A DNA stretch of 38,332 nucleotides from Actinomycetota bacterium (lineage in GTDB: Bacteria; Actinomycetota; Actinomycetes; Actinomycetales; Microbacteriaceae): NCBI GenBank assembly GCA_018268455.1, contig JAFDWM010000017.1:1-38332 (forward strand), written 5' to 3'. Numbering within the stretch: position 1 is the stretch's first letter; the number at the start of each line of letters is the position of its first letter. The translations under genes and the position numbers were made by a program. Of the stretch, positions 1 to 38,332 are shown in pieces. The notes under the pieces are model-generated. The model saw only the letters and a program-made list of their open reading frames with translations, was not told the DNA's origin and ran no database searches.

Positions 1-1697
<1,697 letters not shown>

Positions 1698-1760
1698 CTT
1701 CGGCCTTTCTGTGAGAAGTATTGGTGGGGCTGTCGTTGTCGGCAGCGCCGGTCGGGACGT

Positions 1761-1810
1761 CAGTGGGCGTCGAGCCAGTGGGAGTCGAGTCAGTGGGAGT
1801 CGAGGGAGTG
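1761..1810. repeat. 15-bp tandem repeat, three full units, in the aceE/SDR intergenic region
   Basis: Units of the type CAGTGGGAGTCGAGT start at 1761, 1776 and 1791, followed by a partial unit to 1810 that merges into the SD (GGGAG) of the SDR gene. The unit length is a multiple of three and the SDR frame is open through it, reading VGVE-type pentapeptides. It sits between the divergent starts of aceE (1697) and the SDR gene (1814). Confidence 0.85.
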
Positions 1811-1813
1811 ACG

Positions 1814-2590
1814 ATGAGCGAGCGCATCGCCGTGGTGACGGGTGCCGGATCCGGGATCGGACGCGCCGTGGCGCACGCCATGCTGGCAGCGGGATTCCGG
1901 GTGGCGCTCGCGGGCCGGCGCGAGGAGGCACTGCGCGAGACGGCGGCCGGGGCGCCGGGAGCCGCAGGCGACGGCGGCGTGCACCCGAACGCCCTCGTGG
2001 TGCCGACCGATGTGACGGTGGAGAGCGAGGTCGACGCGCTGTTCGCCGCCGTCGTCGGCGCCTGGGGCCGTGTCGACGTGCTCTTCAACAACGCCGGCGC
2101 CTTCGGCCCCGCGGTCTCCGCCGCCGACATCGAGCTGGCCGACTGGGAGCGCACGCTCGCCGTGAACGTCACGGGTGCGCTGCTGTGCGCGCGTGGCGCG
2201 ATGCGCGTGATGCGCGATCAGGATCCGCAGGGCGGACGCATCATCAACAACGGATCCATCTCCGCCCAGGTGCCCCGTCCGCAGTCGGTCGCGTACGCCG
2301 TGACCAAGCACGCGATGACCGGCCTCACCCGCTCGATCGACCTCGACGGGCGCCCGTACCGCATCGCCTGCGGTCAGATCGACATCGGCAACACCCGCAC
2401 CGAGATCATGGACGCTCTCGGCGTCGGATCCGGCGCCCTGCAGGCCGACCTCACCCGCAAGGTCGAGCCGACCTTCGCGCTGGCCGACGCGGCGCGCACC
2501 GTGCTGCTCATGGCCGAGCTGCCCCTGGAGGCGAACATCGGCGCGCTCACGATCGCCGCGAGTGGGATGCCGTTCGGCGGCCGCGGCTGA
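1814..2590 (+). CDS. SDR family NAD(P)-dependent oxidoreductase
   Basis: Classical short-chain dehydrogenase of 258 residues, expected to oxidise or reduce a hydroxyl/keto group with NAD(P)(H) in the cytosol; substrate unknown. Visible are the Rossmann motif TGAGSGIG (residues 9-16), NNAG in the stretch VDVLFNNAG, and the catalytic set S148, Y161, K165 (YAVTK). The start at 1814 has GGGAG a few bases upstream and gives the normal N-terminus [10 protein letters not shown]. The frame is also open upstream through the 15-bp repeats to about 1721, so a longer start is possible but would add a low-complexity tail. It is a lone plus-strand gene ending in a bidirectional terminator at 2688-2723. Confidence 0.93.
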
Positions 2591-2687
2591 CAGGCCGGGG
2601 TGCGCGGTCATGACAGACCTCCTCGTCCTGTGGATCGGGTTCTGATCGGGTGTGGGCTGCGTGGGGCGGATCCGGGTGTCTGCGACG

Positions 2688-2723
2688 CAGGGGCGGGACC
2701 CGGCTTGCCGGATCCCGCCCCTG
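2688..2723. terminator. Bidirectional GC-rich hairpin between SDR gene and uricase
   Basis: Nearly perfect inverted repeat: CAGGGGCGGGA on the left pairs with TCCCGCCCCTG on the right, with a CCGGC/GCCGG extension and one mismatch, around a very short loop at 2705-2706. It lies between convergent genes (SDR ends 2590, uricase ends 2782). There is no long T tract, as is common in high-GC actinobacteria. Confidence 0.7.
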
Positions 2724-2781
2724 CTCCGCACTGGAGTGCTGCGTCTGCGATGTCACCGCGTCAGCGGCGCACGGCGCTCGT

Positions 2782-3675
2782 TCAGCAGAAGCCGGCGATG
2801 CCGTCCCACGACCAGTGGTCGGTGTCGGCGCCCTCGCGGAGGAATGCGGCCTCGATCAGGCCGTACGGGCGGTCTGCGGCGAAGAACACCTCGTTCGGGT
2901 TCTCCAGGCCGAACGGCGACAGGTCGACGACGAAGTGGTGGCTGTTCGGGGTGGAGAAGCGGATCTCGTCGATCTCGGGGTGCGCCTCGAGCACGGACTC
3001 CGCCATCTCCTTCAGCGTGTGCTGCAGGGCGTAGGAGTAGTTCTTCGAGAAGCCGGCGAGGAGCAGTCGACGCACGTCGGCGAAGGTCTCGTTGAAGTCG
3101 ATGTCGTTGCGGTTGTAGCGCCACTTGGCCGTCACGGAGGTGGCGAGGATCCGGTCCTCGGTCTCGGGCAGCGTCGTGTACTTGTCCTTCGGGTAGCCGA
3201 CGAAGCCGCTCTGCGTCGACTTGAGCACCTTGAGGTCCTGCAGGCCCGCGATGACGGTGGTGTCGTCGCCGTCGATCTGCACCACGGCGGTGCGGGTCTC
3301 GGTGCCGCCGCGCACGAACGAGTGGTCGTGGGGACCGTTCTCGCCCTCGATGCGCTGCCAGGTGTACTGCTCGGCCTCCCAGCGACCACCGGTCACCCAG
3401 CCGAACTCGCCGGTGAAGTGGTTGCCGAGGCGGATCAGGTACTCCTCGGGGCTGCCGACGCCGGCCTTGGCGAAGGCGTAGATCGTGTTCTTCTGCGTGT
3501 CGGTGGGAACGCAGTGCGCGTTGTCACCCTCGAAGTGCACCGCGTCGAAGTCGCCGCGCAGCTGCGAGGTGACGTTCAGGTCTTCGATCTCGTGGCGGTC
3601 GGTGTCGCGTGTGATGCGGACGACGCGGACCTCGGCCTTGCCGTACTGGTTCTTGCCCAGGATGATGTTGGTCAT
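2782..3675 (-). CDS. Urate oxidase (uricase), cofactor-free
   Basis: Oxidises urate to 5-hydroxyisourate with O2, giving H2O2, without metal or flavin. The 297-residue length is normal for the two T-fold domain family. The C-terminal half contains the diagnostic run NSHHFVVDLSPFGLENPN followed by EVFFAADRPYGLIEA, and the N-terminal domain has the NTIYAFAKAG region. The start MTNIILGKNQYGKAEVR is typical. It is the last gene of the uraD-uraH-uricase operon, 12 nt downstream of the HIU hydrolase stop, so the urate product is passed to the two enzymes encoded just upstream. The symbol is left empty because pucL, uox and uaZ are all used for this family. Confidence 0.97.
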   Translation of the reverse strand: MTNIILGKNQYGKAEVRVVRITRDTDRHEIEDLNVTSQLRGDFDAVHFEGDNAHCVPTDTQKNTIYAFAKAGVGSPEEYLIRLGNHFTGEFGWVTGGRWEAEQYTWQRIEGENGPHDHSFVRGGTETRTAVVQIDGDDTTVIAGLQDLKVLKSTQSGFVGYPKDKYTTLPETEDRILATSVTAKWRYNRNDIDFNETFADVRRLLLAGFSKNYSYALQHTLKEMAESVLEAHPEIDEIRFSTPNSHHFVVDLSPFGLENPNEVFFAADRPYGLIEAAFLREGADTDHWSWDGIAGFC

Positions 3676-3687
3676 TTTCGATTCCTC

Positions 3688-4029
3688 TTAGCTTCCTCGA
3701 TAGGTGGAATAGGCGAACGGGCTGAGCAGGAGGGGCACGTGGTAGTGCGCCTGCTCGGTGTCGACCTGGAAGGTCAGCACCACCTCCGGGAAGAAGGTGT
3801 CCGTCTTGATGCCGGCGAAGTAGGCCGCGGTGTCGAACCGGAGGCGGTATGCACCGCTCTCCAGCTTCTCCGGGCCCAGCTCTTTCACCCGCCCGTCAGC
3901 ATCGGTGAAGCCCGAGCCGATCCCGATCCACGCATCGCCGTCGCGGGCTTCGAGCACGACGGCGACACCGGGCGCCGGGCGCCCGAGAGTGGTGTCCAGG
4001 ATGTGGGTGGTCACGTGGGAGACGCTCAT
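3688..4029 (-). CDS. uraH: 5-hydroxyisourate hydrolase (transthyretin-related protein)
   Basis: Hydrolyses 5-hydroxyisourate to OHCU, the second step from urate to allantoin. The protein is 113 residues, the usual size for a single TRP/HIUase domain. Catalytic features seen are H9 in SHVTTHILD, the GxGxTDADGRV loop, and the signature C-terminal tetrapeptide YRGS. The ATG at 4029 overlaps the uraD stop (ATGA), indicating translational coupling. It lies between the decarboxylase and uricase genes of the same pathway, which makes confusion with a hormone-binding transthyretin irrelevant here. Confidence 0.96.
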   Translation of the reverse strand: MSVSHVTTHILDTTLGRPAPGVAVVLEARDGDAWIGIGSGFTDADGRVKELGPEKLESGAYRLRFDTAAYFAGIKTDTFFPEVVLTFQVDTEQAHYHVPLLLSPFAYSTYRGS

Positions 4030-4529
4030 GCGCTTGCTCCTTCGGTCTCGATGGCACCGGCCAGGCGCAGGGCTGCGATCTCGCGCAGCTGCTGGCCGAT
4101 CACGACGAGCTCCTGCTCGTCGGTGTTGCCCAGGCGCTGCTGCAGCAGGGCGAGGATCTCGTCGGCCGTGCGGCCGGCGGCGCGCACCAGGTAGACGCGG
4201 TCGAACTTCGCCTCGTACTCCTTGTTGCCGGCGGCGAGGGCCGCGGCGGATGAGGCGTCGACGCCGGCCTGCTCGCGCCGCGAGTGCGCGGCCTCCGCGG
4301 TCGCGCCCTTCGCGCTCTCCCCGATGCGGGGGTGGTGCGCCAGGGCCCCGTCGATCTCGGCCTCGGTGAAGGCGGATCCGGCGGTCAGCGCGGCATCGGA
4401 GATCGCGGCGACGGAGGCGTACGGCCGTCCGTCCACGATTGCGTCGATCCAGCGCGGAACGTCCAGTGCGGGCTTGACGAGGGCGATCGCTTCGTCGCGG
4501 GCGATGGCGTTGAACTCTGTGAGCAACAT
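4026..4529 (-). CDS. uraD: 2-oxo-4-hydroxy-4-carboxy-5-ureidoimidazoline (OHCU) decarboxylase
   Basis: Decarboxylates OHCU stereospecifically to S-allantoin, the final step of urate breakdown encoded here. The 167-residue protein shows the family motif HHPRIGES at 65-72, with H66 as the expected catalytic histidine, and the EYEAKFDRVYLVRAAGRTADEILALL helix pair split across residues ~118-145. It is the first gene of the operon and follows a low-GC promoter region at 4560-4672. No allantoinase or urate permease gene is present in the window, so later steps must be encoded elsewhere or allantoin is the end product. Confidence 0.95.
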   Translation of the reverse strand: MLLTEFNAIARDEAIALVKPALDVPRWIDAIVDGRPYASVAAISDAALTAGSAFTEAEIDGALAHHPRIGESAKGATAEAAHSRREQAGVDASSAAALAAGNKEYEAKFDRVYLVRAAGRTADEILALLQQRLGNTDEQELVVIGQQLREIAALRLAGAIETEGASA

Positions 4530-4830
4530 CTTCGATCCTCAGCGATGCTGGCATCCGGCGTGTAGATGGATACGGATCCGCGCGATCTTCAGATCAGTGC
4601 TTACTTCCCGTATGCCGGAACTGTTATTTCAGCATGTGTAAGTAGTGTGCCCGGTTCTCCGGGCGAAGTCAAGTGGTTTCCGCAGGCGATTCTTCCTGGT
4701 TGCGGATCCGGATCCGTGCGCCGGATCGGTGCGCCGCTCGCCTGCCGCCGCCTGCCACCGCCTGCGGAGACGGCGAACGCGCCGCCGGTCACCCGACGAC
4801 GCGTTCTGAGGTCCGATCGTTCCCGGGGCG
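4530..4830. other. 301-bp intergenic region upstream of the urate operon
   Basis: No supportable gene. The uraD-proximal half (about 4560-4680) is clearly AT-richer than the surroundings and holds the probable operon promoter. The other half (about 4690-4830) is GC-rich, with repeated GGATCCG and CCGCCTGCC words, and lies beyond the 3' end of the peroxiredoxin gene; I see no convincing terminator hairpin in it. Confidence 0.6.
4644..4672 (-). promoter_or_regulatory. Possible uraD promoter with an inverted repeat in its spacer
   Basis: On the minus strand TTGACT (4672-4667) is followed after 17 nt by CACACT (4649-4644), a weak -10. The spacer holds a 6-4-6 inverted repeat, GCCCGG-TTCT-CCGGGC (4649-4664), placed where a repressor would block polymerase. 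The -35 is good and the -10 poor, so the exact start is uncertain. Confidence 0.35.
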
Positions 4831-5295
4831 TCAGACGCCGAGCTCGGCACGCAGGCGGGCGACGTGACCGGTGGCCTCGACGCCGTACTCGGCACGCTGC
4901 ACGACACCGTCGCCGTCGAGCACGAAGGTCGAGCGGATCACGCCGTCGAAGGTGCGGTCGCCGATGGTCTTCTCGCCCCACACGCCCCAGGCCTGTGCCA
5001 CGGCGGCATCGGTGTCGGCGAGCAGCGGGAAGGTGAGGCTCTCGGCGTCCGCGAAGGCGCGGATGTCGGCGACCTCGTCGGGCGAGACGCCCAGCACGGC
5101 GTAGCCGGCGGCGGCCAGCGACGACAGGTTGTCGCGGAAGTCGCACGCTTCGGTGGTGCAGCCGGGGGTCGCCGCCTTCGGGTAGAAGTAGACGACGACG
5201 TTCTTGCCGCGGTAGTCGGCGAGCGCGGTCTTGTTGCCGTCGGCGTCGGCGAGGGTGAAGTCGGGGGCGATGTCGCCCTGGGCGAGAGTGGTCAT
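4831..5295 (-). CDS. bcp: Thioredoxin-dependent thiol peroxidase (Bcp/PrxQ peroxiredoxin)
   Basis: Reduces H2O2 and organic hydroperoxides in the cytosol using thioredoxin. The 154-residue protein has the PrxQ layout: APDFTL near the N-terminus, peroxidatic C46 in TPGCTTEAC and a resolving C51 five residues later, which is the alpha2-type arrangement, then GVSPD and the RSTFVLDGDGVV strand. It begins 26 nt after the stop of the upstream lyase gene and is probably cotranscribed with it. Closeness to the H2O2-producing uricase is suggestive, but the two are separated by a 300-bp gap with its own promoter. Confidence 0.96.
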   Translation of the reverse strand: MTTLAQGDIAPDFTLADADGNKTALADYRGKNVVVYFYPKAATPGCTTEACDFRDNLSSLAAAGYAVLGVSPDEVADIRAFADAESLTFPLLADTDAAVAQAWGVWGEKTIGDRTFDGVIRSTFVLDGDGVVQRAEYGVEATGHVARLRAELGV

Positions 5296-5321
5296 GGCTT
5301 TCTCCTTCGGATGAGGCGGGC

Positions 5322-6176
5322 TCAGCGCACGGGGAGGACGTCGAACGCCTCCGCGAGCTGCATGATCTTGCGGGCGCGGCCGAGGCGCGGCAGGTCGCTG
5401 CCGTCGCGCACGACGAAGCCGCGCGCCTCGAAATCGGCGAGGAAGTCGTACGCCCAGTCGACGTCGGTGCGGGTGGGGCTGATGACCTCGTTCACGACCG
5501 GGGTCTGATCCGTCGAGAGGCAGAGCTTGCCGGTCATGCCCATCGACACCGTGACGGCCGACTGCTCGCGCAGGATCGGGTGGCTGGATCCGACCGTCGG
5601 TCCGTCGATGGGGCCGGGCAGGCCCCCGGCGCGGCTGGAGATGACGAGGCGGGCACGCGGATAGGCCATGGCCTCGCGGTCGGCGGACATGCCCGTGTCA
5701 CGACGGAAGTCGCCGCTGCCGAACGCGAGTCGGAACGCGCCCTTGGCGCGGGCGATCTCGGTCGCGTTCTCGATGCCGATCGCCGACTCGACCAGTGCTA
5801 CGACGGGCACCCTCGCGCCGAGGCGGTTGAACGTGTCCATGACCTGGCCGCCGAACTCGGTCTTGGCCAGCATGACGCCCTGCAGACCGGACGCCGTGCG
5901 CAGGGCCTCGATGTCGGCCGCCCAGTGCTCGCTCGTCGCGTCGTTGATGCGCACCCAGCCCCGATGCCCGTCGCGCAGCCAGCGCACGACGTCATCGCGG
6001 GCGGAGTCCTTGTGGCTCGCGTCGACGGCGTCCTCCACGTCGAGCACGACGGCGTCGGCGCGCGAGGCCTCCGCGTCGTCGAACGTCTCCGGCCGCGTGG
6101 CCGCGACGAGCAGCCAGGAGCGTGCCAGCTCCGGGGCGATCTCGCGCCGGGCGGGCTTGGGCAGCGGAGCGTTCAT
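5322..6176 (-). CDS. HpcH/HpaI aldolase / citrate lyase beta-type (CoA ester lyase family) protein
   Basis: Member of the CitE-like TIM-barrel family that cleaves or forms beta-hydroxyacyl-CoA or related hydroxyacids with Mg2+. The 284 residues include LLVAATRPETFDDA, the acidic metal/substrate motif VVLDVEDAVDASHK, RIND, VVALVESAIGIENA (metal-binding Glu) and the late GMTGKLCLSTDQ segment, matching CitE order. The ATG at 6176 gives the conserved-looking N-terminus MNAPLPKPARREIAPELARSW; an upstream in-frame start at 6266 would add a tail with no similarity. A palindrome at 6203-6217 lies just upstream. The exact substrate cannot be decided from sequence; malyl-, citryl- or citramalyl-CoA are options. 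Confidence 0.88.
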   Translation of the reverse strand: MNAPLPKPARREIAPELARSWLLVAATRPETFDDAEASRADAVVLDVEDAVDASHKDSARDDVVRWLRDGHRGWVRINDATSEHWAADIEALRTASGLQGVMLAKTEFGGQVMDTFNRLGARVPVVALVESAIGIENATEIARAKGAFRLAFGSGDFRRDTGMSADREAMAYPRARLVISSRAGGLPGPIDGPTVGSSHPILREQSAVTVSMGMTGKLCLSTDQTPVVNEVISPTRTDVDWAYDFLADFEARGFVVRDGSDLPRLGRARKIMQLAEAFDVLPVR

Positions 6177-6202
6177 TTCATTCCGTTCTATGAGAATCAG
6201 AT

Positions 6203-6217
6203 TTTGCAATATGGAAA
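6203..6217. promoter_or_regulatory. Operator-like palindrome upstream of the CoA ester lyase gene
   Basis: On the minus strand the site reads TTTCCATATTGCAAA, an imperfect dyad TTTnCA-TAT-TGnAAA, in an AT-rich stretch (6180-6217) amid 70% GC. Its size and shape resemble IclR-type operators from memory. No regulator gene is adjacent. Confidence 0.3.
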
Positions 6218-6275
6218 GCGTACCCCGGCGGCGCAGTGCGCGCCAGGCCCCGTGCGTGTCGTGCAACGGTGCATG

Positions 6276-7493
6276 TCAGCGGCGGAGCGCGACGACCGCG
6301 TCCCACAGCGCTGCGGCGATCTCGCGCTTGGATCCTGCCGCCGCGGCCACCACCGCCCCCTCGGCGCCGACGATCTCCACGGCGTTGTCGTGCTTCTCGA
6401 AGCCGTGCTCGGCGTCGGCGAGGTTCACGGCGAGCAGATCCGCACCCTTGCGCTCGCGTTTGCGGCGGGCGCGCTCGCGACGTTGCGCGGGATCCGTCGA
6501 GGTCTCGGCCGCGAAGCCGACGATGATCTGCCCCTCCGGAGCTCCGCCGTCGTGGCGGGCGGCGCCGAGGGCTGCCAGCACGTCCTCGTTCTCGACGAGC
6601 TCGATTCGCTCGAGGATCCCCTCCTCCTTGGTGAGCTTGTGCGACGCAGCCTGCGCGGGCCGGTAGTCGGCGACGGCGGCCGCCATCACGACGGCATCGG
6701 CGACGGCGGCGGCGGTCTTCATCGCGGCGCCGAGTTCGGCGGCGGTCGCCACCGGGTGGATCCGGATGCGCGGATGGTGCGCGGCGGCGAGCACGTCGCC
6801 GGCGAGGTTCGCCGCCACCAGGTCGACCTCGGCGCCGCGAGCCGCCGCCTCCAGCGCGATCGCCACGCCCTGGCGGCCGCTCGATCGGTTGCCGAGATAG
6901 CGCACCGGGTCGATGGGCTCGCGCGTGCCGCCGGCGGAGACCGCCGCGCGCAGGCCGGTGAGGTCCTGCGGAGCGAGCAGGCGCAGCGCCGCGTCGGCGA
7001 TCGCCTCGGGCTCGCTCATCCGGCCCGGTCCGCTGTCGCCGCCGGCGAGCTCGCCGTCGTCGGGGCCGATCACGTGCACACCGCGCTCGGCGAGGGTGCG
7101 CATGTTGGCCTGCGTGGCGGGGTGCGCCCACATCTCGGCGTGCATCGCGGGGGCCACGAGCACCGGCGCGGTCGTGGCGAGCAGGGTCGTTCCGAGCAGG
7201 TTGTCGGCGATGCCCGCGGCCATGCGGGCCAGGGTGTTCGCGGTGGCCGGCGCGACCACGACGAGGTCTGCGGCCTGCCCGAGCGCGACGTGGCGCACCC
7301 GGGCGACGTCGTCGTGCACGCTGGTGGTCACCGTGTTCCGACTGATCGCCTCCCAGGTGGGCAGGCCGACGAAACGCAGGGCGTCCTCGGTGGGGACGAC
7401 GGTCACATCGTGCCCCGCCTTGACCAGCAGCCGCACCAGCTGCACCGACTTGTACGCCGCGATGCCGCCGGAGACCCCCACCACGATGTCCAT
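6276..7493 (-). CDS. coaBC: Bifunctional phosphopantothenoylcysteine decarboxylase / phosphopantothenate-cysteine ligase
   Basis: Two steps of coenzyme A synthesis in one 405-residue protein. The N-terminal flavoprotein (CoaC) begins MDIVVGVSGGIAAYKS, carries a probable catalytic His in RHVALGQAADLV, the VVAPATANTLARM loop and PAMHAEMW, the actinobacterial form of the PAMN motif. The C-terminal CoaB domain starts near residue 195 (AVSAGGTREPIDPVRYLGNRSSG) and contains the AVADYRPA and HKLTKEEG stretches. The start at 7493 has GAGGG just upstream; the longer open frame to 7754 runs into the 21-bp repeat array and is not credible as coding. Transcription starts in a region dominated by that array. 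Confidence 0.95.
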   Translation of the reverse strand: MDIVVGVSGGIAAYKSVQLVRLLVKAGHDVTVVPTEDALRFVGLPTWEAISRNTVTTSVHDDVARVRHVALGQAADLVVVAPATANTLARMAAGIADNLLGTTLLATTAPVLVAPAMHAEMWAHPATQANMRTLAERGVHVIGPDDGELAGGDSGPGRMSEPEAIADAALRLLAPQDLTGLRAAVSAGGTREPIDPVRYLGNRSSGRQGVAIALEAAARGAEVDLVAANLAGDVLAAAHHPRIRIHPVATAAELGAAMKTAAAVADAVVMAAAVADYRPAQAASHKLTKEEGILERIELVENEDVLAALGAARHDGGAPEGQIIVGFAAETSTDPAQRRERARRKRERKGADLLAVNLADAEHGFEKHDNAVEIVGAEGAVVAAAAGSKREIAAALWDAVVALRR

Positions 7494-7552
7494 CCCTCGA
7501 TTCTGCCCGAGATGTCGAGGTCCCGGGCGGGAGGTTGCGGAGGGCGCGGCCC

Positions 7553-7775
7553 TTGTGCAGGGATCCACGCCGTTCTGCAGGGGTCCGTGCCTGTTCTGCA
7601 GGGAGCCGTGCCTGTTGTGCAGGGAGCCGCCGCCGTTCTGCAGGGGTTGCCCCCGCGGATCCGCCCGTTTCGGCCTCGAGAACGCACCTTCCCGCCGCGT
7701 GACCCTGCAGAACAGTCCGGGCTCCCTGCATAACGGCCGGGGCTCCCTGCACAACGGCGTGCGTGCCCTGCGCAG
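7553..7775. repeat. Opposed arrays of 21-bp phased repeats (five forward, four inverted)
   Basis: The core TTsTGCAGGG begins at 7553, 7573, 7594, 7615 and 7636 (spacings 20, 21, 21, 21). After a 50-bp unrelated centre, the reverse complement CCCTGCAnAA begins at 7703, 7724, 7745 and 7766 (spacings 21, 21, 21; the last copy is degenerate). The fuller unit is about GTTnTGCAGGGAGCC plus six variable bases. It fills most of the gap between the divergent coaBC (7493) and TANGO2-like (7826) genes. A transcript could fold into one long imperfect hairpin, and 21 bp is two helical turns, so all copies face the same side of the DNA. Confidence 0.9.
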
Positions 7776-7813
7776 CGGCGGCCCCCGCGCGGACCGGCCG
7801 TCCGCGCCCTGCC

Positions 7814-7825
7814 TAGACTGATTCC
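7814..7825 (+). promoter_or_regulatory. Leaderless promoter of the TANGO2-like gene
   Basis: TAGACT (7814-7819) fits an actinobacterial -10 hexamer and is only 6 nt from the GTG at 7826, so the transcript would begin at or next to the start codon. No SD is present. No clear -35 is seen. Confidence 0.55.
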
Positions 7826-8512
7826 GTGTGCACGGTCGTGATCGAGGTCGACGGGGCGGGGGCGCGGCTGCTGGCCGTGCGGGACGAGGATCCGCTGCGC
7901 GAATGGGACGCGCTCGGCGAGTGGTGGCCAGACCGCCCCGGCGTGATCGGGATCCGCGACCGCCGCGCCGGCGGGGCCTGGCTCGCCGCCGATCCGGCGT
8001 CGCGGCGACTGGCCGTGCTGCTCAATCGCAAGGACGTGCTCGACCTGCCCGACGATCAGGCCGTGTCCCGCGGCACCCTCGCGCTGGCCTCGGTGGCCGG
8101 CGTCTCGCCGACGGGTTCGGAGCGCATGCACGGCTTCAATCTGCTCGAGGTCTCCCCCGACGGCGCGCGCGTGCTGTCGTGGGACGGCATCGAACTGCGC
8201 GAGACCCCGGTGCCTCCGGGCGTGCACATGATCGCGCATGACGACCTCGACGATCCGGGCACCGCGCGCATCGCCCGCTGGCTGGACACGTTCCGCGCAC
8301 ATCCCGCGTATGGCGAGGACTGGCCGGACTCCTGGATCCGGCTGCTCGCCGACACGGCAGTACTGGATCCAGCCGATGACGACGCGATCATCCGCGACAA
8401 CCGCCCGCACGGCTATCCGACGCAGTCGCTGCTGTACTGCACCGCGTCGATCTCGACCGCGGGCGTCGATGTGCGCTACCACGCGCTCCCGTCGCCGGCG
8501 CACTGGGGCTGA
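7826..8512 (+). CDS. NRDE / TANGO2 family protein
   Basis: A 228-residue member of the NRDE (TANGO2-like) family. The N-terminus MCTVVIEV with Cys at position 2 is the hallmark and resembles N-terminal nucleophile folds; RDE at residues 19-21 is part of the family signature N-R-D-E (the Asn is replaced here). Further family-like parts are the WWPDRPGVIGIRDRRAGGAW segment (residues ~34-53), LNRKDVL and the C-terminal YGTQS-like YPTQSLLYC. Molecular function is not established; eukaryotic TANGO2 is linked to haem and lipid homeostasis. GTG start without an SD but with a -10 immediately upstream. It is followed after 2 nt by the lipoate ligase-like gene, so the two are an operon. Confidence 0.85.
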   Translation: MCTVVIEVDGAGARLLAVRDEDPLREWDALGEWWPDRPGVIGIRDRRAGGAWLAADPASRRLAVLLNRKDVLDLPDDQAVSRGTLALASVAGVSPTGSERMHGFNLLEVSPDGARVLSWDGIELRETPVPPGVHMIAHDDLDDPGTARIARWLDTFRAHPAYGEDWPDSWIRLLADTAVLDPADDDAIIRDNRPHGYPTQSLLYCTASISTAGVDVRYHALPSPAHWG

Positions 8513-8514
8513 CC

Positions 8515-9207
8515 ATGACCACCGGGCCTGCCGACCGCCTTGCCCTCCTGCCCGGGCGGCTGATCCGCCAGGCCGCAGCGCTCCCGGACGACCTCGAGCG
8601 GTCGGTCGAACTGCTGCACGAGGTCGCAGCCGCTGACGGCGCCGCGCGCGTGCTGCGTCTGTACTCGCCGGCGCCGACCCTTGCCCTGACCCGGCGGGAG
8701 AGTCTGATGCCGGGCTATCCCGTCGCCGTGGCGGCGGGGCACCGGCACGGGTTCACACCCGCGATCCGCCCGACCGGAGGCCGCGCCGTGGCGTACGACG
8801 AGACCTGCCTGGTGTTCGACCTCGTGGAGCGCGAAGACGCACATCCGCACCCGTCCGCGTTCTTCACCCAGGCCGGCAACAGTATCGTCGACGCTCTGCG
8901 CGGGCTCGGGGTCGATGCCCGGCTCGGCGAGGTGCCCGGCGAGTACTGCCCCGGCGAGTACAGCATCAACGCCCGCGGCGCCGTGAAGCTCGTCGGCACG
9001 TCGCAGCGCGGGGTTCGCGGCGCCCGCCTGCTCAGTGGCATGCTCGCCTTCGGCCCGGTCGACCGCTTCGTCGCGGTGCTCACCGAGGCCAACGCCGCGC
9101 TGGGGCTGGAGTGGGATCCTCGGACGTTCGGTTCGATGCTTGTCGAGGCGCCGACGGTGTCGCGCGGGGACGTCGAAGAGGCGCTGGCGGTGGGGCTTAT
9201 CGGCTGA
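8515..9207 (+). CDS. Lipoate-protein ligase A family protein
   Basis: A 230-residue protein of the biotin/lipoate A/B ligase fold, expected to attach or transfer lipoyl/octanoyl groups. Motifs seen are RPTGGRAVAYDE (residues ~84-95, counterpart of RxSGGGAVYHD), FDLVERED, the substrate loop GEVPGEYCPGEYSINARG and the catalytic-lysine motif KLVGTSQR. No C-terminal accessory domain is present, so it may be an LplA-like transferase needing a partner, or an amidotransferase-type enzyme. The start lies 2 nt after the preceding gene. A full ligase cannot be distinguished from a transferase by sequence reading alone. Confidence 0.87.
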   Translation: MTTGPADRLALLPGRLIRQAAALPDDLERSVELLHEVAAADGAARVLRLYSPAPTLALTRRESLMPGYPVAVAAGHRHGFTPAIRPTGGRAVAYDETCLVFDLVEREDAHPHPSAFFTQAGNSIVDALRGLGVDARLGEVPGEYCPGEYSINARGAVKLVGTSQRGVRGARLLSGMLAFGPVDRFVAVLTEANAALGLEWDPRTFGSMLVEAPTVSRGDVEEALAVGLIG

Positions 9208-9208
9208 G

Positions 9209-9749
9209 CGGCGAGACGGCGCCCCCGCCGAACGCGAGCGATGCCGCAGTGTGGTGGAGGTCGTGAGGGGTACGCGGTCGCTTGGCGCGACCAGGGCCAA
9301 ATCGGATTGTGCCGTGGGCAGGTTGTATGGGCGTCCTCAACGGCGGCCAGCCAGACAGCCGCGTGCCGTGTGCGATCGGCGTGGTGCCCCACGATGCTCC
9401 CGATCTTGATCAGCATGACGGTGAACGCAGCAGCGAAGACGATCGCACCCCACAGCGCCCATGCGCCGTACGACGACGACAACGCTGCGAGCACAATGGT
9501 TGCTACGGCCAGCCAGGTCGTCAACAGCGACCAGGCGGAGGTTAAGTCAGCGCTCGTGCACCAACGAAGACCATTAACGACCGATTGATAATGGCCTGGT
9601 CGGCTCCGCCTTGCGGCGACTAGCTTCGATATTGTCCGCGGCGTTGGCCATTCGCTGATGTCGGGCCACAAATCGCGAGCTTCGTTCATGACCCCATTGG
9701 GAGCGTGTGCCCACGACACCGGCTCTCCCCGTCTCGGCGACTCTGCCAT
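9209..9749 (-). pseudogene. Probable two-helix membrane protein gene of uncertain 3' end (possible gene remnant)
   Basis: The minus-strand frame starting at 9749 has a strong SD (AAGGGAG, 5 nt before the ATG) and encodes MAESPRRGEPVSWAH..., then residues of varied composition and two adjacent hydrophobic helices, LLTTWLAVATIVLAALSS and GAWALWGAIVFAAAFTVMLI, followed by an amphipathic stretch RTRHAAVWLAAVEDAH. After about 9300 the translation becomes arginine/proline-rich and non-protein-like. The frame stays open through the opposite-strand ligase gene to 8715, which is unlikely to be real. I therefore suspect a frameshift or lost 3' end. Base composition is less GC-rich than the neighbours. 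The alternative is an intact short membrane protein ending by frameshift near 9210; function unknown. Confidence 0.35.
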
Positions 9750-9896
9750 CGCTCTCCCTTGCTGACTGTGCCTTCGAGTCTGACGACAAGGTATCGTGCG
9801 CGCTCCCGACCACGTACTGCGAGCCCTGAACTGGCAAGTCCCTCCAGGGCCCCGCGCCGCAGCACCGCGCTCTGACGGCTCCTGCACTCCCCCGGC

Positions 9897-11111
9897 TCAG
9901 CCGCCGATCGCCCGCCCATAGACCTCGAGCATCGCCGCGGTCCTCGACGACTGCCGGAAATCCGCGGCGACCTGCGGATCCGGCGCGGGCGCACCGCCGG
10001 CGGCGATGTCCGCGGCCGCGACGCGCAGCGTGTCCGCCAGGGCGGCGATCCGACCGGGCTCACCGTCAGCCGCGGGCACGGCCCACAGCCCGCCGCGCAG
10101 CTCACCCGCGATGTCGGGGTCGCTCACGACCGTCGGGGTGCCCAGGGTCGCCGCCTCGAACGGCGTCATCCCCTGCGTCTCGAAGCCGATCGAGGTCTGC
10201 ACGACGGCGTCGGCCGCCGCGATCCGGGCGAGCACATCGGCATAGCCGATCCGCCCCACGAAACGGATGCCGGGCCGCCCCGCGCGCGCGGCGATGCGCT
10301 CGGCGGCACGCCGCTCGCCTCCCCCACCGACGATCTCGATGTCGGCGTCGACGTCGCTCGCGACGACCGCCTCGAGGAACGGCAGCAGCCGCTTCTCCGG
10401 GCTCATCCGGCCGAGCCAGATGAACCGCGGCCGGCCCGGCACCCGCGCCGCCGGCGCTCCGGCGAGCACCTGCTCGCGCACCTCGTCGTCGATTCCGTTC
10501 CAGATCACATCGACGGATCCGAAGACGCCGTGTTGCTCGAGCCGACGCGCGAAGTGGCCCGACGGCGCGGTCACCGCGCGCGACTCCGCGGCGACCCCCG
10601 CGAGATACGCCCAGCCGTCGGCGCCGCGCGGCTGCGCCCCGATCCCGCGCAGCGCCCGCCGCCGCCACAGGTTGAGGGCGGCGAGCACCGGCCGGTGCAG
10701 CGGGGTCACCGCGGCGATGCCCACGTCGACGCGGTTGTGCATCGTGTGCACGGCGGGGATCCCGTGCCGGTGCGCGAAGCGATGCCCGATGAAGGCGCCC
10801 CAGAAGTCGGCCTGCACGTGCACGAGGTCCACGGGCGGACGGCGCGTGAGCGCCCGGTCGAGGATGCGGTCGGTGCGACGCCCCGGCCAGGTCAGGGAGT
10901 ACTCGCGGTCGGCCGTGATCGGGACGGAGGGGAGGTCGAGGTACGCCGGATCCGCGGCCGCCGCCGTATCGCGCGCGGCGGCATGCATGCGCGGCGCCAC
11001 CATCGTCACGGTGTGACCCGCCCGCTCCAGGTACTTCCGCTGCAGCCGCATCGAGACCTGCGCTCCGCCGAGGGACTCGGCGTGCTGGTCGCCGAAGAAG
11101 ACGATGTGCAT
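9897..11111 (-). CDS. GT4 family glycosyltransferase
   Basis: A 404-residue GT-B fold, retaining glycosyltransferase of the GT4 type, likely adding a sugar from a nucleotide-sugar donor to a cell-envelope glycolipid or polysaccharide on the cytoplasmic side. Seen are the N-terminal glycine-rich acceptor loop in FFGDQHAESLGGAQVSMRL, HVQADFWGAFIG, the donor-domain start RFIWLGRMSPEKRLLPFLEA, and the E-x7-E motif in ETQGMTPFEAATLGTP. It lies 6 nt downstream of the second GT4 gene and is cotranscribed with it. Acceptor and sugar are unknown; mannosyl transfer in envelope lipid synthesis is a reasonable guess only. Confidence 0.9.
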   Translation of the reverse strand: MHIVFFGDQHAESLGGAQVSMRLQRKYLERAGHTVTMVAPRMHAAARDTAAAADPAYLDLPSVPITADREYSLTWPGRRTDRILDRALTRRPPVDLVHVQADFWGAFIGHRFAHRHGIPAVHTMHNRVDVGIAAVTPLHRPVLAALNLWRRRALRGIGAQPRGADGWAYLAGVAAESRAVTAPSGHFARRLEQHGVFGSVDVIWNGIDDEVREQVLAGAPAARVPGRPRFIWLGRMSPEKRLLPFLEAVVASDVDADIEIVGGGGERRAAERIAARAGRPGIRFVGRIGYADVLARIAAADAVVQTSIGFETQGMTPFEAATLGTPTVVSDPDIAGELRGGLWAVPAADGEPGRIAALADTLRVAAADIAAGGAPAPDPQVAADFRQSSRTAAMLEVYGRAIGG

Positions 11112-11117
11112 CCGGGG

Positions 11118-12353
11118 CTACTCGGGCAGCGGCTCGTCGCGGTACAGCGCCTCGAACGTGTCCAGCGTGCGGTTGATGTCGTGCACGGCCACGCCGTCGA
11201 GCGACGCGTGCTGCATGCGCTCGTACTCGGCCGGATCCGCGGTGAGCACGTCGGTCAGCCGCGCCGCCAGCTCGTTGACGTTGCCCGGCTCGAACAGATA
11301 GCCGTTCTCCCCGTCGTGCACGAGATGCGGCAGCGCCACGGCGTCGGCGGCGACGATCGGCAGGGCCGACGCCATCGCCTCCATCGTCGCGATGGACTGC
11401 AACTCGGCGATCGACGCGATCACGAACAGCGAGGCGCGGCTGAGCAGGGCGCGCAGCTGCTCGTCGGTCGTGCGGCCGTGGAAGGTGACCCGGTCGGCGA
11501 GCCCGAGCTGCTGAGTGAGCGCCTCGAGCTGCTTGCGCTGGTCGCCGCCGCCGACGATGTCGAAGCTCACGTCGAGCGCCGGATCCATCTTCGTCATCGC
11601 CTTGAGGATGACCTCGACCTGCTTCTCGGCGGTGAGCCGGCCGACGAACACGATGCGGTTCTTCTCGCGCGGCCCGATGACCGGCGTGTACTGGCTGCGG
11701 TCGATGCCGCAGCTCACCGGGATCACACCCTCGACGTCGATCGTGCGCTCGAGGAAGTCGGCGGCGCGGCGGGTCGGCGTGGTCACGGCGCGGGTGAGCG
11801 CGAACGTGCGCGCGGCGTCGGCCCAGGCGAGCTTGAGCACGATGTCGTCGATGAACTTCGGCATCGTAGTGTGGTCGAGGATGTTCTCGGCCATCACGTG
11901 GTTCGTCGCGATCACCGGGATGCCACGTTGGTGCGCGATGCGCGACAGACCGCGCCCGATGACGATGTGCGACTGGATGTGCACCACGTCGGGCTGCACC
12001 TCGTCGAGCACTCGGCGGGCGTAGTACTTGGAACGCCACGGCCACACGAAGCGCAGCCAGTCGTGCGGCGCCCACCGGATCGACGGCAGCCGGTGCAGGG
12101 TCATCGCCTCGCCCTCGATCACCTCGATGCGGGGCTTGGCACGCCGATACGCCTGGTTGGGGGCGACGACGTGCACGTCGTGCCCGCGCTGCACGAGGCC
12201 GGCGGCGAGGCGCTCGGTGAAGCGAGCGGCGCCGTTCACATCGGGCGAGAAGGTGTCGGCGCCGATGAGGATCCGCAGTGGGCGGTGCCGACCGCTGATT
12301 GCGGACGAGGTCTCGGCGGAGTCCGAGGGGCGATGATCGCCGGGAGAAGTCAC
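11118..12353 (-). CDS. GT4 family glycosyltransferase (mannosyltransferase-like)
   Basis: A 411-residue GT-B fold enzyme. The N-terminal domain has ILIGADTFSPDVNGAARF (acceptor loop), VHIQSHIVIGRGL and ATNHVMAENIL; the C-terminal donor domain has VFVGRLTAEKQVEVILKA, FDIVGGGDQRKQLE and the E-x7-E motif in AELQSIATMEAMASALP. This combination resembles actinobacterial mannosyl- and glucosyltransferases acting on diacylglycerol or phosphatidylinositol glycolipids, but the acceptor cannot be fixed. The start is a GTG at 12353. It is the first gene of a two-gene operon with the GT4 gene at 9897-11111. Upstream lie two 61-bp palindromic elements. Confidence 0.9.
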   Translation of the reverse strand: MTSPGDHRPSDSAETSSAISGRHRPLRILIGADTFSPDVNGAARFTERLAAGLVQRGHDVHVVAPNQAYRRAKPRIEVIEGEAMTLHRLPSIRWAPHDWLRFVWPWRSKYYARRVLDEVQPDVVHIQSHIVIGRGLSRIAHQRGIPVIATNHVMAENILDHTTMPKFIDDIVLKLAWADAARTFALTRAVTTPTRRAADFLERTIDVEGVIPVSCGIDRSQYTPVIGPREKNRIVFVGRLTAEKQVEVILKAMTKMDPALDVSFDIVGGGDQRKQLEALTQQLGLADRVTFHGRTTDEQLRALLSRASLFVIASIAELQSIATMEAMASALPIVAADAVALPHLVHDGENGYLFEPGNVNELAARLTDVLTADPAEYERMQHASLDGVAVHDINRTLDTFEALYRDEPLPE

Positions 12354-12507
12354 GTGGTTGCTGCCTTTGCTGGGCCGCGGGGTGCTGGCTTCGAGCGCCG
12401 CGGAGAGGGCCTGGATCGGGCGCGAGCAACTCTACCCGAGGGCGCTGGGGATGCCCGGGAGGCGGATCCGCGTGCGCGATCACCCGCGGGTGCCGGATCC
12501 CGCTCCT

Positions 12508-12568
12508 GCTCCCGTCGCAGAAGTCGTCGCTCGAGTCGCCGGCGAGCGACAGCATTCGCGACGGGAGC
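12508..12568. repeat. 61-bp palindromic element, copy 1
   Basis: Terminal 11-bp arms GCTCCCGTCGC and GCGACGGGAGC are perfect reverse complements. An inner stem GTCGCTCG / CGAGCGAC surrounds the centre. The total length of 61 bp equals the copies at 12582 and 18443. Confidence 0.92.
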
Positions 12569-12581
12569 AAGTCCCGCCCCT

Positions 12582-12642
12582 GCTCCCGTCGCAAAAGGCG
12601 TCGCCCGTGACGCTGACCAGCGACAGATTTCGCGACGGGAGC
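12582..12642. repeat. 61-bp palindromic element, copy 2
   Basis: Same 11-bp arms as copy 1, only 13 bp away, same orientation. Inner stem GTCGC / GCGAC with weaker flanks. The arm-proximal bases CAAAA and ATTTC are shared in pattern with the other copies. Confidence 0.92.
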
Positions 12643-12662
12643 GGAATCCCAGGCTGCGGTTC

Positions 12663-12674
12663 TACGCTCGGAGC
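12663..12674 (+). promoter_or_regulatory. Leaderless promoter of the hypothetical gene at 12675
   Basis: TACGCT (12663-12668) lies 6 nt before the ATG, with no SD, which fits leaderless transcription. The -35 region falls in the trailing edge of palindromic copy 2 and is not recognisable. Confidence 0.5.
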
Positions 12675-13265
12675 ATGCGCCTTGCCGCCGACGCCGACCC
12701 CGCCCGCTGGATCCCCGTGACCGGATCCCTGGGCTTCAAGGGGCGCCGGCATCGCAAGGCCGCCATCGGCATGCTGCTCGGTCAGTTGAGCGGAGCGGCC
12801 GGCGCGACTCCGCGCCCGGGATCCGGTTTCGGCGCATGGGCGCTGAGCCAGGCGGCGCCGTTCCTGATGCGCAAGGCCGACGGCCGCGTGCTGGTGTGGA
12901 CCTGGAGGGATGAACCGGAGCTCATCGTGGCGATGGCCAGCGCCCAGGAACTCACCCCGCAGCTGCGCACGGCGCGCGCGATGATGCCGATGGAGTCCGA
13001 CGACACTGAGGCGTTCCGCAACCCCTACCTCGGCCAGGGCGAGAAGCTCGTGGTGCCGCTGCCGGTCGAGCCGGGCGCACCGCCCTTCGCGACCTACACC
13101 TGGGACACCGGCACACACCTCGTCACACTGCAGGCGATGTGCGCCGACCGCGAGCGCTTCGGCACCGTGATCGGATCCGTCGATGAGATCGCCCGCACAC
13201 TGCGCACGATCGACGACCTCAGCGTCGGCGAGGCCGGCCCCGTGCTGCGCCTGCCGCCGGCGTGA
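12675..13265 (+). CDS. Conserved hypothetical protein, cytosolic
   Basis: A 196-residue protein starting MRLAADADPARWIPVTGSLGFKGRRHRKAAI. I do not recognise its family. It has no signal peptide or membrane helix; composition is ordinary for this genome, with a probable mixed alpha/beta fold (for example DGRVLVWTWRDEPELIVAMA, then GEKLVVPLPVEPGAPP). Clean GC3-rich codon use supports that it is real. The ATG at 12675 is chosen because of a -10 hexamer 6 nt upstream; the frame is open far upstream but there it runs through palindromic elements and antisense to glycosyltransferase genes. It is convergent with the MmcQ-like gene, ending 33 nt from it. Confidence 0.75.
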   Translation: MRLAADADPARWIPVTGSLGFKGRRHRKAAIGMLLGQLSGAAGATPRPGSGFGAWALSQAAPFLMRKADGRVLVWTWRDEPELIVAMASAQELTPQLRTARAMMPMESDDTEAFRNPYLGQGEKLVVPLPVEPGAPPFATYTWDTGTHLVTLQAMCADRERFGTVIGSVDEIARTLRTIDDLSVGEAGPVLRLPPA

Positions 13266-13298
13266 GTCCGCCCACCTGAGCCGATCCTGCGCGAGACA

Positions 13299-13718
13299 TC
13301 ACTTTCCGCACGAGAGCCCGCGCTCGTCGAGCCAGGCACGCGCGACGGCTTTCGGTGCACGCAGCAGCCAGGCGTCGGCGATGACCTCGCCGAGGTGATC
13401 GCGCGCGATCGCGTCGAGCCGCAGCAGCACGGCGGGGTAGCCCGTGAAGTGCGGGATGGTGAAGAAGACGTCCGGATCCGCCGCGATCAGCTCCACGGCG
13501 AGGGTCGCGGTCTCCGTCTGCACCGCGAGCACCGGACCCTCCGGCCAGGCGCGACCGAGTTCGGCGAGCTGGGCCAGATCCGTCTTCCGCGGCCCGCGCA
13601 TCCATGCGACCTGGCCACCGTTGCAGCGCCAGGCCGGCTCCCCGGTATGCCCGCCGATGCGCTCCTCGACGCCGGGCAGTGCAAGAGCGAGCGCACGGAC
13701 ATCGTCGATCGTCGCCAT
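13299..13718 (-). CDS. MmcQ/YjbR family DNA-binding-fold protein
   Basis: A 139-residue member of the MmcQ/YjbR family (CyaY-like fold). Typical features are the N-terminal DVRALALALPGVEER, the GxP-W-R region GEPAWRCNGGQVAWMR, the FFTIPHFTGYPAVLLRLD core, and the C-terminal helix with WLLRAPKAVARAWLDERG. Function is not known despite the family name; some members are described as DNA-binding. It stands alone on the minus strand. An 85-bp palindromic element at 13760-13844 separates it from the 3' end of rskA. Confidence 0.85.
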   Translation of the reverse strand: MATIDDVRALALALPGVEERIGGHTGEPAWRCNGGQVAWMRGPRKTDLAQLAELGRAWPEGPVLAVQTETATLAVELIAADPDVFFTIPHFTGYPAVLLRLDAIARDHLGEVIADAWLLRAPKAVARAWLDERGLSCGK

Positions 13719-13759
13719 GGATCCGATCCTCCCCCGCCCTCACCCCGGCCTCAAGGGCT

Positions 13760-13844
13760 GCGACGGATGCACGGATCTGCGACGGGTGCGGGATCCCCGC
13801 GCCGGATCCGTCCTGCGTCCGTCGCAGGATCCTGCATCCGTCGC
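13760..13844. repeat. 85-bp nested palindromic element downstream of rskA
   Basis: Outer arms GCGACGGATGCA and TGCATCCGTCGC are perfect 12-bp complements. Inside, a second pair begins GGATCTGCGACGG and GTCCGTCGCAGGATCC. The word GCGACGG is shared with the 61-bp family arms but length and inner sequence differ. It may act as the terminator of sigK-rskA. Confidence 0.8.
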
Positions 13845-13872
13845 CCGCGCCGCGCGCTCCGGGCGCGATCAG

Positions 13873-14766
13873 TCAGGCGGTCGGGATGACGATGATCGGC
13901 CGGCTCGTGGGCTTGCCCGTCGGCGAGCCCCCGGCCGGTTCCACGGTCACGGCGATCGCGTCGCCGGCGTGCATGGCGCCAGTCAGCTGTGCGGTCGTCG
14001 TTCCCGGCCCGGCAGCGAAGGTGCCGGCCGACACGGGCGCGTCACCCCGCACGAACCACAGCTCGTACGTCTGCTTCGCGTCCAGCGGCTTGAGTCCGTC
14101 GGAAACGAGCACTGCGGCGCCCATCGAGGCCGACCAGTGCGCGGTCGCATGCCCCCCGGAGGGCAGCGCCATGGTCTTCTGCGCCGCATCGGGCGCGTTC
14201 TCGATCCGGTCGAGGGCGACGACGGCCGCCGGGCGCAGCAGCTGCGGGACCACCACGGAGGCGGCCACGCCGAGACCGACGATCAGCACGAGGCACGCGG
14301 CCAGCGCGAACAGCACCCGTCGCGGCCGACGCCGCGTTCCCTCGCCCCCGGTCGCGGATGCGTCGCGCGCACGCTCCTGCGGAATCGGATCCTGAGCCTC
14401 GTCGCGCACGACCTCGGGCACGGGCGCAAAGGCGGGCGCAGCGACGCCCGATGCCGCCACGCCCTCGGCCGCCGCCCCGGGCGCGACCTCACCCTCACCC
14501 TCGGGCTCGCCCTCGGCCACACGCTCACGATCGGGGTTCTGGGGCGTGATCGCGATGCGGGCGAGGAGCGCGTCGCGCAGCGCCGGAGGAGGCGCGACGG
14601 GCGAGGCGCCCTCGGCGAGGAGCGCGGCGGTGTCCGTGTCGTCCTCGGCGATCGGCGACCATTCGGGGTGCGCGGCGAGCGCGGCCCGGTAGCGCCGCTC
14701 GTCCTCCGCCGACAGCGCCCCGAGACTGTGGCCCGCGGCCAGCTCGGCGAACTCCGGCTCGTTCAT
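13873..14766 (-). CDS. rskA: Anti-sigma-K factor RskA
   Basis: Single-pass membrane regulator that holds SigK inactive until regulated proteolysis. The 297 residues have an N-terminal cytosolic helical domain (FAELAAGHSLGALSAEDERRY) without the zinc Cys/His set, a long acidic Glu/Pro/Ala-rich linker at ~75-140, one transmembrane helix (VLFALAACLVLIVGLGVAASVVV, about 150-172), and an extracytoplasmic RskA domain with the core WSASMGAAVLVSDGLKPL, QTYELWFVRGDAPVSAGTF and IAVTVEPAGGSPTGKPT. The ATG at 14766 overlaps the sigK stop (ATGA), so the pair is translationally coupled. The linker is longer than in the mycobacterial protein. Confidence 0.93.
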   Translation of the reverse strand: MNEPEFAELAAGHSLGALSAEDERRYRAALAAHPEWSPIAEDDTDTAALLAEGASPVAPPPALRDALLARIAITPQNPDRERVAEGEPEGEGEVAPGAAAEGVAASGVAAPAFAPVPEVVRDEAQDPIPQERARDASATGGEGTRRRPRRVLFALAACLVLIVGLGVAASVVVPQLLRPAAVVALDRIENAPDAAQKTMALPSGGHATAHWSASMGAAVLVSDGLKPLDAKQTYELWFVRGDAPVSAGTFAAGPGTTTAQLTGAMHAGDAIAVTVEPAGGSPTGKPTSRPIIVIPTA

Positions 14767-15362
14767 GCGTTCACCCCCCAGTGCGTCCGCAGACGCGTGA
14801 GTCCGTCTCTCATGCGGGTCTTCACCGTTCCCAGCGGCGAACCCGTGATGGTGGCGATCTCGCTCTGCGAGTATCCGCCGTAGTACGCGAGCACCAGCGC
14901 CTCGCGCTGCGCGTCCGGGAGGGCCGAGAGGGCGTCGACCACCCGGTCCGCCTCGATCGAGAGCTCCGCCTGCTCGGCGACGCTGTCATGGGCGACATCG
15001 AGGTCGCGCGCGCCGATGCGCACGTCGCGGTCGGCGCTGGACTGCGAGGCCCGCACTCGGTCCACCGCCCGCCGGTGCGCGATCGTCAGGATCCAGGTCC
15101 TCCCCCGTCCCCTGTCCGAGGAGAAGCGGGCGGCGCTCTGCCAGATCTCCAGGAAGACCTCCTGCAGCACCTCCTCGCTCTGCGAGCGGTTCACGACGAC
15201 GCGGAGGATGAGACCGAACACCCGCGAGGACAGCATGTCGTAGAGTTCGGCGAACGCCGACTGGTCCCCGGTGGCGATGCGCTCGAGCAGCGCGGATGCG
15301 AGGTCGTCGCCGCCGTCCTGCTCGGCGTGCTCCCGCTCGTCGATCACCATGACTTCCAGCAT
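14763..15362 (-). CDS. sigK: ECF RNA polymerase sigma factor SigK
   Basis: A 199-residue ECF sigma factor. Region 2 is visible in FAELYDMLSSRVFGLILRVV and EEVLQEVFLEIWQSAARFSS, with the -10 recognition part GRTWILTIAHRRAVDRVRAS; region 4 has LPDAQREALVLAYYGGYSQSEIA and the helix-turn-helix ending GTVKTRMRDGLTRLR. The start at 15362 follows AGGAGG at ideal distance; a second in-frame ATG at 15350 is less likely. It is cotranscribed with rskA. The adjacent FAS1 lipoprotein matches the MPT70/MPT83 class controlled by SigK in mycobacteria. I found no SigK-like promoter immediately upstream of sigK itself. Confidence 0.93.
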   Translation of the reverse strand: MLEVMVIDEREHAEQDGGDDLASALLERIATGDQSAFAELYDMLSSRVFGLILRVVVNRSQSEEVLQEVFLEIWQSAARFSSDRGRGRTWILTIAHRRAVDRVRASQSSADRDVRIGARDLDVAHDSVAEQAELSIEADRVVDALSALPDAQREALVLAYYGGYSQSEIATITGSPLGTVKTRMRDGLTRLRTHWGVNA

Positions 15363-15422
15363 GCCTCACCTCCTCGCCCGGCCCCGGCAATGTCCCGCGG
15401 ACGAGTGCCGCGGCGCCCCCGA

Positions 15423-15476
15423 CGATCGACGGGACCGCATGCTCAGGCGGTGCCTGTCCGCATGCGGTCCCGATCG
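15423..15476 (-). terminator. Strong hairpin terminator after the FAS1 lipoprotein gene
   Basis: An 11-bp perfect stem GGGACCGCATG (15431-15441) / CATGCGGTCCC (15461-15471) is extended by CGATCG on both sides with a 2-nt bulge, and the loop holds a small AGGC-ggt-GCCT stem. It lies 20 nt beyond the FAS1 stop codon and before sigK, insulating the two minus-strand units. Confidence 0.75.
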
Positions 15477-15496
15477 GTCTGACGAATACTCGGTGC

Positions 15497-16168
15497 TTAC
15501 TGGGCCGGGGGCATCAGGACGGTGTCGATGAGGTAGACGGTCGCGTTCGCGGTGTGCACGCCACCGCAGATCACGTTCGCGTCGTTCACCTTGAGGTTGT
15601 CCCCGGAGCCGGTCACCGTCACCTCGCCGCCCTCGACGGTCTTGTGCGTGCCGACGATGTCCTTCGGCGAGATCTGGCCGGCGACGACGTGATAGGTCAG
15701 GATCTTGCTGAGCGTGTCCGCGCCGGCGTCCGTCTTCAGCGTGTCGATGGTCGCGGGGTCGATCTTCTTGAATGCGTCATCGACGGGGGCGAACACGGTG
15801 AACTCGCTCCCGTTGAGCGTGTCGACCAGATTCACCTTCGGGTTGAGCTTGCCCGAGACGGCGGCGACCAGCGTGGTCAGCAGCGGGTTGTTGCTCGCGG
15901 CCGTCGCGACGGGATCCTGGGCCATCCCGGCGACGGAGCCCGCGCCGGACGGCACCTGCTGCGCGTAGGCCGCGCATCCGGGACCGACCAGATCCGCAGC
16001 GGGATCCATCGTCGGGGACGCGGCCGGCGCGCTGGATGACGGCTCCGACGACGAACCCGACGACGAGCCGGACATCGACGAACAACCCGTGAGGGCCAGG
16101 GCCGTGGCGGCCAGCAGGCTTGCGGCGGCGAGCGACGCCCTGGTGTGCAGGCGAACAGTGGATCGCAT
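15497..16168 (-). CDS. FAS1 (fasciclin) domain surface lipoprotein, MPT83/MPT70-like
   Basis: A 223-residue exported lipoprotein. Residues 1-28 form a signal peptide ending in the lipobox LTGC with C29; residues ~30-55 are a Ser/Pro-rich linker. One FAS1 domain follows (about 85-220), with the conserved blocks [38 protein letters not shown] and [15 protein letters not shown] pair of Cys (C65 region and VICGG) may form a disulphide as in MPT70-type proteins. FAS1 domains mediate adhesion or protein contacts. The gene is driven by a SigK-like promoter shared back to back with the molybdoenzyme gene and is followed by a strong terminator. Confidence 0.92.
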
Positions 16169-16220
16169 GATCTTCTCCTTTGAGTGGTGCATCGCGACCG
16201 TTCCTCGGCCGACACGATGC

Positions 16221-16247
16221 GTTCGGAGCCGCACGCGCACCGGATTG
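16221..16247 (-). promoter_or_regulatory. SigK-like promoter of the FAS1 lipoprotein gene
   Basis: Minus strand: CAATCC (16247-16242), 15-nt spacer, CCGAAC (16226-16221). The same element order and spacing occur in the divergent promoter at 16264-16290. From memory the mycobacterial SigK consensus is CCATCC with a CGAAT-type -10. The 5' leader would be about 45 nt and contains AAAGGAGAAG as SD for the ATG at 16168. Confidence 0.6.
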
Positions 16248-16263
16248 GATCCGGCTCGGTGCA

Positions 16264-16290
16264 CCATCCGTTTCGTCGTCCACGACGAAC
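16264..16290 (+). promoter_or_regulatory. SigK-like, leaderless promoter of the molybdoenzyme gene
   Basis: CCATCC (16264-16269), 15-nt spacer, ACGAAC (16285-16290), then 7 nt to the ATG at 16298. The -35 matches the remembered mycobacterial SigK hexamer exactly, and the geometry equals the opposing promoter at 16221-16247. No SD precedes the ATG, consistent with a leaderless transcript. Confidence 0.62.
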
Positions 16291-16297
16291 CATCGGC

Positions 16298-17869
16298 ATG
16301 GGAGAGAAGACAGGAATTCACGGATGGCGCAGCTGGGCGGCGGTCGCGGGCGCCGTGAGCGGCGCAGTGTTCGTCGCCGTCGCCGAGCTCACGGCCTTCG
16401 TCGCCGCGCGCGACGCGAGCCCGCTGCTGGCTGCGGGCTCGTTCGTCATCGACATCGTGCCGCAGTGGGCCAAGGAGCTGGCGATCGAGCTCTTCGGCGC
16501 CAACGACAAGCTCTTCCTCCTGGTGACCCTCGGCATCGGAGTGCTGCTGGCCGCCGCGGCTGCGGGCCTCCTCGAGCGCCGGTACCGCTGGGCGGGCGTC
16601 GCGGTGTTCGCCGTGGCCGGCGCCGCCGGGGTGCTCGCGGCCCTGACCCGCGCGGGGGCGACGCCGCTGTCGGCGCTGCCGTCGCTGATCGGCGCGATCG
16701 CGGGCTGCGTGTTCCTCAGGATGTCGATCGCAGCGCTGCGTCGCTGGCGCGCCCGCGGCGCCTCCGAAGCTCCCGGAGACCGGGGATCCGGACCGGACCG
16801 ACGGCGCTTCCTGCTCCTGACCGCGCTGGGCGGGATCTCCGCGATCGTCGTGGGAACGGGTGCCCGCATCGGAACGATGGCGACGACCTCGGTCGCGTCC
16901 GTGCGCAAGGCGCTGCACCTCCCCGAACCGCTGACCAGGATCACGGTGCCCGCCGGCGCCGAGCTCGACATCCCCGGGCTCTCCCCGCTGTTCACCCCGA
17001 ACGCCGACTTCTACCGTGTCGACACCGCGCTGACGGTGCCGTCGCTGGCGCCCGCAGACTGGCGGCTGACCCTGGACGGCATGGTCGGGAAGCGCGTCGA
17101 GCTGAGCTTCGACGAGCTGCTGCGGATGGGGCTGCGGGAGTACGCCGTGACGCTGACCTGCGTCTCGAACCAGGTCGGCGGCGACCTCGTCGGCAACGCG
17201 CGGTGGCTGGGCGTGCCCGTGCGCGAGGTGCTCGCCCTCGCCGCGCCCGCGCAGGGCGCCGACATGGTGCTCTCCCGCAGCATCGACGGCTTCACTGCGA
17301 GCACGCCGCTCGGCTCCCTCACGGATCCGGATCTCGACGCGATCCTCGCCGTGGCGATGAACGGCGAGCCCCTGCCGCCGGAGCACGGCTTCCCGGTGCG
17401 GATGGTGGTCCCCGGCCTCTACGGATACGTCTCGGCGACGAAGTGGCTGACGCGGATGACGGTGACGACGTTCGCGAAGGACCAGGGGTACTGGACGCCC
17501 CGGGGTTACAGCGCCCGGGCGCCGATCAAGCTCTCGAGCCGCATCGACACGCCCCGCATCGACAAGGAGATCGCTCCGGGAACTGCCCGGATCGCCGGCG
17601 TGGCCTGGGCGCAGACGGTGGGCATCGAGCGGGTCGAGGTGCAGATCGACGGCGGATCCTGGCAGACCGCGACCCTGTCGGCGCCCGTCAGCGACGACAC
17701 CTGGGTGCAGTGGTTCCTGGACTGGAATGCGACGAGCGGCAGTCACACCCTCGTCGTCCGCGCGACAGATCGGCACGGCCGGATGCAGGAGCAGGCGCGC
17801 ACCCCGATCGCGCCGAACGGATCCACCGGATGGCAGTCGACCGTCGTCCGCGTCGGCTCCCCCGGCTGA
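16298..17869 (+). CDS. Membrane-anchored molybdopterin-dependent oxidoreductase (sulfite oxidase fold)
   Basis: A 523-residue protein. The N-terminal ~150 residues have about four hydrophobic segments (for example [65 protein letters not shown]). Then [20 protein letters not shown] (about 166-185) resembles a twin-arginine anchor, placing the catalytic part outside. The Mo-cofactor domain has the expected Mo-ligating Cys, C288, in [12 protein letters not shown], with [21 protein letters not shown] as the other family block, and ends with a Mo-co dimerisation (Ig-like) domain, [23 protein letters not shown]. Substrate unknown: sulfite, methionine sulfoxide or another S/N-oxide. A SigK-like promoter lies directly before the ATG. 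Confidence 0.9.
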
Positions 17870-17877
17870 ACAGAGCC

Positions 17878-17895
17878 GTCGATCGCGTGATCGAC
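17878..17895. terminator. Short hairpin between molybdoenzyme gene and hspR
   Basis: GTCGATC-gcgt-GATCGAC, a 7-bp perfect stem with a 4-nt loop in the 65-nt gap between convergent genes. It is short and lacks a T tract, so termination is only a plausible role. Confidence 0.35.
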
Positions 17896-17934
17896 CGACG
17901 GGCCAGCCCGCACTGCTGCGGAGCGGATCGGCGG

Positions 17935-18417
17935 TCAGCGCGCGCTGTCGTCGGGATCCTCGGCGAACTCCTCGTCCGAGGCATCGGATCCGACCAGCCA
18001 CGGACGCCACAGCACGACCTCGGTGGAGCGGCGGATCCGGCGTCCCGATGGGACGGCCATGACGGATCCGGTGGTGCCCGCGGCGAAGACGCGCACGCCG
18101 GGCCGGTTGGCGCGCTCTTCGCGCAGTTCGTGCTCGAGCTCGCCGACGCGGCGACGCAGGGTGCGCACTTCGTCCTCGAGATCGAGCAGGCGCGCGATCG
18201 CGGGCAGGCTCATGCCCTCGCTGCTCAGCTGGGCGACCTCGCGCAGCTGCACGATGTCGCGCTGGGAGTAGCGACGGGATCCGCCGCGGGTGCGCCCCGG
18301 CACGACCAGGCCGATCCGGTCGTACTGGCGCAGGGTCTGCGGGTGCATGCCCGCGAGCTCGGCGGCGACGGCGATCGCGAAGATCGGCGTCTCGGCGCTC
18401 ATGCGCTCATCGGCCAC
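17935..18417 (-). CDS. hspR: Heat shock repressor HspR (MerR family)
   Basis: Represses the dnaK operon by binding HAIR sites, with DnaK as corepressor in well-studied actinobacteria. The 160-residue protein has the MerR winged helix: [32 protein letters not shown] followed by [35 protein letters not shown] (each spanning residues ~12-80), then a coiled coil [22 protein letters not shown]. The usual HPQTLRxYER-like sequence identifies HspR rather than other MerR proteins. It is the last gene after dnaK-grpE-dnaJ, separated from dnaJ by 105 nt carrying a 61-bp palindromic element. A HAIR operator is present before dnaK, closing the feedback loop. Confidence 0.94.
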
Positions 18418-18442
18418 AGCGCACCTCCCTGTTCACCTGTCC

Positions 18443-18503
18443 GCTCCCGTCGCGAAAACTGCCGGAATTCCACTCGGAAAGCGGCAGTTTCTGCGACGGG
18501 AGC
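18443..18503. repeat. 61-bp palindromic element, copy 3 (between dnaJ and hspR)
   Basis: Same 11-bp arms GCTCCCGTCGC / GCGACGGGAGC and the same 61-bp length as the copies at 12508 and 12582. The inner stem is different in sequence, AAACTGCC / GGCAGTTT, but again self-complementary. It lies inside the dnaK-grpE-dnaJ-hspR operon and could reduce hspR expression by forming an mRNA hairpin. Confidence 0.92.
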
Positions 18504-18522
18504 TGGATCAGGTGATCGTTCA

Positions 18523-19512
18523 TCATCCCCGGGCCTTCGCCAGCAGCTCGGCGCGCGGGTTCTCGGCGGGCTCCGCGGCGCGGAAGCGCTCGAGCGCCTC
18601 CTTCGCGGCCTCGTCCAGGTGCGACGGCACCGCCACCTGCACCTCGGCGAGCAGGTCGCCGGTGCCCTTGGACGTGGTCACCCCACGGCCCTTGACTCGC
18701 AGCACCCGGCCGGACGGCGTGCCCGGCGCGACCTTGAGCTTGACCGGATCCCCGCCCAGCGTCGGCACCTCGATGGTGGCGCCCAGCGCCGCCTCGGTGA
18801 ACGTGATCGGAACGGTGACCCGCAGGTTCAGCTCGTCGCGGGTGAAGACCGGGTGCGGCTTCACGGTGACCTGCACCACGATGTCGCCCGCCTCCCCGCC
18901 GTCCGGCGAGGGGCGGCCGCGTCCGCGCAGACGGATCTTCTGCCCGTCCTTCACGCCCGCGGGGATCTTCACCTTGAGCGGCTTGCCGTCCTCGCCCTGC
19001 AGCGTGACGGTCTCACCCTGCACGGCGGTCGCGAACGACAGCGTCGTGCGGGCCGTGACATCGGCGCCCTTGTGCGGGCCGCCGTAGCCGCGGAATCCGC
19101 CCGAGGGCTGACCGAACCGTCCGGATCCGAACGATCCGCCGCCGCCCTGGTTGAACATCGCGAAGATGTCATCGAAGTCTGCGGTCGGCTGGCCGCCGCG
19201 GCCGCGGTTGAACGCGCTGAACACGTCCTCGAAGCCGCCGTTGCCGGTGGCTCCGGACGTGAAGCGCGCGCCTCCGGCGCCCATCGCACGGATCTGGTCG
19301 TACTCGGAGCGCTGCTCGGCGTCGGAGAGCACCGAGTACGCCTCGCTGATCTCCTTGAACTTCGCCTCCGCCGCGGCATCGCCGGGGTTGGAGTCGGGGT
19401 GGTACTTGCGCGCGAGCTTGCGGTAGGTCTTCTTCAGATCCGCCTCGGAGATGTCCTTCGACACCCCGAGGGTCTTGTAGAAGTCCTTGTCGAACCAGTC
19501 CTGGCTAGCCAT
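18523..19512 (-). CDS. dnaJ: DnaJ-type co-chaperone without zinc finger
   Basis: J-domain protein stimulating DnaK ATPase and delivering clients. Of 329 residues, ~9-75 are the J domain (DFYKTLGVSKDISEADLKK, with the HPD motif in RKYHPDSNPGD), ~75-155 a Gly/Phe-rich linker (GGGGSFGSGRFGQPSGG), and ~155-310 the two beta-barrel client domains (GADVTARTTLSFATAVQGE, VKIPAGVKDGQKIRLRGRG). The CxxCxGxG zinc-finger repeats of classical DnaJ are absent, so the architecture is CbpA-like, yet it occupies the dnaJ position in the dnaK operon. It starts 12 nt after the grpE stop. Confidence 0.93.
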   Translation of the reverse strand: MASQDWFDKDFYKTLGVSKDISEADLKKTYRKLARKYHPDSNPGDAAAEAKFKEISEAYSVLSDAEQRSEYDQIRAMGAGGARFTSGATGNGGFEDVFSAFNRGRGGQPTADFDDIFAMFNQGGGGSFGSGRFGQPSGGFRGYGGPHKGADVTARTTLSFATAVQGETVTLQGEDGKPLKVKIPAGVKDGQKIRLRGRGRPSPDGGEAGDIVVQVTVKPHPVFTRDELNLRVTVPITFTEAALGATIEVPTLGGDPVKLKVAPGTPSGRVLRVKGRGVTTSKGTGDLLAEVQVAVPSHLDEAAKEALERFRAAEPAENPRAELLAKARG

Positions 19513-19524
19513 CGACCACCCCCG

Positions 19525-20145
19525 TCACTCTGCGGGGACGGCGACGACGACCTTCGCCGGGCGCAGTTCGACATCGCCCAGCCGGTAGCCCACCTCGACG
19601 ACCTCGAGGATGACGGTCTTGTCGATGCCGGGCGTCGGCTGCTGGAAGATCGCCTCGTGCTGCTGCGGGTCGAACTCCTCGCCCTTCGCGCCGTACGAGA
19701 CGACGCCCAGGCGCTCCACCACGGCGCGCACCTTCTCGGCGATCACCGCGAAGGCGGATCCCTCGGCGAGGTCACCATGCGCGGCAGCGCGGTCGAGGTC
19801 GTCGAGCACCGGGATGAGGCCCTTGACGGCCTCGCCCTTCGCCCGCTGGATCTCGATGCCGCGCTGATCCTCGGTGCGGCGGCGGTAGTTGGCGTACTCC
19901 GCCTGCAGGCGCTTGAGGTCGACGAGCAGCGTGTGCTCGGCGTCGTGCAGCGCCGCGTCCTCCACGGCGTCCTCGGCGAGTGCGTCGTCGTTCTGCGCGA
20001 TGTTGAGGATGTCGTCGACCGTCAGCTCGTCGGCGGCGGATCCGTCCGGGGCCGGATCCGGCCGGGGGTCGGACGCGTTCGCGTCCGACCCCTGACCGTC
20101 GGCCTCGTGGCCCTCTTCGGGCTCGAAGTCCTGAGGATCCGTCAT
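19525..20145 (-). CDS. grpE: Nucleotide exchange factor GrpE
   Basis: Promotes ADP release from DnaK. The 206-residue protein has an acidic disordered N-terminus (1-65), a long helix with RLQAEYANYRRRTEDQRGIEIQRAKGEA split over residues ~78-105, then LIPVLDDLDRAAAHGDL and the C-terminal beta domain GEEFDPQQHEAIFQQPTPG and GYRLGDVELRPAKVVV. The ATG overlaps the dnaK stop by one base (TAATG). Residues ~18-32 of the disordered segment are encoded by two perfect palindromes at 20050-20092. In every other respect it is a normal GrpE. Confidence 0.95.
   Translation of the reverse strand: MTDPQDFEPEEGHEADGQGSDANASDPRPDPAPDGSAADELTVDDILNIAQNDDALAEDAVEDAALHDAEHTLLVDLKRLQAEYANYRRRTEDQRGIEIQRAKGEAVKGLIPVLDDLDRAAAHGDLAEGSAFAVIAEKVRAVVERLGVVSYGAKGEEFDPQQHEAIFQQPTPGIDKTVILEVVEVGYRLGDVELRPAKVVVAVPAE
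20050..20092. repeat. Paired perfect palindromes inside grpE
   Basis: GGCCGGATCCGGCC (20050-20063) is a 14-bp perfect palindrome. Immediately next, a 13-bp stem GGGGTCGGACGCG (20065-20077) / CGCGTCCGACCCC (20080-20092) surrounds a 2-nt loop. Together they look like a terminator-grade hairpin but lie within the coding sequence for the disordered N-terminus of GrpE. Confidence 0.75.
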
Positions 20146-22007
20146 TACTTCTTCTCGTCCTCTTCGTCCACGACCTCGGCGTCGACGACGTCCTCCTCGG
20201 AGGCGCCGGCGTCACCGGCCGGAGCGCCCTCGCCCTGCGGGGCGGAGGCGGCGTCGGCCTGCGACTGCGCGTAGATCGCCTCGCCGAGCTTGGACTGCGA
20301 CTGGTTCAGCTTGTCGAACGCGGACTTCACTGCGTCCTCGTCCTCACCGGCCAGTGCGGTCTTCAGCGCCTCGACGTCGGCCTTGACCTCGGTCTTGACG
20401 TCTTCGGGGAGCTTGTCCTCGTTCTCCGAGATGAGCTTCTCGATCGAGTAGGACAGCGTCTCGGCCTGGTTGCGCACCTCGGCCGACTCGCGGCGCTTCT
20501 TGTCCTCGGCGGCGTGCTCCTCGGCCTCGCGCACCATGCGGTCGATGTCGTCCTTGCTGAGCGAGGATCCGCCGGTGATCGTCATCGACTGCTCCTTGCC
20601 CGTGCCCTTGTCCTTCGCGGACACGTGCACGATGCCGTTCGCGTCGATGTCGAAGGTGACCTCGATCTGCGGGATGCCGCGCGGGGCCGGCGCGATGCCG
20701 GTCAGCTCGAACGTGCCCAGCGGCTTGTTGTCGCGGGTGAACTCGCGCTCGCCCTGGAACACCTGGATCGCGACCGACGGCTGGTTGTCGTCGGCGGTCG
20801 TGAAGGTCTCGCTGCGCTTGGTCGGGATGGCCGTGTTGCGCTCGATGAGCTTGGTCATCATGCCGCCCTTGGTCTCGATGCCGAGGCTCAGCGGGGTGAC
20901 GTCGATGAGCAGGACGTCCTTGCGCTCGCCCTTCAGCACACCGGCCTGCAGGGCGGCGCCGACGGCGACGACCTCGTCCGGGTTGACGCCCTTGTTGGCC
21001 TCCTTGCCGGCCTCGCGCTTGACGAGCTCCGCCACGGCGGGCATGCGGGTGGATCCGCCGACGAGCACGACGTGCGCGATGTCGCCGACCTTGATGCCGG
21101 CCTCGCGGATGACGTCCTCGAACGGCTTCTTGGTGCGGTCCAGGAGGTCCTTGGTGAGGTCCTCGAACTTCGCACGGGTGATCGTCTCGCTCAGCGACAC
21201 CGGGCCGCTCTCGGTGAGCGACAGGTACGGCAGGTTGACCGAGGTCGACGTGGAGGAGCTGAGCTCCTTCTTCGCCTGCTCCGCGGCCTCCTTGAGGCGC
21301 TGCAGCGCGATCTTGTCGCCGGAGACGTCGACGCCCGTGGTCTCCTTGAACTGCTTGATCAGGTAGTCGACGAGGCGCTGGTCCCAGTCGTCACCACCGA
21401 GGCGGTTGTCACCGGCGGTGGCGCGCACCTGGATGGTGGAGAAGTCGTCGTCCTTGCCCACCTCGAGCAGGGACACGTCGAACGTGCCGCCACCGAGGTC
21501 GAAGACGAGGATGAGCTCGTCCTCCTTGCCCTTGTCGAGGCCGTAGGCGAGAGCCGCCGCGGTGGGCTCGTTGATGATGCGCAGCACGTTGAGGCCGCTG
21601 ATCTCGCCGGCTTCCTTGGTGGCCTGGCGCTCGGCGTCGTTGAAGTACGCGGGAACGGTGATGACCGCGTCGGTGACGGTGTCGCCCAGGTACGACTCGG
21701 CGTCGCGCTTGAGCTTCATGAGGATGCGCGAGGAGATCTCCTGCGGCGTCCACTTCTTGCCGTCGACGTCGAACGACCAGTCGGTGCCCATGTGGCGCTT
21801 GACCGACGCGATCGTGCGGTCGACGTTGGTGACGGCCTGGCGCTTCGCGGTCTCGCCGACGAGCACCTCGCCATCCTTGGTGAATGCGACCACCGAGGGG
21901 GTGGTGCGGAAGCCTTCGGCGTTGGCGATGACCTTGGGCTCGCCGCCCTCGAGGACGCTGACGACGGAGTTCGTCGTACCGAGGTCGATACCGACAGCAC
22001 GTGCCAT
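20145..22007 (-). CDS. dnaK: Molecular chaperone DnaK (Hsp70)
   Basis: ATP-dependent Hsp70 chaperone. At 620 residues it has the usual actinobacterial length. Seen are the nucleotide-binding motifs [51 protein letters not shown] and [12 protein letters not shown], the linker with [18 protein letters not shown], the substrate-binding beta domain and an acidic C-terminal tail [17 protein letters not shown]. It is the first gene of dnaK-grpE-dnaJ-hspR and is preceded by a strong housekeeping promoter overlapped by a HAIR site at 22083-22103. The stop codon overlaps the grpE start by one base. Confidence 0.99.
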
Positions 22008-22082
22008 TTGTTTTCTCCTTCAGTCGGAAGTTCGTGGGAAAGTCTGCGCGATCGGGGATTCTCGGAATGCTCTCCCGACAAA

Positions 22083-22103
22083 CCTGAGTCGCGATGACTC
22101 AAG
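22083..22103 (-). promoter_or_regulatory. HAIR operator of HspR
   Basis: Minus strand CTTGAGT-N7-ACTCAGG matches the consensus CTTGAGT-N7-ACTCAAG in 13 of 14 arm positions. It begins at the -10 hexamer and covers the expected transcription start of dnaK, so HspR binding would block initiation. The hspR gene lies at the end of the same operon. Confidence 0.92.
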
Positions 22104-22130
22104 GATACGACTGGAACCAGAGGATGTCAA
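22102..22130 (-). promoter_or_regulatory. dnaK operon promoter
   Basis: Minus strand TTGACA (22130-22125), 17-nt spacer, TATCCT (22107-22102): a perfect -35 and a good -10 with ideal spacing. The -35 is one arm of a second dyad, TGTCAA-N7-TTGACA (22125-22143), whose role is unknown. Confidence 0.88.
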
Positions 22131-22265
22131 AACAAAGTTGACATGGCCCCGCTCAAGTTTACGATCCGGACGGCGAAACACCGCCAGACCCGGAATCCCG
22201 CGGATTCCCACCGCCGCGCCGGAGGCGGACAGGACTCCCCATCGACGCCGCACTCAGCAGATCCC

Positions 22266-22278
22266 TAAGATCGGCGAC
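22266..22278 (+). promoter_or_regulatory. Leaderless promoter of the lipoprotein gene at 22279
   Basis: TAAGAT (22266-22271) followed by 7 nt and the ATG at 22279. A poor -35 (TCGACG, 22242-22247) stands 18 nt upstream. No SD is present. Confidence 0.5.
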
Positions 22279-22950
22279 ATGACCATTGCTTCCCGCGCCA
22301 CCACCCGTGCGCTCCGGCTCGGCGCAGTCGCCCTGCTCCTCGCCGCCGCGCTGCCGCTGAGCGCGTGCGGGTTCCCGTTCACGCCGTACGCCGGCGGCGC
22401 GACCAACCTCGATCCCACCGTCGCGCCGGAGCCGACCGACAGCACGACCGACGACCCGTCGAGTGCCGGCGGCACCCTGTACTTCGACCAGCCCTCCTTG
22501 CCGGCGGGGGCGCACCCGGAGTGGACGGACGGGCTCATCGGCGATGCGCGCTGGGCGGTCGCCAAGCCCGACGACGGCAATGGCCGCTGGTCGTACGCGA
22601 CCGTTGACGGCCTGTGCACGGTGGAGTTCTGGCAGGGCTCCTCCTCGTCGACGGGCGCGAAGGACGACCGCGACGCGAGCGACCTGATGCTCGCAGCCCT
22701 CACCCAGGCCACGATCGCCGACGTGACCGCCGCGGCATCCGACCTGACGCTCAAGAACGCGACCTCCGGCGGCTACGACATCGACTCGCGGGCCGTGCAG
22801 GGCAACAACGACGAGGCCACCTGGGTGATCCAGGCCCGCGTGTTCGAACCGGCCGGCGCCGGGCTCTACTTCATCCTCGACTGCACCGACGGCAGTGCGG
22901 CCACCGTCGCCGACGAGATCGTGGAGAAGGATCCGATCCTCATCCGCTGA
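22279..22950 (+). CDS. Hypothetical secreted lipoprotein
   Basis: A 223-residue protein of unrecognised family. Residues 1-29 are a signal peptide (MTIASRATTRALRLGAVALL then LAAALPLSAC) with lipobox LSAC and lipidated C30. A Thr/Asp/Pro linker spans ~45-65, followed by a single globular domain with two Cys (TVDGLCTVEFWQG and FILDCTDGS) that could form a disulphide. The ATG at 22279 is chosen because a -10 lies 7 nt upstream and a proper signal peptide results; the frame is open further upstream, where it runs antisense to dnaK. It ends 30 nt before a bidirectional terminator. Confidence 0.85.
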   Translation: MTIASRATTRALRLGAVALLLAAALPLSACGFPFTPYAGGATNLDPTVAPEPTDSTTDDPSSAGGTLYFDQPSLPAGAHPEWTDGLIGDARWAVAKPDDGNGRWSYATVDGLCTVEFWQGSSSSTGAKDDRDASDLMLAALTQATIADVTAAASDLTLKNATSGGYDIDSRAVQGNNDEATWVIQARVFEPAGAGLYFILDCTDGSAATVADEIVEKDPILIR

Positions 22951-22979
22951 GCATCCGGGGCACCCGCGCAGAGACGACG

Positions 22980-23016
22980 ACGGGGTCGGATCCGCATCGC
23001 GCGGATCCGACCCCGT
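22980..23016. terminator. Bidirectional terminator hairpin
   Basis: A 16-bp perfect stem, ACGGGGTCGGATCCGC (22980-22995) / GCGGATCCGACCCCGT (23001-23016), with loop ATCGC. It lies between the convergent lipoprotein gene (ends 22950) and the DUF3817 gene (ends 23029). Confidence 0.88.
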
Positions 23017-23028
23017 GGTCTGTTCGGC

Positions 23029-23490
23029 TCACTTGCCGCCGGGAGGGCCGATCAGCAGCAGCACGGCGAAGATCGCGATCACGGCGACGAGGATGAGCAG
23101 CGCGAGCACCCACGGGCGGTGCAGGAACCAGCGCATCGTGCGGTCGTACCAGGTCGCGTCACGCGGGTCGTCGGTCTGCTCCAGCCGCCACTCGCCGGCG
23201 AGGCGTCCGGTGCGGTGCAGCCAGATCTCCGCGGGGATCGTCGCGTAGGGCACGATCGCGCTCGCGATCGCGAGGACCGCGACGCCGACGCCCCAGCGCT
23301 GGTGGAACGCGAGCAGCACCGCGGTCGCACCGTAGGAGAGGAACACGAAGCCGTGGATGGATCCGGCGACCGTGACGAGCAGCGGCGGCAGGCCGGTCGC
23401 ACGACCGATGAGGGCGCCGATCAGCAGCGTCCAGGTGATGGCCTCGGCGATCGCGAGCACGCGGAAAAGGCGGGCGGGAGTGGTGAACAC
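23029..23490 (-). CDS. DUF3817 domain membrane protein
   Basis: A 153-residue integral membrane protein with the DUF3817 pattern: FRVLAIAEAITWTLLIGALI (helix 1), a short loop, SIHGFVFLSYGATAVLLAF (helix 2), VGVAVLAIASAIVPYATIPAE (helix 3), a polar stretch, and an extra C-terminal helix PWVLALLILVAVIAIFAVLLLIG. Function is unknown. The start is a GTG at 23490 with GAGGAGAG as SD. A -10 candidate TAAGCT (minus, 23521-23516) gives a short leader. No operon partner. Confidence 0.85.
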   Translation of the reverse strand: MFTTPARLFRVLAIAEAITWTLLIGALIGRATGLPPLLVTVAGSIHGFVFLSYGATAVLLAFHQRWGVGVAVLAIASAIVPYATIPAEIWLHRTGRLAGEWRLEQTDDPRDATWYDRTMRWFLHRPWVLALLILVAVIAIFAVLLLIGPPGGK

Positions 23491-23590
23491 GTCTCTCCTC
23501 GGGTCAGGTCCCTCCAGCTTAGGAAATCCTCATCGGGCGCCGCCGCCGCTGGCCTCCACCTTTCGGACGGTTTCGGCTCGCCGGACCAGG

Positions 23591-23623
23591 TAAAATATCC
23601 CCGCGCGGTACCCTGACCGCGCG
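23591..23623 (+). promoter_or_regulatory. -10 element and leader hairpin before the membrane protein at 23651
   Basis: TAAAAT (23591-23596) in an AT-rich patch is a good -10. Directly after it an 8-bp perfect stem, CGCGCGGT (23602-23609) / ACCGCGCG (23616-23623), surrounds a 6-nt loop, so the transcript would start at or within this dyad. It may be an operator or a 5' stabilising hairpin. Confidence 0.45.
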
Positions 23624-23650
23624 TCTTCCTGGGGAGAGCGGTGGCTGGGG

Positions 23651-24211
23651 ATGCTCGTGTTGGGCGAGCGCAGGCGACGTGCGCGTCGTGTGCGGGCGAT
23701 CGGCTATGCGCTGATCATGCTCGGCTGGTGGGCGTCCCTGTACGTCGGCTATTCCGGTTCGATGGATCCGCAGCTGCGCGGCTTTCTGCTGTTCCTGCAT
23801 CTGGCGTCGCTGACGGTCGGGCTCGGCGCGGCGGTCGCGGTGGAGTACTCCGGTGCACTGTGGGCCATCGGACGCGGCACGCTGTCGTCACTGCTGCAGA
23901 CCGAGGAGCGCCTCGCGGTGCCGGCATGGGTCGGCTATGCGGCACTGCTCGTGACCGGAGCGATGTTGTCGCCGGATCCGCGGAGCCCCGCGACGGCACT
24001 CAAGCTCGCCGCGGTGCTGGTGGTCGGGCTCAACGCGATCGCCGTGCAGCGGCTCACGACCGAGCTCAGCCGCCTGCCCGAGGACCTCTCCTTCGCCCGC
24101 GCGCCCTGGCGCGTGCGCGTGTGGTCGCTGGGCAGCGGGATCCTCTCGCAGCTCGCCTGGTGGACCGCCGCCCTGGTCGGCGCCCTGAACACCGCGGGCC
24201 GCGGAACGTGA
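23651..24211 (+). CDS. Hypothetical multi-pass membrane protein
   Basis: A 186-residue protein I cannot assign to a named family. After a basic N-terminus (MLVLGERRRRARRVRA) there are about four or five hydrophobic helices: IGYALIMLGWWASLYVGYSG, FLLFLHLASLTVGLGAAVAVEYSGALWA (with His), VGYAALLVTGAMLS, LKLAAVLVVGLNAIAVQRL and a C-terminal helix near SQLAWWTAALVGAL. The arrangement, with a helix containing FLHLASL, recalls small DUF2214/DUF4149-like membrane proteins, but this is a guess. The start at 23651 has GGGG upstream; a GTG at 23641 is in another frame. The VWA gene follows 73 nt downstream. Confidence 0.75.
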   Translation: MLVLGERRRRARRVRAIGYALIMLGWWASLYVGYSGSMDPQLRGFLLFLHLASLTVGLGAAVAVEYSGALWAIGRGTLSSLLQTEERLAVPAWVGYAALLVTGAMLSPDPRSPATALKLAAVLVVGLNAIAVQRLTTELSRLPEDLSFARAPWRVRVWSLGSGILSQLAWWTAALVGALNTAGRGT

Positions 24212-24284
24212 GCACGCACACCCCGATGACGATGACGACCGATCCGCAGCGCGGCGGATCCGACCCCGCCCCCTGGAGACGACG

Positions 24285-26288
24285 ATGACCGACGGCAACA
24301 CCCCCGACCCGGGCGCTGCACCCGATCCCGCACCCGGCCCGCGTCGCAGCCGCCGCGCCGACGAGCCCGCATCGATACCGTCGGCCGCGCCGGTGAGCCC
24401 GAGCCCGGCCGGCACGATCGCCGGCGGTCTCGTCATGGCCGATCCCGAGCCGAAGCGCGGCCCCGGCAAGGGCGTGTGGGTCCTCGGCGGCGTGATCGCC
24501 GTGCTCGTGATCGCGCTCGGATCCGTCGGCTTCGCGATCCTGCAGAATCCGCGCGGCGGCGCGGTCGCCGGCCCGACGCCCAAGCCGACCGTGACGTTCC
24601 CCGCCGACAAGCCGGCGACCACGGCCGGCGCGGCGCCCTGCACGGCGATCACCGTGCTGAGCTCGCTCGAGAACGCCGACATGGTCGCGCACCTCGCGGA
24701 CGGTTACAACGCCCAGCCGCGGGACGTGGCGGGGCACTGTGTGACGGTCGCCGCGATCAAGGACAAGTCGGGCGAATCGGCGACCCGCGCCGCGAACGCG
24801 TTCGGCGACCTCGCCGAGGCCGATCGGCCGTCGGTGTGGATGCCGGATGCCAGCTCGTGGCTCTCCGCCGCCCGCGCCGATGGCAGCAAGATCGTGCCGG
24901 CCACCGGCACCCCGATCGCACAGTCGCCGATCGTGCTGGCGATGCCGCAGCCGCTCGCCGAGGCCAACGGCTGGGCGAAGGACGCGCCGACCTGGAAGCA
25001 GGTGTTCGCCGCCGCGTCGCAGAAGGACGCGTGGTCGAAGCTCGGGCACCCGGAATGGGGCGCGTTCAAGCTCGGCAAGACCAGCCCGCAGGTCGCCAGT
25101 TCCGGCCAGGCCGCGCTGCTGGCCTCGTTCGGATCCGTGACCGGGAAGGTCGGCGGTGTGACGGCCGCGCAGGTGACGAACGCGGCCAACGTCAAGGCCG
25201 TCACCAAGAACGAGCTCGCGATCTCGCACTACATGGCGACTCCGGAGCACTTCCTCTGGCACGCCCGTCAGGCGGAGCAGGCCGGCACCGCCGCCGAGTT
25301 CTTCTCCGCCGTGATCGTCGACGAGAAGACCGTGTGGGACTACGACCGCGGCATCGTCAGCCGCGACGGCGTGACCCGCACGCAGGAGGATCCGCCGAAG
25401 GAGAAGATGGTCGCCATCTACCCGAAGGACGGCTTCTACGTCGCCGACAACCCCGCCGTTGTGCTCACCGGGGACTGGGTGGACCCGGCGAAGAAGGCCG
25501 CCTCGGAGGACTTCGTCCGCTTCGCCGGCACCGCCGAGGGGCAGAAGCTCGTGCGCGAGGCCGGCTACCGCGATGTCAACGGCACGATCGACGAGGGCGT
25601 GCGCAGCACCGGAAACCTGCAGAAGGCGCCGAAGGGCGGTATGGACTTCCCCGGACAGAGCGTGATCGACGCCGTCGACGACGCGTTCTCCACGGTGCGC
25701 AAGCGCGCCTCGGTGCTGTTCGTCATCGACGTGTCCGGATCCATGGCGGATCCGATCCCGAGCGGGCAGTCGAAGCTCGACGCCGCGAAGGCCGCGCTCA
25801 TCCAGGCTCTGGACCACTTCACGCCGGGAGACAGCGTGGGGGTCGCGGCGTTCTCGTCGAACGGCGACGCGAACATCACGCCCGGCATCGTCGCACCGGT
25901 CGCCGACATCGCGTCGAACAAGCAGAGCCTCATCACGGCCGTGAACGCGCTGACCCCGCAGGTGTACACGCCGCTGTACGCCGCCGTCGACACCTATGCC
26001 GCCCAGATGGCGGCGGCGTACGATCCGAACCGCATCACGTCACTCGTGCTGCTCAGTGACGGTGCGGACCAGACCACAGTGCCGACCGTCGAGAAGCAGA
26101 AGGTGCTCGACGACCTGAGCGCGCTGCACCACACCACCCCGGTGCTCGTGTTCACGCTCGCCTACGGGAAGGACGCCGACGCCGCCACGCTGCAGGCGAT
26201 CTCCGCGGCGTCCGGCGCGCATTACTACGACGCGACGGATCCGTCCAAGGTCGGTGCCGTGCTCGGCGACCTCGTGACGAGCTTCTAG
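24285..26288 (+). CDS. Membrane-anchored solute-binding-like / VWA domain fusion protein
   Basis: A 667-residue protein. Residues 1-60 are Pro/Ala-rich and cytosolic, one transmembrane helix lies at ~63-86 (VWVLGGVIAVLVIALGSVGF), then an extracytoplasmic region of ~370 residues with the look of a periplasmic solute-binding protein (RPSVWMPDASSWLSAARADG, FVRFAGTAEGQKLVREAGYRD), and a C-terminal von Willebrand factor A domain from ~470. The MIDAS motif is D482-V-S-G-S (VLFVIDVSGSM), with TPLYAA and LLSDGADQT as the further metal-site loops. Actinobacteria commonly carry this fusion; ligand and partner are unknown. It is preceded by a small membrane protein gene on the same strand. Confidence 0.88.
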   Translation: MTDGNTPDPGAAPDPAPGPRRSRRADEPASIPSAAPVSPSPAGTIAGGLVMADPEPKRGPGKGVWVLGGVIAVLVIALGSVGFAILQNPRGGAVAGPTPKPTVTFPADKPATTAGAAPCTAITVLSSLENADMVAHLADGYNAQPRDVAGHCVTVAAIKDKSGESATRAANAFGDLAEADRPSVWMPDASSWLSAARADGSKIVPATGTPIAQSPIVLAMPQPLAEANGWAKDAPTWKQVFAAASQKDAWSKLGHPEWGAFKLGKTSPQVASSGQAALLASFGSVTGKVGGVTAAQVTNAANVKAVTKNELAISHYMATPEHFLWHARQAEQAGTAAEFFSAVIVDEKTVWDYDRGIVSRDGVTRTQEDPPKEKMVAIYPKDGFYVADNPAVVLTGDWVDPAKKAASEDFVRFAGTAEGQKLVREAGYRDVNGTIDEGVRSTGNLQKAPKGGMDFPGQSVIDAVDDAFSTVRKRASVLFVIDVSGSMADPIPSGQSKLDAAKAALIQALDHFTPGDSVGVAAFSSNGDANITPGIVAPVADIASNKQSLITAVNALTPQVYTPLYAAVDTYAAQMAAAYDPNRITSLVLLSDGADQTTVPTVEKQKVLDDLSALHHTTPVLVFTLAYGKDADAATLQAISAASGAHYYDATDPSKVGAVLGDLVTSF

Positions 26289-26327
26289 TCGCACCGCGCG
26301 ATGTCGTAGCCGCTCCCGGCTTCGGGC

Positions 26328-26358
26328 TTGACCCTCACGCAACGTGAGAGTCGAGTCT
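26328..26358 (+). promoter_or_regulatory. MerR-type promoter/operator of the VOC gene, leaderless
   Basis: TTGACC (26328-26333), a 19-nt spacer, GAGTCT (26353-26358), then 7 nt to the ATG at 26366. The over-long spacer holds the dyad CTCACG-CAA-CGTGAG (26334-26348), extendable with one mismatch to ACCCTCACG / CGTGAGAGT. A 19-bp spacer with a central dyad is the diagnostic layout for MerR-family activation. Confidence 0.7.
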
Positions 26359-26365
26359 GGAGTGC

Positions 26366-26905
26366 ATGAGCAACTACTACAACGCCATCGAGATGAGCCC
26401 TGTGCCCGCGCCCGGGCCCGACGCGGTCGCGCCGGAGCCGTTCCACGGGATCTACGGGATGCCGTCGTTCGTCACGATCCCGACTACCGACCTGGCCGCG
26501 TCCGTGGACTTCTGGACGCGCGGGCTCGGCTTCTTCGAGCTGTTCAGTGTGCCGGGGCAACTCGTGCACCTGCGTCGGTGGGCCTTCCAGGACGTACTGC
26601 TGGTTCCGGCGGCGGCTGCCGCGGAGCAGGTGCCGGCCGTGAGCGTGAGCTTCGCGTGCGTCCTGAACCAGGTCGACGCCCTCGTGGCGGCCTGCCGAGC
26701 GCACGGCGCGGGTGCCGTGAGCGAGCCGGCGGACACACCCTGGGGCACCCGCGACGTCGAGGTGATCACGCCGGAGAAGGCGCGGATCGTCTTCACCGCG
26801 GCCAAGCCGTTCGATCCGGCCGGCCGGCCCGCCCAGAACCTCGAAGCGCTCGGCATCACCGCACCCGACGCCGACGGTGTGCAGGAGGGCGCGCCCGGCG
26901 AATGA
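26366..26905 (+). CDS. VOC family protein (glyoxalase / dioxygenase-like)
   Basis: A 179-residue protein with two beta-alpha-beta-beta-beta modules of the vicinal oxygen chelate fold. Module 1 begins near residue 34 (SFVTIPTTDLAASVDFWTRGLGF) and module 2 near residue 95 (VSVSFACVLNQVDALVAACRAHGA, then TPWGTRDVEVITPEKARIVFT). The metal-ligand set is incomplete by eye, so binding or resistance rather than catalysis is possible. The first 30 residues are a proline-rich extension. The gene is monocistronic and has a MerR-type promoter immediately before its ATG, suggesting induction by a small molecule or stress; no MerR activator gene is adjacent. Confidence 0.85.
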   Translation: MSNYYNAIEMSPVPAPGPDAVAPEPFHGIYGMPSFVTIPTTDLAASVDFWTRGLGFFELFSVPGQLVHLRRWAFQDVLLVPAAAAAEQVPAVSVSFACVLNQVDALVAACRAHGAGAVSEPADTPWGTRDVEVITPEKARIVFTAAKPFDPAGRPAQNLEALGITAPDADGVQEGAPGE

Positions 26906-26997
26906 CGGCGACGCCACGTCCTTGCTGATCCCCCGGCGGACTCCGATCGATTCTTGCGTCGCATGACGCTCGATCCGCACCCGTGGCGGCGCCCGCC

Positions 26998-27010
26998 TAG
27001 GCTCGACCTC
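26998..27010 (+). promoter_or_regulatory. Leaderless promoter of the chelatase gene
   Basis: TAGGCT (26998-27003) followed by 7 nt and the ATG at 27011; no SD. The -35 is not recognisable. Confidence 0.5.
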
Positions 27011-27760
27011 ATGCCCCGTCCCGCCCTGCTCGCCGTCTCGCACGGCACGTCCGACGTCGACGGCGCGGCAGCGATCGCGCTGCTCGTGCGCCGGGTCGCC
27101 GAGCGGCTGCGCGGGCGGGAGCATGGCGCATCGCGAGGCGCTGCCGGGGACGCCGCGGGGCCGGTCGCCGTGCATGAGGGGTTCGTCGACGTGCAGCAGC
27201 CCGATGCGCCCACCGCACTCGCGGCGCTCACGGGCCCCGCGGTGATCGTGCCGCTGCTGCTCTCGCAGGGCTTCCACGTGCGCATCGACCTCGGAGGGCC
27301 CGCCGCGGCGCGGCCGAAGACCGTGGCCGCGGATCCGCTCGGACCGGATCCGCGGCTCGCGGAGGTGCTCGCAACACGCCTGGAGCAGGCGACGAGTGCC
27401 TCCGCGGCAGGTGCGGCGGATCCGGTGATCCTCGCGATCGCGGGCTCGCGGGATCCGCGCTCCCTCGCCGATGCCGAGGGCATGGCCGGGCTGCTGGCCG
27501 AACGCCTCGACCGGGAGGTCGTGCCCGCCTATCTCGCGGCGCGGGAGCCGAGCCTCGCGACGGCCCTGCGTACGCACCCCGGCGCGCCCGTGGCCACCTA
27601 CCTGCTCGCGCACGGCTACTTCTTCGATGTGGCCCGGCGCGTCGCCCGCCGTGCCGTGCTGACCGAACCGCTGCTCGATGCCGCGGAGCCCCCGGACGCG
27701 CTCGTCGACCTCGTGATCGACCGCTATCTCGCCGGTGAGGCGCGCCTCCCCGACCGCTGA
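27011..27760 (+). CDS. CbiX/SirB-type sirohydrochlorin chelatase
   Basis: A 249-residue, two-repeat chelatase of the CbiX/SirB class, inserting Fe2+ (or Co2+) into sirohydrochlorin. The first domain has H11 in LLAVSHGTSD and the second metal-site His in PLLLSQGFHVRIDL; the second domain repeats the pattern in VILAIAGSRDPRSL and TYLLAHGYFFDVARR. Placed 258 nt before the sulfite reductase operon on the same strand, with cobA also in that operon, iron insertion for siroheme is the most likely role. It has its own leaderless -10. The precorrin-2 dehydrogenase step between CobA and this enzyme is not encoded in the window. Confidence 0.85.
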   Translation: MPRPALLAVSHGTSDVDGAAAIALLVRRVAERLRGREHGASRGAAGDAAGPVAVHEGFVDVQQPDAPTALAALTGPAVIVPLLLSQGFHVRIDLGGPAAARPKTVAADPLGPDPRLAEVLATRLEQATSASAAGAADPVILAIAGSRDPRSLADAEGMAGLLAERLDREVVPAYLAAREPSLATALRTHPGAPVATYLLAHGYFFDVARRVARRAVLTEPLLDAAEPPDALVDLVIDRYLAGEARLPDR

Positions 27761-27952
27761 GCCGACGGCTCTCCTGACGCTTTTCGCACGACGCGGCATG
27801 CCCGCAGCAGGCGTCGGCATCGGGGCGAACAGGCATCCTCATCGGAACGACCCGCGTGCGACGACCTGCGGATCCACTCGCCTCACCCGATGCGCCGGCG
27901 CGTCATTCAACCGCATCGATCCGTGCGAAATCTGAACCGTGTCGAACAATGA

Positions 27953-27964
27953 CGTCACGTGACG
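27953..27964. promoter_or_regulatory. Operator-like 12-bp palindrome upstream of the sulfite reductase operon
   Basis: CGTCACGTGACG is perfectly self-complementary and lies upstream of the presumed -35 of the operon promoter. The regulator is unknown; it does not match the corynebacterial McbR/CysR type site as I remember it. Confidence 0.35.
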
Positions 27965-28005
27965 CGGGCGACGACACAGACGCGACAGCGGCCGCGACCC
28001 GCACG

Positions 28006-28018
28006 TACTTTCGTCCCC
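28006..28018 (+). promoter_or_regulatory. Leaderless promoter of the sulfite reductase operon
   Basis: TACTTT (28006-28011), 7 nt, then ATG at 28019. A fair -35 GCGACA (27982-27987) stands 18 nt upstream of the -10. No SD precedes the ATG. Confidence 0.6.
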
Positions 28019-29740
28019 ATGTCCGCCGAATCCATCGCCCCCGTCCGTGGCGCTCGCACACGCACCGCCCGGGTGCCCACCAAGCCGCACGGGCAGTGGC
28101 TCGTCGACGGCCCCGAGCCGCTCAACGGCAACGAGGAGTGGAAGCTCGCCGACGACGGCCTGAACGTCCGCCAGCGCATCGAGGAGGTCTACGCCAAGGG
28201 CGGCTTCGCCTCGATCGACCCGACCGACCTGCACGGCCGCTTCCGCTGGTGGGGCCTGTACACGCAGCGCAAGCCCGGGATCGACGGCGGCCGCACCGCA
28301 CAGCTCGAGCCGCACGAGCTCGAGGACGAGTACTTCATGTTGCGGGTGCGCATCGACGGCGGCCAGCTCACCAGCGAGCAGCTGCGCGTGATCGGCGGGA
28401 TCGCCACCGAGTTCGGTCGCGACATCGCCGACATCACCGACCGGCAGAACGTGCAGCTGCACTGGGTGCGCATCGAGGACATCCCGGAGATCTGGCGCCG
28501 CCTCGAATCCGTCGGCCTGCAGACCACCGAGGCCTGCGGTGACGTGCCGCGCACGTTCCTCGGATCCGCCGTCGCCGGCATCGCCGTGGACGAGCTCATC
28601 GACCCCACCCCGCAGCTGCGCGAGATCATCGACCGCTACATCGGCGATCCGAGCTTCTCCAACCTGCCCCGCAAGTACAAGACCGCGATCACCGGGCACC
28701 CCAGCCAGGACGTCGTGCACGAGATCAACGACTGCTCGTTCGTGGCCGTCGAGCACCCCGAGCTGGGCATCGGCTACGACCTGTGGGTCGGCGGGGCGCT
28801 GGCCGCGGTGCCTCGCCTCGGCGAGCGTCTCGGCCTGTTCGTGCCGCCGGAGCGCGTCGCCGAGACCTGGGTGGGAGTGACGAGCATCTTCCGCGACTAC
28901 GGCTACCGGCGCCTGCGCAACAAGGCGCGCATGAAGTTCCTCCTCGCCGACTGGGGCGTGGAGAAGATGCGCGACGTGCTGCAGTACGAGTACCTGAGCA
29001 CCCCGCTTCCCGAAGGCCCCGCGCCCGCCGAGCCCGTCGGATCCCCCGACCACGTCGGCGTGCACCGGCAGAAGGACGGCAACTTCTACATCGGCGCGGC
29101 CACCACCGTGGGCCGCCTGAGCGGATCCACCCTCACGAAGCTCGCCGACCTCGCCGAGGCGAACGGCTCGCACCGGATCCGCCCGACCGTGTTCCAGAAG
29201 ATCCTGGTGCTCGACGTGCCGCAGGAGAACGTGAACGCGGTGCTCGCCGGCCTCGACGAGCTCGGGCTCTCCGCGCGGCCGAGCCTGTTCCGCCGCGGCA
29301 CGATGGCCTGCACCGGCATCGAGTTCTGCAAGCTCGCGATCGTCGAGACCAAGCTCAACGCGGCGAAGGCCATCGAGCAGCTCGAGGAGCGTCTCGGCGC
29401 ACTCGAACCGGAGATCGGCCGCCCGATCTCGATCCACGTGAACGGCTGCCCCAACTCGTGCGCCCGCATCCAGACCGCCGACATCGGCCTCAAGGGCCAG
29501 CTCGTCACGATCGACGGCGAGCAGGTGCCCGGCTACCAGGTGCACCTTGGCGGCGGACTCGCGACCGAGGGACGCGCGGAGGCGGGCCTCGGCCGCACGG
29601 TGCGGGGCCTCAAGGTGCCGGCCGACGGCATCGCCGACTACGCCGAGCGGGTCATCCGCCGGTACCTCGCCGACCGGGTGGATGCCGACGAGACGTTCGC
29701 CACCTGGGCACACCGTGCCGATGAGGAGGCCCTCCAGTGA
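28019..29740 (+). CDS. Ferredoxin-dependent assimilatory sulfite reductase (NirA/SirA type)
   Basis: Six-electron reduction of sulfite to sulfide using siroheme and a coupled [4Fe-4S] cluster. The 573 residues align well with the mycobacterial NirA as I recall it. Cluster/siroheme ligands are C431 and C437 (CTGIEFC) and C477 and C481 (CPNSC). Y81 (in RWWGLYTQ) and C173 (in TTEACGD) occupy the positions of the Tyr-Cys crosslink seen in mycobacterial NirA, supporting sulfite over nitrite. The start at 28019 is preferred over 27959 because a -10 lies 7 nt upstream of it. It is the first gene of the operon; cysH starts inside its stop (GTGA). Confidence 0.95.
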   Translation: MSAESIAPVRGARTRTARVPTKPHGQWLVDGPEPLNGNEEWKLADDGLNVRQRIEEVYAKGGFASIDPTDLHGRFRWWGLYTQRKPGIDGGRTAQLEPHELEDEYFMLRVRIDGGQLTSEQLRVIGGIATEFGRDIADITDRQNVQLHWVRIEDIPEIWRRLESVGLQTTEACGDVPRTFLGSAVAGIAVDELIDPTPQLREIIDRYIGDPSFSNLPRKYKTAITGHPSQDVVHEINDCSFVAVEHPELGIGYDLWVGGALAAVPRLGERLGLFVPPERVAETWVGVTSIFRDYGYRRLRNKARMKFLLADWGVEKMRDVLQYEYLSTPLPEGPAPAEPVGSPDHVGVHRQKDGNFYIGAATTVGRLSGSTLTKLADLAEANGSHRIRPTVFQKILVLDVPQENVNAVLAGLDELGLSARPSLFRRGTMACTGIEFCKLAIVETKLNAAKAIEQLEERLGALEPEIGRPISIHVNGCPNSCARIQTADIGLKGQLVTIDGEQVPGYQVHLGGGLATEGRAEAGLGRTVRGLKVPADGIADYAERVIRRYLADRVDADETFATWAHRADEEALQ

Positions 29741-30483
29741 GCACCGTCATCGATCTCGACCTGCGCCCGGCCCGCCGCTCGCTCGACGAGCTGCGCGCGC
29801 TGGCCCAGCGGGGCGCGGCCGAGCTGCGCAGCGGATCCGCCGACGAGGCCTCCCCCGCCGAGGTGGTCGCCTGGGTCGCGGCGAACGTGTCCCCGCGCCT
29901 CGCTGCGGTGGCCTGCTCGATGGCGGACGCCGCGCTGCCGCACCTCGTCGCCGAGGACATCCCGGGCGTCGATGTGCTGTTCCTGGACACCGGCTACCAC
30001 TTCCTCGAAACGACGTTCACCCGCGACGAGGTCGCCCGCACACTCGACGTGCGCATCGTCGACGTGACGCCGGCGCAGACCGTGCGCGAGCAGGACGCCG
30101 AGTTCGGCGCGGAGCTGTTCGCCAGGGATCCGGCCCTGTGCTGCGAGCGCCGCAAGGTCGCCCCGCTGCATCAGGCGCTCGGCGGCTACGAGGTGTGGTT
30201 CACCGGCGTGCGCCGCGACGAGGCCCCCACCCGCGCGAACACGCCCCTGATCGCCTTCGACGAGCGCAACGGGCTGATCAAGGTCAACCCGGTCGCGGCG
30301 TGGTCGTTCGACGACCTCATCGCCTACGCCACGGAGCACGACGTGGTGGTCAACCCGCTCGTCGCGAACGGGTACCCCTCGATCGGCTGCGCTCCGTGCA
30401 CCAAACCCGTCGCCGCGGGCGAAGATCCCCGCTCCGGCCGCTGGGCCGGACTCGCCAAGACCGAATGCGGACTCCACCTATGA
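29737..30483 (+). CDS. cysH: Adenylyl-sulfate (APS) reductase
   Basis: Reduces APS to sulfite with thioredoxin. The 248-residue protein shows C135-C136 (CCERRK) and C218/C221 (CAPCTK), the four ligands of the [4Fe-4S] cluster that marks APS rather than PAPS reductases, and the catalytic Cys in the C-terminal TECGLHL (C244). The substrate loop is seen in VLFLDTGYHFLETT. APS specificity agrees with the lack of an APS kinase gene in the operon. The GTG start overlaps the Sir stop by 4 nt and the stop overlaps the cysD start, so translation is coupled on both sides. Confidence 0.97.
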   Translation: MSTVIDLDLRPARRSLDELRALAQRGAAELRSGSADEASPAEVVAWVAANVSPRLAAVACSMADAALPHLVAEDIPGVDVLFLDTGYHFLETTFTRDEVARTLDVRIVDVTPAQTVREQDAEFGAELFARDPALCCERRKVAPLHQALGGYEVWFTGVRRDEAPTRANTPLIAFDERNGLIKVNPVAAWSFDDLIAYATEHDVVVNPLVANGYPSIGCAPCTKPVAAGEDPRSGRWAGLAKTECGLHL

Positions 30484-31433
30484 GCATCATCGACACCCTT
30501 CCCGCGCCGACCGGCGCCGACGCCCCGCACGCGACCGGAGACGCCCTCACCAGCCTCGACCTGCTCGAGGCCGAGGCGATCCACATCATCCGCGAGGTCG
30601 TCGCCGAGTTCGAGCGCCCCGTGCTGCTGTTCTCCGGCGGCAAGGACTCCGTGCTGGTGCTGCATCTCGCCGCGCGCGCGTTCGCGCCGGGCCGGGTCCC
30701 CTTCCCCGTGCTGCACGTCGACACCGGGCACAACTTCGACGAGGTGATCCGCTTCCGCGACCAGACCGTCGAACGGCTCGGGCTGACGCTCGAGGTCGCC
30801 CGGGTGCAGGACTACATCGACGACGGCCGCCTCGCCGAGCGCCCCGACGGCACCCGCAACGTGCTGCAGACCCAGCCGCTGCTCGACGCGATCGCCGCGG
30901 GCAAGCACGACGCCGTGTTCGGCGGCGCCCGCCGGGACGAGGACAAGGCGCGCGCCAAGGAGCGCATCATCTCGCTGCGCGACGAGTTCGGGCAGTGGGA
31001 TCCGCGCAACCAGCGCCCGGAGCTCTGGAGCCTGTACAACGGCCGGCACACGCCTGGCAAGCACGTGCGCGCGTTCCCGATCTCGAACTGGACCGAGCTC
31101 GACGTGTGGCGCTACATCGCCCGCGAGCAGATCGCCCTGCCCCCGCTCTACCTCGCGCACGAGCGCGAGGTGTTCCGCCGCGACGGCATGTGGTGGGCGG
31201 TGAACGAGCACGCGCAGCCCCGCGAGGGCGAGCAGGTCGAACGCCGCACCGTGCGCTACCGCACGGTGGGCGACGCCAGCTGCACCGGCGCCGTCGAATC
31301 CGACGCCGCCACGGTCGACCAGGTCGTCGCCGAGGTCGCCCGCTCCACCCTCACCGAACGCGGCGCCACCCGCGCCGATGACCGGATCAGCGAGGCCGCC
31401 ATGGAGGACCGCAAGAAGAACGGATACTTCTGA
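30480..31433 (+). CDS. cysD: Sulfate adenylyltransferase subunit 2
   Basis: Catalytic subunit of ATP sulfurylase: forms APS from sulfate and ATP, with the GTPase CysN. The 317 residues have the PP-loop SGGKDS at 52-57, HVDTGHNFDEVI, FGGARRDEDKARAKERI and the C-terminal signature AMEDRKKNGYF. The ATG at 30480 overlaps the cysH stop (ATGA). It ends one base into the cysN start (TGATG). No unusual features were noted. Confidence 0.98.
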   Translation: MSIIDTLPAPTGADAPHATGDALTSLDLLEAEAIHIIREVVAEFERPVLLFSGGKDSVLVLHLAARAFAPGRVPFPVLHVDTGHNFDEVIRFRDQTVERLGLTLEVARVQDYIDDGRLAERPDGTRNVLQTQPLLDAIAAGKHDAVFGGARRDEDKARAKERIISLRDEFGQWDPRNQRPELWSLYNGRHTPGKHVRAFPISNWTELDVWRYIAREQIALPPLYLAHEREVFRRDGMWWAVNEHAQPREGEQVERRTVRYRTVGDASCTGAVESDAATVDQVVAEVARSTLTERGATRADDRISEAAMEDRKKNGYF

Positions 31434-32854
31434 TGAGCACGATCGAGACGATCACAGCCACCCGCGAAACTGCACCCGGGTATCGAGACAGCAGCTCCAG
31501 CGCGCAGTCTCGAGACGCAGATGCAGTCTCGCGGTCAGAACAGGGGGCCCCGGGGCTGCTGCGTGACACGACGCTGTTCCGGTTCGCCACGGCCGGATCC
31601 GTCGACGACGGCAAGTCCACCCTGGTCGGACGGCTGCTGCACGACGCGAAGGCGATCCTCGCCGACCAGCTCGAGCAGGTGCAGCGCACCTCCGCCGACC
31701 GCGGCTTCGCGCACGGCGAGTTCGACTTCGCGCTGCTCACCGACGGCCTGCGCGCCGAGCGCGAGCAGGGCATCACGATCGACGTCGCGTACCGCTACTT
31801 CGCCACCGACGCGCGCAGCTTCATCCTCGCCGACTGCCCCGGACACGTGCAGTACACGCGCAACATGGTGACCGGATCCGCGACCGCCGACGCCGTGGTC
31901 GTGCTCATCGACGCGCGCAAGGGCGTGGTCGAGCAGACCCGCCGGCACCTCGCCGTGGTCTCGCTGCTACGGGTGCCGCACGTCATCGTCGCCGTGAACA
32001 AGATCGACCTCACCGGCTTCGACGAGCAGACCTACCGCGCCGTCGAGGCGCAGGCGAACCAGGTCGCCGCCGAGCTGGGCCTCCTCGACGCGCACGTGAT
32101 CCCGGTGTCGGCACTCGAGGGCGACAACATCGTGGATCCGTCCTCGCGCACCCCCTGGTACGACGGACCCACGCTGCGCGAGCTGCTCGAGACGCTGCCG
32201 GCGCGCGAGACCGAGGAAGGCGCGGCGTTCCGCCTGCCGGTGCAGACCGTGATCCGCCCGCAGGGCGGCCTGTCCACCCTCATCGACCCGGCCGAGACCG
32301 ACGCACTGCGCGACTACCGCGGCTTCGCCGGGCGGGTGTCCAGCGGATCCGTCGCCGTCGGCGACCGCGTACAGGTGTTCCCCGGCGGTCACGAGACCAC
32401 CGTGACCGGGATCCGGGTCGCCGGGCGCGAAACCGGCGCCGCGCACACCGCGCAGTCGATCGCCGTGACCCTCGCCGACGAGGTCGACGCGGCCCGCGGC
32501 GCACTCATCGCCGCCGCCGGCACCGTGCCGGCCGGCCACCAGGAGGCCGAGCTCGAGCTCTTCCAGCTCGACGTGCGGCCCATCACCACCGGCGCGCGCG
32601 TGCTCGCCAAGCACGGCACCACCACGGTGCAGGCGATCGTGACCGACGTGCGCGCCCGCCGCGACCTCGACACCCTCGCCCTCGAGGAGGCGGCCGAGCT
32701 GGCCGTGAACGAGATCGGCCGGGTGCGGATCCGCTTCGCATCCGCCCTGCCCCTGGAGCCGTACGCCGACGACCGGGAGGGCGGCGCACTGCTGCTGATC
32801 CACCCCGTCGACGGAGCGACCCTCGCCGCGGCGACCGTCGTCGCGGCCGAATAG
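31433..32854 (+). CDS. cysN: Sulfate adenylyltransferase subunit 1 (GTPase), with element-encoded N-terminal insert
   Basis: EF-Tu-like GTPase coupling GTP hydrolysis to APS formation by CysD. The 473 residues contain the P-loop GSVDDGKST at 55-63, switch region GITIDVAYRYF, DCPGHVQYTRNM, the base-specificity motif VNKID, and the two beta-barrel domains. There is no C-terminal CysC (APS kinase) fusion. The P-loop usually lies about 25-35 residues from the N-terminus; here residues 10-34 are encoded by a 73-bp palindromic element (31462-31534) that keeps the frame and adds a Ser/Arg-rich, probably disordered stretch. The ATG overlaps the cysD stop by one base. Confidence 0.97.
   Translation: MSTIETITATRETAPGYRDSSSSAQSRDADAVSRSEQGAPGLLRDTTLFRFATAGSVDDGKSTLVGRLLHDAKAILADQLEQVQRTSADRGFAHGEFDFALLTDGLRAEREQGITIDVAYRYFATDARSFILADCPGHVQYTRNMVTGSATADAVVVLIDARKGVVEQTRRHLAVVSLLRVPHVIVAVNKIDLTGFDEQTYRAVEAQANQVAAELGLLDAHVIPVSALEGDNIVDPSSRTPWYDGPTLRELLETLPARETEEGAAFRLPVQTVIRPQGGLSTLIDPAETDALRDYRGFAGRVSSGSVAVGDRVQVFPGGHETTVTGIRVAGRETGAAHTAQSIAVTLADEVDAARGALIAAAGTVPAGHQEAELELFQLDVRPITTGARVLAKHGTTTVQAIVTDVRARRDLDTLALEEAAELAVNEIGRVRIRFASALPLEPYADDREGGALLLIHPVDGATLAAATVVAAE
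31462..31534. repeat. 73-bp nested palindromic element inside cysN
   Basis: Outer arms CCGCGAAACTGCA and TGCAGTCTCGCGG pair with one mismatch; inner arms CGAGAC (31484-31489) and GTCTCG (31507-31512) pair perfectly around a 17-nt centre. Length and spacing of all parts equal those of the copy at 36553-36625 in cobA. Confidence 0.9.
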
Positions 32855-32906
32855 CCCCACCCAATCCCGCCCGGAAGAGCCCCGAAGAACGCCTAAGGAG
32901 GCGACA

Positions 32907-33992
32907 GTGAATCGCAAGACCCGCATCAGCACGGCCATCACCGCTCTCGGACTCGCGATGGCGATGCTCGCCGGCTGCTCCTCCGCACAGGCCGCGACCG
33001 AGGCCGGATCCGCCCCCGCCTCGGAGTCGAAGCTCGACACCCTCAAGCTCGGCTACTTCGCCACGGTCACGCATGCGCCGGCTCTGGTCGGCATCGACAA
33101 GGGGCTGATCCAGAAGCAGCTCGGCGGCACGAAGCTGCAGACCGAGGTGTTCGGCGCCGGTCCCGCCGCGGTCGAGGCGCTCTCGGCCGGCGCGATCGAC
33201 GCCGCGTACATCGGTCCGAACCCGGCGATCAACACGTTCATCCAGTCCGGCGGCGCCTCGGTGCGCGTGATCGCGGGCGCCACGAGCGGGGGTGCGTCGC
33301 TCGTCGTGCGCGACGGCATCACCCGCGCGTCCGACCTCAAGGGCAAGACGCTCGCCTCGCCGCAGCTGGGCAACACGCAGGACGTGGCGCTGCGCACCTG
33401 GCTGGGCTCGAAGGGGCTGAAGACCACGGTGCAGGGAAGCGGCGATGTGCACATCACCCCGACCGACAACGCACTCACCCTGAGCCTGTTCAAGGACGGC
33501 AAGCTCGACGGCGCATGGCTTCCCGAGCCGTGGGCGTCGCGCCTCGTGCTCGAGGCCGGCGCGCACGTGCTCGTCGACGAGCGCGACCTGTGGCCCGACG
33601 GGGCCTTCCCGACCACGGTGCTGCTGGTGCGCACCGACTTCGCCCTGGCGCATCCGACGGCCGTGCGCGAGCTCGTCGCCGGGCACCTCGACGCGCTCGA
33701 CTGGATCGCGAAGAACCCTGCCGAGCTTCCCGGGGTCGTCAACGGCGCGCTCAAGACGGCGACCGGCAAGGCGCTCCCCGACGACGTGCTCGCGGCGTCC
33801 CTGGCCAACGTGTCGTTCTCGGCGGATCCGAATGCGAAGGCGTTCGCGAAGCTGGTGCACAACGGCGTGACCGCCGGCACCCAGAAGAAGGGCTCGATCG
33901 CTGGGCTGTTCGATCTCGCCGTCGTCGACACCGAGCTGAGCGCGCGCGGCGAGAAGGCCGTGGACGACGGCGGGCTGGGGCAGAAGCGATGA
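32907..33992 (+). CDS. ABC transporter substrate-binding lipoprotein (SsuA/TauA/NitT class)
   Basis: A 361-residue lipoprotein; signal peptide with lipobox LAGC and C24. The mature part has the SsuA-like pattern LGYFATVTHAPALVGIDKGLI, GPAAVEALSAGAIDAAYIGPNPAINTFIQSGG (spanning residues ~80-115), LKGKTLASPQLGNTQDVALR and KLDGAWLPEPWASRLV. In a sulfate assimilation operon it probably delivers a sulfur anion or sulfonate to the permease; sulfate, thiosulfate and alkanesulfonates cannot be told apart here. The GTG start has a perfect AAGGAGG at good distance, the only strong SD in this operon, after a 52-nt gap. The stop overlaps the ATPase start (ATGA). Confidence 0.93.
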   Translation: MNRKTRISTAITALGLAMAMLAGCSSAQAATEAGSAPASESKLDTLKLGYFATVTHAPALVGIDKGLIQKQLGGTKLQTEVFGAGPAAVEALSAGAIDAAYIGPNPAINTFIQSGGASVRVIAGATSGGASLVVRDGITRASDLKGKTLASPQLGNTQDVALRTWLGSKGLKTTVQGSGDVHITPTDNALTLSLFKDGKLDGAWLPEPWASRLVLEAGAHVLVDERDLWPDGAFPTTVLLVRTDFALAHPTAVRELVAGHLDALDWIAKNPAELPGVVNGALKTATGKALPDDVLAASLANVSFSADPNAKAFAKLVHNGVTAGTQKKGSIAGLFDLAVVDTELSARGEKAVDDGGLGQKR

Positions 33993-34789
33993 CCACCCCG
34001 CTCGCACCGAGCTTCGACTCGATCGCTCCGGTCGTCCAGGTCGCGGATCCGACGGATCCGGCCGTGCGCCTGTCGCATGTCACCAAGCGGTACGGATCCG
34101 GCCCGATCGTGCTCGACGACGTCTCGCTGGACATCGCCCCGGGCGAGTTCGTCTGCCTGCTCGGCGCGAGCGGATGCGGCAAGTCGACCCTGCTCAACTT
34201 CATCGCCGGGCTCGAGCCCGTCTCGGCCGGCGAGATCTCGACACCCGCCGAGGGCGCGGCCGTGATGTTCCAGGACGCGGCGCTCATGCCGTGGCTGAGC
34301 GCACGCCGCAACGTCGAGCTGGCGCTGCGCCTGCGCGGGGTGCCGCGCACCGAACGCCGCGCCGAGGCGCTGCGCCTGCTCGGCATCGTGAACCTCGCCG
34401 ATGCGGCGGAGAAGCGCCCGCACGAGCTGTCCGGCGGCATGCGCCAGCGTGTGGCGCTGGCTCGAGCGCTCGCACAGGACCGGCCGGTGCTGCTCATGGA
34501 CGAGCCGTTCGCCGCACTCGACGCGATCACCCGCGACCTGCTGCACGAGGTGCTGGAGAACGTGTGGCGCGAGACCGGCCGCACGATCGTGTTCGTCACC
34601 CACAACGTGCGCGAGGCCGCCCGCCTCGGTCAGCGCGTGGTGCTGCTCGGCAGCCGCCCCGGCCGCATCTCCCGCGAATGGCGCGTGGCGCGCACCCGCG
34701 GCCGCCGCATCGAGTCGCCCGAGGTCTCGGCGCTCGCCGCCGAGATCACCGTCGAGCTGCGCAAGGAGATCCGCCGCAATGCCGACTGA
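33989..34789 (+). CDS. ABC transporter ATP-binding protein (SsuB/TauB class)
   Basis: Energises import through the adjacent permease. The 266 residues contain Walker A GASGCGKST (59-67), Q-loop in AVMFQDAALMPWLS, signature LSGGMRQR, Walker B VLLMDEPFAALD and the H-loop VFVTHNVREA. The C-terminal tail matches the nitrate/sulfonate/taurine class. A ~25-residue N-terminal extension precedes the first strand. The ATG at 33989 overlaps the stop of the binding protein gene, and the permease gene begins 11 nt before this stop codon. Confidence 0.95.
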   Translation: MTTPLAPSFDSIAPVVQVADPTDPAVRLSHVTKRYGSGPIVLDDVSLDIAPGEFVCLLGASGCGKSTLLNFIAGLEPVSAGEISTPAEGAAVMFQDAALMPWLSARRNVELALRLRGVPRTERRAEALRLLGIVNLADAAEKRPHELSGGMRQRVALARALAQDRPVLLMDEPFAALDAITRDLLHEVLENVWRETGRTIVFVTHNVREAARLGQRVVLLGSRPGRISREWRVARTRGRRIESPEVSALAAEITVELRKEIRRNAD

Positions 34790-35768
34790 GACGCATTCCT
34801 CCCCTTCTTCCCGGCCGTTGAGCGACGACGAGAGACGCGAGATCGAGACGGAACCCGGCGATCTCGCGGGCGACGACGTTCCGTCTCGCTCGACGACCGC
34901 TGCGACCGACGACGAGCTCTCCCGCCTGGAAGCAGGCCTCGACCGCTTGCAGACCGCGGAGACAGGATCCGAGTCCCGCACCCGCCGGCGTCTCGGCGCG
35001 GTCCTGCCTCCGGTGATCCTGCTCGTGCTGCTCATCGCGGCCTGGCAGCTGTACGTGGTGATCGCGCGCCCACGGCCCGACAAGGCGCCGGGCCCGCTCG
35101 ACGTGCTCGGCGCGTTCGGCGACGCGTGGGCGTCGGGCCGGCTGCAGGAGTCGGTGGCCACCAGCCTCGAGCGCGGCCTGATCGGCTTCGTGATCGCGAT
35201 CGCCATCGGCACCCCGATCGGCCTGCTCCTGGCGGAGGGGAAGCTGCTGCGCCGCGCCGCGGGCCCCCTCATCTCCGGGCTCATGGTGCTGCCGAGCGTG
35301 GCCTGGGTGCCCGCGGCGATCATCTGGTTCGGGCTGAGCGACGCGACCGCGTACTTCGTGATCCTGATGGGCGCGGTCCCGTCGATCATCAACGGGCTGC
35401 TCTCAGGCATCGACCAGGTGCCGCCGCAGCTGCGCCGCGTCGGCACCGTACTGGGCGCGAGCCGCTGGCAGTCCGCGACGTCGATCGTGCTGCCCGCCGC
35501 TCTGCCCGGCTATCTCGGCGGGATCAAGCAGGGCTGGGCGTTCTCCTGGCGCTCGCTCATGGCCGCCGAGATCATCACGACCGGCGGCACCCTCGGGTTC
35601 GGCCTCGGCACGATGCTCGACCAGGCCCGGCAGCTCGCCGACCTCCCCGGCGTGCTCGCCACCATCCTGCTGATCCTCGCGATCGGCATCCTCATCGAGC
35701 TGGCGCTGTTCGCCCCGCTCGAGCGCGCCGTGCTCCGCCGGCGTGGACTGCTGCTCGGAGGTGCATGA
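34779..35768 (+). CDS. ABC transporter permease (SsuC/TauC class) with element-encoded N-terminal tail
   Basis: A 329-residue permease, longer than the ~250-280 usual for the family. After about 75 non-membrane residues there are some six helices: PPVILLVLLIAAWQLYVVIA, GLIGFVIAIAIGTPIGLLLA, LISGLMVLPSVAWVPAAIIWFGL, AYFVILMGAVPSIINGLL, and two at the C-terminus; the EAA loop is present in RVGTVLGASRWQSATSIVLPAALPGYLGGIKQGWAFSW split over residues ~205-245. Residues 12-41 of the tail are encoded by an 88-bp nested palindrome (34812-34899). The start at 34779 overlaps the ATPase gene by 11 nt; a start further downstream would remove the palindrome but no good SD is seen there. Confidence 0.93.
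   Translation: MPTETHSSPSSRPLSDDERREIETEPGDLAGDDVPSRSTTAATDDELSRLEAGLDRLQTAETGSESRTRRRLGAVLPPVILLVLLIAAWQLYVVIARPRPDKAPGPLDVLGAFGDAWASGRLQESVATSLERGLIGFVIAIAIGTPIGLLLAEGKLLRRAAGPLISGLMVLPSVAWVPAAIIWFGLSDATAYFVILMGAVPSIINGLLSGIDQVPPQLRRVGTVLGASRWQSATSIVLPAALPGYLGGIKQGWAFSWRSLMAAEIITTGGTLGFGLGTMLDQARQLADLPGVLATILLILAIGILIELALFAPLERAVLRRRGLLLGGA
34812..34899. repeat. 88-bp nested palindrome inside the permease gene
   Basis: Outer arms CGGCCGTTGAGCG (34812-34824) and CGCTCGACGACCG (34887-34899) pair with two mismatches. Inside are two overlapping, mutually exclusive perfect 10-bp pairs: CGCGAGATCG (34836) with CGATCTCGCG (34859-34868), and GAGACGGAAC (34845) with GTTCCGTCTC (34878-34887). Confidence 0.82.
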
Positions 35769-36769
35769 TGACTTCAGGATCCGCCACCCCAGGAACCGCC
35801 GCCCTCGGCACCGTCACCCTCGTCGGCGCGGGACCAGGCGACGCCGGACTGCTGACGCTACGCGGCCTGCGTGCCCTGGAGAGCGCCGACGTGATCGTCG
35901 CCGACCGGCTCGGCGCCCGCGCGGTGCTCGACCAGCTCGCCGCCGAGGGCACAGCCCTCACCGCCGAGGTGATCGACGTCGGCAAGCTCCCCGGACACCA
36001 CCCGGTGCCGCAGGACGAGATCAACGCACTGCTGGTGCGCCACGCGCGTGCCGGTCGCGCCGTCGTGCGTCTCAAGGGCGGGGATCCGTTCGTGCTCGGC
36101 CGCGGCCGCGAGGAGGCGCTGTACTGCGAGGCCGAGGGCGTCGCCGTGCGGGTCGTCCCCGGCGTGACGAGCGCGATCTCGGTGCCCGCTGTCGCCGGGA
36201 TCCCGCTCACGCATCGCGGTGTCGCGACCGCGTTCACGGTCGCCAGCGCGCACGACCCGATCGAGCAGCTGCCAGGCGGATCCGATCACACCGTGGTTCT
36301 GCTCATGGGCATCGGCACGCTCGCACACACCGCCGAGATCCTGGCCCGCGGCTCCCGCGGCGTCGATTGCCCGGTCGCGATCATCGAGGACGGCTACGGA
36401 TCCGGCGAGCGCGTCACCGTCGGCACGCTCGGCACGATCGCCGCCCTCGCCGCCGAACGCCGGGTACGCAACCCCGCCGTGGTCGTGGTCGGCGACGTCG
36501 TGCGACTGAGCCCGCACGCCGCGCACCCTGCCCACGCCACGCACCGTCCTGACCGCGAGACTCCAACTGCGCAACGAGACAGCGTGCGCCACGCGCAGTC
36601 TCGGAACTCAGATGGAGTCTCGCGGAACCGGATCCCCGCTCGCGCCGCCGACCGGCTCCCCGCTCGCGCCGCCGACCGGCTCGCCGCGGCCCTCGACGCG
36701 GGCCTCGCCGTCGACGCCGGCCTCCCGTACTCCCCCATCCGATCCGACCGAAAGACCCTGCAGCCGTGA
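35765..36769 (+). CDS. cobA: Uroporphyrinogen-III C-methyltransferase with unusual C-terminal extension
   Basis: SAM-dependent double methylation of uroporphyrinogen III to precorrin-2, the branch to siroheme. The first ~255 residues are a complete SUMT domain: [70 protein letters not shown] and a late LLMGIGTL. The remaining ~75 residues (to 334) are not SUMT-like: residues 263-287 come from a 73-bp palindromic element, and ~290-305 from a 24-bp tandem duplication (PARAADRL twice). The ATG at 35765 overlaps the permease stop; a second ATG follows at 35768. It supplies siroheme for the Sir protein of the same operon. Confidence 0.93.
36553..36625. repeat. 73-bp nested palindromic element inside cobA
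   Basis: Outer arms CCGCGAGACTCCA and TGGAGTCTCGCGG are perfect complements; inner CGAGAC / GTCTCG identical to the cysN copy; the centre adds GCGTG-CGC-CACGC. Relative to cysN, arm position 11 has changed from G to C and its partner from C to G, a compensatory double change. Confidence 0.92.
36633..36680 (+). repeat. 24-bp perfect tandem duplication in the cobA tail
   Basis: Two identical 24-bp units (36633-36656, 36657-36680) directly behind the 73-bp element, encoding the octapeptide PARAADRL twice in frame. Confidence 0.9.
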
Positions 36770-38175
36770 CCGCTCCCACCTCGTCCTCCCCGCTCCGCGT
36801 CGCCATCGTCGGCGCCGGCCCCGCCGGCATCTACGCGGGCAACATCCTCAGCAACGCGGTGTCCGAGCTCGGCCCCAACCGGCGCGTCGAGATCGACCTG
36901 TTCGAGTCGCTGCCGGCCCCGTACGGCCTCATCCGGTACGGCGTCGCACCCGACCATCCGCGCATCAAGGGCATCGTCAACTCGCTGCACGAGATGCTCG
37001 ACGCCCAGGCGATCGGCGCCGACCGCCGCGTGATCCGCTTCCTCGGCAACATCGAGGTCGGCCGCGACGTCTCGATCGACGAGCTGCAGGAGCGCTACCA
37101 CGCGGTCATCCTGGCCACCGGCGCGATCCGCGACGCAGCGCTGCCGATCCCGGGCGTCGACCTGCCCGGATCCCACGGCGCCGCCGACTTCGTCTCCTGG
37201 TTCGACGGGCACCCCGACGTGCCGCGCACCTGGCCGCTCGCCGACGAGCAGGTCGCCGTGATCGGCAACGGCAACGTCGCCCTCGACGTCGCTCGGATCC
37301 TGGCGAAGCTGCCCGAGAACCTGCGCAGCACCGAGGTCCCCGACAACGTGCTCGCGGGGCTCGAGGCCTCCGCCGTCACCGACGTGCACGTGTTCGGCCG
37401 CCGTGGTCCCGCCGACATCAAGTTCACCCCGATCGAGCTGCGCGAGCTCGGCGAGGTCGCCGGGGTCGACCTCGTGCTCGACGACGCCGACTTCGCGGGC
37501 GTGGATCCGGCCGCCGCGCCCAGCAACCAGCTGAAGATCATGCTGCGCACGCTCACCGCGTGGCGCGAGCGTCCGGAGAACCGCGGCAGCGCGACCGGCA
37601 ACCGCCGCCGCCTGCACCTGCACTTCTGGCACGCCCCTGTCGAGATCACCGGATCCGGTCGCGTCGAGGGGATCCGCTTCGAGCGCACGGCCGCGAACGC
37701 GGACGGATCCGTCTCCGGCACCGGCGAGTACCGCGACTATCCGGTCACCGCGGTGTACCGCGCCGTCGGCTACTTCGGCTCACCGATCGTCGACGTACCG
37801 TTCGACGCCCGCCGCGGGGTCGTGCCGAACGAGGGCGGCCGCGTCGACGGCATACCGGGCCTGTACGCGACCGGCTGGATCAAGCGAGGGCCGGTGGGCC
37901 TGATCGGACACACCAAGTCCGACGCGACCGAGACCATCGCGCACCTCATCGAGGACGCGGCCGCCGGCCGGCTGACCGATCCGGTCGAGCCGGCCGACAT
38001 CCTCGACCTGCTCGCCGAGCGCGAGGTCGAGGTGACCACGTGGGACGGCTGGCTCGACCTCGATGCGCACGAGCGCGCGCTGGGCGCGGGCCACGAACAC
38101 GTGCGCGAGCGCGTCAAGGTCGTGCCGCGCGAAGAGCAGGTCGAGATCTCGCGGGCGGGAGTGCTCGCACGATGA
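36766..38175 (+). CDS. Ferredoxin-NADP reductase, FprA/adrenodoxin reductase type
   Basis: Flavoenzyme moving electrons from NADPH to ferredoxin. The 469 residues have the FAD dinucleotide motif [11 protein letters not shown] near residue 12, [24 protein letters not shown] split around residues ~47-70, the NADPH-binding [15 protein letters not shown], a [11 protein letters not shown] block and the C-terminal [18 protein letters not shown] typical of FprA. The GTG start overlaps the cobA stop (GTGA) and its own stop overlaps the ferredoxin start (ATGA). With the ferredoxin it supplies the six electrons used by Sir, which explains its place in the operon. Confidence 0.95.
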
Positions 38176-38332
38176 CGTACGTGATCGCCCTGCCCTGCGT
38201 CGACGTGAAGGATCGCGCCTGTATCGACGAATGCCCCGTGGACTGCATCTACGAGGGTGAGCGCTCGCTCTACATCCACCCCGACGAGTGCGTCGACTGC
38301 GGCGCCTGCGAGCCGGTCTGCCCGGTCGAGGC
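38172..38332 (+). CDS. 7Fe ferredoxin (partial, runs off the window)
   Basis: Bacterial-type [3Fe-4S][4Fe-4S] ferredoxin. The 53 codons present begin [20 protein letters not shown] and contain C9, C17 and C21-Pro (first cluster site, C-x7-C-x3-CP) and C40-x2-C43-x2-C46-x3-C50-Pro (second site). The pattern is that of FdxA/FdxC proteins of about 105 residues. The ATG overlaps the reductase stop (ATGA). It is the likely electron carrier between the reductase just upstream and the sulfite reductase at the head of the operon. Confidence 0.95.

Follow-up and report, generated by a model that had tools for sequence, protein, structure and literature searches.

The 38,332-nt stretch of DNA analysed here (the window) carries two copies of an element belonging to a family of mostly gene-edge double palindromes of Microbacterium-like bacteria. 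The host genome (G000), a Microbacterium judging by its relatives, contains 40 copies, all of 79 bp, in agreement with the dispersed palindromic element proposed in the initial annotation. We tentatively interpret the element, with slightly less than even confidence, as a chromosomal site for a putative sequence-specific multi-subunit DNA-binding complex whose specificity has changed by lineage. High-GC genomes are generally expected to hold many inverted repeats, but the view that the copies are chance palindromes or ordinary look-alike terminators is scarcely credible and is refuted by the copy number, 40 copies having one length and one consensus. Moreover, a reversed control pattern gave no match in three genomes, and 0.32 Mb of real sequence gave 19 hits where 1.58 Mb of Markov-shuffled sequence gave none.

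The first copy (31459 to 31537) lies within the 5' end of cysN (31433 to 32854, plus strand; sulfate adenylyltransferase large subunit, TIGR02034, 487 bits, cut-off 336), at about residues 9-36. The second (36550 to 36628) lies in the 3' tail of cobA (35765 to 36769, plus strand; uroporphyrinogen-III C-methyltransferase, TIGR01469, 241 bits, cut-off 185), past the methyltransferase domain. The two 73-bp sequences with a nested layout were found as first described, at 31462-31534 and 36553-36625, but the size of the unit became 79 bp once 38 copies were aligned. The predicted fold of the cysN sequence had an energy of -39.1 kcal/mol (z -5.3) and that of the cobA sequence one of -48.2 kcal/mol (z -7.2); 0 of 200 shuffles folded as well as either. 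A half-element pattern, with up to three mismatches allowed, matched three times in the window (0.01 expected). The cysN and cobA reading frames both stay open across the element, as had been stated. Matches to CysN begin at residue 44-50, and the best of those to CobA stop at residue 248-253, which places the element outside the conserved domains. Of the 30 loci returned for the cysD-cysN junction, two, those of G000 and G064, carried the element. Orthologues thus do not all carry the same extensions, and the genome holds further copies, contrary to the two outcomes named in advance as arguing against such an element.

In the alignment of 38 copies, each arm comprises two CGAGAC boxes 19 bp apart, and two arms are inverted around an 11-nt free centre. 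Since the outer and inner arms of the nested layout have the same box, the arm is a direct repeat. The layout brought an attC-like recombination site to mind, but the boxes within an arm are direct and not inverted repeats. Boxes 1 and 2 occupy columns 7-12 and 26-31, the centre columns 35-45, and boxes 3 and 4 columns 49-54 and 68-73. The corresponding positions in the cysN copy are 31465-31470 (CGAAAC instead of the consensus CGAGAC) and 31484-31489 (CGAGAC) on the plus strand, 31493-31503 for the centre, and 31507-31512 and 31526-31531 (both GTCTCG) on the minus strand. In the cobA copy, the alignment places the boxes at 36556-36561 and 36575-36580 (both CGAGAC, plus strand) and at 36598-36603 and 36617-36622 (both GTCTCG, minus strand), with the 11-nt centre at 36584-36594. 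The 38 copies collected first were all of one length, and the standard offset was found in 169 of 170 arm pairs scored in a wider scan. The consensus ends TGACCGCGAG and CTCGCGGTCA pair with each other, and neither end, as read from the consensus, has an unpaired GTAG or CGTC tag. Among the free positions, column 17 is mostly A or T and columns 20-21 are mostly GG or CC.

Coding insertion is not the chief habit of the element: 95 of 107 copies from six genomes lie between predicted genes, and 12 overlap a predicted gene, four of them only at its end or start. The likeness to the in-frame coding insertions of Rickettsia palindromic elements (RPEs) holds as regards translation in frame, but not as regards the main habit. 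The in-frame copies in cysN, cobA, hutI, an ABC ATPase gene and a molybdopterin oxidoreductase gene share one frame, which reads xRETxxxxRDSxxxxQSRxxxxVSRS; the copy within the open reading frame at L190 uses another. In-frame copies in linkers favour the explanation that the element is a mobile but non-autonomous palindrome, similar to MITEs, REPs or RPEs, and moved by a putative enzyme that would bind the boxes as its ends. We regard this as somewhat unlikely; with a preference of the enzyme for gene ends or for hairpins already present, old sites would be invaded by new sequence types. The length of the gaps also speaks for mobility, the median being 169-177 bp (292 bp between divergent genes) with the element and 83-107 bp (148 bp) without it when gaps below 10 bp are left out. 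So does the lack of a partner for 20 of the 40 G000 copies in the sample of copies taken from four relatives, which means that sites may be gained or lost. Along the chromosome, the matches listed numbered 24, 12, 10 and 6 by quarter from coordinate 1 in G054 (KS p 0.0015) and 9, 6, 3 and 3 in G035 (p 0.021). An origin-centred distribution was nevertheless rejected, as merging clusters among these matches raised p to 0.24 and 0.15, respectively, and G015 had no trend.

Copying has occurred, given that two young-looking subfamilies, type B of G000 and the GGGGTWACCCC type of G054 (read by eye), each share a centre; this supports a mobile palindrome and counts against a binding site. In addition, some sites occupied by type B in G000 are occupied by type A in relatives (L039 versus L158; for L156 versus L064 and L067, the loci are placed within about 65 bp of each other and not aligned base to base). 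However, target duplications, which the initial annotation had hoped to read, were not apparent in 120 copies tested at shifts of -6 to +12 and lengths of 2-12 (209 tests, best z 2.3), and no exact flanking repeat of at least 4 was present in the 12 rows listed. The suggested TnpA-REP (RAYT) partner was likewise absent from the carriers searched (G000, G064, G050, G017, G054, G015 and G035, with G126-G128 outside the search); PF01797, the REP-associated Y1 transposase, was detected in 1 of 79 genus genomes (G041) and in 5 of 14 control genomes. No longer element with the same ends was noticed among the matches listed for G000, G064 and G050 (arms with at most one mismatch, two G050 arms with no listed partner being left out). 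Phages, plasmids and viral contigs gave no match to a 96-bp stretch with one copy or to one arm pattern of the CGAGAC dialect, which argues against mobility and was counted for a binding site. Beside copies or copy clusters, only large common families recur, presumably ABC ATPases, LacI regulators, response regulators and short-chain dehydrogenases, as named from their sequence starts; that no protein was identified counts against a binding site.

Many element sites are common to several species. Comparisons within 32 orthologous sets from four species showed differences of 0-3% at the box columns, with 15% at column 31; the figures were 18-54% for the centre and 33-61% for the adjacent outside bases, compared ungapped. 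Strong constraint on the boxes, next to a variable centre, counts for a binding site and against a mobile palindrome, as dead inserts would not keep their boxes while the centre drifts. The aligned flanks differ by 15%, and a hypermutable centre was considered but is not claimed because the adjacent outside bases differ as much. Under the gap scoring used, 188 of 214 flanks of the orthologous copies have an indel within 30 nt; that the element keeps its length and offset although its flanks do not was counted for a binding site, but fixed spacing is equally expected of a copied unit. The operon gap between the E1-beta and E2 genes holds the element in G017, G054 and G015, and is also filled in G027 and G056, a link made by eye from protein starts.

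The gap between glyA and folD is occupied in G000, G064, G015, G056 and G018. In other species, the same gap holds palindromes that keep the 19-bp period but consist of different words (CGAGTGCAC, CGAGAACGC, CGAACCCGG), one of which is also scattered through other genomes, where it has a fixed spacing of its own. That these two gaps are filled across species speaks for a binding site. In 22 genomes, glyA and folD abut or overlap, so no element is present there, and G050, which has copies elsewhere, has a glyA-folD gap with no boxes; both observations count against it. When a palindrome scan was run with no set repeat period, 8 of 20 palindromes had a matching 9-mer repeat in both arms, and the period was 19 in all eight. 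A centre-length control made alongside the comparison with shuffled sequence was set aside, because register shifts within the same set of palindromes confound it. With the period fixed at 19 and, among ties, the register starting with CG taken, a span of 67 bp from box 1 to box 4 was seen across several box words, in 13 of 24 loci. The CGAGTGCACG word, at one offset in 31 of 32 hand-picked arm pairs, has a span of 78 bp, an excess of 11 bp, which is close to one helical turn. Dialects with a common period of 19 and this difference were counted for a binding site; the spans of 59 bp (G068) and 68 bp (G059, G047), and the 5 of 24 loci that scored poorly or in another register, were counted against it.

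Alternatively, 3' ends and operon gaps may carry the element as an RNA hairpin that serves in termination, mRNA stabilisation or as protein-bound RNA and is kept at the transcript level; this appears quite unlikely. The strong predicted hairpins would suit an RNA role, as would the order of C-rich sequence, hairpin and G-rich sequence, read in both directions. Its placement is also compatible, since loci picked because they hold copies gave 36 of 82 convergent, 50 of 304 codirectional and 10 of 80 divergent gene pairs with a copy; transcribed hairpins also sit between convergent and codirectional genes, according to part of the text of PMC3733652, and this counts against a binding site. However, the 20 downstream positions are G-rich with T at 6-16% each, and no intrinsic-terminator T run follows the hairpin within them. 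Rfam contained no family for the element in the window and four loci; the Rfam matches in these four loci, msiK and ZMP/ZTP RNAs, lay away from it. Nor does a hairpin account for a loop of fixed length but free sequence, or for one dialect differing by about one DNA turn.

The evidence for selection on hairpin pairing is mixed. A compensatory swap between the arms had been read as a sign of kept pairing; it is weak evidence, as the variable positions are often unpaired, although some G000 columns do agree. Over 38 copies, counted on helix 1 of the structure, columns 14/66 were unpaired in 16, columns 21/59 in 21 and columns 24/56 in 19. Column 17 and columns 20-21 had no preferential pairing across the arms, which follows the double-strand logic of a binding site. 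The two arms were identical at columns 20-21 in 35 of 114 cases from close relatives, against 55.8 expected; the preference for unlike arms argues against an RNA hairpin, but is not predicted by independent half-sites either. Column 14 agreed slightly above random (P about 0.02), and column 25 in G000 agreed in 53% versus 26%. Arm agreement reached 334 matches versus 290 with random partners in G000 (0 of 2000 shuffles as high) and 144 versus 118 in G050 (7 of 2000), and was weak in G054 (134 of 2000). The agreement in G000 and G050 favours an RNA hairpin and counts against a binding site; subfamily symmetry explains part of it, maybe not all, and it could be a sign of pairing.

Returning to the DNA-binding complex, the fixed spacing and species-specific recognition words suggest a DNA-binding partner. 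With its subunits on the four boxes of a DNA duplex, rotational phase would matter and indels would not be tolerated. When the specificity of the complex shifted in a lineage, its sites would be rewritten along with it. The location of sites in operon gaps and at the ends of genes may reflect that they do no harm to promoters there, and the few in protein tails and linkers would be read as harmless polar peptide. Candidate roles of the bound complex are chromosome organisation, gene insulation and the setting of transcript ends. A broader proposal, possible but doubtful, is a genus-wide network of tens of sites with one architecture, often at the same positions, in which the box word is rewritten genome-wide by lineage: a nucleoprotein system whose recognition code turns over rapidly. 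If this were true, the genus would offer, in nature, a range of dialects in which protein and site are matched; if one fast-changing protein family binds, Microbacterium would be a fixed-geometry dialect series for reading the recognition code. Protein binding would also make a role in chromosome or transcript organisation testable, whereas mobility would imply a RAYT-less palindrome family whose boxes persist for a long time and which is translatable in frame.

No description of the element was found in the open literature, most subscription papers lying outside the search. The sites of SlmA, Noc and MatP and the dialects of DNA-uptake sequences are short single words, with tens of chromosomal sites or species dialects. 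The element resembles them in these respects and in the lack of mobility, but consists of four boxes arrayed in fixed phase over 67 bp, or 79 bp if its ends are included. Like MITEs, it is short, has terminal inverted repeats, contains no gene and forms copied subfamilies; unlike them, it has no target duplication or noticed parent transposon, and has many positions common to species and a fixed length. REP/BIME palindromes of the GTAG and CGTC families (Di Nocera 2013, PMC3733652, in part of its text) lie between convergent and codirectional genes and some in ORFs; the element is likewise a dispersed palindrome in such places, often in tens of copies. It differs in having no RAYT in the carriers searched, no GTAG/CGTC tag in the consensus and no established solitary arm, and in being four like boxes with a 19-bp period and fixed total length. 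RPEs, as portrayed in part of a review (PMC10969869), are about 150 bp long, with nearly half in ORFs. The element shares with them in-frame coding copies in unrelated metabolic genes, here mostly in one frame, and by that description is set apart from them by its 79 bp, its location mostly between genes and its sequence dialects.

Both palindromes reported in the initial annotation were found in the window, within units at 31459..31537 (cysN) and 36550..36628 (cobA). The nested outer and inner arms described for them are present, but they are really boxes of the word CGAGAC, repeated within each arm. The unit common to the copies is 79 bp long and consists of TGACCGCGAGACTnCAnCTnnGnnnCGAGACTGC, 11 free bases and the mirror image, so that CGAGAC occurs twice per arm, 19 bp apart. 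In the host genome, G000 (3.6 Mb, 310 contigs; other G numbers denote compared genomes and L numbers their loci), BLAST with one palindrome returned 68 rows, both strands being matched because the element is palindromic. A covariance model of 38 aligned copies returned 80 rows in G000, corresponding to 40 places, all of 79 bp. When centre lengths of -3 to +3 around the starting value were tested, one length was found in 38/38 copies first collected.

The model matched at E <= 0.001 in 36 of 118 genomes, G000 included, with stricter filters and at most 40 candidates scored per genome; all 36 belong to one of the 31 genera sampled. The host is taken, from its relatives, to be a Microbacterium. 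Pattern search identified Microbacterium azadirachtae ARN176, Microbacterium sp. 13-71-7 and the MAGs Pcu381_bin15 and SZAS-4 as carriers, and no match to one copy and one arm pattern was found in phage records, plasmid records or viral contigs. The only Y1 transposase in 79 genomes of the genus (G041:C15:20980-21342, L215) lies in a genome outside the 36 with model matches.

Conservation was assessed in G126 (M. azadirachtae), G127, G128, G064 and G000 with 154 copies of at least 30 bits in the scan, comprising all 40 G000 copies and part of those of the other genomes. These gave 167 orthologous pairs; 26 of 29 sampled G126 copies had a partner in G128, and 20 of 40 G000 copies had none among the sampled copies. 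Within 32 orthologous sets of two to four members from the four closer species, the box columns showed differences in 0-3% of comparisons, with column 31 higher at 15%. The corresponding values were 18-36% for columns 17, 20-21, 59-60, 63 and 66, 18-54% for the centre, and 33-61% for the 12 bases outside the element, compared without gaps. The standard offset was seen in 169 of 170 arm pairs, and the one that deviates belongs to a compound copy in G015; against this fixed length, 188 of 214 flanks carried an indel within 30 nt. For another 19 arms, no partner exceeded the cut-off: one lies at a locus end, and the others were judged by eye to be 79-bp units whose second arm is weaker. In a few copies, the interior looks inverted between species at orthologous sites (L239 vs L238; L300 vs L251).

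Several variable columns pair poorly across the arms. Compared with random partners, arm agreement was higher in G000 (334 vs 290 matches; 0 of 2000 shuffles) and G050 (144 vs 118; 7 of 2000), weakly higher in G054 (134 of 2000), not higher in G017, and lower in the G064 group, some members of which had been selected with a one-arm pattern. The excess is due in part to subfamily symmetry, and the agreement at column 25 in G000 (53% vs 26%) may go beyond it. In 114 copies from G126, G127, G128 and G064, columns 20-21 and 59-60 almost always read GG or CC, and columns 20-21 are preferentially unlike between arms (identical in 35/114 vs 55.8 expected; with one copy per set, 13/46 vs 21.2), while column 14 agreed slightly above random. 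The fixed length, the free centre and the mostly unpaired free positions fit a hairpin less well than a phased complex on double-stranded DNA.

Distant species have some element sites in common. The glyA-folD gap holds the element in G000, G064, G015, G056 and G018, the E1-beta/E2 dehydrogenase gap in G017, G054 and G015 (protein comparison) and in G027 and G056 (linked by eye), and xylA-xylB in G017 and G054. The gap adjoining gcvP holds it in G015 and G003, and G064 has one neighbour in common. At this site, G015 carries three copies in 1.4 kb (L337:7701-9106), and the matching gap holds G003's best copy. A search for glyA-folD matched 78 of 79 genus genomes. Among the 47 listed genomes that had two separate pieces, 22 have abutting or overlapping genes and so no element there; the gap is at least 60 bp in 24, of which those among the 30 loci listed were read. 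These 30 gave 22 readable gaps in a first pass; of the other eight, three were read in the span analysis, four (G001, G002, G021, G066) abut, and G035 was not covered. In this gap the same layout is built from CGAGTGCAC in G029, G122 and G040, CGAGAACGC in G059, TGAGACACC in G036 and G123, CGAACCCGG in G011, CGATAAACG/CGAGACACG in G020 and CGAGACACC in G048; it was not clearly seen in the gap of G050, G118 and G019. Two ordinary RNAs, a ZMP/ZTP riboswitch upstream of glyA (L052:1586-1668) and msiK RNA (L157:5589-5648), were also encountered.

The geometry of these dialects, in which another box word fills the layout, was then measured. Loci from genomes other than the main carriers, 264,690 bases in all and including G032 and G048 (both with model matches), yielded 20 palindromes, and the eight with a matching 9-mer repeat in both arms at one period all had period 19, counted without a shuffled control. 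A geometry scan gave 19 matches in 316,146 bases vs 0 in 1.58 Mb of first-order shuffles, 12 being of a CGAGACTGC-like dialect (G000, G064, G017, G056, G015, G004, G018) and seven of other box words. The box 1-to-box 4 span was measured over 24 loci at a set period of 19, ties being resolved in favour of the register that begins with CG. It was 67 bp in 13 (including G032, not a glyA-folD locus, and the low-scoring G125), 68 in two, 78 in three and 59 in one; the remaining five had a poor score or another register. The word CGAGTGCAC is itself dispersed: it matched in 15 of 79 genomes, with as many as 31 rows for a single genome, against 0 for its reversed control, and 31 of 32 arm pairs picked by hand share one offset. 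In L395, L410 and L414 (CGAGTGCACG dialect), one arm has three boxes, again spaced by 19 bp; two dialects coexist in G004, G059 and, by two weak matches, G064.

A dialect longer by one helical turn and the shared positions likewise fit a phased complex on double-stranded DNA better than a hairpin. The element may thus be a binding site for such a putative complex; to the observed anatomy, copy number, context, conservation and dialects, this reading would add a binding protein, its co-evolution with the sites and its function. Movement by a mobile system is favoured by symmetric subfamilies with shared centres and by type B elements sitting where relatives have type A, which show that copies were also made or rewritten. 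We therefore put the binding-site reading at just under one half, a mobile system at about a quarter and an RNA role at a fifth.

With genes predicted by a small Markov-model script, whose gene ends are approximate, 95 of 107 copies in six genomes lie between genes and 12 overlap one (eight inside an ORF, four merely touching an ORF end or start). At those loci, a copy was present in 36/82 convergent, 50/304 codirectional and 10/80 divergent gene pairs. Leaving out gaps below 10 bp, median gaps were 169-177 bp with a copy (divergent, 292 bp) and 83-107 bp without (divergent, 148 bp); the element therefore adds its own length. For about 30 bp, the left flank is rich in C and the right flank in G, and no target duplication was found across 120 copies.

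In both cysN and cobA, the copy is read in frame and falls outside the conserved domains. The cysN copy is common to G000 and G064; the junction has none in the other 28 of 30 cysD-cysN loci listed, some of which carry other palindromes there. At L108, L109, L114 and L115 (G052, G014, G049, G121), the same N-terminal part of CysN contains, in frame, sequence of a different palindrome type; the linker therefore accepts several repeat families. This type reads GTTTCGTCTCGC... with GGTCGTTGAGCGAG... in L108 and with GGTCGTCGAGCGAG... in L114; L109 and L115 have its left part only. In the cobA tail, a 24-bp tandem duplication (36636-36683) directly follows the element in frame and encodes PARAADRL twice, and the CobA tail of G064 is shorter and lacks it. 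In-frame copies also occur between the two domains of an ABC-transporter ATPase, in hutI of G017 and, in both G000 and G064, in a molybdopterin oxidoreductase. They share one frame, and the C-terminal copy L190 (G017) uses another.

A search of openly available literature found no publication on the 79-bp element. Compared with REP elements, as described in PMC3733652, it is alike in location, but it had neither a REP-associated Y1 transposase nor an end tag in the tests made; it differs from a MITE in having no target duplication. The proposed parallel with Rickettsia palindromic elements (PMC10969869) holds for the similar effect, in that both have in-frame coding copies, although such copies are a minority here.
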